From Thermoproteota archaeon (lineage in GTDB: Archaea > Thermoproteota > Methanomethylicia > Methanomethylicales > Methanomethylicaceae), in contig VGLU01000012.1 in assembly GCA_016882195.1 (NCBI GenBank), positions 1 to 35,709 of the forward strand: DNA of 35,709 nucleotides. Reading direction: 5' to 3'. The notes under the pieces were generated by a model. The model was not told where the DNA came from. It made no database searches and saw only the letters and a program-made list of their open reading frames with translations. Made by a program: the position numbers and the translations under genes. This document shows, piece by piece, positions 1 to 35,709 of the stretch (its first letter is position 1; each line of letters begins with the position of its first letter).

Positions 1-798
1 TCATCCTCTCTCATGAGGACGGTTCAGACCCGGCGGGAGCAGTACGCGGCGCAGGGGGACTGCAGGAGCGGGCATCTCGCAAAGGCGTTCATCGCCGCAA
101 AGATTAGGAACCAGTACGCGGTGCTTGGGACCCTCGCGAAGGTCAGGAGCGAGTCCTCCCCCGATGTGGCGGCGGCTCTGATGGAGAAGCGCGAAGCCGT
201 ATCGGAACAGATAGCGCTACTAGAGGGCGTCCCTGCGGGTCCTGCCGCACTCATGAGGGGAATCGTCATGGGGCTTGAGGGAAATGCGTCAAGGCTCTAC
301 TGGGAGGGGATCTCCAAGGTAATACCCGAGCCCTTCGGTTTCCCTGGCAGGAGCGGGAGGTACGCGCAGGATCCCGTAAACGCGATGCTGAACTACGGCT
401 ACGCCCTCCTTGAGGGGGAGGTGTGGCGTGGAGTCCACTTCGCCGGTCTGGATCCATATGGTGGATTTTTGCATGTTGACCGCCCCGGGAAGGCGAGCAT
501 GGTCCTCGACCTGATGGAGGAGTTCCGGCAGCAGACCGTGGACAAGACCGTCGTTGCCCTGATAACGAAGGGGGTCGTGAAGGCTAACGAGTTCGAGATG
601 GTCGAGGGCATCTGCAAGCTCGGAGACGCATCCAAGCGCCGGCTGATCGAGGAGCTGGAAGGAGCCTTCGAGAGCTACGTGAGGCACAGGGACGTTAAGG
701 TAAGGTGGACCGACCTGATCCTCAGCCAAGCGGTGGACATCGCGAAATACCTCCGCGGGGAGCTCAAATCCTATGAGGCATTCTACCTGCGCTGGTGA
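1..798 (+). CDS. cas1: Cas1 CRISPR integrase, 5' end cut by window
   Basis: Cas1 is the metal-dependent integrase that inserts spacers into CRISPR arrays, normally with Cas2. The frame is open to base 1, so the N-terminal beta domain is missing; a complete Cas1 is usually about 300-340 residues and 265 codons are present. Counting from the Met at base 13, the alpha-helical catalytic domain shows the expected metal ligands: Glu89 (in GLEGNASR), His154 (in GGFLHVDRPGK) and Asp166/Glu169 (in LDLMEEFR). The Met at 13 is therefore an internal residue, not the start. The gene overlaps cas4 by 26 bases, so the two are co-transcribed. Base composition is GC-rich, like the chromosomal genes to the right of 9 kb and unlike the effector genes that follow. 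Family assignment is secure; the missing upstream part could also contain cas2. Confidence 0.93.
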   Translation, partial: SSSLMRTVQTRREQYAAQGDCRSGHLAKAFIAAKIRNQYAVLGTLAKVRSESSPDVAAALMEKREAVSEQIALLEGVPAGPAALMRGIVMGLEGNASRLYWEGISKVIPEPFGFPGRSGRYAQDPVNAMLNYGYALLEGEVWRGVHFAGLDPYGGFLHVDRPGKASMVLDLMEEFRQQTVDKTVVALITKGVVKANEFEMVEGICKLGDASKRRLIEELEGAFESYVRHRDVKVRWTDLILSQAVDIAKYLRGELKSYEAFYLRW

Positions 799-1375
799 GG
801 ACGTAACCGTAACGGTCTTCGACATAGCTCAATACTTCTATTGCCCGAGGAAGGTCTACTACCTGCGGGTGCTCGGCGCACCCACCAAGCCCCGGAAGAA
901 GATGGAGGTCGGGAGGGAGGAGCAGAGCCGGGAGGAGGAGAGACTGACGGAGAGGAAGACCATCTACGGGTTCGAGAGGGAGAAGGTGAAGGAAGTGGTT
1001 TACCGACCCTATCTTGAGGCGCCGGATATCGGGCTGGCGGGCCAGCTGGACGTTCTGCTGAAGATGGAGGACGGCGAGCTGATACCAGTCGACTCGAAGT
1101 ACACCGAGGGCATAGGGGTACCGCGCCAGTACCGGAAGCAGATCGTGGCTTACGTAGTTCTCTTAGACCATGCATTTGGCATCAAGACCAAAAGGGGAAT
1201 CATCTACTTCCCTCAGCAGAAGGAGGCAGTAGAAGTTACCGTGACTGAAGAGGACAAGCATTCCATGAGTAGAGACATTCAGAGGATAAGGCAAATCCTG
1301 CTCAAAGAAGTGATCCCGAGAAAGGTTGCGGATGAAAAATGTGGTTACTGCGAAGTGAGACGATACTGTGTCTAG
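773..1375 (+). CDS. cas4: Cas4 iron-sulfur exonuclease of spacer acquisition
   Basis: Cas4 trims prespacers and helps select the PAM and the orientation of integration by Cas1-Cas2. The 200-residue product has the four cysteines of the Fe-S cluster at Cys24 (YFYCPRK) and Cys190, Cys193 and Cys199 (CGYCEVRRYC at the C-terminus). The RecB-like nuclease core is seen as GQLDVLL, then VDSKYTEG, then QYRKQIVAYVVLLD, which supply the Asp, Asp-x-Lys and Gln-x3-Tyr type motifs. The ATG at 773 lies inside cas1; no better start is available before the first cysteine. Odd point: codons up to about base 1150 are GC-rich, and the remaining third shifts to the AT-richer style of the cas5-cas3 block, as if a recombination edge ran through the gene. 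It ends 48 bases before the convergent cas5 stop. Confidence 0.93.
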   Translation: MRHSTCAGEDVTVTVFDIAQYFYCPRKVYYLRVLGAPTKPRKKMEVGREEQSREEERLTERKTIYGFEREKVKEVVYRPYLEAPDIGLAGQLDVLLKMEDGELIPVDSKYTEGIGVPRQYRKQIVAYVVLLDHAFGIKTKRGIIYFPQQKEAVEVTVTEEDKHSMSRDIQRIRQILLKEVIPRKVADEKCGYCEVRRYCV

Positions 1376-1423
1376 TCCTTGAAATGGTAGAACACATCTA
1401 ATTATCAATTAAAAGATCGATGA

Positions 1424-2107
1424 TTATCGTATCAGCTCATATACAGTGTAGTTGCTTTCTTTGATAGCTACTCTAAGTGGATATAAAAAAGGTTTGAGTA
1501 TTAGTGCTCCTTTGGCCATCTTTTTTCCCGAGTATGGGTTTATATCATCAAAGGTTGCTCTATCTGTAAAATCGGTCAACATGAAAACAATCCCTTTGCT
1601 ACCTTCCTTAATTAAAGAAGATTTATCAAATGGCTGAGGACAGCGCTTTAGATTAGGCTCAATAAAACCGCTATTAATACAACTACAAACAGAGTCGGAA
1701 CTACCAAAGTATTGTATGTCCATCAATGCCTCTAGCATTAATTGGCTCTTTTCTGGAGGCACATTCAAATGAATATTCAGTGTATCTCCATAAACAATAT
1801 ATTCTCTAATGCCAAAAGTTCTTTCAAATCCTCTTTCGCTCCGTTTTTGTTTCAACCTCTTCATAAAGCTCTTAAAGATGGCTATTTTATTAGGCAAAAC
1901 GAGACCGACAGGCACCGTTTTTATGCCATCAAATAATTTTCTTCCTTTCTCAACGTCTCCACTACGATTGATTATCGATGATACTGCCGCCAGCTTCACA
2001 GTCGATGGGCTTGGGGTCGGTGCTGAAAGCGCGTACGAAGAAGAAAAATATGGTATCCTGTAAGAAAAAGTGCTTGCGAAAGAGTACTCTGCACCAACCC
2101 AAACCAT
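1424..2107 (-). CDS. cas5: Cas5 (I-A-like) Cascade subunit
   Basis: Cas5 caps the 5' handle of the crRNA in the type I interference complex. The 227-residue protein has the characteristic N-terminal RRM-region segment SAPTPSPSTVKLAAVS (about residues 28-43), which matches the Cas5 signature of a Ser/Ala-Pro-rich loop followed by a helix. The ATG overlaps the cas7 stop by one base (TAATG), so it is the last gene of the leftward effector operon. No catalytic His/Tyr residues of the kind used by the processing Cas5d can be assigned, and a separate Cas6 is present, so a structural role is inferred. The gene is AT-rich relative to cas1. Csc1 of subtype I-D is the main alternative, but the neighbouring Csa2-type Cas7 argues for I-A. 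Confidence 0.85.
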   Translation of the reverse strand: MVWVGAEYSFASTFSYRIPYFSSSYALSAPTPSPSTVKLAAVSSIINRSGDVEKGRKLFDGIKTVPVGLVLPNKIAIFKSFMKRLKQKRSERGFERTFGIREYIVYGDTLNIHLNVPPEKSQLMLEALMDIQYFGSSDSVCSCINSGFIEPNLKRCPQPFDKSSLIKEGSKGIVFMLTDFTDRATFDDINPYSGKKMAKGALILKPFLYPLRVAIKESNYTVYELIR

Positions 2108-3015
2108 TACTCTTTGACACCAAGCCTGTAAGGAATCAATTCCTTTAATGTATCCATGGTGGCCAAGAATTCTGAGAGGGATCCAAATTCTTTAATATTC
2201 GCTCCCTTTGAAATCTTCTTTACTTGATCCTTATACCCCTCTATAAGCGGACTTATGATAGGCACTGGTACCCCTTTCTGCGAGGTTACAATGACCCCAT
2301 CAAACGCGCTGAAATGAGGTAAACGAGTTGTGGTCATGGCTCCCTCTAACCGCATCATCATTGACTTGTAAGAATCCAAAACTAGTTCGTATCTTTCTTT
2401 CTGGCTTTTATTGTTAAGTTCGTAGTTGTAATTTACTTCGTTTAGACCCACCCTCCATGGCTGGAAAACTGATACCATCGCGTACACACCAGATCTGGTC
2501 GGTCTATTGTAGATCATTTGTTCTGAAACTTTGGCTTCCTTTCCTTTCTCTCTTTTTTTCTCGCCGAGAGCAACTCGGGTATGAACATGTATATCTCTGT
2601 AGAATTTTTCAGGAATTCCTAGCGCCCACCCGAACTCAACTGTAGACTTTCTGTTAACGGTAGGTTCTTGAACAAGGAATCCATGAGTATCACAAACAAC
2701 ACAATTTAACGCCTCTTTAACCGCATCAGGTGCCCTCTCTTTGCTTGTAACTAGGCTATTACCATCTGCCCTCATGGGGCTCATAACTTTGCATGCCTCA
2801 CAGAGATTTATGTTCGCCGCTTTAGCCAATTGCCAAAGACTTTCAGCATGAATGTGTTTTAACATCTCTCCGCTGATACCATCGGTCTTTGTACCATCTG
2901 CAAGTATCACTGTCCTTGGCTCAGTTACATTCCCTATAGTCCCCTCATTATTCAAAGAGTGTGCATCTATTCTCATCCGCCCTAAGATTCCAATTTCATA
3001 AACCATATTGGCCAT
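2107..3015 (-). CDS. cas7: Cas7 (Csa2/DevR family) Cascade backbone
   Basis: Cas7 polymerises along the crRNA to form the backbone of Cascade. The 302-residue protein shows DevR/Csa2 features: an N-terminal strand IGILGRMRIDAHSLNNEG, the segment GISGEMLKHIHAESLWQLA that in this family contacts RNA, and CVVCDTHGFL at about residues 122-131. The ATG at 3015 is 3 bases after the csa5 stop, so the two are translationally close. Length is normal for Csa2. Four cysteines (CEAC near residues 69-72 and CVVC) could bind a metal; that is only an inference. Codon use is AT-rich in keeping with cas5 and cas8. Confidence 0.9.
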   Translation of the reverse strand: MANMVYEIGILGRMRIDAHSLNNEGTIGNVTEPRTVILADGTKTDGISGEMLKHIHAESLWQLAKAANINLCEACKVMSPMRADGNSLVTSKERAPDAVKEALNCVVCDTHGFLVQEPTVNRKSTVEFGWALGIPEKFYRDIHVHTRVALGEKKREKGKEAKVSEQMIYNRPTRSGVYAMVSVFQPWRVGLNEVNYNYELNNKSQKERYELVLDSYKSMMMRLEGAMTTTRLPHFSAFDGVIVTSQKGVPVPIISPLIEGYKDQVKKISKGANIKEFGSLSEFLATMDTLKELIPYRLGVKE

Positions 3016-3018
3016 TTA

Positions 3019-3369
3019 TTATTCCTCCTTCTCTGGTCTTACGAGCGCGTGTGCTATTAGCGCAGCACTCACAATTTGGACTCCGTATGATTCTGCAAGC
3101 ATTATCAAATCCTTGAGATCTTTATCGGTTGGTTTGAAGGCGAACTTACCAGTTTTCTCTCGCTCGTATCTTCTAGTTTGAGAATCATATCTTCGTAGAA
3201 ATTTCTTTAAAACCTCAATGAATTGATCCATCTTCTCGACGTACTCTAGCTCCACAAGGGATGTATAATCTTCTGCGCCACCATATTCACGCTTGCCAAT
3301 TGCGTATCTTAACGCAGTACCAAAGTTTTCTACAGCGCTATTAGAAAACAGATCATACATCTTGGACAT
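3019..3369 (-). CDS. csa5: Probable Csa5/Cas11a small subunit
   Basis: This 116-residue, mainly helical protein sits between the Cas8-like and Cas7 genes, exactly where type I-A loci encode the small subunit Csa5 (Cas11a), which lines the non-target strand path of Cascade. Visible features are the segment AVENFGTALRYAIGKREYGG at the N-terminus, a basic middle (FLRRYDSQTRRYER) and a hydrophobic C-terminal helix (SYGVQIVSAALIAHALVR). Start options are the ATG at 3369, overlapping the end of the cas8a-like gene by 17 bases, or the ATG at 3360. The assignment rests on size, helix content and position more than on strong motifs, since small subunits are poorly conserved. Confidence 0.65.
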   Translation of the reverse strand: MSKMYDLFSNSAVENFGTALRYAIGKREYGGAEDYTSLVELEYVEKMDQFIEVLKKFLRRYDSQTRRYEREKTGKFAFKPTDKDLKDLIMLAESYGVQIVSAALIAHALVRPEKEE

Positions 3370-4393
3370 TCTTGAGTAAAACCTCCAAAGGTTTCTTGTC
3401 CCAGAGCATTACGTTTTTACTTATCCTCGCACGTATATAAAGGTCTTCGCACCTAATGAAAGTTCTCAAACTCGGATGAATAATGAATTCAGCGAATGAA
3501 AAAGTAAGTTCCTGTTTGATCCCTTTTGCATAGCCATTGCTCATAATTATATCTATCTTCTCTAGGGCATCAAATCCTGCCGGGTCCTGAAGGAATTGTT
3601 CCATAAGGGATAAGCCAAATTTACCTCCACCGCCTGGCTTTGGCTGTTGTCCGGTTCTGCGCATAACATTGAATATTATTGAATCGTACTTACTCGAACG
3701 AGCTGCTTTCCTGCGGGCAATAACACTTGCCATCTTTACCGAGTAGTGCGCCAAAGCGACGTTTGCAGATATGTTACATATATTCTCTTTCGACAGATCA
3801 TCGCGTATCTGTCTGTGTTGTATGAGCCACACATCAGTAGGATTTGGAACTAGATTTAAGATAAAATCGCTACCTACTCGATGATAATTAAAGAATACGC
3901 TTCCAATACACGCGATTGCCCAAGAGTGTTTATCAGTGTAAAGTTGGGATCCTTCGTGATACGTTACCCCTTTCTTTTCTTCTCTGAATCCCTTTGCTGC
4001 AGAAACGTCGATTGATTGATATATGGCTCTGCCATCCTTCACGACATTGCCTATGACAGGATGAAATCCAGGATCCGAATGCGTTTTCAGGATCTCTTGA
4101 TATTCAGTGCTTAAGATTTCTTCAACATCTTTTCTGGGGAATTTTTTCTTTGCATCTTTTCTCTCCCTTACTGTTTGAAACACTTGGCCCCACCCGTCAT
4201 TGTCTACGAACAGTTGAGGATTAACATTTGATGGCAATTTGCCTTCGGTGGAGACCAGATACAAATGCCCTAGATCCTGAATTCTAATGTCTGTAATATC
4301 ATCAGGATTTTTCACCAAATATGCCAGACCAAAAGCCCTCAGGGCATCAAACATTTCGAATCCAGTCTTATTTAAGAAAAGTTGCCCTTCCAA
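3353..4393 (-). CDS. cas8a: Probable Cas8a (Csa4-like) large subunit
   Basis: Large subunits of type I complexes recognise the PAM and recruit Cas3. This 346-residue protein is the only candidate in the operon, has the size of the short Cas8a2/Csa4 family and lies directly between cas3 and the small subunit. No diagnostic catalytic motif is expected or seen. A glycine/proline-rich linker (QQPKPGGGGKFG, about residues 254-265) separates an N-terminal part from a C-terminal helical part. The start is TTG at 4393, chosen because an in-frame stop lies 8 codons upstream and GAGGAA (4405-4400) gives a ribosome binding site 6 bases before it. It could be another Cas8 subtype; a profile search would decide. 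Confidence 0.62.
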   Translation of the reverse strand: MEGQLFLNKTGFEMFDALRAFGLAYLVKNPDDITDIRIQDLGHLYLVSTEGKLPSNVNPQLFVDNDGWGQVFQTVRERKDAKKKFPRKDVEEILSTEYQEILKTHSDPGFHPVIGNVVKDGRAIYQSIDVSAAKGFREEKKGVTYHEGSQLYTDKHSWAIACIGSVFFNYHRVGSDFILNLVPNPTDVWLIQHRQIRDDLSKENICNISANVALAHYSVKMASVIARRKAARSSKYDSIIFNVMRRTGQQPKPGGGGKFGLSLMEQFLQDPAGFDALEKIDIIMSNGYAKGIKQELTFSFAEFIIHPSLRTFIRCEDLYIRARISKNVMLWDKKPLEVLLKNVQDV

Positions 4394-4399
4394 AGCATA

Positions 4400-4438
4400 T
4401 TCCTCTATTTTACATTAATGCGCTGGTTTATTTAATAA
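4400..4438 (-). promoter_or_regulatory. Possible internal promoter and RBS before cas8a
   Basis: In the 52-base gap after cas3, the minus strand reads TTATTAAATAA (4438-4428), a TATA-like box centred about 40 bases before the cas8a start. GAGGAA at 4405-4400 is a good Shine-Dalgarno match 6 bases from the TTG codon. This could let the Cascade subunits be transcribed apart from cas6 and cas3. The whole block is AT-rich, so a chance match is possible. Confidence 0.35.
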
Positions 4439-4445
4439 CTTGTTT

Positions 4446-6671
4446 CTAAATCACGTTTGTTTGGGAGAATGAAAGTTGATCCGATAATCGTACAAGTCTT
4501 GAAATTATACAATAACTCGTATAGATCTTTACGTTCTCAAATTCGGGTAACTTGGTCTCTAGATATGAAGCCTCACTCGAAGGGCAGACCATATCGAGAG
4601 AAAAAGTTACTCCGTAGGCTTTTTCAATTCTTTTCTCCACGTTATCAACTAAGCCCCTCCAACCGCTTATAAAGCAATATCTCTCAACTTGCATCGCTCT
4701 GGTATGATGGTGATGCCCGATTGCCAATGCTAATATTGTCCTTATCGTCCTCTGCCCAATGACATTTTGAAAGGCCTCTTGTAAAGCATATCCGGAAATC
4801 GTTGCATGAGGTGGTGGTTGTATCTTTTTGTCCCAAGGAGTATGCGCCAATGGGACTTCACTCGCGCCTACTGCCTCTTGCCATCTCTTGTTGAGCTTAC
4901 CAATGTCATGCAAACCTACTGCAAAGGCTATTACTCCACAGGTTTCTCTGCATCCTAATCCAAGAATATTAGCCAACAGTTCTATTGCTTTTCTTTCTTC
5001 AAGAAGCATCTTGTTAAAAGCGCTCAAACTCTTCAGCGCATGCTCAATCCAAGGCTCCTTAGAATACTCCGGGTGGGCAACTTCGTGATCCTTTCTAGGA
5101 TGAATTGCAAGATTGTGCCCTGCCTTCCCGAATACTAAACCGTAATCCTCATCGTAACTTGCATAACTTGGGGGTATTACATAACTTTTATACGGCTTTA
5201 CACTTTTTACTTGAGAAATAATGGGGCAAGGACGACCCCTTTCATCGTCGCTCCATTCCACTAAGTATAAGGGAACGCCTCTCTTATTGCCTTCTCTTTG
5301 CACGAGTCTAACGTCTACATTTAGCCATGGCATATTGAGAACGTCGTTGCCGAGGGAGAGTGGGCTATCGTGAATAGTAAGATTAACATTCAATATTTCT
5401 CTGACGTTTTGTTCTACCTCTATTTTATCTCCTTCAAAGGCAGCCCCTGCCAAACTATTAAGAATGCGCAGCCGTTGGTTCCTGTCATTCATTATCTGCC
5501 TGAAATGTTCACCTAGTAATGCATTAACAAAATGACGCTCTTCATCCCAGTTAATCACTTTGTCGTTAAGATTCTTGATCAAATATGATTTGCATTCGTT
5601 AATTATGGACGTTTCGTAAGGGGCACTATTTTCTATATCAAACACATATGCCTCCCCTGTCCCTCCCTCTCTTGCGCACCTCCCAAGGCGCTGAATTAAG
5701 GCATCTGGAGGTGCTACCTCTGTTAGAATAACATCGCATGAAATATCGAGCCCTACCTCACAGACTTGAGTGGTTATCAAGCATCCTGCCTTTTTAGCTC
5801 TGAACTGTTCCTTCATCTCCACCTCTTTTCTTTGCCTGTCTTCCGGCAAAAATCTAGAATGTAGCAAGAAAGAGGTAGGAATTTTGTCTTTGATCCTTGA
5901 ATAAAGTTCCTGTGCTCTGGAAACCGTGTTACACACGACTATCACATTATTATCCTTGAACTTTTCCAAAATGTCTTCATCAATCAAACCCCTCCCCGTC
6001 CAATGTAGAACCACCTTCCGGTTGCGCCTCTTCTCGACATATTCGTCTTTGCCCTCAACCAGCGCAAACCCTAATCCGTCAGTCAGATAGTTAACGAAGG
6101 CATCAGGCAGGGTTGCCGACATAACTACGGAGGGTAAGTTAAGCCGCTTTGCTCTCTCGACAAGAACAAGCATTGTCTGGAGCCCTAAACGATGATCATA
6201 AGTATGCACCTCATCGAAACACAACATTGAAGAGGTGGCCGCACCAGCTGGTATGTTTCCCAGATAGACTGGAAGACTCAGCGGAGTGGCACAGTAGGCA
6301 CCAACTGTCTGGTCAATAGTAGCAACAATCAAATCTGCCTTGAAAAATGGGTCGCCGTCCGATTTAGCTCCATGTTGAACCGCGACTTTTGCTGTCTCAC
6401 CAATATTTTTAATTTTGGCAATTATCCTGTCAGCAACATCATCAGCCAGAGCCCTTGTAGGAAGTGAATATATTAGGCGTGAAGGCAGCTTATCCCTTCT
6501 GCCCATAAGAAACGGAATCACGCAAGCTTCAGTTTTGCCAGACCCACAGGGCGCTCTAATTACCACCGAATTGCCTTCAAGGATCTTCTCAGCAGCCTCT
6601 TTTTGATGCTTATATGGGGGATTACCTCCTAAACTTATTCTAAACACTTCTTCGACATTCTGACTAGACAT
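4446..6671 (-). CDS. cas3: Cas3 helicase-nuclease with C-terminal HD domain
   Basis: Cas3 unwinds and degrades DNA marked by Cascade. The 741-residue chain begins with the SF2 helicase: Walker A APCGSGKTE (residues 40-48), DEVH box (153-156), SAT (185-187), VGLD (306-309) and motif VI QRLGRCAREG (327-336). The HD nuclease follows at the C-terminus: His544, His588-Asp589 in VGLHDIGKLNKRWQ, His622 in HATISGYAL, the run HHHH at 653-656 and a closing Asp731 in RLSDQL. This order is the reverse of the common HD-helicase Cas3, and subtype I-A usually has helicase (Cas3') and HD (Cas3'') as separate genes, so this looks like a Cas3'-Cas3'' fusion. All key residues are present, so it is probably active. 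The ATG at 6671 lies 3 bases after the cas6 stop. Confidence 0.93.
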   Translation of the reverse strand: MSSQNVEEVFRISLGGNPPYKHQKEAAEKILEGNSVVIRAPCGSGKTEACVIPFLMGRRDKLPSRLIYSLPTRALADDVADRIIAKIKNIGETAKVAVQHGAKSDGDPFFKADLIVATIDQTVGAYCATPLSLPVYLGNIPAGAATSSMLCFDEVHTYDHRLGLQTMLVLVERAKRLNLPSVVMSATLPDAFVNYLTDGLGFALVEGKDEYVEKRRNRKVVLHWTGRGLIDEDILEKFKDNNVIVVCNTVSRAQELYSRIKDKIPTSFLLHSRFLPEDRQRKEVEMKEQFRAKKAGCLITTQVCEVGLDISCDVILTEVAPPDALIQRLGRCAREGGTGEAYVFDIENSAPYETSIINECKSYLIKNLNDKVINWDEERHFVNALLGEHFRQIMNDRNQRLRILNSLAGAAFEGDKIEVEQNVREILNVNLTIHDSPLSLGNDVLNMPWLNVDVRLVQREGNKRGVPLYLVEWSDDERGRPCPIISQVKSVKPYKSYVIPPSYASYDEDYGLVFGKAGHNLAIHPRKDHEVAHPEYSKEPWIEHALKSLSAFNKMLLEERKAIELLANILGLGCRETCGVIAFAVGLHDIGKLNKRWQEAVGASEVPLAHTPWDKKIQPPPHATISGYALQEAFQNVIGQRTIRTILALAIGHHHHTRAMQVERYCFISGWRGLVDNVEKRIEKAYGVTFSLDMVCPSSEASYLETKLPEFENVKIYTSYCIISRLVRLSDQLSFSQTNVI

Positions 6672-6674
6672 AAT

Positions 6675-7475
6675 CTATTTACCTGCCCTCCTCTCGAGGC
6701 GTTGAGCAACACCAAAGCCTGCGGTTCTATTCTTTCCTACATTGGAATACTCTGCTAAACTGCCCAAGCAATTCGTTAACCTTTGCCACCTTCCATTATC
6801 CCCCAATCGATATGCCACCCACCCCGTGAAGCCTATTGCCTTCCCCTTCCCGGTCGATTCTTGCCTTGTCTCAAGGGAGTATCCCGAGACTCCTGCCTCT
6901 CTTCCGAGCCACTTGAGGTACGTTTCCTTCTCTTGCCCCTCGAACTTCCTGTCAGAGTACATGTTCCAAAGACTCAGGAGGCCTCCGAAGACCCTCTTGG
7001 GCTCCGGGAATAGGCAGTAGTACCTCTGCCCTAGCGCCGCGAAGCAAGTAGGTGTATGGAAGTACAACCTGAACGCCTCAACGGGCTTTGCCTCATCCCA
7101 CAGTTCTCTGTAGCTCTTGGTTTTCATATTCACCGAGGCTATCCTGAACACCGTGTCATAAATCAGGAAGCTCTGCTTTGACTCGAAGCACCTCAAAAGT
7201 AACGTTGCGTAATCGTCCGCCAGAAACCTCACTCCCACCCAACATGGGTGCTCGGGGTTCAAGACGTAACCCCCTGCGGTTCTAGCCTTGCTCCGGAACC
7301 TCAGCGGCGTGACCGCGTATGCCTTCCTAATGTTCGGCTCGTGGAGGACCTGAGAGGCGGCCGGATCCACCCGGCGTATCGCCTGCAGCAGTATCCCCCG
7401 GGCAAGGTAGCCCGTGAAGTGGGGCATCCTCACCTCCTTCTCCCCGTACATCTCGAACTCAAACTCTACCGGCAA
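6675..7475 (-). CDS. cas6: Cas6 crRNA-processing endoribonuclease
   Basis: Cas6 cuts the long CRISPR transcript within the repeats. The 266-residue protein ends with the glycine-rich loop of the second ferredoxin-like fold (YSNVGKNRTAGFGVAQRLE), and the preceding FTGWVAYRL strand also fits Cas6 C-terminal domains. The start is TTG at 7475; an in-frame stop is 4 codons further upstream and no ATG is available. Histidines such as the one in YFHTPTCF are candidates for the variable active site, but which residue acts cannot be told by eye. The gene follows the ATPase by 28 bases and precedes cas3 by 3, so it is in the same operon. Its 5' two thirds are GC-richer than cas3 and its 3' end shares the AT-richer style. 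Confidence 0.85.
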   Translation of the reverse strand: MPVEFEFEMYGEKEVRMPHFTGYLARGILLQAIRRVDPAASQVLHEPNIRKAYAVTPLRFRSKARTAGGYVLNPEHPCWVGVRFLADDYATLLLRCFESKQSFLIYDTVFRIASVNMKTKSYRELWDEAKPVEAFRLYFHTPTCFAALGQRYYCLFPEPKRVFGGLLSLWNMYSDRKFEGQEKETYLKWLGREAGVSGYSLETRQESTGKGKAIGFTGWVAYRLGDNGRWQRLTNCLGSLAEYSNVGKNRTAGFGVAQRLERRAGK

Positions 7476-7503
7476 GTCTATCGACCACTATTTGAATCGT
7501 CAT

Positions 7504-8856
7504 TCATCTAATGAGGTCTTTCAGATCAAAGACGAGGTACCCTTCCTTCCTCAAACTTTCCTTGTCCTCTATTACTTTGGCCACTACACCGAAATACGCC
7601 CTTCGGTCTTCAAGGCGCCAGCCTACCAGTTTACTCCTCTCCTCCAAGCCCTTTAAGACCCTCAGCGCATCTTTCCTAGTCAGCCTGCTCCATTTCACCT
7701 CAAAGAATGCGATCTCCCTCGAGGCCTCCCTCAATGCCACCAGGTCGATCTCCGCGGTTCGCCTCTCGCCCCCCTTCCTGTCCCTGTACGCCCCCCACCA
7801 CCTTCCCATCCTATCCGGCTTAAAGGGAGGACGCACGATCTCCTCCGCTACCCCCTCGAACTTCAGCCCTACGAACTTGCCGGCATTCGTGATAAAGTTC
7901 CGCTTAGCCTCCTCCCCCCTTCCGAGCAAGTCCGGGTAGAATCTCCAGACGAACCTGAACCAGAAGTCCAGCAAATTGGAGGTTATCGAGTAGATCCTTT
8001 TGCCCTTCCCGGCGATGCTCTCCCTCTTTTCTATGACCTCATAATCCCTCTCCAGCAGGTAGATGTACTTTGTAACCTTGGTCGCCTCCTCTCCTATGTA
8101 TCCAGCTATCTCGCCGAAGGTGTTGACAGAGTTCGCTATTGCCTCCAGGATGCTGAAGAAGGTCTTGAACTCCTTCCCGAACTCCTCCCTCAGCATGACC
8201 CGAACCTCCTCGACCAGCGGGTAAGGGTCCTCAAAGAACATCGATGAGATAAACCCCAGCGGATCCCCCTTGACCTTCCCGAGGGTCTCGTAATACTTAG
8301 GAATTCCACCGAAGACTGAGTAAAGCACCACCGCGTTCTCTGCAGAGTAGCCAAGGTCCCGGCAGAGCTCAGCAACTGTCCTGAAGTCAAGCTCCCCCAG
8401 CTTCAATACCGTATCGAACCGCCCGTAAACAGGGCTCTTGTAGTTCTCGACGAGCTTCTTCGTCATGCTGATCATCGAGCCTGAGACCACGGCCTTCCTC
8501 TCCCTGTACCTGTCCAGGAGCCTCTGCAGGTCGGAGATGAAGCCTTTATTCACCTTCAGGAGGTTCTGGAACTCGTCAATGAAGACAACGCGGTCGTCCT
8601 TCATGTTCAGCAGGTATTCAACCACGTCCTTCATGGAGGTCAGTTCTGGGATGTATATGCCGCTCTTCCGGACCTCTTCAAGCCAGTCCTTGCAGACCAA
8701 CCTCTCCTTCTTCTCGGCCACAAAGAGCGTTATGCATCTCTCTTTGAAGGTCTCTTCCACCAAACGGGTCTTGCCAACCCTCCTCCTGCCTATGACCACC
8801 ACCCTGTCATACTTCTTTAGAAGTTCGGTCTCCCTCTCCCTGTCATAGAACCTCAT
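7504..8856 (-). CDS. Archaeal ATPase with C-terminal PD-(D/E)XK-like domain
   Basis: This is a member of the archaeal AAA-type ATPase family that begins with MRFYDREREL-like sequence. In the 450-residue form the P-loop is GRRRVGKT (residues 23-30), Walker B is VFIDEFQ (91-97), SGS (125-127) fits sensor 1, a winged-helix-like region lies around 230-300, and the C-terminal DUF234-type region contains AEIDLVAL (368-375) and FFEVKWS (384-390). The last two resemble a PD-(D/E)XK nuclease core (Asp371, Glu386-x-Lys388). A longer reading from 8988 is rejected because it runs through the promoter palindromes. The gene is the first of the cas operon, 28 bases before cas6. Members of this family are scattered in archaeal genomes, often in mobile or defence settings; no role in CRISPR immunity is established, so any link here is inference from position. 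Confidence 0.85.
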   Translation of the reverse strand: MRFYDRERETELLKKYDRVVVIGRRRVGKTRLVEETFKERCITLFVAEKKERLVCKDWLEEVRKSGIYIPELTSMKDVVEYLLNMKDDRVVFIDEFQNLLKVNKGFISDLQRLLDRYRERKAVVSGSMISMTKKLVENYKSPVYGRFDTVLKLGELDFRTVAELCRDLGYSAENAVVLYSVFGGIPKYYETLGKVKGDPLGFISSMFFEDPYPLVEEVRVMLREEFGKEFKTFFSILEAIANSVNTFGEIAGYIGEEATKVTKYIYLLERDYEVIEKRESIAGKGKRIYSITSNLLDFWFRFVWRFYPDLLGRGEEAKRNFITNAGKFVGLKFEGVAEEIVRPPFKPDRMGRWWGAYRDRKGGERRTAEIDLVALREASREIAFFEVKWSRLTRKDALRVLKGLEERSKLVGWRLEDRRAYFGVVAKVIEDKESLRKEGYLVFDLKDLIR

Positions 8857-8862
8857 AAATAT

Positions 8863-8893
8863 ATACCTGTTAGGTATTATACCTGATAGGTAT
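8863..8893. promoter_or_regulatory. Two tandem 15-base palindromes (putative operator)
   Basis: ATACCT-GTT-AGGTAT (8863-8877) and ATACCT-GAT-AGGTAT (8879-8893) are perfect 6-base inverted repeats with a 3-base centre, repeated every 16 bases. They lie between a TATA-like element and the ATG of the ATPase gene at 8856, covering the expected transcription start. Such placement fits a repressor site. The binding protein is unknown; autoregulation by the ATPase winged-helix region is one inference. Confidence 0.7.
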
Positions 8894-8906
8894 TTAAAAA
8901 TATTGG
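8892..8906 (-). promoter_or_regulatory. TATA-like box of the ATPase-cas operon
   Basis: The minus strand reads CCAATATTTTTAAAT just upstream of the tandem palindromes, centred about 42 bases before the ATPase ATG. With the usual archaeal spacing of about 25-27 bases, transcription would start near 8871, inside the first palindrome. It is the clearest promoter of the leftward cas operon. Confidence 0.5.
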
Positions 8907-9136
8907 TAGGGCCTCCAGCATGATGGGGTTTTCGACCTCTTGGTTTTGCACACCCTTCTTCGTTGCTGAGAGAGAACAGTCCATCCATATCGATTATGAG
9001 TAGAGCGTGCCTGAAGGAGCGCCCATGCGAGAGGAGTTGCGCATTGGGTAAAAATAATGGCGCGGTTCCGATCTGCGCGATAGAACTCCTGCTCCTCTCC
9101 CACCAGCACTCCAGATCTATGGTGGGAAACGAAAAG
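8907..9136. other. Intergenic region, no gene recognised
   Basis: Together with the promoter elements on each side, this forms a 320-base gap between the divergent ATPase and serA-like genes. A minus-strand reading frame of 87 codons (9157-8894) covers it, but it resembles nothing familiar, overlaps both promoters and has no ribosome binding site. No CRISPR repeats, tRNA or clear inverted repeats are seen. Confidence 0.5.
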
Positions 9137-9145
9137 GTTTAATTC
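9137..9145 (+). promoter_or_regulatory. TATA-like box for serA-like gene
   Basis: GGTTTAATT preceded by an A-rich stretch lies about 36 bases before the GTG start at 9177, consistent with a short-leader archaeal transcript. Confidence 0.4.
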
Positions 9146-9176
9146 AGCCGCCATCAATTCTTCACAGCCCTTACAG

Positions 9177-10112
9177 GTGATTTACGTGCGCGTACTGATT
9201 GCAGATGAAGTAGATAAAGAGTGCCCGGCGCGGTTGCGAGCCGCCGGGTTCGAGGTCAGCGAGAGGTTCGACATATCCGCTGAAGAGCTGAAGAAGGTAG
9301 TAGGCGACTACGAGGTTCTCATCGTCAGGAGCAGGACGAAGGTCACCCAGGAGATCATCGAGAGCGGCAAGAGGCTCAGGCTCATAGGGCGCGTGGGGGT
9401 GGGGCTCGACACCATAGACACCAAGACCGCTGAGGCCAAGGGTATAAAGGTGATCAACACCCCACAGATGTCCACAGTGGCCGTGGTCGAGCTCGTCATG
9501 TCAATGATGTTGAACCTTGTCAGAGGCGTCCACCTCGCCAACGAGTCCATGAAGAAGGGCCTCTGGGAGAAGAAGCGCTTCCATGGCACAGAGCTAAACG
9601 GGAAGACCCTCGGAGTTGTTGGACTCGGGAGGATCGGCAAGTCCGTCGCCGAGCGGGCAAAGTCATTCGGTATGAAGATCATAGTCTACGACGTTATGAT
9701 CGACGAGGAAGCCATAAAGAGGCTGGGCGCCGAGAGGATGGCAACGCTCGAGGACGTGCTGAGGAGATCCGATATTGTCACCCTCCACGTCCCCCTGCTG
9801 CCCGAGACCAAGCGTATGATCAATGAGAGGACCCTCTCCCTCATGAAGTCCGGCGCGTACCTGATAAACGCATCAAGGGGGGAGGTTGTCGATTGCAAGC
9901 ACCTGCTCGAATCCCTTAAGAGTGGGAGGCTGGCTGGCGCAGCCCTCGACGTCTACGAGAACGAGCCGCCCAGGGAGCCGTGGGAGAAGGAGTTGGTGGC
10001 ACTGCCTAACGTCGTTGCAACCCCTCACGTCGGTGCGCAGACAAAGGAGGCACAAGTCCTAGGTGCCATTACGATAGCCGAAAACATTATAAACGCCTTT
10101 AAGCCGCTTTAG
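9177..10112 (+). CDS. serA: D-3-phosphoglycerate dehydrogenase-like (short form)
   Basis: A member of the D-2-hydroxyacid dehydrogenase family, closest in look to 3-phosphoglycerate dehydrogenase, which makes 3-phosphohydroxypyruvate for serine synthesis in the cytosol. Visible are the N-terminal RTKVTQEIIE and GRVGVGLDTIDT segments, the NAD-binding loop GLGRIGKS (about residues 148-155) and the catalytic Arg in NASRGEVVD, Glu in YENEPP and His in TPHVGAQT. At 311 residues it lacks the C-terminal ACT regulatory domain of long SerA proteins, as is common in archaea. The start is GTG at 9177; GTG at 9186 is an alternative. Glyoxylate or hydroxypyruvate reductase activity cannot be excluded from sequence alone. 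The next gene, L15e, follows by 19 bases. Confidence 0.82.
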   Translation: MIYVRVLIADEVDKECPARLRAAGFEVSERFDISAEELKKVVGDYEVLIVRSRTKVTQEIIESGKRLRLIGRVGVGLDTIDTKTAEAKGIKVINTPQMSTVAVVELVMSMMLNLVRGVHLANESMKKGLWEKKRFHGTELNGKTLGVVGLGRIGKSVAERAKSFGMKIIVYDVMIDEEAIKRLGAERMATLEDVLRRSDIVTLHVPLLPETKRMINERTLSLMKSGAYLINASRGEVVDCKHLLESLKSGRLAGAALDVYENEPPREPWEKELVALPNVVATPHVGAQTKEAQVLGAITIAENIINAFKPL

Positions 10113-10131
10113 TTCTACGGTTGGTGCGGTA

Positions 10132-10707
10132 ATGTCTGCGTACAAGTACCTGGCAGAGACGTGGAAGCGGCCCGACGAGGGCATAGTTCGGGCTTTGCGA
10201 ACCACAAGGCTAGTTCAGTGGCGTAGAGGTCCGTCCGTAGTCAAGCTGGATCATCCTACGAGGATCAACAGAGCCCGCTCCCTTGGCTACAAGGCCAAAC
10301 AGGGCGTTATCGTCGCAAGGATCAGAATCATCAGGGGCCCCATGAATGTTGAGAGGCCCCGATCAGGAAGGCGCCCCAAGCGCATGGGCGTCTATGGGAT
10401 TACTTCAAGCAAGAGCAACCGTTGGATCGCCGAGGAGAGGGTTGCCAAGAGGTTCCCCAACATGAATGTGCTGGGGAGCTATTGGGTCGCCTCGGACGGC
10501 AGGTACTCTTGGTTCGAGGTCATTCTTGTTGACCCATCGCACCCAGCAGTCCTCTCCGACAGGGACCTGTCCTGGCTGGCAAACCCGTCCCAGCGGGGCA
10601 GGGTCTATAAAGGCCTCACCCCTGCTGGAAGGAGGAGCCGCGGCTTGTACACCAAGGGCAAGGGCGCGGAGAAGGCGGGGCCAAAGCGCTACGCGAGGCG
10701 CACATAA
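10132..10707 (+). CDS. rpl15e: Large-subunit ribosomal protein L15e
   Basis: L15e is a conserved archaeal/eukaryotic 50S subunit protein bound to 23S rRNA. The 191-residue basic protein shows the full family pattern: YKYLAETWKRP at the start, RARSLGYKAKQGVIVARIRI, the RPRSGRRPKRMG loop, FPNMNVLGSYWVASDGRYSWFEVILVDP-like core and a GLTPAGRRSRGL tail. It opens the archaeal exosome-proteasome superoperon, which fits co-regulation of ribosome assembly and RNA processing. The ATG is unambiguous and the length is normal. Confidence 0.97.
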   Translation: MSAYKYLAETWKRPDEGIVRALRTTRLVQWRRGPSVVKLDHPTRINRARSLGYKAKQGVIVARIRIIRGPMNVERPRSGRRPKRMGVYGITSSKSNRWIAEERVAKRFPNMNVLGSYWVASDGRYSWFEVILVDPSHPAVLSDRDLSWLANPSQRGRVYKGLTPAGRRSRGLYTKGKGAEKAGPKRYARRT

Positions 10708-10758
10708 AGCCTTTAATCCCCAGTGCCCTCTATTTTATTGGGTGTCCACCCTCTTGGT

Positions 10759-11190
10759 ATGATAACAGGAATATCCCTCAGCACAATAGCCCACGCCACA
10801 GAGGACCTCTCCAAGGTCAACTCTGCCGTTTTAAACCTGGTTCCCGAGTCTGTTAGAAGTGCCTGCCAGATAAACGCCGCGGATGCCAAGGGGCACCATG
10901 GCAACCCCATAACCGTCCTGACACTCGAGGTCCTGGACAAGGACCGCGCCAAAGAGATCGTGGGCTACATAGTCCGTCTCCTGCCTGTGGGCGACAGGAT
11001 CAGGATAAGGGATCAGATAGACCTTTACTACGACGGTCGTTCCACGCTCTTCCTTAGGGTGGATAAGCAGACCTCCCTTCTCAGGGCTCCAAGACTCTCC
11101 TTCTCCGACGATGTTATACGGATCAAAATCCGCCTGATGGGGCGGAAGGGTGATGTGGTGTCCGTCCTCAAGATCTTCGACCTCTCGTGA
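10759..11190 (+). CDS. COG1325 predicted exosome-associated RNA-binding protein
   Basis: A 144-residue protein of the archaeal DUF54/COG1325 family, annotated elsewhere as a predicted RNA-binding or exosome-linked protein on the basis of its place in the exosome superoperon. Seen in the sequence are the family's HATEDLSKVNSAVLNLVP segment near the N-terminus, GHHGNPITVLTLEVLD in the middle and a positively charged C-terminal half. The ATG at 10759 is chosen because family members start just before the first strand (ITGISLSTIAHATED); the reading frame stays open upstream to 10723. A TATA-like CTATTTTATTG lies at about 10730-10740. Its biochemical role is not established; the family call is good. 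Confidence 0.85.
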   Translation: MITGISLSTIAHATEDLSKVNSAVLNLVPESVRSACQINAADAKGHHGNPITVLTLEVLDKDRAKEIVGYIVRLLPVGDRIRIRDQIDLYYDGRSTLFLRVDKQTSLLRAPRLSFSDDVIRIKIRLMGRKGDVVSVLKIFDLS

Positions 11191-11259
11191 AGAGTGGTCT
11201 CGCTAGGCATCCTTTTAGGATGCACCACCATTAAATCTCATTGGCATAGGTCGATCTCT

Positions 11260-11601
11260 ATGAAATGCAGGTCGCTCCGCCGACGTTACGTGATCTTCAG
11301 GTCCAGCACCACGGTAGATGACGCGTCCGTGATATCCGGTCTGGGGGCGTACATAGAGCCGGACCGCCAGACTAAGGTCGTCTACCGCTGGTGGCCTTTT
11401 CTCGTTGTGCGCCTCGACCAGGTCTTGCTGGGCTCTCTCAGAGAGAAGATCGGCCAGCAGATCACCCTCCGCTGCGGGACGGCCGACCTCTCATCCGTTG
11501 CTACTACCGGGAGCATAAAGAGGGCAAGGGAAAGGATAAAAACCCTCCAAGAGAAGTTACGGATTGGGGATGAAGAGGCCGTCCCAGTCAAATCAGAATA
11601 G
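11260..11601 (+). CDS. rnp2: RNase P protein component 2 (Pop5)
   Basis: Pop5 pairs with Rpp30 on the RNase P catalytic domain to mature tRNA 5' ends. The 113-residue product begins with MKCRSLRRRYVIFR, matching the family's N-terminal basic strand (RRRYV), and continues with the alpha/beta sandwich segments VVYRWWPFLVVRLDQV and ATTGSIKRARERI. The ATG at 11260 is preferred over the open upstream frame because it places the RRRY motif at the N-terminus. Odd point: the usual superoperon partner for Rpp30 (rnp3) is not present on either side; only 69 bases separate the start from the COG1325 gene. Confidence 0.85.
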   Translation: MKCRSLRRRYVIFRSSTTVDDASVISGLGAYIEPDRQTKVVYRWWPFLVVRLDQVLLGSLREKIGQQITLRCGTADLSSVATTGSIKRARERIKTLQEKLRIGDEEAVPVKSE

Positions 11602-11641
11602 CAAGGATGTTGATACATAACGGTCTGAGGGTCAAAAGCCC

Positions 11642-11669
11642 CGCAGGGAAAACCCTGCGCCCACTTTTT
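11642..11669 (+). terminator. Hairpin with short T-run after pop5
   Basis: CGCAGGG (11642-11648) AAAA CCCTGCG (11653-11659) is a perfect 7-base stem, followed within 6 bases by TTTTT (11665-11669). It lies 40 bases after the pop5 stop where the superoperon is interrupted. It may end the first transcript; intrinsic termination in archaea mainly depends on the T-run, which is short here. Confidence 0.4.
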
Positions 11670-11838
11670 ACAAATGTAAAGTATTTTTTAGCAAAAAATT
11701 CATTAAAAAATGTCATTTTTATAACCAGCGCCATCAAATATGTTTGATTTTCGAACAAGCGTGCATCAAATGTGAACTAAATTGAATTTATTTCAGTATC
11801 ATTATGGTCATGCTTGGTTTAAGTTCATTTTTTACCGA
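11667..11838. other. AT-rich intergenic region with small palindromes
   Basis: This AT-rich stretch carries TTTAC-AAAT-GTAAA (11667-11680) and ATCAAA-TATG-TTTGAT (11733-11748), plus a half copy CATCAAATGTG at 11764-11774. No gene is recognised. The second palindrome is about 95 bases upstream of the TATA-like box of the next gene and could be a regulator site. Confidence 0.4.
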
Positions 11839-11850
11839 TAAATTTAAAAG
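11839..11850 (+). promoter_or_regulatory. TATA-like box before acyltransferase gene
   Basis: TAAATTTAAAAG lies about 27 bases before position 11872, giving a leader that contains GGAGG (11885-11889) ahead of the TTG start at 11895. Confidence 0.45.
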
Positions 11851-11894
11851 GAATGAGCGTTTAATACTTTCCTTTGTATATTTCGGAGGCTTGG

Positions 11895-13316
11895 TTGATT
11901 TTGGCGGACGACGCAAGGGAGATCATCCTGAGGACGATGCGGGGCGAGTCCGTGGAGTGCCCCGACTACGAGGTACTGGACTCTCCAGAACCCAAACTCT
12001 ACAAGGAGATGTTTCCCTTCGATGCCCCACCCAAGACGGTTTGGGATGGCATCGAGGTTCCTCAGGAGATCCCCGACAATCTCTGGATCACCGACACCTC
12101 CTTCAGGGACGGGCAGCAGTCCAGGGATCCTTACACCGTGGAGCAGATCGTTGAGCTGTACAAATACCTTAACAAGATAGGTGGCCCGAAGGGCAAGATC
12201 CTGATGACCGAGTGCTTCCTTTACACCAACCGTGATAGGGAGGCGGTGGCGAGGGCGAGGTCTCTGGGTCTCGAATTTCCGATAATAAGCGGATGGATAA
12301 GGGCCAGCAAGGATGACCTTAGGCTCGCAAAGGAGGCAAAGGTCGAGGAGCTGGGGATGCTCTCCTCTATATCCGACTACCACATCTTCTACAAGTTCAA
12401 GGGGCTTAGCCGCTCCCAGGTCCTCTCAAAGTACCTGGAGGTGATAGAGGAGGGGCTGAAGTCTGGAATAGTGATGCGCGCCCATGTGGAGGACTGCACG
12501 AGGGCAGATGTCCTGGGCGTCGTGGTCCCCTTTGCCAAGAGATTGATGCGACTCTCCGAGAAATATCGCCTTCCAGTAAAGCTGCGCATCCCGGACACGC
12601 TGGGCCTGGGACTACCTTGGCCACAGGCAGCGCTCCCTAGGAGCATCCCGAAGATAATGTGGGTCCTCCGCCACATCGCTGGAGTCCCGTCGGAGTGGCT
12701 TGAGTTCCACGGCCACAACGACTTCCACCTCGCCATAGCAAACGCGACCTCCGCCTGGATGTACGGAGCATCCCTGAACAACACGACGCTGCTCGGCATA
12801 GGCGAGAGGGCGGGGAACGTTCCGCTCGAGGCGATGGTATTCGCCTACGCCGGTCTCAAAGGATCCTTGGATGGCATGGACACCCAGACCATAACCGAGG
12901 CGTGCCATTACTACAAGAGGACGGTAGGCTACCACATCCCCCACTACTACCCTCTCGTCGGGAAGAACTTCAACATAACGCGCGCGGGCATACACGCGGA
13001 CGGCGCACTGAAGAACATCGAGATGTACCTTCCCTTCGATACAGAGAAGCTCCTCGGAGTACCCCCGGGCGTCTCCATAACCCCCTATTCCGGCAACGCG
13101 GGCGTCGCCTTCTGGATAAACTACTACTTCAGTCTCAAGAACAGCGAGAAGGTGGACAAGGATCACCCGGATGTCATGAAGATCTACGGTGAGGTCCTCA
13201 AGAGGTTCGATCAGGGCGAGGCCCTGACAATAAGTGACAGGGAAATGCTGTCCTTATTGAAGAAGAATATGCCCGAGTTCTGGGAGAACAACAAGCACCG
13301 AATCAATCCGCTGTAA
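11895..13316 (+). CDS. HMGL-like acyltransferase, possible Re-citrate synthase
   Basis: A DRE-TIM acyltransferase of the homocitrate / 2-isopropylmalate / Re-citrate synthase type, which condenses acetyl-CoA with a 2-oxo acid. The catalytic barrel shows DTSFRDGQQSRDPYTVEQ (about residues 68-85), the metal-binding HGHNDFHLA (272-280), CTRAD, RIPDTLG and RAGIHADGALKN. No C-terminal leucine-binding LeuA regulatory domain follows: the protein ends at 473 residues. The overall text (FRDGQQSRDP, SDYHIFYK, EWLEFHGHND) reads most like bacterial Re-citrate synthases, so a role in citrate or 2-oxoglutarate synthesis is proposed, but substrate cannot be set by eye. The TTG at 11895 follows GGAGG by 5 bases; TTG 11901 and 11874 are alternatives. 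It interrupts the exosome-proteasome superoperon. Confidence 0.75.
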   Translation: MILADDAREIILRTMRGESVECPDYEVLDSPEPKLYKEMFPFDAPPKTVWDGIEVPQEIPDNLWITDTSFRDGQQSRDPYTVEQIVELYKYLNKIGGPKGKILMTECFLYTNRDREAVARARSLGLEFPIISGWIRASKDDLRLAKEAKVEELGMLSSISDYHIFYKFKGLSRSQVLSKYLEVIEEGLKSGIVMRAHVEDCTRADVLGVVVPFAKRLMRLSEKYRLPVKLRIPDTLGLGLPWPQAALPRSIPKIMWVLRHIAGVPSEWLEFHGHNDFHLAIANATSAWMYGASLNNTTLLGIGERAGNVPLEAMVFAYAGLKGSLDGMDTQTITEACHYYKRTVGYHIPHYYPLVGKNFNITRAGIHADGALKNIEMYLPFDTEKLLGVPPGVSITPYSGNAGVAFWINYYFSLKNSEKVDKDHPDVMKIYGEVLKRFDQGEALTISDREMLSLLKKNMPEFWENNKHRINPL

Positions 13317-13353
13317 TGGCGCCCCCACCTTCTTCTTTGCCTTCTGCAAGCAG

Positions 13354-13363
13354 CTTTAATATT
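13354..13363 (+). promoter_or_regulatory. TATA-like box for CBS-domain gene
   Basis: CTTTAATATT lies about 36 bases before the ATG at 13395, allowing a leader of only a few bases. Confidence 0.4.
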
Positions 13364-13394
13364 TTCTTCAGGTTATATCTACGTGTGACTTTTC

Positions 13395-14312
13395 ATGCCT
13401 CAGAAAGTGGTGAGGGGCTTTCTCAGAAGTAGGAGGGTCGACTTTAGGCCAAAGTTCTCCAGCGTGGTCTACAGCAAGCCAAAGGAGCTGGAGTACCTCA
13501 TTCACAAGCCGGTATACTCCGCCACCTCAACCTCCCCCGTTATCCGGGGAATAGACGTGATGATAACAAGGGCCGTCAGAAGGGTGCCGATAACGGGATC
13601 AAAGAACGAGCTCCTAGGGATTGTGACCGCCACGGACATGGTCAACTTCCTCGGGGGCGGTGATTACTACAAAATAGTCAAATCAAAGCACAAGGGTCGC
13701 TTCTTCTCAGCCCTCTATGAGCCCCTCGAGTCCATAATGTCAAGGGACGTGATATGCGCGGATCTGAGTGACACCTTCTCCTCCGTCCTTGAGAAGATGA
13801 TCCTGACGAACCGCGGCGCGATACCCATAGTCGGGAGATCCAAGAGGATCGTGGGTATAATAACAGAGTACGATGTTGTTAGATACCTCTCGGGGAGGAC
13901 AATGACTGAAAAAGTTAGAGGCCACATGACGCGGAATCCCCTATTCGCATCACCGGATATCTCCATTAGATCGGCCGCCAGGCTCATGGTCTCGAACGGC
14001 TTCCGAAGGATCCCCTTAAAGAGAAGGGACGAGGTGGTCGGGATGGTAACCACGGTGGACATAGTCCGGTACATTGGGGAGGGCTCCGCCTTCAGGAGGA
14101 TGCTGCTCGACGAGATGGACCGTGTCATGTCCGTGCCTGTGAGCGAGATCATGCGGACGGGAGTGGTCTTCGTCAAGAGTGATCTCTCGCTCGGCGAGGC
14201 GGCACCGCTGATAATGAACAGCGGGGTAGGAGCAGTACTGGTCGAGGAGGGCGGCGATGTCGTCGGGATACTCACCGAGCGGGATCTGTTAACCGCCCTT
14301 GCTATAGAATAG
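13395..14312 (+). CDS. Protein with four CBS domains
   Basis: CBS domains pair to bind adenine nucleotides or S-adenosylmethionine and act as energy sensors. The 305-residue protein is built only of such repeats: approximate domains 30-90, 115-170, 175-230 and 245-303, each closing with a segment such as LLGIVTATDMV, IVGIITEYDVV, VVGMVTTVDIV or VVGILTERDLL. No enzyme or transporter domain is attached, so its partner is unknown. The N-terminus is basic (RGFLRSRRVDFRPK), which might bind nucleic acid or RNA. It has its own promoter and lies directly before the proteasome gene. The ATG at 13395 is the first start after the TATA-like box. Confidence 0.88.
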   Translation: MPQKVVRGFLRSRRVDFRPKFSSVVYSKPKELEYLIHKPVYSATSTSPVIRGIDVMITRAVRRVPITGSKNELLGIVTATDMVNFLGGGDYYKIVKSKHKGRFFSALYEPLESIMSRDVICADLSDTFSSVLEKMILTNRGAIPIVGRSKRIVGIITEYDVVRYLSGRTMTEKVRGHMTRNPLFASPDISIRSAARLMVSNGFRRIPLKRRDEVVGMVTTVDIVRYIGEGSAFRRMLLDEMDRVMSVPVSEIMRTGVVFVKSDLSLGEAAPLIMNSGVGAVLVEEGGDVVGILTERDLLTALAIE

Positions 14313-14362
14313 CGATATAGCGAAAAGGATATAATATAAGCCTAAACTTTTATGCTGAAGAG

Positions 14363-14372
14363 TAAAATATAG
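14363..14372 (+). promoter_or_regulatory. TATA-like box for psmA and following operon
   Basis: TAAAATATAG is centred 32 bases before the ATG at 14400, fitting a leaderless start. A second candidate, AACTTTTAT, lies at 14345-14353. Confidence 0.45.
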
Positions 14373-14399
14373 TATTGACGTTAATGATCAGATCGTATA

Positions 14400-15146
14400 A
14401 TGGTGATTGAGATGTTTACCCCACCAGGACTTGGATATGATAGGGCGATAACCATATTTTCGCCCGACGGTCGTCTATTCCAGGTTGAGTACGCTCTGGA
14501 GGCGGTGAGGCGGGGCTGGACGGCCCTTGGTATAAGGTGCGTCGACGGGGTCGTCCTTGCTGTTGAGAAGAAGAAGATAAGCCCCCTCATAGACCCATCC
14601 TCCATGGAGAAGATCCTGAAGATAGACGATCACGTGGGAGCGACCTTCGCTGGACTCTCGTCAGACGCGCGGATACTCGTCGATAAGGCCAGGCAGGAGT
14701 CCCAGATAAACAGACTGCTCTACGATGATGTCATAGACGTAGAGGTGCTGACCAAGAAGGTCAGCGAGATAAAGCAGATCTACACCCAGCATGCGGGCGT
14801 CAGACCATTTGGGGTCGCGCTCCTGATTGCGGGCGTGGACAAATTCGGTGCCCGGCTCTTCATGACCGAGCCCAGCGGCGCCTACGCCGGCTACTTTGCC
14901 GTGGCCATCGGCGCCAGCAGCCAGTCCGTCACCGAGTTCTTCGAGAAGAACTACTCTGCGAACATTGCAATTGATTCCGCTATCACCCTTGCTCTCAGGG
15001 CCCTGGCCACTGTGGTCGAGGGCGGCTTGGACCCGTCTAGGATAGAGATGGCGATAATCAGAAAGGACACCGGCAAGTTCGACATCCTTCCAAACGATGT
15101 GTTGGCGAAGCACATAGAGCAAGTGAAGGCGGCCGGGCATGCCTAA
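14400..15146 (+). CDS. psmA: Proteasome alpha subunit
   Basis: Alpha subunits form the outer rings of the 20S proteasome and gate substrate entry. The 248-residue protein has the alpha-specific N-terminal helix and gate (YDRAITIFSPDGRLFQVEYALEAVRRG), the GATFAGLSSDARILVDKAR segment and the RPFGVALLIAGVD strand. It has no N-terminal catalytic threonine, as expected for alpha. Start codons ATG 14400, GTG 14403 and ATG 14412 are all possible; the last would give MFTPPGLGYDR. The stop lies 8 bases inside SBDS, so both are translated from one mRNA. The promoter here restarts the superoperon after the interruption. Confidence 0.97.
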   Translation: MVIEMFTPPGLGYDRAITIFSPDGRLFQVEYALEAVRRGWTALGIRCVDGVVLAVEKKKISPLIDPSSMEKILKIDDHVGATFAGLSSDARILVDKARQESQINRLLYDDVIDVEVLTKKVSEIKQIYTQHAGVRPFGVALLIAGVDKFGARLFMTEPSGAYAGYFAVAIGASSQSVTEFFEKNYSANIAIDSAITLALRALATVVEGGLDPSRIEMAIIRKDTGKFDILPNDVLAKHIEQVKAAGHA

Positions 15147-15840
15147 AGAGGACAAATCGGTGGTCGCCCGCCTCTCTCTTCGGGGTGAGCACTTCGAGAT
15201 CATGGTCGACCCGGATCTCGCATGGCTCCTGAAGAGCGGAAAAGAGGTTGACTTCAAAGCCCTCATGATAAGTGATACCGTATACAAGGACGCGAGGAAG
15301 GGGGAGAAGGCCTCAGAGGAGTCGGTCAGGAAGAACTTTGGGACCGCCGACCCCAAGGTCGTATTTGATACAATAATAAAGAAGGGGGAACTGCAGCTCA
15401 CCACGGATCAGAGGCGGCAGATGGTCGAGAACAAGAGAAAACAGATTGTCGCCTTCATCGCCAAGAACTGCATAGACCCCCAGTCCGGGGCTCCCCATCC
15501 GCCCATGAGGATAGAGAATGCGATGGAGAACGTGAGGATCAACGTAGACCCGTTCAGATCGGTTGAGGAGCAGGCCCAGGAGATCATAAAGGCGCTCCGC
15601 ATCTCTCTGCCGCTCAAGGTGTCGCAGGTCGCCATCGTGGTAAAGGCCTCCAAGGAGCACGCCAGCAGGGTCAACAGCTACGTGACCAAGACTGGCAATG
15701 TAACAAAATCGGAGTGGCTTCCTGATGGTTCATGGCGCGGCGAGACGGTCATCCCTGCCGGCATGCAACAGAGTCTCGTCGATCGCCTGAACGAGCTGAC
15801 TCGCGGTAGCATAGAGATCAATGTTATTAAGAAAATGTGA
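15139..15840 (+). CDS. SBDS ribosome maturation factor
   Basis: SBDS helps release the anti-association factor aIF6 from new large subunits, with an EF-2 family GTPase. The 233-residue protein has the three-domain layout: N-terminal FYSH domain (VVARLSLRGEHFEIMVDPD, and AEE-like LLKSGKEVDFKALMISDTVYKDARKGEKAS), a helical middle with TTDQRRQMVENKRKQIVAFI, HPPMRIENAM, and a C-terminal ferredoxin-like domain (GSIEINVIKKM at the end). It overlaps psmA by 8 bases and Rrp4 by up to 20. Its client aIF6 is also encoded in this window (33.5 kb), although in another operon. Confidence 0.96.
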   Translation: MPKEDKSVVARLSLRGEHFEIMVDPDLAWLLKSGKEVDFKALMISDTVYKDARKGEKASEESVRKNFGTADPKVVFDTIIKKGELQLTTDQRRQMVENKRKQIVAFIAKNCIDPQSGAPHPPMRIENAMENVRINVDPFRSVEEQAQEIIKALRISLPLKVSQVAIVVKASKEHASRVNSYVTKTGNVTKSEWLPDGSWRGETVIPAGMQQSLVDRLNELTRGSIEINVIKKM

Positions 15841-16537
15841 GGTGTTGTATATTCCAACAAATTTTGAACCAAGACAATTGGTAGTGCCCGGCACACTGCT
15901 TGCCGAGGGCAGGTATAACGCCGGTGTCAACGTGTACAAGGAGGACGACAAGTTCTTCTCCTCTGTTGTCGGCTTGGCCGAGCTGAGGAACGAGACCGTC
16001 ACCGTAATACCCCTAAGGGGCTGCTACATACCCTTCGTGGACGATGTGGTAATCGGGAAGGTAGTGGAGGTCATCTCCACAGCCTGGATGCTCGACATAA
16101 GATCCCCGTGGCAGGGCGTTCTCTTCGCCAAGGAGTTCCTATCCAAGCCCCTCAACACCATGAAGGAGGACGCTAGGAGCTACCTGGACATTGGCGGGAT
16201 GGTCAAAGCAAAGGTAATGGCCTTCGACAGGACCAGGAATCCGTCATTGACCACAAGAGAACCCGAACTTGGAAAGATCCAGAGGGGGACCGTTATAGAG
16301 GCGGACCCTACCAGGGTACCGCGGATCATCGGAAAGAAGGGGTCCATGATAAACCTCCTGAAGAAGGAGTCCGGCTGCCAGATATTCGTGGGCCAGAACG
16401 GCCGGGTCTGGATCGCCGGCAAGAGCCGCGATGAGGAGGCCGTCGTCGCCGAGGCCATAAGGAAGATCGAAGCCGAGGCGCACACGACAGGTCTCACCGA
16501 CAGAATTCAAGAGTATCTTGTAAAACACAGGGTGTGA
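15821..16537 (+). CDS. rrp4: Exosome RNA-binding cap subunit Rrp4
   Basis: Rrp4 forms part of the trimeric cap that feeds RNA to the archaeal exosome. The 238-residue form has an N-terminal domain (VVPGTLLAEGRYNAGVNVYKE), an S1 domain around residues 65-140 (VVIGKVVEVISTAWMLDI) and a KH domain with GxxG loop IIGKKGSM near residues 167-174. The ATG at 15821 lies inside SBDS; GTG at 15842 and TTG at 15845, just after the SBDS stop, are plausible alternatives and would remove 7 or 8 residues. It is followed by Rrp41 after 4 bases. The family call is secure. Confidence 0.96.
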   Translation: MLLRKCEVLYIPTNFEPRQLVVPGTLLAEGRYNAGVNVYKEDDKFFSSVVGLAELRNETVTVIPLRGCYIPFVDDVVIGKVVEVISTAWMLDIRSPWQGVLFAKEFLSKPLNTMKEDARSYLDIGGMVKAKVMAFDRTRNPSLTTREPELGKIQRGTVIEADPTRVPRIIGKKGSMINLLKKESGCQIFVGQNGRVWIAGKSRDEEAVVAEAIRKIEAEAHTTGLTDRIQEYLVKHRV

Positions 16538-16541
16538 TATT

Positions 16542-17273
16542 ATGGAAAAGAAGAAACTGATAACTGATGATGGTATAAGGTATGACGGTAGAAAGCTGGA
16601 CGAGTTGCGACCAATTAAATTCCAGATAGGGACACTAAAGAACGCAGACGGGTCCGCATACGTTGAGTGGGGCAGAACCAAGATCCTCGTGGGCGTCTTC
16701 GGACCCAGGGAATCCCATCCGAAGCACTTGGCCCTAGCGGACAGGTGCTACATAAGGGCCAGATACCACATGGCGCCGTTCTCGGTGGAGGAGAGGAAGT
16801 CCCCCGCACCCTCGAGGCGAGAGATCGAGCTCTCCAAGGTTATGCGCGAGGCTTTGGAACCAGCAATATTCGCCGAGTTCTTTCCAAGGACCACAATCGA
16901 CATATTCGCCGAGGTGCTGCAGGCAGACGGCAGCACCAGATGCGCCGCCATCTCTGCCGCGTCGCTGGCCCTTACGGACGCAGGGGTGCCCATGCGTGAC
17001 CTCGTCTCGAGCATGGCAGTGGCCAAGGTTGAAGGAAAGCTCGTGCTCGACGTCATAGATCAGGAGGACAAACAGGGAGACTCTGACATGCCCATGGCCA
17101 TCATGCCATCCAAGAACGTGATAACGCTGATCCAGATGGATGGGCTGTTGACGCACGAGGAGTTCATCCAATCGGTGGAGCTTGCAAAGAAAGGGTGCAT
17201 GGAGGTCTACGCGAAGCAGAAGGAGGCGCTCGAGGAGCACTTTAAGAAGACAATGGATAGGGAAGAGGTGTGA
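16542..17273 (+). CDS. rrp41: Exosome catalytic subunit Rrp41
   Basis: Rrp41 is the phosphorolytic active subunit of the archaeal exosome 3'-5' RNase hexamer. The 243-residue RNase PH-fold protein shows the start RYDGRKLDELRPIKFQIG, RSTRCAAISAASLALTDAGVP-like segment (ADGSTRCAA) and the catalytic acidic cluster QGDSDMPMAIM with Asp180 and Asp182, which the inactive Rrp42 lacks. Phosphate-binding basic residues (RARYHMAPFSVEERK) are also present. The ATG at 16542 is preceded by a short spacer after rrp4, and rrp42 starts 3 bases after the stop, in keeping with equal production of the two ring subunits. Confidence 0.97.
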   Translation: MEKKKLITDDGIRYDGRKLDELRPIKFQIGTLKNADGSAYVEWGRTKILVGVFGPRESHPKHLALADRCYIRARYHMAPFSVEERKSPAPSRREIELSKVMREALEPAIFAEFFPRTTIDIFAEVLQADGSTRCAAISAASLALTDAGVPMRDLVSSMAVAKVEGKLVLDVIDQEDKQGDSDMPMAIMPSKNVITLIQMDGLLTHEEFIQSVELAKKGCMEVYAKQKEALEEHFKKTMDREEV

Positions 17274-17276
17274 TAG

Positions 17277-18092
17277 ATGACAAATCAGATTATACCTTCC
17301 GTAAAGAGGAAGCAGATCATAGAACTGGCCGAGAGTGGAAAGAGGACAGACGGGCGAAGTCTGACCGACATGAGGCCCGTTGAGATCCAGACGAATGTCA
17401 TCGAAAAGGCAGAGGGCTCTGCAACGGTCAGGCTTGGAGATACCTACGTAATTGCCGGCGTGAAGTTCGCGATAGGCGATCCATTCCCGGACATTCCGAA
17501 CGACGGCGTGATGTCCGTCAGCGCGGAGTTCGTCCCGCTTGCATCGTCTGAGTTCGAGACAGGTCCGCCGGACGAGAATGCCATCGAGCTCGCACGGGTG
17601 GTGGACAGGGGTCTGAGGGAGTCAAAGCTCTTGGACACGTCAAAGCTCTGCATCATACCGGGCAAGAAGGTCTGGATAGCATGGGTGGACATCTTCATAC
17701 TCGACCACCGCGGCAACCTCATGGACGCCGCCGCCCTTGCAGGGCTGAGCGCGCTCCTTACGTCCAAGATGCCCAAGGCGGAGGTCAGTGGCGAGGAGGT
17801 CAAGGTAACCGAGGAGTTCGTCCCGGTACCGTTGCGCGCCATTCCGGTCAACGTGACCATGGCCAAGATAGGCGACAAGCTCTTCGTAGACCCGTCGCTG
17901 GAAGAGGAGGAGGTCATGGACTGCAGGCTGAGCGTAGCCTTCGCCGAGGACGACCAGAAGCAGGAGAAGATATGCGCCATGCAGAAGGGCGGGTCTGGAA
18001 CACTGACACCAGAGGAGCTCCTGAGGGCGGTGGAGATAGCTAAAGTTAAAAGCCAGGAGTTGCGGAAGCATCTCCCGAGTGGTGGAAAGTAA
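17277..18092 (+). CDS. rrp42: Exosome subunit Rrp42
   Basis: Rrp42 is the non-catalytic RNase PH-fold partner that alternates with Rrp41 in the hexameric ring. The 271-residue protein begins like the family (KRKQIIELAESGKRTDGRSLTDMRP) and contains GDPFPDIPNDGVMSVSAEFVPLAS and RVVDRGLRESKLLD. In the region equivalent to the Rrp41 acidic site it reads LFVDPSLEEEEVMDCRLSVA, without the GDxDMP motif, as expected for the inactive subunit. The stop codon overlaps the L37Ae start by one base (TAATG). Confidence 0.97.
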   Translation: MTNQIIPSVKRKQIIELAESGKRTDGRSLTDMRPVEIQTNVIEKAEGSATVRLGDTYVIAGVKFAIGDPFPDIPNDGVMSVSAEFVPLASSEFETGPPDENAIELARVVDRGLRESKLLDTSKLCIIPGKKVWIAWVDIFILDHRGNLMDAAALAGLSALLTSKMPKAEVSGEEVKVTEEFVPVPLRAIPVNVTMAKIGDKLFVDPSLEEEEVMDCRLSVAFAEDDQKQEKICAMQKGGSGTLTPEELLRAVEIAKVKSQELRKHLPSGGK

Positions 18093-18376
18093 TGGGCAAG
18101 ACAAAGTCAGTGAAGTCCTCGGGCAGGTACCGTCAAAAGTACGGTGCTACGCTAAGGAAGAGGGTACTCGTCATAGAGTCAAAGTCCGCCAAAGGCCAGA
18201 AGTGCCCCAAATGCAAGTCCGTGGACACTCTGGCAAGGTCTGCCGCAGGGATATGGGCGTGCAAAGCCTGCGGCATCAAGTTCGCCGGCGGGGCATTCGT
18301 GGCCCAGACTACCTTGGGCAGAACCATGACCCCAGAGGAGTTCAAGAGCACCAAGGCAGCCTCGACCAAGCAGTAG
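18092..18376 (+). CDS. rpl37ae: Large-subunit ribosomal protein L37Ae
   Basis: L37Ae is a small zinc-binding 50S protein. The 94-residue product has the basic N-terminus (GRYRQKYGATLRKRV), and a C2C2 zinc ribbon CPKC ... CKAC (residues 48-51 and 66-69) followed by GGAFVAQTTLGRT. The start overlaps the rrp42 stop. Length and motif spacing are normal. Confidence 0.97.
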   Translation: MGKTKSVKSSGRYRQKYGATLRKRVLVIESKSAKGQKCPKCKSVDTLARSAAGIWACKACGIKFAGGAFVAQTTLGRTMTPEEFKSTKAASTKQ

Positions 18377-18391
18377 AAACCGGTCATCCCC

Positions 18392-18928
18392 ATGACCATT
18401 CTACTGTGTACCTCCCTCAGGCCAAGCCCGAGGACCAGAACTTTTTGTAACGACCTCGTGACCGCAACCGCCGACTTCAACTACTACCTGAGGGGAAAGT
18501 CCGGCCTCCTTCTGTTATCTGCCTATGCCCACAGCGCTGGCGCAGACAGGCTCTGGATAGTCAACAGCCGATTCGGCGACCCGAAGCTGATAGAGTGCTA
18601 CGATACTGGCGGCGGGAAGGCAAAGAAGATCGGATCCCTGCTGATCAGCAGGGTCATACTGAGAAGGGAGCTCAAGAACCTCGGCCCAAAGACCGCTAGG
18701 GGAAGGCACTTGCGCCTAGTCCAGCCAGAGGACCGCGCGCTCACCGGTCTCTACGAGATGCTCCGGAACTCTGTAGGTTTCCTCACGCCCTCGGACCGTG
18801 GTGTCACCGAACTTCGCCTTGAAACCAGCAGAGATTACTTCGCCGAGATGGCATTTACCGACAGCGAAACGAGGGCGCCCTGCGGACCTAGGATACTCCT
18901 GAAAGACTTCAGGCGGCGACCGCCATGA
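18392..18928 (+). CDS. Brix-domain protein (archaeal Imp4-like)
   Basis: A 178-residue single Brix-domain protein of the COG2136/Imp4 type, a family that in eukaryotes helps assemble the pre-rRNA processome and large subunit. Seen are the opening CTSLRPSPRTRTFCNDL, RGKSGLLLLSAYAHSAGADRLWIV and the strand RILLKDFRRR near the end. It sits at its usual superoperon place between L37Ae and Pcc1. The stop overlaps the pcc1 start by 4 bases (ATGA). Archaeal members are thought to act in rRNA folding, which is inference from homology. Confidence 0.85.
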   Translation: MTILLCTSLRPSPRTRTFCNDLVTATADFNYYLRGKSGLLLLSAYAHSAGADRLWIVNSRFGDPKLIECYDTGGGKAKKIGSLLISRVILRRELKNLGPKTARGRHLRLVQPEDRALTGLYEMLRNSVGFLTPSDRGVTELRLETSRDYFAEMAFTDSETRAPCGPRILLKDFRRRPP

Positions 18929-19173
18929 CCATAAAATCCAACCTCAAGATCGAGTTGGGCGATCCAGATCTGGCGGAGAAGCTGTACAGAGCTATCCTTC
19001 CCGAAGTCGCGACAACGAAGTCCAAGGCTTCTAAGGCGTCCATCCGCCGGGAGGGAGGAACGCTTACCATAGAGATAGAGGCAGCCACCATCGCGGGTGT
19101 TAGAGCCCTACTCAATTCTTATATAAGGTGGATAACTACATCATTAGAGGTCGTAAATTTAAAAGGTGATTAG
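18925..19173 (+). CDS. pcc1: KEOPS complex subunit Pcc1
   Basis: Pcc1 is the dimerisation subunit of KEOPS, which makes the t6A modification on ANN-decoding tRNAs. The 82-residue protein has the two-strand/helix pattern LKIELGDPDLAEKLYRAILPE, EGGTLTIEIEAATIAGVRALLNSYIRW and ends with a short tail. It overlaps the Brix gene by 4 bases and precedes prefoldin beta by 2, a position kept in many archaea. The other KEOPS genes are not in the window. Confidence 0.9.
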   Translation: MTIKSNLKIELGDPDLAEKLYRAILPEVATTKSKASKASIRREGGTLTIEIEAATIAGVRALLNSYIRWITTSLEVVNLKGD

Positions 19174-19175
19174 AG

Positions 19176-19544
19176 ATGGCAGAACAGATCCCGCCGCAGG
19201 TACAGAACCAATTGGTGAGGTTCCAAGAGCAACAGGAGCAGTATAAGGCCCTCATCCTTCGCAAGCAGCAGTTCGAGATGGAGGCGAAGGAGGTGGACAA
19301 GGCGCTGCAGGAGAGCAAGAATCTTGCAGACGACGCCGTGATATACAAGTCCGTGGGAATTCTGCTCTTCAGGAGCGATAAGGCAAAGATAGTCACCGAG
19401 CTCACAGAGAAGAAGGAGGAGCTGGACCTCAGGGTCAAGACCATCGAGAGGCAGGAGCAGAGGCTGAAGCAACAGCTGGAGGAGCTAAGGAAGACCATAA
19501 TGGAACAGGTCAGCCTCTCCGGCAAAGGGCCATCCTCCGGATAG
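19176..19544 (+). CDS. pfdB: Prefoldin beta subunit
   Basis: Prefoldin captures nascent proteins and passes them to the thermosome. The 122-residue protein is a coiled coil hairpin: helix 1 (QVQNQLVRFQEQQEQYKALILRK), a central beta-hairpin region (DAVIYKSVGILLFRSDK) and helix 2 (LTEKKEELDLRVKTIERQEQRLKQQLEEL), with the YKxVG signature of the beta class. The partner alpha subunit is encoded at 34.3 kb in the ribosomal/SRP cluster. The stop overlaps the next start by one base. Confidence 0.95.
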   Translation: MAEQIPPQVQNQLVRFQEQQEQYKALILRKQQFEMEAKEVDKALQESKNLADDAVIYKSVGILLFRSDKAKIVTELTEKKEELDLRVKTIERQEQRLKQQLEELRKTIMEQVSLSGKGPSSG

Positions 19545-19828
19545 TGGTGATCTTGAAGGCCCTCTCTCCTAGCGATCTCAAGGAGGTCTGCGAGGCGGGG
19601 GAGACCGCGGCCCGTCAATTCGTCCTCTCCAAGCTCGACAAGAAGCTCCTACGCTCCTTGGACATACAGGTTACGTCGGAGAGGAAGGGCGGAACGATCT
19701 TCAAGGTGGACGTCTTCATAGATGTGGAGCCGGTGGTGGAGATAGACGTCGACAAACTCGCCGACATGGCCGCGGACGCCGCCCTATCTGCCATAGACGA
19801 AAGGATGAGGGACAAAAAGCTTGGCTAA
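19544..19828 (+). CDS. DUF3194-family small archaeal protein
   Basis: A 94-residue protein with helix-strand layout (SDLKEVCEAGETAARQFVLSK, then DIQVTSERKGGTIFKVDVFIDV, then DVDKLADMAADAALSAID). It matches the archaeal DUF3194 family, which is typically found after prefoldin beta. Function is not known. Start is GTG 19544 or GTG 19547, at the prefoldin stop; the end overlaps the DHH gene by 8 bases, so it is translated within the operon. Confidence 0.75.
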   Translation: MVILKALSPSDLKEVCEAGETAARQFVLSKLDKKLLRSLDIQVTSERKGGTIFKVDVFIDVEPVVEIDVDKLADMAADAALSAIDERMRDKKLG

Positions 19829-20822
19829 CCTTCTGAACTTTCTCTTGAGGTTCCGGCACATCACCATCGTCTGCCACCCGAACGCGGACCCGGACTGCAT
19901 AGGCTCGGCCTACGCCCTCCTCGCCCTCCTTAGGAAGCGCCTACCCGATAGGCACGTCATCATACTGGCATCCGAGGGCATCAGCACGGTCTCTGAGAAA
20001 TTGATGGATTACCTCCAGCTTCGACCGGCCACCGATCTGCCTGAGGCTACCGACTTATACGTCTTGGTGGATACCTCCTCCCTCGACCAGGTTCCCGCGG
20101 TAAAGCGCGCCGTAGAGGACGGAGGGGTGCCCTACGCCATCTTGGACCACCACGTCTCCGACGAGCGAACCGTGGGCGGTGCAGCCTTCTCACTGGTGAA
20201 GGAGCGCTCCTCCACCTGTGAGATAATCTTCGACGCTCTGGACAAGAAGAGCCTCGACAAGAGGGCGCTCCAGGCGCTGCTGGTCGGCATAATATACGAC
20301 TCTAGACGCTTTCTCATTCTCCCAGACTCCACGATCATCACCGCCTCAAGGCTGATAGACCTCGGGGCCGAGGCCGAACTGGCGCTGCGAATCCTCTCCT
20401 CGGAGCACGATCCCTCAGAGAGGATGGCCAAACTGAAGGGAGCTGCCCGCCTCCGGCTGTACAAGGCTGACGAATGGCTGATCGCCATCACGAACGTGGG
20501 ATCCTTCGAGGCGTCCGTAGCAAGGTCGCTCACAGACCTCGGAGCAGATGTCGCCCTAGTTGTAAATGAGGAGGGGAAGAAGGTCAGGCTCTCTGGAAGG
20601 TCCACCGACTCTATCTACAAGAAGGCGGGTCTGAACCTAGCAAAGGACCTCATGCAGCCGCTGGCCGAATCCTTCTCAGGGCAGGGAGGGGGTCACCCTA
20701 CCGCCGCGAGCGCGAATCTGAAGGGGTCGTCGGGAGCGGTTACCTCTGCGGCGATGGGTCTCATCGCCGGCAAGCTCGGCATCAAAGGGCACACCATCAA
20801 GGAGATACATACTAAAAAATGA
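19821..20822 (+). CDS. DHH/DHHA1 phosphoesterase (NrnA/RecJ-like)
   Basis: A cytosolic DHH-superfamily phosphoesterase of 333 residues. Motif I is HPNADPDCIGSA (Asp23, Asp25), motif II VDTSS (Asp84), motif III DHHVSDE (residues 109-111 DHH) and the DHHA1 substrate-binding end is GQGGGHPTAASA. This set fits NrnA-like oligonucleotide or cyclic-dinucleotide phosphodiesterases, and the exosome context suggests a role in finishing short RNA fragments; that is inference. It begins with TTG at 19821 inside the DUF3194 gene and is the last gene of the superoperon. Confidence 0.85.
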   Translation: MANLLNFLLRFRHITIVCHPNADPDCIGSAYALLALLRKRLPDRHVIILASEGISTVSEKLMDYLQLRPATDLPEATDLYVLVDTSSLDQVPAVKRAVEDGGVPYAILDHHVSDERTVGGAAFSLVKERSSTCEIIFDALDKKSLDKRALQALLVGIIYDSRRFLILPDSTIITASRLIDLGAEAELALRILSSEHDPSERMAKLKGAARLRLYKADEWLIAITNVGSFEASVARSLTDLGADVALVVNEEGKKVRLSGRSTDSIYKKAGLNLAKDLMQPLAESFSGQGGGHPTAASANLKGSSGAVTSAAMGLIAGKLGIKGHTIKEIHTKK

Positions 20823-20828
20823 GTAGTT

Positions 20829-20840
20829 ACGTTTATTAGA
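20829..20840 (+). promoter_or_regulatory. TATA-like box for ECF transporter operon
   Basis: ACGTTTATTAGA is centred about 30 bases before the TTG at 20865, just after the DHH stop, consistent with a separate leaderless transcript. Confidence 0.4.
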
Positions 20841-20864
20841 GCATCTCCCTCCCTCATTACTTCC

Positions 20865-21716
20865 TTGGTGGTCTACTTGGCAATCATCGAGGTCCAAGGT
20901 CTCTCGTACTCCTACCCCGACTCTCCTAAGCCGAACATACTGGATGTCAACCTCACCGTGGATGAAGGAGAGTTTGTGCTGATAACTGGTCCCAGCGGAT
21001 GCGGGAAGACCACCCTCTGCAGATGCCTCAACGGCCTCATACCCAACTCATACGGAGGGGCGTTCAGTGGACGCGTTGTAGTCGACGGTTTGCTCACCAC
21101 CGAGCACCCCGTCTACGAGATCGCCCAGCGTTTGGGCTTGGTCTTTCAGAACCCGGAGAACGAACTCTTCTGCACCACCGTAGAGCGCGAGGTGGCATTC
21201 GGACCAGAGAACCTCGCCCTGCCAAGGGGTGAGGTGAGGTCGCGGGCGGAGGAGGCGCTGGGCGTCGTGGGAATATCCCACCTCTGGGATAAGTCGCCAG
21301 AGGAGATCTCTGGAGGGGAGCAGCAGAAGGTAGCCATAGCCGCCCTCTTGGCAATGAAACCGAGGGTGCTGGTCCTTGACGAACCGACCGCAAACCTTGA
21401 CCCCCTCAGCGCCAGATCCGTGCTGAACATCCTGGCCAAGCTGAATACCGAGTCTGGCGTCACGATAATCTTGGTGGAGCACAGGCTTGAGATGGTCGCC
21501 CACATGGCAGACCGCTGCGCCGTTCTCGACGATGGCAAGCTCCTCCTTATTGGGGAGCCGGACGAAGTCCTCTACTCTGAGGCGGTGGACAGGATGGGCA
21601 TAGGGATCCCCAAGGCTGTTAAGGTCGCCAAGAGGCTCTCATTCGGCTCGAAGTCCGGCAAAAAGCCGCTCTCCTCACGGGATCTTGCAGACATCATAAG
21701 GGGGGGCAAGCAGTGA
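20865..21716 (+). CDS. ecfA1: ECF transporter ATPase A1
   Basis: One of two ABC ATPases that drive energy-coupling-factor vitamin or metal importers. The 283-residue protein shows Walker A GPSGCGKTT, the Q-loop FQNPENELFCTTVEREVAFGPENL, signature SGGEQQKVAIA, Walker B VLVLDEPTANLDP and a His switch in VEHRLE. The FQNPxxQ/ELF pattern is typical for ECF ATPases. Start is TTG 20865; TTG 20877, just before AIIEVQGLSYSYP, is equally possible. Its stop overlaps ecfA2 by 4 bases. Confidence 0.93.
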   Translation: MVVYLAIIEVQGLSYSYPDSPKPNILDVNLTVDEGEFVLITGPSGCGKTTLCRCLNGLIPNSYGGAFSGRVVVDGLLTTEHPVYEIAQRLGLVFQNPENELFCTTVEREVAFGPENLALPRGEVRSRAEEALGVVGISHLWDKSPEEISGGEQQKVAIAALLAMKPRVLVLDEPTANLDPLSARSVLNILAKLNTESGVTIILVEHRLEMVAHMADRCAVLDDGKLLLIGEPDEVLYSEAVDRMGIGIPKAVKVAKRLSFGSKSGKKPLSSRDLADIIRGGKQ

Positions 21717-22528
21717 TCCTCTTCGAGGACGTCTCGTACTCGTACTCTCCTGGAAGGTACGCGCTGGAGCACGTCAACTTGGACATTGGGGGGGCAGAAC
21801 TGGTTGCGATCCTGGGGGAGAACGGCGCAGGCAAGACCACACTCGTGAAGCACATCAACGGGCTGCTAAAGCCCCAAAGCGGAAGGGTCACGGTCAGCGG
21901 CGCAGATACCAAAAACTCTACGGTTGCCGCCCTGGCAAGGAAGGTGGGTCTCGTATTCCAGAACCCCGACCACCAACTCTTCGCGGAGACCGTCGAGAAG
22001 GAGCTTGCCTTCGCCCTGGTGAACTTCGCCATGCCTCCCGACGAGGTGTCAAGAAGGGTGGACTGGGCCATGAAGGAGTTCGAGCTTACACAGTACCGGG
22101 ATAGGCCGCCGTTCATGCTCAGCGGCGGCGAGCGGAAGAGGCTGGCTCTGGCCTCGGTTCTCTGCTACGACCCGCAGATCCTCATCCTCGACGAGCCCAC
22201 CACGGGCCAGGACAGCCGCCAGAAGATCCGCCTCGCCTCCCTCCTGAAGAGGCTCAACGGGGAGGGCAAGACCGTGCTCGTGGTCACCCACGACATGGAG
22301 TTCGTCGCCGACTTCATACCCAAGGTGGTGATGCTCTCCAAGGGCAGGGTGATCGCAGAGGGTTCTGCCGAGGAGATTCTGACAAACAGGGAGCTGCTCA
22401 TGGGTGCGTCCCTCCTCCCGCCGCAGCTGGCGGAACTGTCGTGGGATCTAGCTCTCCAGAGACCAACCATCGACCTAGAGCAGGTCGTCTCCGCCGCGTC
22501 AAAGCTCGTGGGAGGCTCCCAGAGATGA
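21713..22528 (+). CDS. ecfA2: ECF transporter ATPase A2
   Basis: The second ABC ATPase of the module, 271 residues. Motifs: Walker A GENGAGKTT, Q-loop FQNPDHQLFAETVEKELAFA, signature SGGERKRLALA, Walker B ILILDEPTTGQD and VVTHDME. It begins with GTG 21713 at the ecfA1 stop and its stop (TGA) overlaps the ATG of ecfT, so the three are translated together. It pairs with EcfA1 as a heterodimer beneath EcfT at the cytoplasmic membrane. Confidence 0.95.
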   Translation: MILFEDVSYSYSPGRYALEHVNLDIGGAELVAILGENGAGKTTLVKHINGLLKPQSGRVTVSGADTKNSTVAALARKVGLVFQNPDHQLFAETVEKELAFALVNFAMPPDEVSRRVDWAMKEFELTQYRDRPPFMLSGGERKRLALASVLCYDPQILILDEPTTGQDSRQKIRLASLLKRLNGEGKTVLVVTHDMEFVADFIPKVVMLSKGRVIAEGSAEEILTNRELLMGASLLPPQLAELSWDLALQRPTIDLEQVVSAASKLVGGSQR

Positions 22529-23283
22529 AGGTCCTCTACGGCTTCGAGTACAGGCGAGGCGTGTCCGTGATACACAGGATCGACCCCAGATCCAAGATGA
22601 TCTACGTCATACTCTTCACCGCACTTACCGTGTACTTCGTCAACCCGCTTCTGCTTCTGCTCGTCCTCTCGTCCTCACTTCCGATCGTCGCCATCAGCAG
22701 GATCGGGAGCCGATGGTCCCAGTCCATAAAGGGCTCCCTCTTCTTCATCGCCTTCATCTTCATCTTCAACTTCATAGGGATCGTCTGGGCGACGGGCTCG
22801 GTTTACGATGCCGTGATCTCCGGCATATCCATGTCCATCAGGTTCATAGCACTGATCTCCATATTCTCCGTCTTCTTCCTCACGACATCCCCCGAGGACC
22901 TGACGCAGTCCATGGTTCAGGTGAGGATACCCTACGACTACGCCCTGACCTTCAACATGGCGATGCGGTTCGTGCCCACGCTCAGCCGCGAGGCCCAGAT
23001 CATAATGGACGCCCAAAAATCTAGGGGCTTGGAGATGGAGAAGGGGAACCTGATCCGGAGGATCAAAAACTACATCCCCGTCCTCATACCCCTGATAATA
23101 AGCTCCTTTCGGAGGGCCGAGCTCGTGGCAGACGCTATGGAGTCGAGGGCATTCGGGGCGAGCAAGAAACGCACCTCACTCTACGTCCTGGCGTTGGGCA
23201 AGAGGGATGCTCTCTTCATATTAATTACTGTTCTCTCCTTCCTGTTGCTACTCTCACTCAGGCTGGTCCTCGGGATTCAATAA
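22525..23283 (+). CDS. ecfT: ECF transporter transmembrane subunit EcfT
   Basis: EcfT couples the ATPases to the substrate-binding S subunit. The protein (252 residues from the ATG at 22525) has strong hydrophobic segments, for example MIYVILFTALTVYFV, LLLLLVLSSSLPIVAI, LFFIAFIFIFNFIGIV and a C-terminal ILITVLSFLLLLSLRLVL. It also has the coupling-helix motifs with Ala-Arg-Gly-like text: AQKSRGLE (near 165-172) and MESRAFG (near 209-215). The ATGA overlap with ecfA2 and GGAGG at 22511-22515 set the start. No S-subunit gene is next to it, so this module may be shared by remote S proteins. Confidence 0.93.
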   Translation: MKVLYGFEYRRGVSVIHRIDPRSKMIYVILFTALTVYFVNPLLLLLVLSSSLPIVAISRIGSRWSQSIKGSLFFIAFIFIFNFIGIVWATGSVYDAVISGISMSIRFIALISIFSVFFLTTSPEDLTQSMVQVRIPYDYALTFNMAMRFVPTLSREAQIIMDAQKSRGLEMEKGNLIRRIKNYIPVLIPLIISSFRRAELVADAMESRAFGASKKRTSLYVLALGKRDALFILITVLSFLLLLSLRLVLGIQ

Positions 23284-23284
23284 A

Positions 23285-23298
23285 CTTTAATTATAACA
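23285..23298 (+). promoter_or_regulatory. TATA-like box for hxlB
   Basis: CTTTAATTATAACA is centred about 32 bases before the ATG at 23324, fitting a leaderless transcript. Confidence 0.45.
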
Positions 23299-23323
23299 AT
23301 TCTCCCCTCTTGAATTGATCTGT

Positions 23324-23935
23324 ATGTCCTCAAAGGAGTGTCTCGTGAAGCGCTTCATGCAGGAGATGGCATACTACGTCCTGTATGCCGCGAAGATCAT
23401 AAAGGACGACGATGTTGAAACGGGAATAGGCATGATACTGGACTCCTTGAACGACAACAGGAAGATCTTGGTCGTGGGTGCCGGAAGGTCCGGCCTCGCC
23501 GCCAGGGCCTTCGCCATGAGGCTGATGCACCTCGGCTTCAATGTCTACGTCTTCGGCGAGATCATAACCCCCGCGGTCGGCGAGAAGGACCTGATCGTCT
23601 CCATATCCGGCTCAGGAAGCACGAAGCTTGTGGTCACCGCCTCAACCGCCGCTAAGGACATGAAGGCCAGAATCTTGGCAATAACCTCCCACCGCGACTC
23701 CCCGCTGGCAAAGCTCTCCGATCACGTGATAATAATCCCGGGCAGGACCAAGATGGCGGCAGAGGAGGACTACACCGTCAGACAGATACTGGGGGAGCAC
23801 GAACCGCTCGCACCACTAGGGACGCTCTTCGAGGTCACGCTCAACGTCTTCCTCGACAGCCTGATAGCCGAGCTGATGCAGCGTCTAGGCAAGACAGAAC
23901 AGGATCTCAAGAAGCGACATGCGACCATAGAGTAG
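23324..23935 (+). CDS. hxlB: 6-phospho-3-hexuloisomerase
   Basis: This SIS-domain isomerase interconverts 3-hexulose-6-phosphate and fructose-6-phosphate; in archaea, with hexulose-phosphate synthase, it makes ribulose-5-phosphate (reverse RuMP route). The 203-residue protein shows ILVVGAGRSGLAARAFAMRLMHLGFNVYVFGE and DLIVSISGSGSTKLVV, the phosphate-binding SIS motifs, and PLGTLFEVTLNVFLD near the end, all typical for PHI. The ATG at 23324 is chosen over TTG 23315 because of the promoter spacing. The synthase (HPS) gene is not in the window. Confidence 0.9.
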   Translation: MSSKECLVKRFMQEMAYYVLYAAKIIKDDDVETGIGMILDSLNDNRKILVVGAGRSGLAARAFAMRLMHLGFNVYVFGEIITPAVGEKDLIVSISGSGSTKLVVTASTAAKDMKARILAITSHRDSPLAKLSDHVIIIPGRTKMAAEEDYTVRQILGEHEPLAPLGTLFEVTLNVFLDSLIAELMQRLGKTEQDLKKRHATIE

Positions 23936-23960
23936 CCCGCTAAATGAAAGGCTGTCACGA

Positions 23961-23972
23961 AAATTTTAAAAG
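23961..23972 (+). promoter_or_regulatory. TATA-like box for EF-2
   Basis: AATTTTAAAAGG lies about 42 bases before the TTG start at 24008, leaving a leader of roughly 15 bases that contains TGAGG at 24001-24005. Confidence 0.45.
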
Positions 23973-24007
23973 GCATTGAGTGTTTCGCCTTACTGGTTAG
24001 TGAGGCG

Positions 24008-26221
24008 TTGAAGTTGCCGAAGTACAAACAGACCGAAGAGATCATAAAGCTCATGAGCAACAAGCTCAACGTGAGGAACATAGGTACCCTTGCGCATGTA
24101 GACCATGGCAAGACCACCCTCTCGGACAGCCTTCTGGCTGGAGCAGGTCTGATATCCCAGAAGATCGCAGCCCAGGCGCTCGCTCTTGACTACGTGGAGA
24201 TCGAGCAGCTGAGGCAGATGACGGTAAAGGCTGCGAACGTCAGCCTCCTCCACGAGAGGAACGGCCAGAGCTACGTCATAAACCTGGTGGACACCCCGGG
24301 ACACGTAGACTTCACGGGGCACGTTACACGGTCTTTGAGGGTCATGGATGGAGGCGTCTGCGTGGTGGACAGTGTGGAGGGCATTATGACCCAGACCGAG
24401 ACCGTCCTCAGGCAGGGGATGGACGAGAAGGTCCGCCCGCTCCTCTACATAAACAAGATCGACCGGCTGATAAAGGAGCTGAGGCTATCCCCGCAGGAGG
24501 TTCAGGACCGGCTTCTGAAGATAATCCGCGACTTCAATGGGCTCATCGAGTCCTACGCCGACCCTGAGTTCAAGGAGAAGTGGAAGGTGAACCCCAACAA
24601 AGGGCAGGTCGCCTTCGGCTCGGCGCTCCACAAGTGGGGCTTCACCCTGCCCATCATTGCGGCGAAGGGCATGAAGTTCTCAGACATTATAGATGCCTAC
24701 AACAAGGGCGACATAGAGAGTCTGCAGAAGGAGTTCCAGCTGGACGTTGCCATACTCGACATGGTCGTGGATCACATCCCGAACCCTGTCGACGCCCAGA
24801 AGTACCGCATCCCCAAGATCTGGAAGGGCGACATCAACTCCACGCTGGGCCAGGCGATGATTAACTGCGACGAGAACGGTCCTCTTGTTATATGCGTCAA
24901 CAAGGTGATCGTGGATCCCCACGCAGGCCCAGTGACGACCGGAAGGGTCTTCTCTGGCACGGTTCATGAGGGGGAGAATATCTATGGCCTCATGGCAAAG
25001 ACCGAGGGCAGGATCCAGCAGGTGAGCCTCTATATGGGTCCGTACAGGGAGATAACCCCCTCCATGTCCGCGGGCAACATAGTGGCTTTACTGGGTCTCG
25101 AGAACATCAGGGCAGGAGAAACCCTCGTGAGGCCGCCCGACAGGGCGAGTATGTCGCCCTTCGAGAAGATGAAGTACATCAGCGACCCCGTGGTCACAAT
25201 GGCAATAGAGCCGAAGTTCAGCAGGGACCTGCCGAGGCTCATAGACGCCCTCCACAAGATGGCAATAGAGGACCCGACCTTATCGGTCAAGATCAACCAG
25301 GAGACCGGAGAGTATCTCATCGCGGGAATGGGAAGCCTGCACCTAGAGATCGCGCTGTGGGACCTCCAGCAGAGGACCGGAGGCATTGAAATTACCACAA
25401 CACCGCCCATCGTCGTGTACAGGGAGAGCCTCACCAAAGCTTTGGGCCCATTCGAGGGCAAGTCCCCCAACAAGCACAACAGGCTCTACGTCACCGTGGA
25501 ACCGCTCAACGAGCAGACGATCCAGCTCATCCAGCAGGGCACCATCCACGAGGACATGGACACAAAGGAGCGCGCCAAGATACTCCGCGAGCAGGCCGGA
25601 TGGGAAACCGACGCCGCTAGAGGTATATGGGCCATCGACAGCTACATCAACGTCTTGGTGGACGCCACGAAGGGTCTCCAGTATATGCGGGAGATCAAGG
25701 ATACTTTGGTGCAGGCGTTCCGGCTCGACGTGGGAGAGGGACCGCTGGCAAGGGAGCCCATAAGGGGCATGCTGGTGAAGATCACTGATGCCACGGTCCA
25801 CGAGGACCCGGCGCACAGGGGACCGGCACAGCTGATGCCAGCCATAAGGGACGCCATCTTCCAGGGATTCCTAACCGCCAGCCCGATTCTGCTCGAACCC
25901 ATTATGAAGCTCGACATGAAGGTCCCGCAGGACTTCCTAGGCGGGGTCACGAGGATAGTTGCCGGCAAGCGCGGAAGGGTCGTCTCCATGGATCAGGTGG
26001 AGCAGACCATGCACCTCATGGCGGAGATACCCGTGTCCGAAACATTCGACATGTCCGACCAACTGAGGAGCGCCACCGCCGGAAAGGCGTTCTGGGGGAC
26101 CGAGTTCGCGCGCTGGTCGTCCGTTCCCTCGAGCCTCTTCGCCGAGACCATCAGGAAGATCCGGGAGAGGAAGGGTCTCTCGCCGGAGCCGCCGAAGCCG
26201 GAAGAGTTCATGTCCATGTAA
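24008..26221 (+). CDS. fusA: Translation elongation factor EF-2
   Basis: EF-2 is the GTPase that drives ribosome translocation and, with SBDS, aIF6 release. The 737-residue protein has G1 AHVDHGKTTLSDSLL (about residues 29-43), the switch I text RQMTVKAANVSLL, G3 DTPGHVDFTGHV, G4 NKIDRL and the domain IV tip VHEDPAHRGPAQLMPAIRDAIF where His603 is the expected diphthamide residue. Length is normal. The start is TTG at 24008; TTG at 24014 is also possible. It is alone in its transcription unit, with a T-rich hairpin directly after the stop. Confidence 0.97.
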   Translation: MKLPKYKQTEEIIKLMSNKLNVRNIGTLAHVDHGKTTLSDSLLAGAGLISQKIAAQALALDYVEIEQLRQMTVKAANVSLLHERNGQSYVINLVDTPGHVDFTGHVTRSLRVMDGGVCVVDSVEGIMTQTETVLRQGMDEKVRPLLYINKIDRLIKELRLSPQEVQDRLLKIIRDFNGLIESYADPEFKEKWKVNPNKGQVAFGSALHKWGFTLPIIAAKGMKFSDIIDAYNKGDIESLQKEFQLDVAILDMVVDHIPNPVDAQKYRIPKIWKGDINSTLGQAMINCDENGPLVICVNKVIVDPHAGPVTTGRVFSGTVHEGENIYGLMAKTEGRIQQVSLYMGPYREITPSMSAGNIVALLGLENIRAGETLVRPPDRASMSPFEKMKYISDPVVTMAIEPKFSRDLPRLIDALHKMAIEDPTLSVKINQETGEYLIAGMGSLHLEIALWDLQQRTGGIEITTTPPIVVYRESLTKALGPFEGKSPNKHNRLYVTVEPLNEQTIQLIQQGTIHEDMDTKERAKILREQAGWETDAARGIWAIDSYINVLVDATKGLQYMREIKDTLVQAFRLDVGEGPLAREPIRGMLVKITDATVHEDPAHRGPAQLMPAIRDAIFQGFLTASPILLEPIMKLDMKVPQDFLGGVTRIVAGKRGRVVSMDQVEQTMHLMAEIPVSETFDMSDQLRSATAGKAFWGTEFARWSSVPSSLFAETIRKIRERKGLSPEPPKPEEFMSM

Positions 26222-26225
26222 AAAT

Positions 26226-26249
26226 GGAGGGCTTAACCCTCCTTTTTTT
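26226..26249 (+). terminator. Hairpin plus T-tract terminator of EF-2
   Basis: GGAGGG (26226-26231), loop CTTAA, CCCTCC (26237-26242) and then seven T (26243-26249), 5 bases after the EF-2 stop. The shape is that of a factor-independent terminator; in archaea the T-tract is the essential part. Confidence 0.75.
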
Positions 26250-26278
26250 AATTCTTACCCAATTTAAAGGCAAATCAC

Positions 26279-26288
26279 AATAAATATA
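26279..26288 (+). promoter_or_regulatory. TATA-like box for tRNA-Gly
   Basis: AATAAATATA is centred about 34 bases before the first base of the tRNA. Confidence 0.45.
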
Positions 26289-26317
26289 GGTTCGCAGAAA
26301 GTCTCTATCAAAACTGT

Positions 26318-26396
26318 GCGGTCGTGGTCTAGTCCGGTCTAGGATAAAGGCTTCCCAAGCCTTGGATCCCGGGTTCGAATCCCGGCGACCGCACCA
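26318..26396 (+). tRNA. tRNA-Gly (CCC anticodon), CCA encoded
   Basis: The acceptor stem GCGGTCG (26318-26324) pairs with CGACCGC (26386-26392), followed by discriminator A and an encoded CCA. The anticodon stem AAGGC/GCCTT encloses loop TTCCCAA with anticodon CCC at 26354-26356. The T arm CCGGGTTCGAATCCCGG is perfect. A D arm is seen with the usual TGGTCTAGTCCGGTCTAGGA text. No intron is present. The cove-like fold is convincing by hand pairing; the anticodon reads GGG glycine codons. Confidence 0.97.
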
Positions 26397-26399
26397 TTT

Positions 26400-27158
26400 C
26401 TATCTGCCATCAAACTCCTTTAAAATAGCCTCAAGAGCCGCCGATGCCTTCTCCCTGATAACAATATCCGCAATCCCGTCGAGCGGCGTTGGATCGTAAT
26501 TGATTATGATCAGGTGCCCTCCCCGCCTCTTGACGATCTCCGGAACCATCGCCGCGGGGTACACGCATAAAGAGGACCCGACGGAGAGGCAGAGGTCGCT
26601 CCTGTGCGCAATATTGAATGCCGCCTCAATAAGATCAGGCGGCTCCTCGAAGAGGACAATGGAGGGTCTCAACCCTCCTTGGCATTTTCCACACGTGGGG
26701 GCAGAGCCACTATCCCGATAGAACTTTATGCACTCAACTGTGGGCACCTGCTCGCCACAGCAGTCGCAGCGGCTCATCATTATGTCGCCGTGCACCTCAA
26801 GAACGGACTTTGACCCTGCCTTACTGTGCAGCCGGTCGATGTTCTGAGTTATGACCGACTTGATTATGCCCTCTTCCTCCAAAAGCGATAGGGCCTTATG
26901 GGCAGCATTGGGCTCAGCACCCACAATGTACTCGTACCTCTTTGCGTAGAACTGCCAGAAGCCGTTGGGATCCTCTAAAAAGTAGCCTCGGGAAGCCATC
27001 CTCGGGTCGAACCTCTTCCATAGCCCCTGCGTACCCCTGAAGTCGGGTATATTGCTCTCCGTCGAGATCCCCGCCCCAGTGAAGGCTATGGCGTGCCTCG
27101 CACCCTGCAGGAGCTTGGCGGCGATCTTGTAGCTGTCCACTCGGACCCACCGCGCCAT
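26400..27158 (-). CDS. cobB: Sir2-family NAD-dependent protein deacylase
   Basis: Sirtuins remove acyl groups from lysines using NAD; in archaea the DNA-binding protein Alba is a known target in Sulfolobus. The 252-residue protein has FTGAGISTESNIPDFR (GAGIS at 28-32), TQNIDRLH (104-111), the catalytic His123 in EVHGD and a zinc site formed by CDCC (131-134) and CGKC (156-159). VGSSLCVYPAA and INYDPTPLD complete the NAD fold. All key residues are intact. The stop is 3 bases from the end of the convergent tRNA gene. It follows the DUF1185 gene by 7 bases on the same strand. Confidence 0.95.
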   Translation of the reverse strand: MARWVRVDSYKIAAKLLQGARHAIAFTGAGISTESNIPDFRGTQGLWKRFDPRMASRGYFLEDPNGFWQFYAKRYEYIVGAEPNAAHKALSLLEEEGIIKSVITQNIDRLHSKAGSKSVLEVHGDIMMSRCDCCGEQVPTVECIKFYRDSGSAPTCGKCQGGLRPSIVLFEEPPDLIEAAFNIAHRSDLCLSVGSSLCVYPAAMVPEIVKRRGGHLIIINYDPTPLDGIADIVIREKASAALEAILKEFDGR

Positions 27159-27165
27159 CTAGGAT

Positions 27166-27777
27166 TCATCTCAGCCCGTCCAGGCCCTTTACCTCGCTCT
27201 TCTGGAAGCCTGCAGTCCTCGCCAGCGGCCTGCCCGACTCCGTCAGGGCCAGGGCGACCACAATTTCGTCGGGCATCGGCGCGTCGGGGACGCTTACAGT
27301 CATCGTATCGAAGTGCGAGACCACCCATATCGCCCTCTTGTAGACTATGGGCATGTCTATCGAAGCCCCCGCGGGTCCCATCTTCGCCGTCGAGGGGATT
27401 ATGGCCTTACAGTAGTCCACGCCCCCAAGCGCCCTCCTGACCGGTGCCCCGAACTTGGGGTGGAGTATGGCGTGCGGCTGCTCGATCTCCCCGGCCGAGC
27501 CCACAATGGCGCCCTTCCCGTAGCCCTCGACCCTCTCCTTAGCCTCCTCGGGGGTGACACCCAGCGCCTTCAGGGCGGTGCGTACCAAGAGATCGCCTAG
27601 TTTCTCGCCGTAGTCGAAGAGCAGGCTGATGTCCTGCACGTACCTCCCGGCGAAGGGGTTCTTTATGACCGCGACGGCGGCCGCCTTCCTCATGGGCTTC
27701 TCGAGCTTCACGCCCTGTTCTGTTTTTATCTCCTCCAGTACGGCAAATATTTTTCTTATTACCATTTCCTCGGGCAA
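27166..27777 (-). CDS. DUF1185 (amino-acid-synthesis family) protein
   Basis: The 203-residue protein resembles the DUF1185/AA_synth family: PMRKAAAVAVIKNPFAGRYVQDISLLFDYGEKLG near the N-terminus, GYGKGAIVGSAGEIEQPHAILHPKFGAPVRRALGG in the middle and PDEIVVALALTESGRPLAR toward the end. The family is known mainly from bacteria and has no secured reaction; the name amino-acid synthesis is historical. The TTG at 27777 is chosen because AGGAGG (27790-27785) is well spaced before it; ATG 27765 is an alternative. It sits between Nep1 and Sir2, all leftward. Confidence 0.8.
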   Translation of the reverse strand: MPEEMVIRKIFAVLEEIKTEQGVKLEKPMRKAAAVAVIKNPFAGRYVQDISLLFDYGEKLGDLLVRTALKALGVTPEEAKERVEGYGKGAIVGSAGEIEQPHAILHPKFGAPVRRALGGVDYCKAIIPSTAKMGPAGASIDMPIVYKRAIWVVSHFDTMTVSVPDAPMPDEIVVALALTESGRPLARTAGFQKSEVKGLDGLR

Positions 27778-27784
27778 AGGTGAA

Positions 27785-27790
27785 CCTCCT
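27785..27790 (-). promoter_or_regulatory. Shine-Dalgarno setting the DUF1185 start
   Basis: Minus-strand AGGAGG ends 7 bases before the TTG at 27777. It is one of the strongest ribosome binding sites in the window and supports TTG over the internal ATG. Confidence 0.6.
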
Positions 27791-27829
27791 AGATAATACT
27801 CGCGCCGACCAATTTAGAAGTTGTGCAGA

Positions 27830-28513
27830 TCAGAGGATGCCCAGCGCCCTCTCGAGCTCGTGTGCAATTATCCCAGCAACGACCCACGCGTCCAGCGGCT
27901 CCTTGTACACAGACACCCTCTCATCCGCCAGTCTCAGGTTCTCATCGCTGAACTCGCCCCTCTGGAAGCCGCCAATCACGACGAGGGGCCGATCCTCCTT
28001 CACCGCCTTATTCGCGAAGGCCTCCACCTTCGTCCTCTTGCCCTCCTCGGTGAGGAAGAAAGTCCTCGAGGGTGCCACCACTCGGATCAAATCCTTCAGC
28101 GTTCCCCTCTTCAGCGTCATTAATGGCTTGCCCTTAGGCGGGACCTTGAAGACCTCGAAGAGCTGTTCCATCAGCCCCTCAAACCTCGTGTAGTTTCTGG
28201 GCAGCTTTACCTTTGGGTCCACCGATATGATGAAGTCCCTCACAGTGTGCACATAAATCGAAAGCCTCCCCTCCCTGTTGAGGGGGCTCTCCAGCAGGGT
28301 GAGTAGGGTGACGTACGTTATGTCCGGTCTGCCCCTCCTGTCCCAGTCCTCAAGATCCTTCATGGCGGCGTAGTGGTATGAGATGTCAAGAAGCGTGCTC
28401 GTCGGGTCCTTGCCCCTCCGCTCCGCCAGTCTCTTAACCGACGGGTGATCCGCTATTTCTCTAGGCACGGTCTCCAATGCCGACTCCGCGAGCACGATGT
28501 TTATCATTGGCAC
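27830..28513 (-). CDS. nep1: Nep1 (Emg1) rRNA pseudouridine N1-methyltransferase
   Basis: Nep1 is a SPOUT methyltransferase that methylates N1 of a conserved pseudouridine in small-subunit rRNA and assists its assembly. The 227-residue protein begins INIVLAESALETVP, has the family's DPTSTLLDISYHYAAM and GRPDITYVTLLTLLESPLN segments, RNYTRFEGLMEQLF, and the knotted C-terminal SAM site VVIGGFQRGEF ... ERVSVYKEPLDAWVVAG. Start GTG 28513 or ATG 28507 are both close to the first strand. It is divergent from the Rpr2 gene, sharing an upstream region of about 100 bases. Confidence 0.95.
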   Translation of the reverse strand: MPMINIVLAESALETVPREIADHPSVKRLAERRGKDPTSTLLDISYHYAAMKDLEDWDRRGRPDITYVTLLTLLESPLNREGRLSIYVHTVRDFIISVDPKVKLPRNYTRFEGLMEQLFEVFKVPPKGKPLMTLKRGTLKDLIRVVAPSRTFFLTEEGKRTKVEAFANKAVKEDRPLVVIGGFQRGEFSDENLRLADERVSVYKEPLDAWVVAGIIAHELERALGIL

Positions 28514-28614
28514 ACCCGCCTACTGAGACTCGGATTTTACACCATATAACTGTTCTCGCCCTAAAGCATTTACGTTATTAACTTCCACCGCCAATCCCTA
28601 CATGGTGCGGCGCC

Positions 28615-28956
28615 TTGCCAAGGAACACCTCCATGTTACAGGACCTCGCACGGCAGAGGATCGATCACCTCTTCAGCCTGGCAATAAGGACCGCACACAG
28701 CCGCCCCGACCTCTCGGACAGGTACGTTGCAATGGCGCTAAAGCTCTCCGAGAGAACACGTGTCAGGCTGCCGAGGAGGTGGAGGTACTTCGTCTGCCGC
28801 TCCTGCAAGCGGTTTCTCTACCCCGGCACGACGGCCCGCGTGCGGATACAGCAGAGGAGGAGCCCCCACGCGGTGGTGACCTGCCTGAGGTGCGGAGAGA
28901 TTAAACGCTACCTCCTCAAGGGCGGGGGCAAGAGCGAAGGAGAGGGGAAGCAATAG
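28615..28956 (+). CDS. rnp4: RNase P protein component 4 (Rpr2/Rpp21)
   Basis: Rpr2 binds the specificity domain of RNase P RNA with Rpp29. The 113-residue protein has an N-terminal helix bundle (RQRIDHLFSLAIRTAHSRPDLSDRYVAMALKLSERTRVRLP) and a zinc ribbon built from CRSC (residues 60-63) and CLRC (about 90-93). The TTG at 28615 gives the full first helix; ATG 28633 is an alternative. The stop overlaps the next start by one base, tying it to the toroid protein. Upstream, a TATA-like TTACGTTATTAAC lies at about 28570-28582. Confidence 0.92.
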   Translation: MPRNTSMLQDLARQRIDHLFSLAIRTAHSRPDLSDRYVAMALKLSERTRVRLPRRWRYFVCRSCKRFLYPGTTARVRIQQRRSPHAVVTCLRCGEIKRYLLKGGGKSEGEGKQ

Positions 28957-29930
28957 TGGACGAGTGGCTGGAAGTCCTCCGCTACGATCCGATAGGCCGC
29001 CTGAGGTCCACCGACAACAGGGCGATAGAGTTCTTCTGTAGGAGGGATCTGCTGGAAGACCCGGGCGGTGCGCACGTCGAGGACCTGTGGAGCCTGCCGG
29101 AGGCTCGGACCCTCACCCGCAGGCAGCAGGAGGATGGATCCTGGCGGTACCCAAACCCCCGCGCGGAGAGGAGTCATGTGCAGAACTACTCCCTGCTGGA
29201 GACCTTCCGCAACCTCGGGATACTGGTTGAGAAATACGGGATGAACAGGGATCACCCGACCGTCCAGATGGCCGCAGAATACCTGTTCAGTTGCCAGACC
29301 GGCGAGGGTGACTTCAGGGGGATCTTGGGAAACCAGTACATGCCCTACTATATGGGGGCGATCATGGAGCTCCTGATAAAGGCGGGTTATGGCGACCACC
29401 ACGGCATCGAGAGGGGCTTCAGGTGGCTGCTTTCCGTGAGGCAGGACGACGGCGGATGGAACATCCCCATGAGGACCGCGGGGCTGACATACAGCGTAAG
29501 AGTCCTAGAGTCCCCGCCCGTCCCGACGGACAGGACAAAGCCGTTCTCGCACCTCATCACCGGCATGGCGCTCCGGGCCTTCGCCGCCCACCCCCGCTAC
29601 CGCAGGATGGAGGAGGCGCTACACGCCGCAAGGCTCCTGAAGGGGCGGTTCTTCAAGAGGGACTCGATACCGGACCGGGGTGACCCGAGCTACTGGACGA
29701 AGTTCTCCTACCCCTTCTGGTTCACCGACCTGCTGACGTCCCTCGACTCCCTTTCCCTAATGGGCTTCCCCCCGGAGGACGGGGAGATAAAAAAAGGGCT
29801 CGACTGGTTCGTCAAGAGCCAGAGGGACGACGGCTCGTGGGAGCTGACCCTCCTCCGGGGAGGGGATAAGGACCTCAAGTACTGGCTCACCCTTGCAATA
29901 TGCAGGGTCTTCAAAAGATTCTTCCACTGA
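28956..29930 (+). CDS. Squalene-cyclase/prenyltransferase-like toroid protein
   Basis: A 324-residue protein with repeated QW-type motifs: QQEDGSW (57-63), RQDDGGW (162-168) and SQRDDGSW (288-295), plus FSCQTGEGDF (111-120). Such repeats mark the alpha/alpha toroid of squalene/hopene cyclases and protein prenyltransferases. No DxDD protonation motif is seen and it is about half the length of a true hopene cyclase, so cyclase activity is doubtful. No signal peptide or membrane segment is evident. The GTG start at 28956 overlaps the rnp4 stop. Function is unknown; a link to isoprenoid handling is only suggested by the fold. Confidence 0.7.
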   Translation: MDEWLEVLRYDPIGRLRSTDNRAIEFFCRRDLLEDPGGAHVEDLWSLPEARTLTRRQQEDGSWRYPNPRAERSHVQNYSLLETFRNLGILVEKYGMNRDHPTVQMAAEYLFSCQTGEGDFRGILGNQYMPYYMGAIMELLIKAGYGDHHGIERGFRWLLSVRQDDGGWNIPMRTAGLTYSVRVLESPPVPTDRTKPFSHLITGMALRAFAAHPRYRRMEEALHAARLLKGRFFKRDSIPDRGDPSYWTKFSYPFWFTDLLTSLDSLSLMGFPPEDGEIKKGLDWFVKSQRDDGSWELTLLRGGDKDLKYWLTLAICRVFKRFFH

Positions 29931-30052
29931 AGAAGCTACACAAGGTAAGTTTGGGGGCAATTGAGTGCTAAACGGCAAAGCAAAGAATAGAAGGCGGTCA
30001 GCATATTTTAGAGCTGAGGCAGGCAACATTAACCAAAAACAGGGTATTGATT

Positions 30053-30454
30053 ATGGCGCCAAAGGTCAAGAAGACGGAAGAAGAATGGAGGAAAACGCTG
30101 AGCGAAGAAGAATATCACGTACTGCGAGAGAAGGGGACTGAGAGACCATTTACAGGGAAGCTGCTCCATAACAAAAAGGATGGAACCTACCGATGTGCAG
30201 CCTGTGGAAACATTTTGTTTCGTTCTGAAGAAAAGTACGACTCTCACAGCGGTTGGCCCAGTTTCTTCAAGCCTGCAGAGAACAAGAATGTCGAACTCGT
30301 TCCTGATAACAGCCTTGGGATGCGCCGTATAGAAGTCATCTGTAGCAGGTGCGGCGGTCATCTGGGGCATGTTTTCGATGATGGTCCAGCCCCAACAGGG
30401 AAGAGATACTGCATCAACTCTGCCTCCCTAAAGTTTGAAGCGTCTAATGAATGA
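30053..30454 (+). CDS. msrB: Peptide-methionine (R)-S-oxide reductase MsrB
   Basis: MsrB reduces methionine-R-sulfoxide in damaged proteins. The 133-residue enzyme carries both zinc pairs, CAAC (48-51) and CSRC (97-100), the substrate segment [10 protein letters not shown] and the catalytic Cys120 in [12 protein letters not shown] 30053 is preferred; TTG 30047 would add two residues. A TATA-like CATATTTTAGA precedes it near 30002-30012. Composition is AT-richer than the operons on each side and the sequence looks bacterial, so acquisition by transfer is plausible. No MsrA or thioredoxin gene is adjacent. Confidence 0.95.
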
Positions 30455-30561
30455 CATAGACAGCATAATTAAAAGCGGATAAAAGAATCCGTGGGCTCAA
30501 ATTGCAACTCAAAAGAGATTATCCAAATACAGATACATGCACAAGAATTCCAAAACCCGAT

Positions 30562-31170
30562 TCACTTTAACATCTTCAGCGACTCAGTTATATCCTCGGC
30601 GATCATCTTCCGCTTGCTCTTCTCGATGAAGAAACTCGGTCCCGCCTGCAGGTACGATGGGAAGACCCGAATCCCCTTGAAATGGTAGGGCGTCTTGCGA
30701 ATCTTGTACGTTGAACCAGCTGGGATCACCCTCGTTCCCGTCTTCCTCTTAGCCACCTCGTTAAAGGCCTTGATGGCAACATCGCCCATCAGCATGACGA
30801 CCCGCAGATTAGGAAAGAGATCGAGTTCTTTCTCCAGGATAAAGGAACACTCCTTAACCGTGGCCGTCTCGATCCCATAGCCTGTCTTGCCGCACTTCAC
30901 AGCCGTAGTGAAATAGAACCCCCGATCGACGAGCTGCCAGATCCTCACAACCTCCAAGCCGGCGTCCCTGAATGCCTGGACCGTAGTCTTCTCGAAGAGG
31001 GGCTCACCCTCCGAGTAATAATAATCAGACGCCTCCTGCGGCGCTGCCTCCGACACCATCATGACCCTGACGTTTAGAGGGTCGATATCGATCTCAGGCA
31101 CGCGGTACGCTTTTTTCTCGATATCCTGACAGGGGAGATCTGTGCATGCGATCTTCTCTGATATTTTCAT
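30562..31170 (-). CDS. Uracil-DNA-glycosylase superfamily protein, divergent
   Basis: A 202-residue protein with the layout of the UDG superfamily: the strand and loop RVMMVSEAAPQEASDYYY where family 4/5 enzymes have a GEAPG-type motif, YFTTAVKCGKTG, LRVVMLMGDVAIKAF and FPSYLQAGP where others have HPS. The replaced residues mean base-excision activity is not assured. It runs opposite to MsrB, and its ATG is divergent from the YciI-like gene across a 180-base region. Could be a specialised glycosylase or a domain that has lost activity. Confidence 0.65.
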   Translation of the reverse strand: MKISEKIACTDLPCQDIEKKAYRVPEIDIDPLNVRVMMVSEAAPQEASDYYYSEGEPLFEKTTVQAFRDAGLEVVRIWQLVDRGFYFTTAVKCGKTGYGIETATVKECSFILEKELDLFPNLRVVMLMGDVAIKAFNEVAKRKTGTRVIPAGSTYKIRKTPYHFKGIRVFPSYLQAGPSFFIEKSKRKMIAEDITESLKMLK

Positions 31171-31305
31171 GATTATTGTTTAAGTGTTAGCCCTATTTTA
31201 TCCTTTTCAACCTTCGGAGGGCCCCCTGAGTAGAAGTAACCACGGCTAAACCCCTGCCTGCATAAAAGAATTTACCGTTATCAACCCTGCTTGCAAATCC
31301 GCAAA

Positions 31306-31320
31306 CTTATTATTACATAG
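31306..31320 (+). promoter_or_regulatory. TATA-like box for YciI-like gene
   Basis: CTTATTATTACATAG lies about 38 bases before the ATG at 31351 in the divergent intergenic region shared with the UDG-like gene. Confidence 0.35.
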
Positions 31321-31350
31321 AGCTGGGTTAAAGCGTGGTGGGATCAGGCC

Positions 31351-31641
31351 ATGCATTATATACTCTTTTACGACCTCGTCGACCATTTCACCGAAAAGAG
31401 GATACCCTACCGAAAGGCTCACCTCGAGCATGCCCGCGAGGCATACGAGCGGGGAGAGCTTGTCCTCGGCGGATCTCTCGCCGAACCCGCCGATGGATCC
31501 GTGTTGGTATTTAATGGGGCATCAGAGGGCGCGGCCGAGAAGTTCGCAAAAACTGATCCCTACGTTGTAAATGGCCTTGTGAAATCATGGAGGGTGCGTA
31601 AATGGATGACCGTGAACGGCGAAGGCAGCACTCCACCATGA
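31351..31641 (+). CDS. YciI-like domain protein
   Basis: A 96-residue protein of the YCII-related ferredoxin-like fold: opening HYILFYDLVDHFTEKR, then RKAHLEHAREAYERGELVLGGSLAEPADGSVLVF, and a closing FAKTDPYVVNGLVKSWRVRKW. The histidine in HLEHA and the aspartate in KTDPYV are the residues usually conserved in the family's proposed active site. The reaction is not known in general. It stands alone between the UDG-like gene and the S19e operon. Confidence 0.85.
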   Translation: MHYILFYDLVDHFTEKRIPYRKAHLEHAREAYERGELVLGGSLAEPADGSVLVFNGASEGAAEKFAKTDPYVVNGLVKSWRVRKWMTVNGEGSTPP

Positions 31642-31867
31642 ACGCATTTATGCAGAATTAGAATGGGCATGATTTCTGGAGAGCCTGAATCGCATTGTCA
31701 AGATTTTAAAAGTGAAAACTGCAAACTCCTTCATTCTAGGATTTTTCGAAAAAAAGTTAAAATGAAGATAGCGCAATAATTGACCATCACTGACCATGAG
31801 CTGCTACAAATTTCAAGCCACCATTAAAATATCGAGCTTTTTTTATTGTTGACAATAAGATAAAAGA
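31642..31867. other. AT-rich intergenic region before S19e operon
   Basis: No gene is recognised here. A 12-base palindrome TTTTTCGAAAAA lies at 31742-31753 and an imperfect direct repeat TGACCATCAC/TGACCATGAG at 31781-31800. The first could act with its T-run as a transcript end for the YciI-like gene; neither has a known role. Confidence 0.4.
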
Positions 31868-31877
31868 ATTTATATAG
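31868..31877 (+). promoter_or_regulatory. TATA-like box of S19e-FtsY operon
   Basis: ATTTATATAG is the best TATA match in this gap, centred about 54 bases before the TTG at 31927, which leaves a leader of roughly 27 bases with GAGAGGAAG (31914-31922) as ribosome binding site. Confidence 0.55.
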
Positions 31878-31926
31878 AGTCTTGTTTTACTTCAGAAAGC
31901 GCATATGGAAATGGAGAGGAAGATAG

Positions 31927-32400
31927 TTGCCTTTGGCTCAAAACGTTCCTGCTGACAAGCTGATCGCAGCCCTAGCAGAGCACCTCAAGGAGAACGTCAA
32001 GGAGATCGCCCCTCCGGCTTGGTCCATCTACTCGAAGACAGGCATACACGTGGACAGAGTTCCCTCACAGACGAACTTCTGGTGCATCAGGTGCGCATCC
32101 CTACTGCGGCGCATCTACATAGATGGTCCTGTTGGCACCGAGCGACTCCGATCGGTCTACGGCGGCAGGACAAAGAAGGGCATGATCAACGAGCACTTCT
32201 ACAAGTCCGGCGCCTCGGGCATAAGGAAGCCCCTCCAGCAGCTGGAGAGCGCCGGTCTGGTCACCAAGTCCGGAACAAAAGGGCGGATCCTCACCAAAAA
32301 AGGAATATCGCTGGTGGACAGGGTGGCATACAAGCTACTCAAGGATCTGCAGAAGGACATGCCCGAACTGAACAAGTACCTTCCAGTTAAGGTTCAATAA
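31927..32400 (+). CDS. rps19e: Small-subunit ribosomal protein S19e
   Basis: S19e is a 30S protein needed for late maturation of the small subunit. The 157-residue winged-helix protein shows PPAWSIYSKTGIHVDRVPSQTNFWCIRCASLLRRIYIDGPVG, the family's hallmark, then GIRKPLQQLESAGLVTK and GRILTKKG. Start is TTG 31927 or TTG 31933, after a purine-rich GAGAGGAAG. It is the first gene of the cluster that runs to FtsY. Confidence 0.96.
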   Translation: MPLAQNVPADKLIAALAEHLKENVKEIAPPAWSIYSKTGIHVDRVPSQTNFWCIRCASLLRRIYIDGPVGTERLRSVYGGRTKKGMINEHFYKSGASGIRKPLQQLESAGLVTKSGTKGRILTKKGISLVDRVAYKLLKDLQKDMPELNKYLPVKVQ

Positions 32401-32414
32401 GGGGGAAGGTTCCT

Positions 32415-32756
32415 GTGTCTGGATCTGGGTCTCCTGATGAGCTAGAGCAGATAAAGCAGCGAAGGATGGCTGACATGAGAAGGAGGGTGGCAGAGGAGGA
32501 GAGGGCGGAGCAGGTAAGGCAGGAGGTGGAGGCCCAGAAGCAGAACCTGCTGCGCGCGATCCTCTCGCCGGAGGCCCGAAGCAGGCTCCATAATCTGAAG
32601 ATGGTCAGACCCGACTTCGCCGACCAGCTCACGCTCCAACTGATACAGCTGGCCCAGCAGGGAAAGCTCCCTGTGCCGCTCAGCGACGATAATCTGAAGA
32701 AGATACTGATCGAACTTCAGGACAGAAAGAGAGATATCAGGATAACCCGAATGTGA
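32415..32756 (+). CDS. PDCD5-family DNA-binding protein
   Basis: A 113-residue helical protein of the archaeal PDCD5/TFAR19 family, found next to S19e in most archaea and known to bind DNA. It has ELEQIKQRRMADMRRRVAEEERAEQVRQE at the N-terminus, AILSPEARSRLHNLKMVRPD in the core and a basic tail DRKRDIRITRM. Start is GTG 32415, 14 bases after S19e, with GGGGGAAGG (32401-32409) upstream. Its cellular role is not settled. Confidence 0.92.
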   Translation: MSGSGSPDELEQIKQRRMADMRRRVAEEERAEQVRQEVEAQKQNLLRAILSPEARSRLHNLKMVRPDFADQLTLQLIQLAQQGKLPVPLSDDNLKKILIELQDRKRDIRITRM

Positions 32757-32769
32757 GGAGGAGGATCTT

Positions 32770-32925
32770 ATGGCAAGAAACAAGCATCTCTGCAGAAAGA
32801 AACGGCTGATTAAAGCCAATAAAGAGAGCAGTCCGGTGCCCCTGTGGGCGGTGGCCAAGACTAGAGGAAAGTTTAGGCGCCACCCGAAGATGAGGAACTG
32901 GAGAAATCGGAAGCTGAAACTCTAA
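32770..32925 (+). CDS. rpl39e: Large-subunit ribosomal protein L39e
   Basis: L39e lines the exit tunnel of the 50S subunit. This very small gene encodes 51 residues: it begins MARNKHLCRKKRLIKANK, continues SSPVPLWAVAKT and ends with RHPKMRNWRNRKLKL, the standard L39e tail. GAGGAGGAT at 32757-32765 is a strong ribosome binding site 4 bases before the ATG. It lies between PDCD5 and L31e as in other archaea. Confidence 0.96.
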   Translation: MARNKHLCRKKRLIKANKESSPVPLWAVAKTRGKFRRHPKMRNWRNRKLKL

Positions 32926-32936
32926 GGTGAAGGGTC

Positions 32937-33458
32937 ATGAGCAGCGATGAGAACACAGAACCAGTTGAGACCGGCGAAGAAGAGTTGGAGACCGAAGAGG
33001 TGTCTGAGGCCCTGGTCGAGGAGGAGCCCAAGGTAGAGGAGGAGAAGGCTAAGAAGACAAAGGAGGTTGAGGAAGAGGGAGAGGTTGCAGAGGAGGAGGC
33101 CGAGAAGGAAGAGGCACCCAAGGAGAAGGGTGCGAAGAAGGAGAGGAAGAAAAAGGAAGAGAAAGCGAAAGAAGGTAAAGAGGAAGAAGAGGAAGGGGAG
33201 AAGGTAGTCGAGGAGAAGGTCGTAACGATCAACCTGAGGCACGCCTATCTTACCTACGGTAGAAAAGCAGCTCCCAAAGCCGTCCGTCTTGTGAGGAAGG
33301 TCGCAAAGAAGATCTTCAAAACGGAGGACGTAAAGATCGACAACAGCCTAAACGCCATCCTCTGGTCGAGGGGAAAGACGAAGACCGAGAGGAAGGTCTC
33401 CGTAAAGATCCAGAAGCTTGAGGACGAAACCGTTCGGGTGTTGCCTGCGGGGGCATAG
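32937..33458 (+). CDS. rpl31e: Ribosomal protein L31e with long acidic N-terminal extension
   Basis: L31e sits at the tunnel exit near the SRP site. The ribosomal domain is the last 80 or so residues (VVTINLRHAYLTYGRKAAPKAVRLVRKV ... NAILWSRGKTKTERKVSVKIQK). Before it lies an extension of about 92 residues made almost only of Glu, Lys, Val and Ala (for example VEEEPKVEEEKAKKTKEVEEEGEV), likely helical or disordered. Family members are normally about 80-100 residues in total. No ATG lies within the extension, and the ATG at 32937 has a ribosome binding site, so the extension is probably translated. Its role is unknown. Confidence 0.93.
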   Translation: MSSDENTEPVETGEEELETEEVSEALVEEEPKVEEEKAKKTKEVEEEGEVAEEEAEKEEAPKEKGAKKERKKKEEKAKEGKEEEEEGEKVVEEKVVTINLRHAYLTYGRKAAPKAVRLVRKVAKKIFKTEDVKIDNSLNAILWSRGKTKTERKVSVKIQKLEDETVRVLPAGA

Positions 33459-33465
33459 GTCTCTT

Positions 33466-34146
33466 TTGCCCATCTCTCGCTTCTCCCTTTACGGAAACCC
33501 TAACATAGGTGCCTTCACCTTTGCCACCGATAAGTTCGCGCTTATCCCTCCTGACATGCCGCCGGGTACTGCTGAAGATCTCTCGTCAACGCTGGGCGTG
33601 CCAGCATACAGAACGACGGTGGGGGGCAGCGTGTTGCTGGGCATCTTCCTAACGGGCAACTCAAGAGGGGTTATCGTCCCTAACAGCACCACGGAAGAGG
33701 AGATCTCCCTCATAGAGCGTGAAGTCAGGGTGCCTGTTGCCATATACAGCGGCAAAAAGAACGCCCTAGGCAACATGATCCTTGTCAACGACAGGGTAGC
33801 GATGGTGGGTCCTGGCATAGATCCAGACCTGAAGGCCCTCGTTGCCAAGCATCTGGATGTTAAGGTTCATGAAGGCAGGATCGCAACGCTGAGCATGCCG
33901 GGCGTCTGTGCCGTCATAAACAACAGGGGCGTGGTGGCCCACCCCCTGACCTCGGAGGAGGAGATGGCGACGCTGGGGGAACTTTTTAATATACCAGTTG
34001 ACGTCTCTACCATTAACTGTGGGTTCCCGTACCTCCGGGTCGGGATGACCGCAAACTCGCACGGTGCGGTGGTAGGAGAGGAAACAACAGGACCTGAGAT
34101 GGCCCGCATCGAGTCGTCTCTCGGTTTCATGGGTGATCGTAGATGA
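33466..34146 (+). CDS. eif6: Translation initiation factor aIF6
   Basis: aIF6 binds the large subunit and blocks early joining of the small subunit; SBDS and an EF-2-type GTPase remove it. The 226-residue protein begins PISRFSLYGNPNIGAFTFATDKFALIP, and repeats of the pentein fold follow (NSRGVIVPNSTTEEE, NNRGVVAHPLTSEEE, NSHGAVVGEETTGPE), each with an Asn-x-Gly-type turn. TTG at 33466 is chosen because the protein then starts right before the first strand and 7 bases after L31e. The stop overlaps the LX start. Confidence 0.95.
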   Translation: MPISRFSLYGNPNIGAFTFATDKFALIPPDMPPGTAEDLSSTLGVPAYRTTVGGSVLLGIFLTGNSRGVIVPNSTTEEEISLIEREVRVPVAIYSGKKNALGNMILVNDRVAMVGPGIDPDLKALVAKHLDVKVHEGRIATLSMPGVCAVINNRGVVAHPLTSEEEMATLGELFNIPVDVSTINCGFPYLRVGMTANSHGAVVGEETTGPEMARIESSLGFMGDRR

Positions 34147-34337
34147 GTAAAAACTTCGTGGTTAAGGGAAGGGCAAAGATTGGGCTTAAATGGGAGAGGT
34201 TCGAGAAGATCGTGGCCGCCGATAGAAAAGAGAGGGCAGTGGACAAGGCTCTGAGCACACTGGGCGGTAGCCACAGGGTAAAGAGGCACCAGATAAAGAT
34301 AGACTCCGTAGTGGAGCAGCTGGTGAGCAAGCAATGA
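34143..34337 (+). CDS. rplX: Large-subunit ribosomal protein LX (L18a/L20e)
   Basis: A 64-residue protein matching archaeal LX: FVVKGRAKIGLKWERFEKIVAADRKERAVDKALSTLGGSHRVKRHQIKID. It overlaps aIF6 and prefoldin alpha by 4 bases on each side, which is a typical compact arrangement. Length is normal for the short archaeal form. Confidence 0.93.
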   Translation: MSKNFVVKGRAKIGLKWERFEKIVAADRKERAVDKALSTLGGSHRVKRHQIKIDSVVEQLVSKQ

Positions 34338-34807
34338 GCAAAGGTGGACCGCTGCCAACACCGCCGAGGTCGCCGGCGTCGCCAAAGGAGGCGCTCGACC
34401 CGCTCCTCGTAGAGTTCTCAAACCTGAAGGCGTACAGCGACATGATAAGGCAGCAACTGGAGTTCGCAACTGGGGTCATAGCCGAGCTCGCCCTCAGCAA
34501 GGTAGCACTCCAGGAGATAAAGAGCAGGGAGGGGAAGGGCGAGACCCTCCTGCACATAGGCGGGGGGAACTACATACGGACGCAGCTGCAGGATGTGAAG
34601 ACCGTGGTTGTTGGGGTGGGCGCTGGAGTCTCCATAGAGAAGAGCCTCGACGACGCCATAACCGACATAGATGGACGCACGAAGCTCGCTCAGAATCAGA
34701 TCAACTCCCTCCAGAACCAGTACCTCCAGATAGCCACGAGGATGGAGCAGCTTCAGGCGAAGATCGACCAGCTCTACGCACAACTAGAGGCCTCCGGGCA
34801 GGCGTAG
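34334..34807 (+). CDS. pfdA: Prefoldin alpha subunit
   Basis: The alpha subunit forms the core dimer of hexameric prefoldin. The 157-residue protein has helix 1 (LLVEFSNLKAYSDMIRQQLEFATGVIAELALSKVALQEIK), the double beta-hairpin region (ETLLHIGGGNYIRTQLQDVKTVVVGVGAGVSIEKS) and helix 2 (NQINSLQNQYLQIATRMEQLQAKIDQLYAQLE), as in the alpha class. It begins within the LX stop and precedes ftsY by 3 bases. Confidence 0.94.
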   Translation: MSKGGPLPTPPRSPASPKEALDPLLVEFSNLKAYSDMIRQQLEFATGVIAELALSKVALQEIKSREGKGETLLHIGGGNYIRTQLQDVKTVVVGVGAGVSIEKSLDDAITDIDGRTKLAQNQINSLQNQYLQIATRMEQLQAKIDQLYAQLEASGQA

Positions 34808-34810
34808 CAC

Positions 34811-35709
34811 TTGTTCGAGAAGCTCAAGAGCGTCTTCAACAACCTGGTAAAGGACATCTCCACGACCATCTCCACGAGGTCGTTGTCGGAGAGGGACCTG
34901 GAGACCTCCCTCTGGAACTTTCAGCTTGCCCTGATGGAATGCGATGTGGCCCTTCCGGTGGCAGAGCAGCTCACCACGAGGCTGAAGGAGAGCCTCGTCG
35001 GAGCCAAGGTGAAACGGTTTGAGGACGTGACGCCCACCGTGGAGTCCGCATTCAGGGAACTTCTGAAGGAGAACCTATCCTCCGCCGACCTAGCCACCAT
35101 GGTCAAGTCCAAGAAGCCCTTCACAATAATGTTCGTGGGTGTCAACGGCACCGGAAAGACCACCACCATTGCAAAGGTTGCCAGATACCTCATGGACAGG
35201 GGCACCAGCGTGATCTTCGCATGTAGCGACACCTTCAGGGCGGGCTCTGAGGAGCAGATCGAGACCCACGCTGAGAGGCTGAACGTGAAGGTGATAAAGC
35301 ACAAGTACGGTGCCGATCCAGCGGCGGTGGCATACGACGCGGTATCTTACGCAAAGTCCAACGCCATTGACGCCGTGCTGATCGACACTGCAGGCAGGAT
35401 GCAGACCGACAAAGGGCTGATGGATCAGCTCCAGAAGATCTACAGGGTCGTGAAGCCTGACCTGACCATATTCGTGGGGGACTCCCTCACCGGCAACGAC
35501 GCCCTGCAGCAGGCTCAGGACTTCAACAAGTGCGTCCCCCTGGATGCCGTGATACTCACCAAGGTGGATGCAGACGCAAAGGGCGGTGCGGCCATCTCCA
35601 TCTCCAACGTCATAAAGAAGCCCATACTCTTTCTGGGTGTGGGCCAGGCCTACAAGGACCTCATCCCCTTCGACCCGAATTGGGTGATTGAAAATATTTT
35701 AGCAAAATC
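34811..35709 (+). CDS. ftsY: SRP receptor FtsY, 3' end cut by window
   Basis: FtsY is the membrane-associated GTPase that receives the SRP-ribosome complex. From TTG 34811 the frame is open to the last base. It encodes an N domain (LERDLETSLW-like SERDLETSLWNFQLALMECDVA), then the G domain with P-loop GVNGTGKTTTIAKVA, the insertion-box DTFRAGSEEQIETHA, DTAGRMQTDKGLM, TKVDADAKGGAA and GVGQAYKDLIPFDP. The acidic A domain of bacterial FtsY is absent, as in other archaea. Only a few C-terminal residues should be missing. Its SRP54 partner is not in the window. Confidence 0.95.
   Translation, partial: MFEKLKSVFNNLVKDISTTISTRSLSERDLETSLWNFQLALMECDVALPVAEQLTTRLKESLVGAKVKRFEDVTPTVESAFRELLKENLSSADLATMVKSKKPFTIMFVGVNGTGKTTTIAKVARYLMDRGTSVIFACSDTFRAGSEEQIETHAERLNVKVIKHKYGADPAAVAYDAVSYAKSNAIDAVLIDTAGRMQTDKGLMDQLQKIYRVVKPDLTIFVGDSLTGNDALQQAQDFNKCVPLDAVILTKVDADAKGGAAISISNVIKKPILFLGVGQAYKDLIPFDPNWVIENILAK

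Follow-up and report, generated by a model that had tools for sequence, protein, structure and literature searches.

A mobile, self-contained gene of the defence-candidate family PDC-S27 heads the type I-A cas operon of this Thermoproteota archaeon, where its product would probably bind an operator of its own and repress the gene's own promoter, which would drive the cas genes as well; we give this reading a probability of about 60%. The analysis covered a stretch of 35,709 nucleotides (hereafter the window), corresponding to positions 1–35,709 of contig VGLU01000012.1 (assembly GCA_016882195.1).

The gene occupies nt 7504–8856 of the minus strand and yields a stop-free translation of 450 amino acids. 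The same open frame extends upstream to another ATG at 8988; the ATG at 8856 was favoured as start codon because of the conserved N-terminus MRFYDRE and of the tandem repeat lying just before it. Two Pfam domains were recognized in the protein, ATPase_2 (residues 3–190, 6e-13) and DUF234 (residues 299–398, 9e-15). In an alignment of 54 relatives, the Walker A residues G23, G28 and K29 and the Walker B residues D94 and E95 were invariant, and sequence, model and fold concur in an AAA+ ATPase with Walker A and B motifs and a winged helix after the AAA+ lid. In the C-terminal domain D371, K388 and E369 were likewise invariant, and E386 and E334 were at least 90% conserved; PD-(D/E)XK motifs I–III (E334, E369/D371 and E386-x-K388, respectively) are all present in the 54 sequences, and the corresponding helix-strand pattern is seen in a confident AlphaFold model (pLDDT 94). 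Since its active-site residues are conserved across the alignment, reading this domain as a nuclease appears right at the sequence level, and it is a predicted PD-(D/E)XK nuclease. The initial annotation had indeed described a P-loop ATPase with a PD-(D/E)XK-like C-terminal region, naming Asp371 and Glu386-x-Lys388 as nuclease residues, and both points held.

Among solved structures the closest in fold are two archaeal ATPases, 2qen and 2fna, which cover the AAA+ and winged-helix part: these 350-residue proteins align to residues 3–287 of the window protein only, and are without its C-terminal nuclease domain. Next in similarity are the Cdc6/Orc1 AAA+ winged-helix DNA binders and the plant NLR resistosomes. 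A search of the PDB with the single ATPase sequence gave no match, while a profile search retrieved 2qen, 2fna and the TnsC of CRISPR-associated transposons, the likeness to TnsC being an AAA+ resemblance only. An AAA+ core followed by a winged helix, over residues 1 to ~290, is also what the window protein has in common with archaeal ATPases of the ATPase_2 (PF01637) plus DUF234 (PF03008) type.

Over nearly its full length (residues 18–449 of 450) the protein was identified by PADLOC as PDC-S27 (2.4e-33), a model matched by all of the 54 aligned relatives. By its sequence it is a new member of this known defence-candidate family and, as previously supposed, not a known Cas protein. A survey of archaeal immune systems from 2026 lists PDC-S27, an ATPase fused to PD-(D/E)XK, as a putative defence candidate abundant in archaea, and with 3503 detected in one survey the family ranks among the commonest archaeal defence candidates (PMC12988326). 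The window protein agrees with the family in domain order, whole-length profile match and archaeal distribution, whereas the putative start-codon operator and the position in front of the cas genes described below are unmentioned in the sources read, where PDC-S27 figures as a putative single-gene candidate. Nothing on the control of PDC-S27, or on the signal it senses, was found in the open-access literature searched. PDC-S01 and AAA_14-type ATPases share the ATPase plus PD-(D/E)XK design, but they match the window protein at 8e-12, against 2.4e-33 for PDC-S27, and are weaker matches in most family members.

Downstream of the ATPase gene, and on the same strand, lie cas6 (nt 6675–7475, with a TTG start at 7475), cas3 (nt 4446–6671, coding for a helicase with a C-terminal HD domain), cas8a (nt 3353–4393, 1.4e-31), csa5/cas11a (nt 3019–3369, 3.2e-31), cas7 (csa2, nt 2107–3015) and cas5a (nt 1424–2107, 1.6e-26). 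On the plus strand, cas4 (nt 773–1375) is convergent with this operon and cas1 (nt 13–798) has lost its 5′ part at the contig end. The presence of cas8a, csa5, cas7, cas5, cas3 and cas6 assigns the locus to type I-A, with which cas4 and cas1 are also shared; it departs from that type by the extra promoter-proximal ATPase and by having cas6 first without a leader of its own. Cas3 unites helicase and HD nuclease in one chain, with the HD domain at the C-terminus, while in type I-A the two are usually encoded by separate genes. No CRISPR array was found in the window.

The ATPase gene precedes cas6 by a gap of exactly 28 bases (nt 7476–7503), as initially annotated. This gap was inspected for a separate promoter or terminator, and none was obtained: the motif scan revealed nothing TATA-like over the 260 bases that precede cas6, gap included, and neither a terminator-like site nor a repeat-like leader was found between the two genes. 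A sigma-70 promoter scan gave one chance-level match, which was discarded, the sigma-70 consensus being not applicable to archaea. As no TATA-like motif or terminator was found in between, a transcript shared by the ATPase and the cas genes, considered probable in the initial annotation, is likely. A weak promoter may lie inside the ATPase coding sequence.

In relatives from the same phylum cas6 is preceded by a non-coding leader, as observed at G056:C2 (operon head), G056:C1, G040 and G049 (cas6 alone); the gene order at G056:C2, cas6-cas3-cas8a, is that of the window. Immediately ahead of the start codon of cas6 this leader shows AATCCCA-n-GGGAGTTGA or a sequence close to it, and it carries a hairpin element. 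In G056:C1 it resembles the CRISPR repeat of its own genome (...AAAATCCCAACAAAGGGAATTGAAAG; 6 of 2000 shuffles as good), thus suggesting a leader bound by Cas6. The same G056:C1 repeat was compared with the other leaders, giving a good match in G040 (0/2000 shuffles as good) and weak ones in G056:C2 and G049 (141/2000 and 120/2000, respectively); against the host's own repeat the match is clear only in G056:C1. When the RNA of the cas6 leaders was folded, stems did form, with a stability not above that of shuffled sequences. The repeat-like elements just ahead of cas6 in phylum relatives (L165, L167, L168 and L184) are possible sites of Cas6 self-regulation. Upstream of cas6 in the window nothing repeat-like was found (861 of 2000 shuffles as good). 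Since the non-coding leader of the relatives is missing here, the ATPase promoter most likely drives the cas operon, and with no promoter detected for cas6-cas3-cas8a-csa5-cas7-cas5 themselves, the whole series would be read from it.

The genome holds two further cas6 copies. One (C30:7109–7888, L096) is 78% identical to that of the window and has no other cas genes on its contig, which ends exactly at the first codon of this cas6; the same contig holds a further ATPase ORF whose C-terminus is nuclease-like (C30:168–1472, L096). The other copy (C40:933–1118; L186, L193) is broken, 87% identical over residues 1–62, and sits directly behind a VapBC pair (RHH and PIN), about 5 bases after the vapC stop. 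Homology among the three copies starts at codon 1. The genome also gave 15 IS605 OrfB/TnpB-like matches (PF01385), of which most relatives of its family have none.

Reading toward the ATPase gene, the upstream region shows the TATA box TTTAAATA (motif match, nt 8891–8898, minus strand) at 42 bases before the start codon, then a putative operator (nt 8892–8864) and then the ATG. The operator consists of two tandem 13-bp palindromes, TACCTnnnAGGTA, arranged as TACCTATCAGGTA-TAA-TACCTAACAGGTA on the minus strand, with centres at 8886 and 8870, i.e., 16 bp apart; 0.00 such exact palindromes are expected by chance in the window. Nearly identical arms are present in a Thermococcus relative (L031) and in an archaeal relative (L033), a further Thermococcus relative (L032) also has these arms, and the remaining family members have arms quite different in sequence in the same layout. 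When the region from −55 to +20 around the start codon was compared between 113 ATPase genes and 332 control genes, both the inverted-repeat score (7.6 vs 4.6, P 3e-33) and the direct-repeat score (8.0 vs 5.2, P 1e-18) were higher in the family, with individually significant repeats in 58% of ATPase genes against 9% of controls. Among 65 ATPase genes with a strong repeat, 41 had their direct repeats spaced by 15 bp and 11 by 16 bp, and no spacing peak was seen in 620 control genes. Relative to the start codon, mean dyad symmetry in the family is highest at −13, −5.5 and −20.5, and in 111 genes the symmetric site keeps a constant place between the TATA box and the ATG, with which it often overlaps.

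A site that diverges in sequence and not in position, and that travels with the gene and not with the neighbourhood, is most readily understood as an operator belonging to the gene itself, and we infer that the ATPase gene is autoregulated through it. A covariation test of operator and domain identities did not single out the winged helix as the part that would read the operator: with the other domains taken into account, operator similarity and winged-helix identity gave a partial r of 0.02 (permutation P 0.21), in a similarity measure that is noisy in AT-rich promoters. Palindromic operators between the TATA box and the gene's own start codon are known from autorepressing archaeal regulators and toxin-antitoxin operons; unlike these, the presumed regulator here is an ATPase-nuclease, encoded by a single gene without antitoxin partner. 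It had been suggested that the ATPase captured the cas promoter. This was rejected, as a TATA box and a putative tandem palindromic operator belong to the gene itself, as they do in nearly all family members wherever these are located; if either side took over a promoter, it would be the cas genes that now stand under that of the ATPase. Open-access papers on DUF234 and CRISPR, COG1672 and CRISPR, or PF01637 and palindromes contained nothing relevant, and neither the family-wide putative start-codon operator nor the placement of the ATPase as first gene before cas6 was found in the open-access literature searched.

The occurrence of the ATPase is patchy, with any relative present in 20 of 61 close genomes, and its best full-length matches are in Thermococcus (52–54% identity), thus indicating a gene that moves horizontally. 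One scan of viral contigs retrieved no close viral relatives. To the side of this, a Thermococcus MAG (L031) has three family ATPases within 21 kb and no cas gene alongside. In a survey of 300 genomes of the phylum, 61 were found to carry 109 ATPase loci (E 1e-15 or better); cas6, cas3, cas1 and RAMP genes were located in these 61 genomes and the window was left out, leaving 108 loci. Of these, 5 have a cas6 within 2.5 kb, where random placement would give 0.54 (P 2e-4), and 9 (~8%) have any cas marker within 5 kb, where it would give 2.2 (P 3e-4). As G170/G195 and G048/G185 are orthologous loci in one genus, the five cas6 cases amount to about four independent ones. In the same genomes, no PIN toxin among the best-scoring 148 matches and none of 102 IS605 genes lay within 2.5 kb of cas6. 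The family thus prefers cas surroundings and is not confined to places away from them, as the opposite outcome would have had it; the recurrence is real but loose. Beyond these 61 genomes, two different family ATPases occur in a type I-B cas locus (L033:10001–20273), both on the strand opposite to the cas genes, one between cas1/cas4 and cas3 and the other sharing 4 bases with the end of cas6; in L062 one family ATPase stands beside cas4.

How the ATPase came to stand before cas6 could also be explained by chance. As a defence-island or selfish neighbour, an autonomous mobile or addictive gene might simply have landed there, with passive read-through only and no functional link to CRISPR. More than 90% of the family members lie away from cas, the orientation to cas6 varies, and the Thermococcus relatives at 52–54% identity speak for transfer; moreover, the broken cas6 of the same genome directly behind the unrelated VapBC module suggests that the head of cas6 accepts mobile genes. 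On the other side stand the cas6 enrichment, not common to PIN or IS605 genes, and the intact frame and 28-base junction, which keep the ATPase-cas6 pair co-transcribable. Taken together, we consider a purely chance neighbourhood rather unlikely, though a serious competitor. The initial annotation also proposed an accessory effector; in that case the ATPase would work with the type I-A machinery, e.g., degrading DNA opened by Cascade/Cas3 or taking part in spacer capture beside Cas4. Its place as first gene of the operon, its intact PD-(D/E)XK site, the enrichment near cas above chance and the relatives in or beside type I-B and I-A loci (two copies in L033, L062, G048/G185, G073) are in line with such a role; but the cas-linked relatives are a small minority with varying subtype, position and strand, many hosts carry the ATPase away from any cas gene, and none of the other cas6-linked relatives was found co-directional with cas6. 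Indeed, no same-strand recurrence in cas operons across lineages was observed, and the tandem arrangement with the ATPase leading into cas6 was met in no other genome of the sample. That proposal is weakly supported at best and in our judgement improbable; a dedicated Cas accessory effector is unsupported.

The tandem palindromes, in turn, might serve the nuclease domain as a site for cleavage or recombination, homing-like or for transposition, rather than as an operator. PD-(D/E)XK enzymes often read palindromes, and there is sequence resemblance between the family and TnsC ATPases. In the covariation test the nuclease domain showed a slightly better correlation with operator similarity than the winged helix did. 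This explanation fits poorly with the constant location of the site, after the TATA box and before the start codon, in 111 genes; besides, no matching palindrome follows the gene within the window and the paired palindrome is a single site in its own genome. We regard it as very improbable.

The reading we prefer, a mobile PDC-S27 gene controlling itself and the cas operon, would run as follows. The gene stands where a non-coding leader precedes cas6 in relatives, and brings its own TATA promoter and putative tandem palindromic operator; the ATPase, alone or as a dimer, would bind the operator and repress its promoter, and read-through from this promoter would reach the cas genes, so that an operon read in this way would share both repression and release. 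Upon an infection signal the nucleotide state of the ATPase might change and the protein leave the operator, thus raising the expression of the ATPase and the Cascade/Cas3 genes alike, and its nuclease activity might be directed at DNA or RNA. Only tentatively, and with more doubt than confidence, do we extend the scheme to a self-repressing immune ATPase-nuclease that senses viral attack, releases its operator and switches on CRISPR together with itself, the start-codon operator being general in PDC-S27.

If this were true, an innate sensor would control the expression of CRISPR, and PDC-S27 in general would possess a tandem operator at the start codon that has not been described so far. The family-wide, position-fixed putative self-operator would offer a direct handle on the control of PDC-S27. 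The window also suggests that a mobile gene can take the place of a repeat-like leader of cas6, and it would represent a natural case in which the control exerted by the ATPase spans a whole CRISPR operon, thus linking two layers of immunity.
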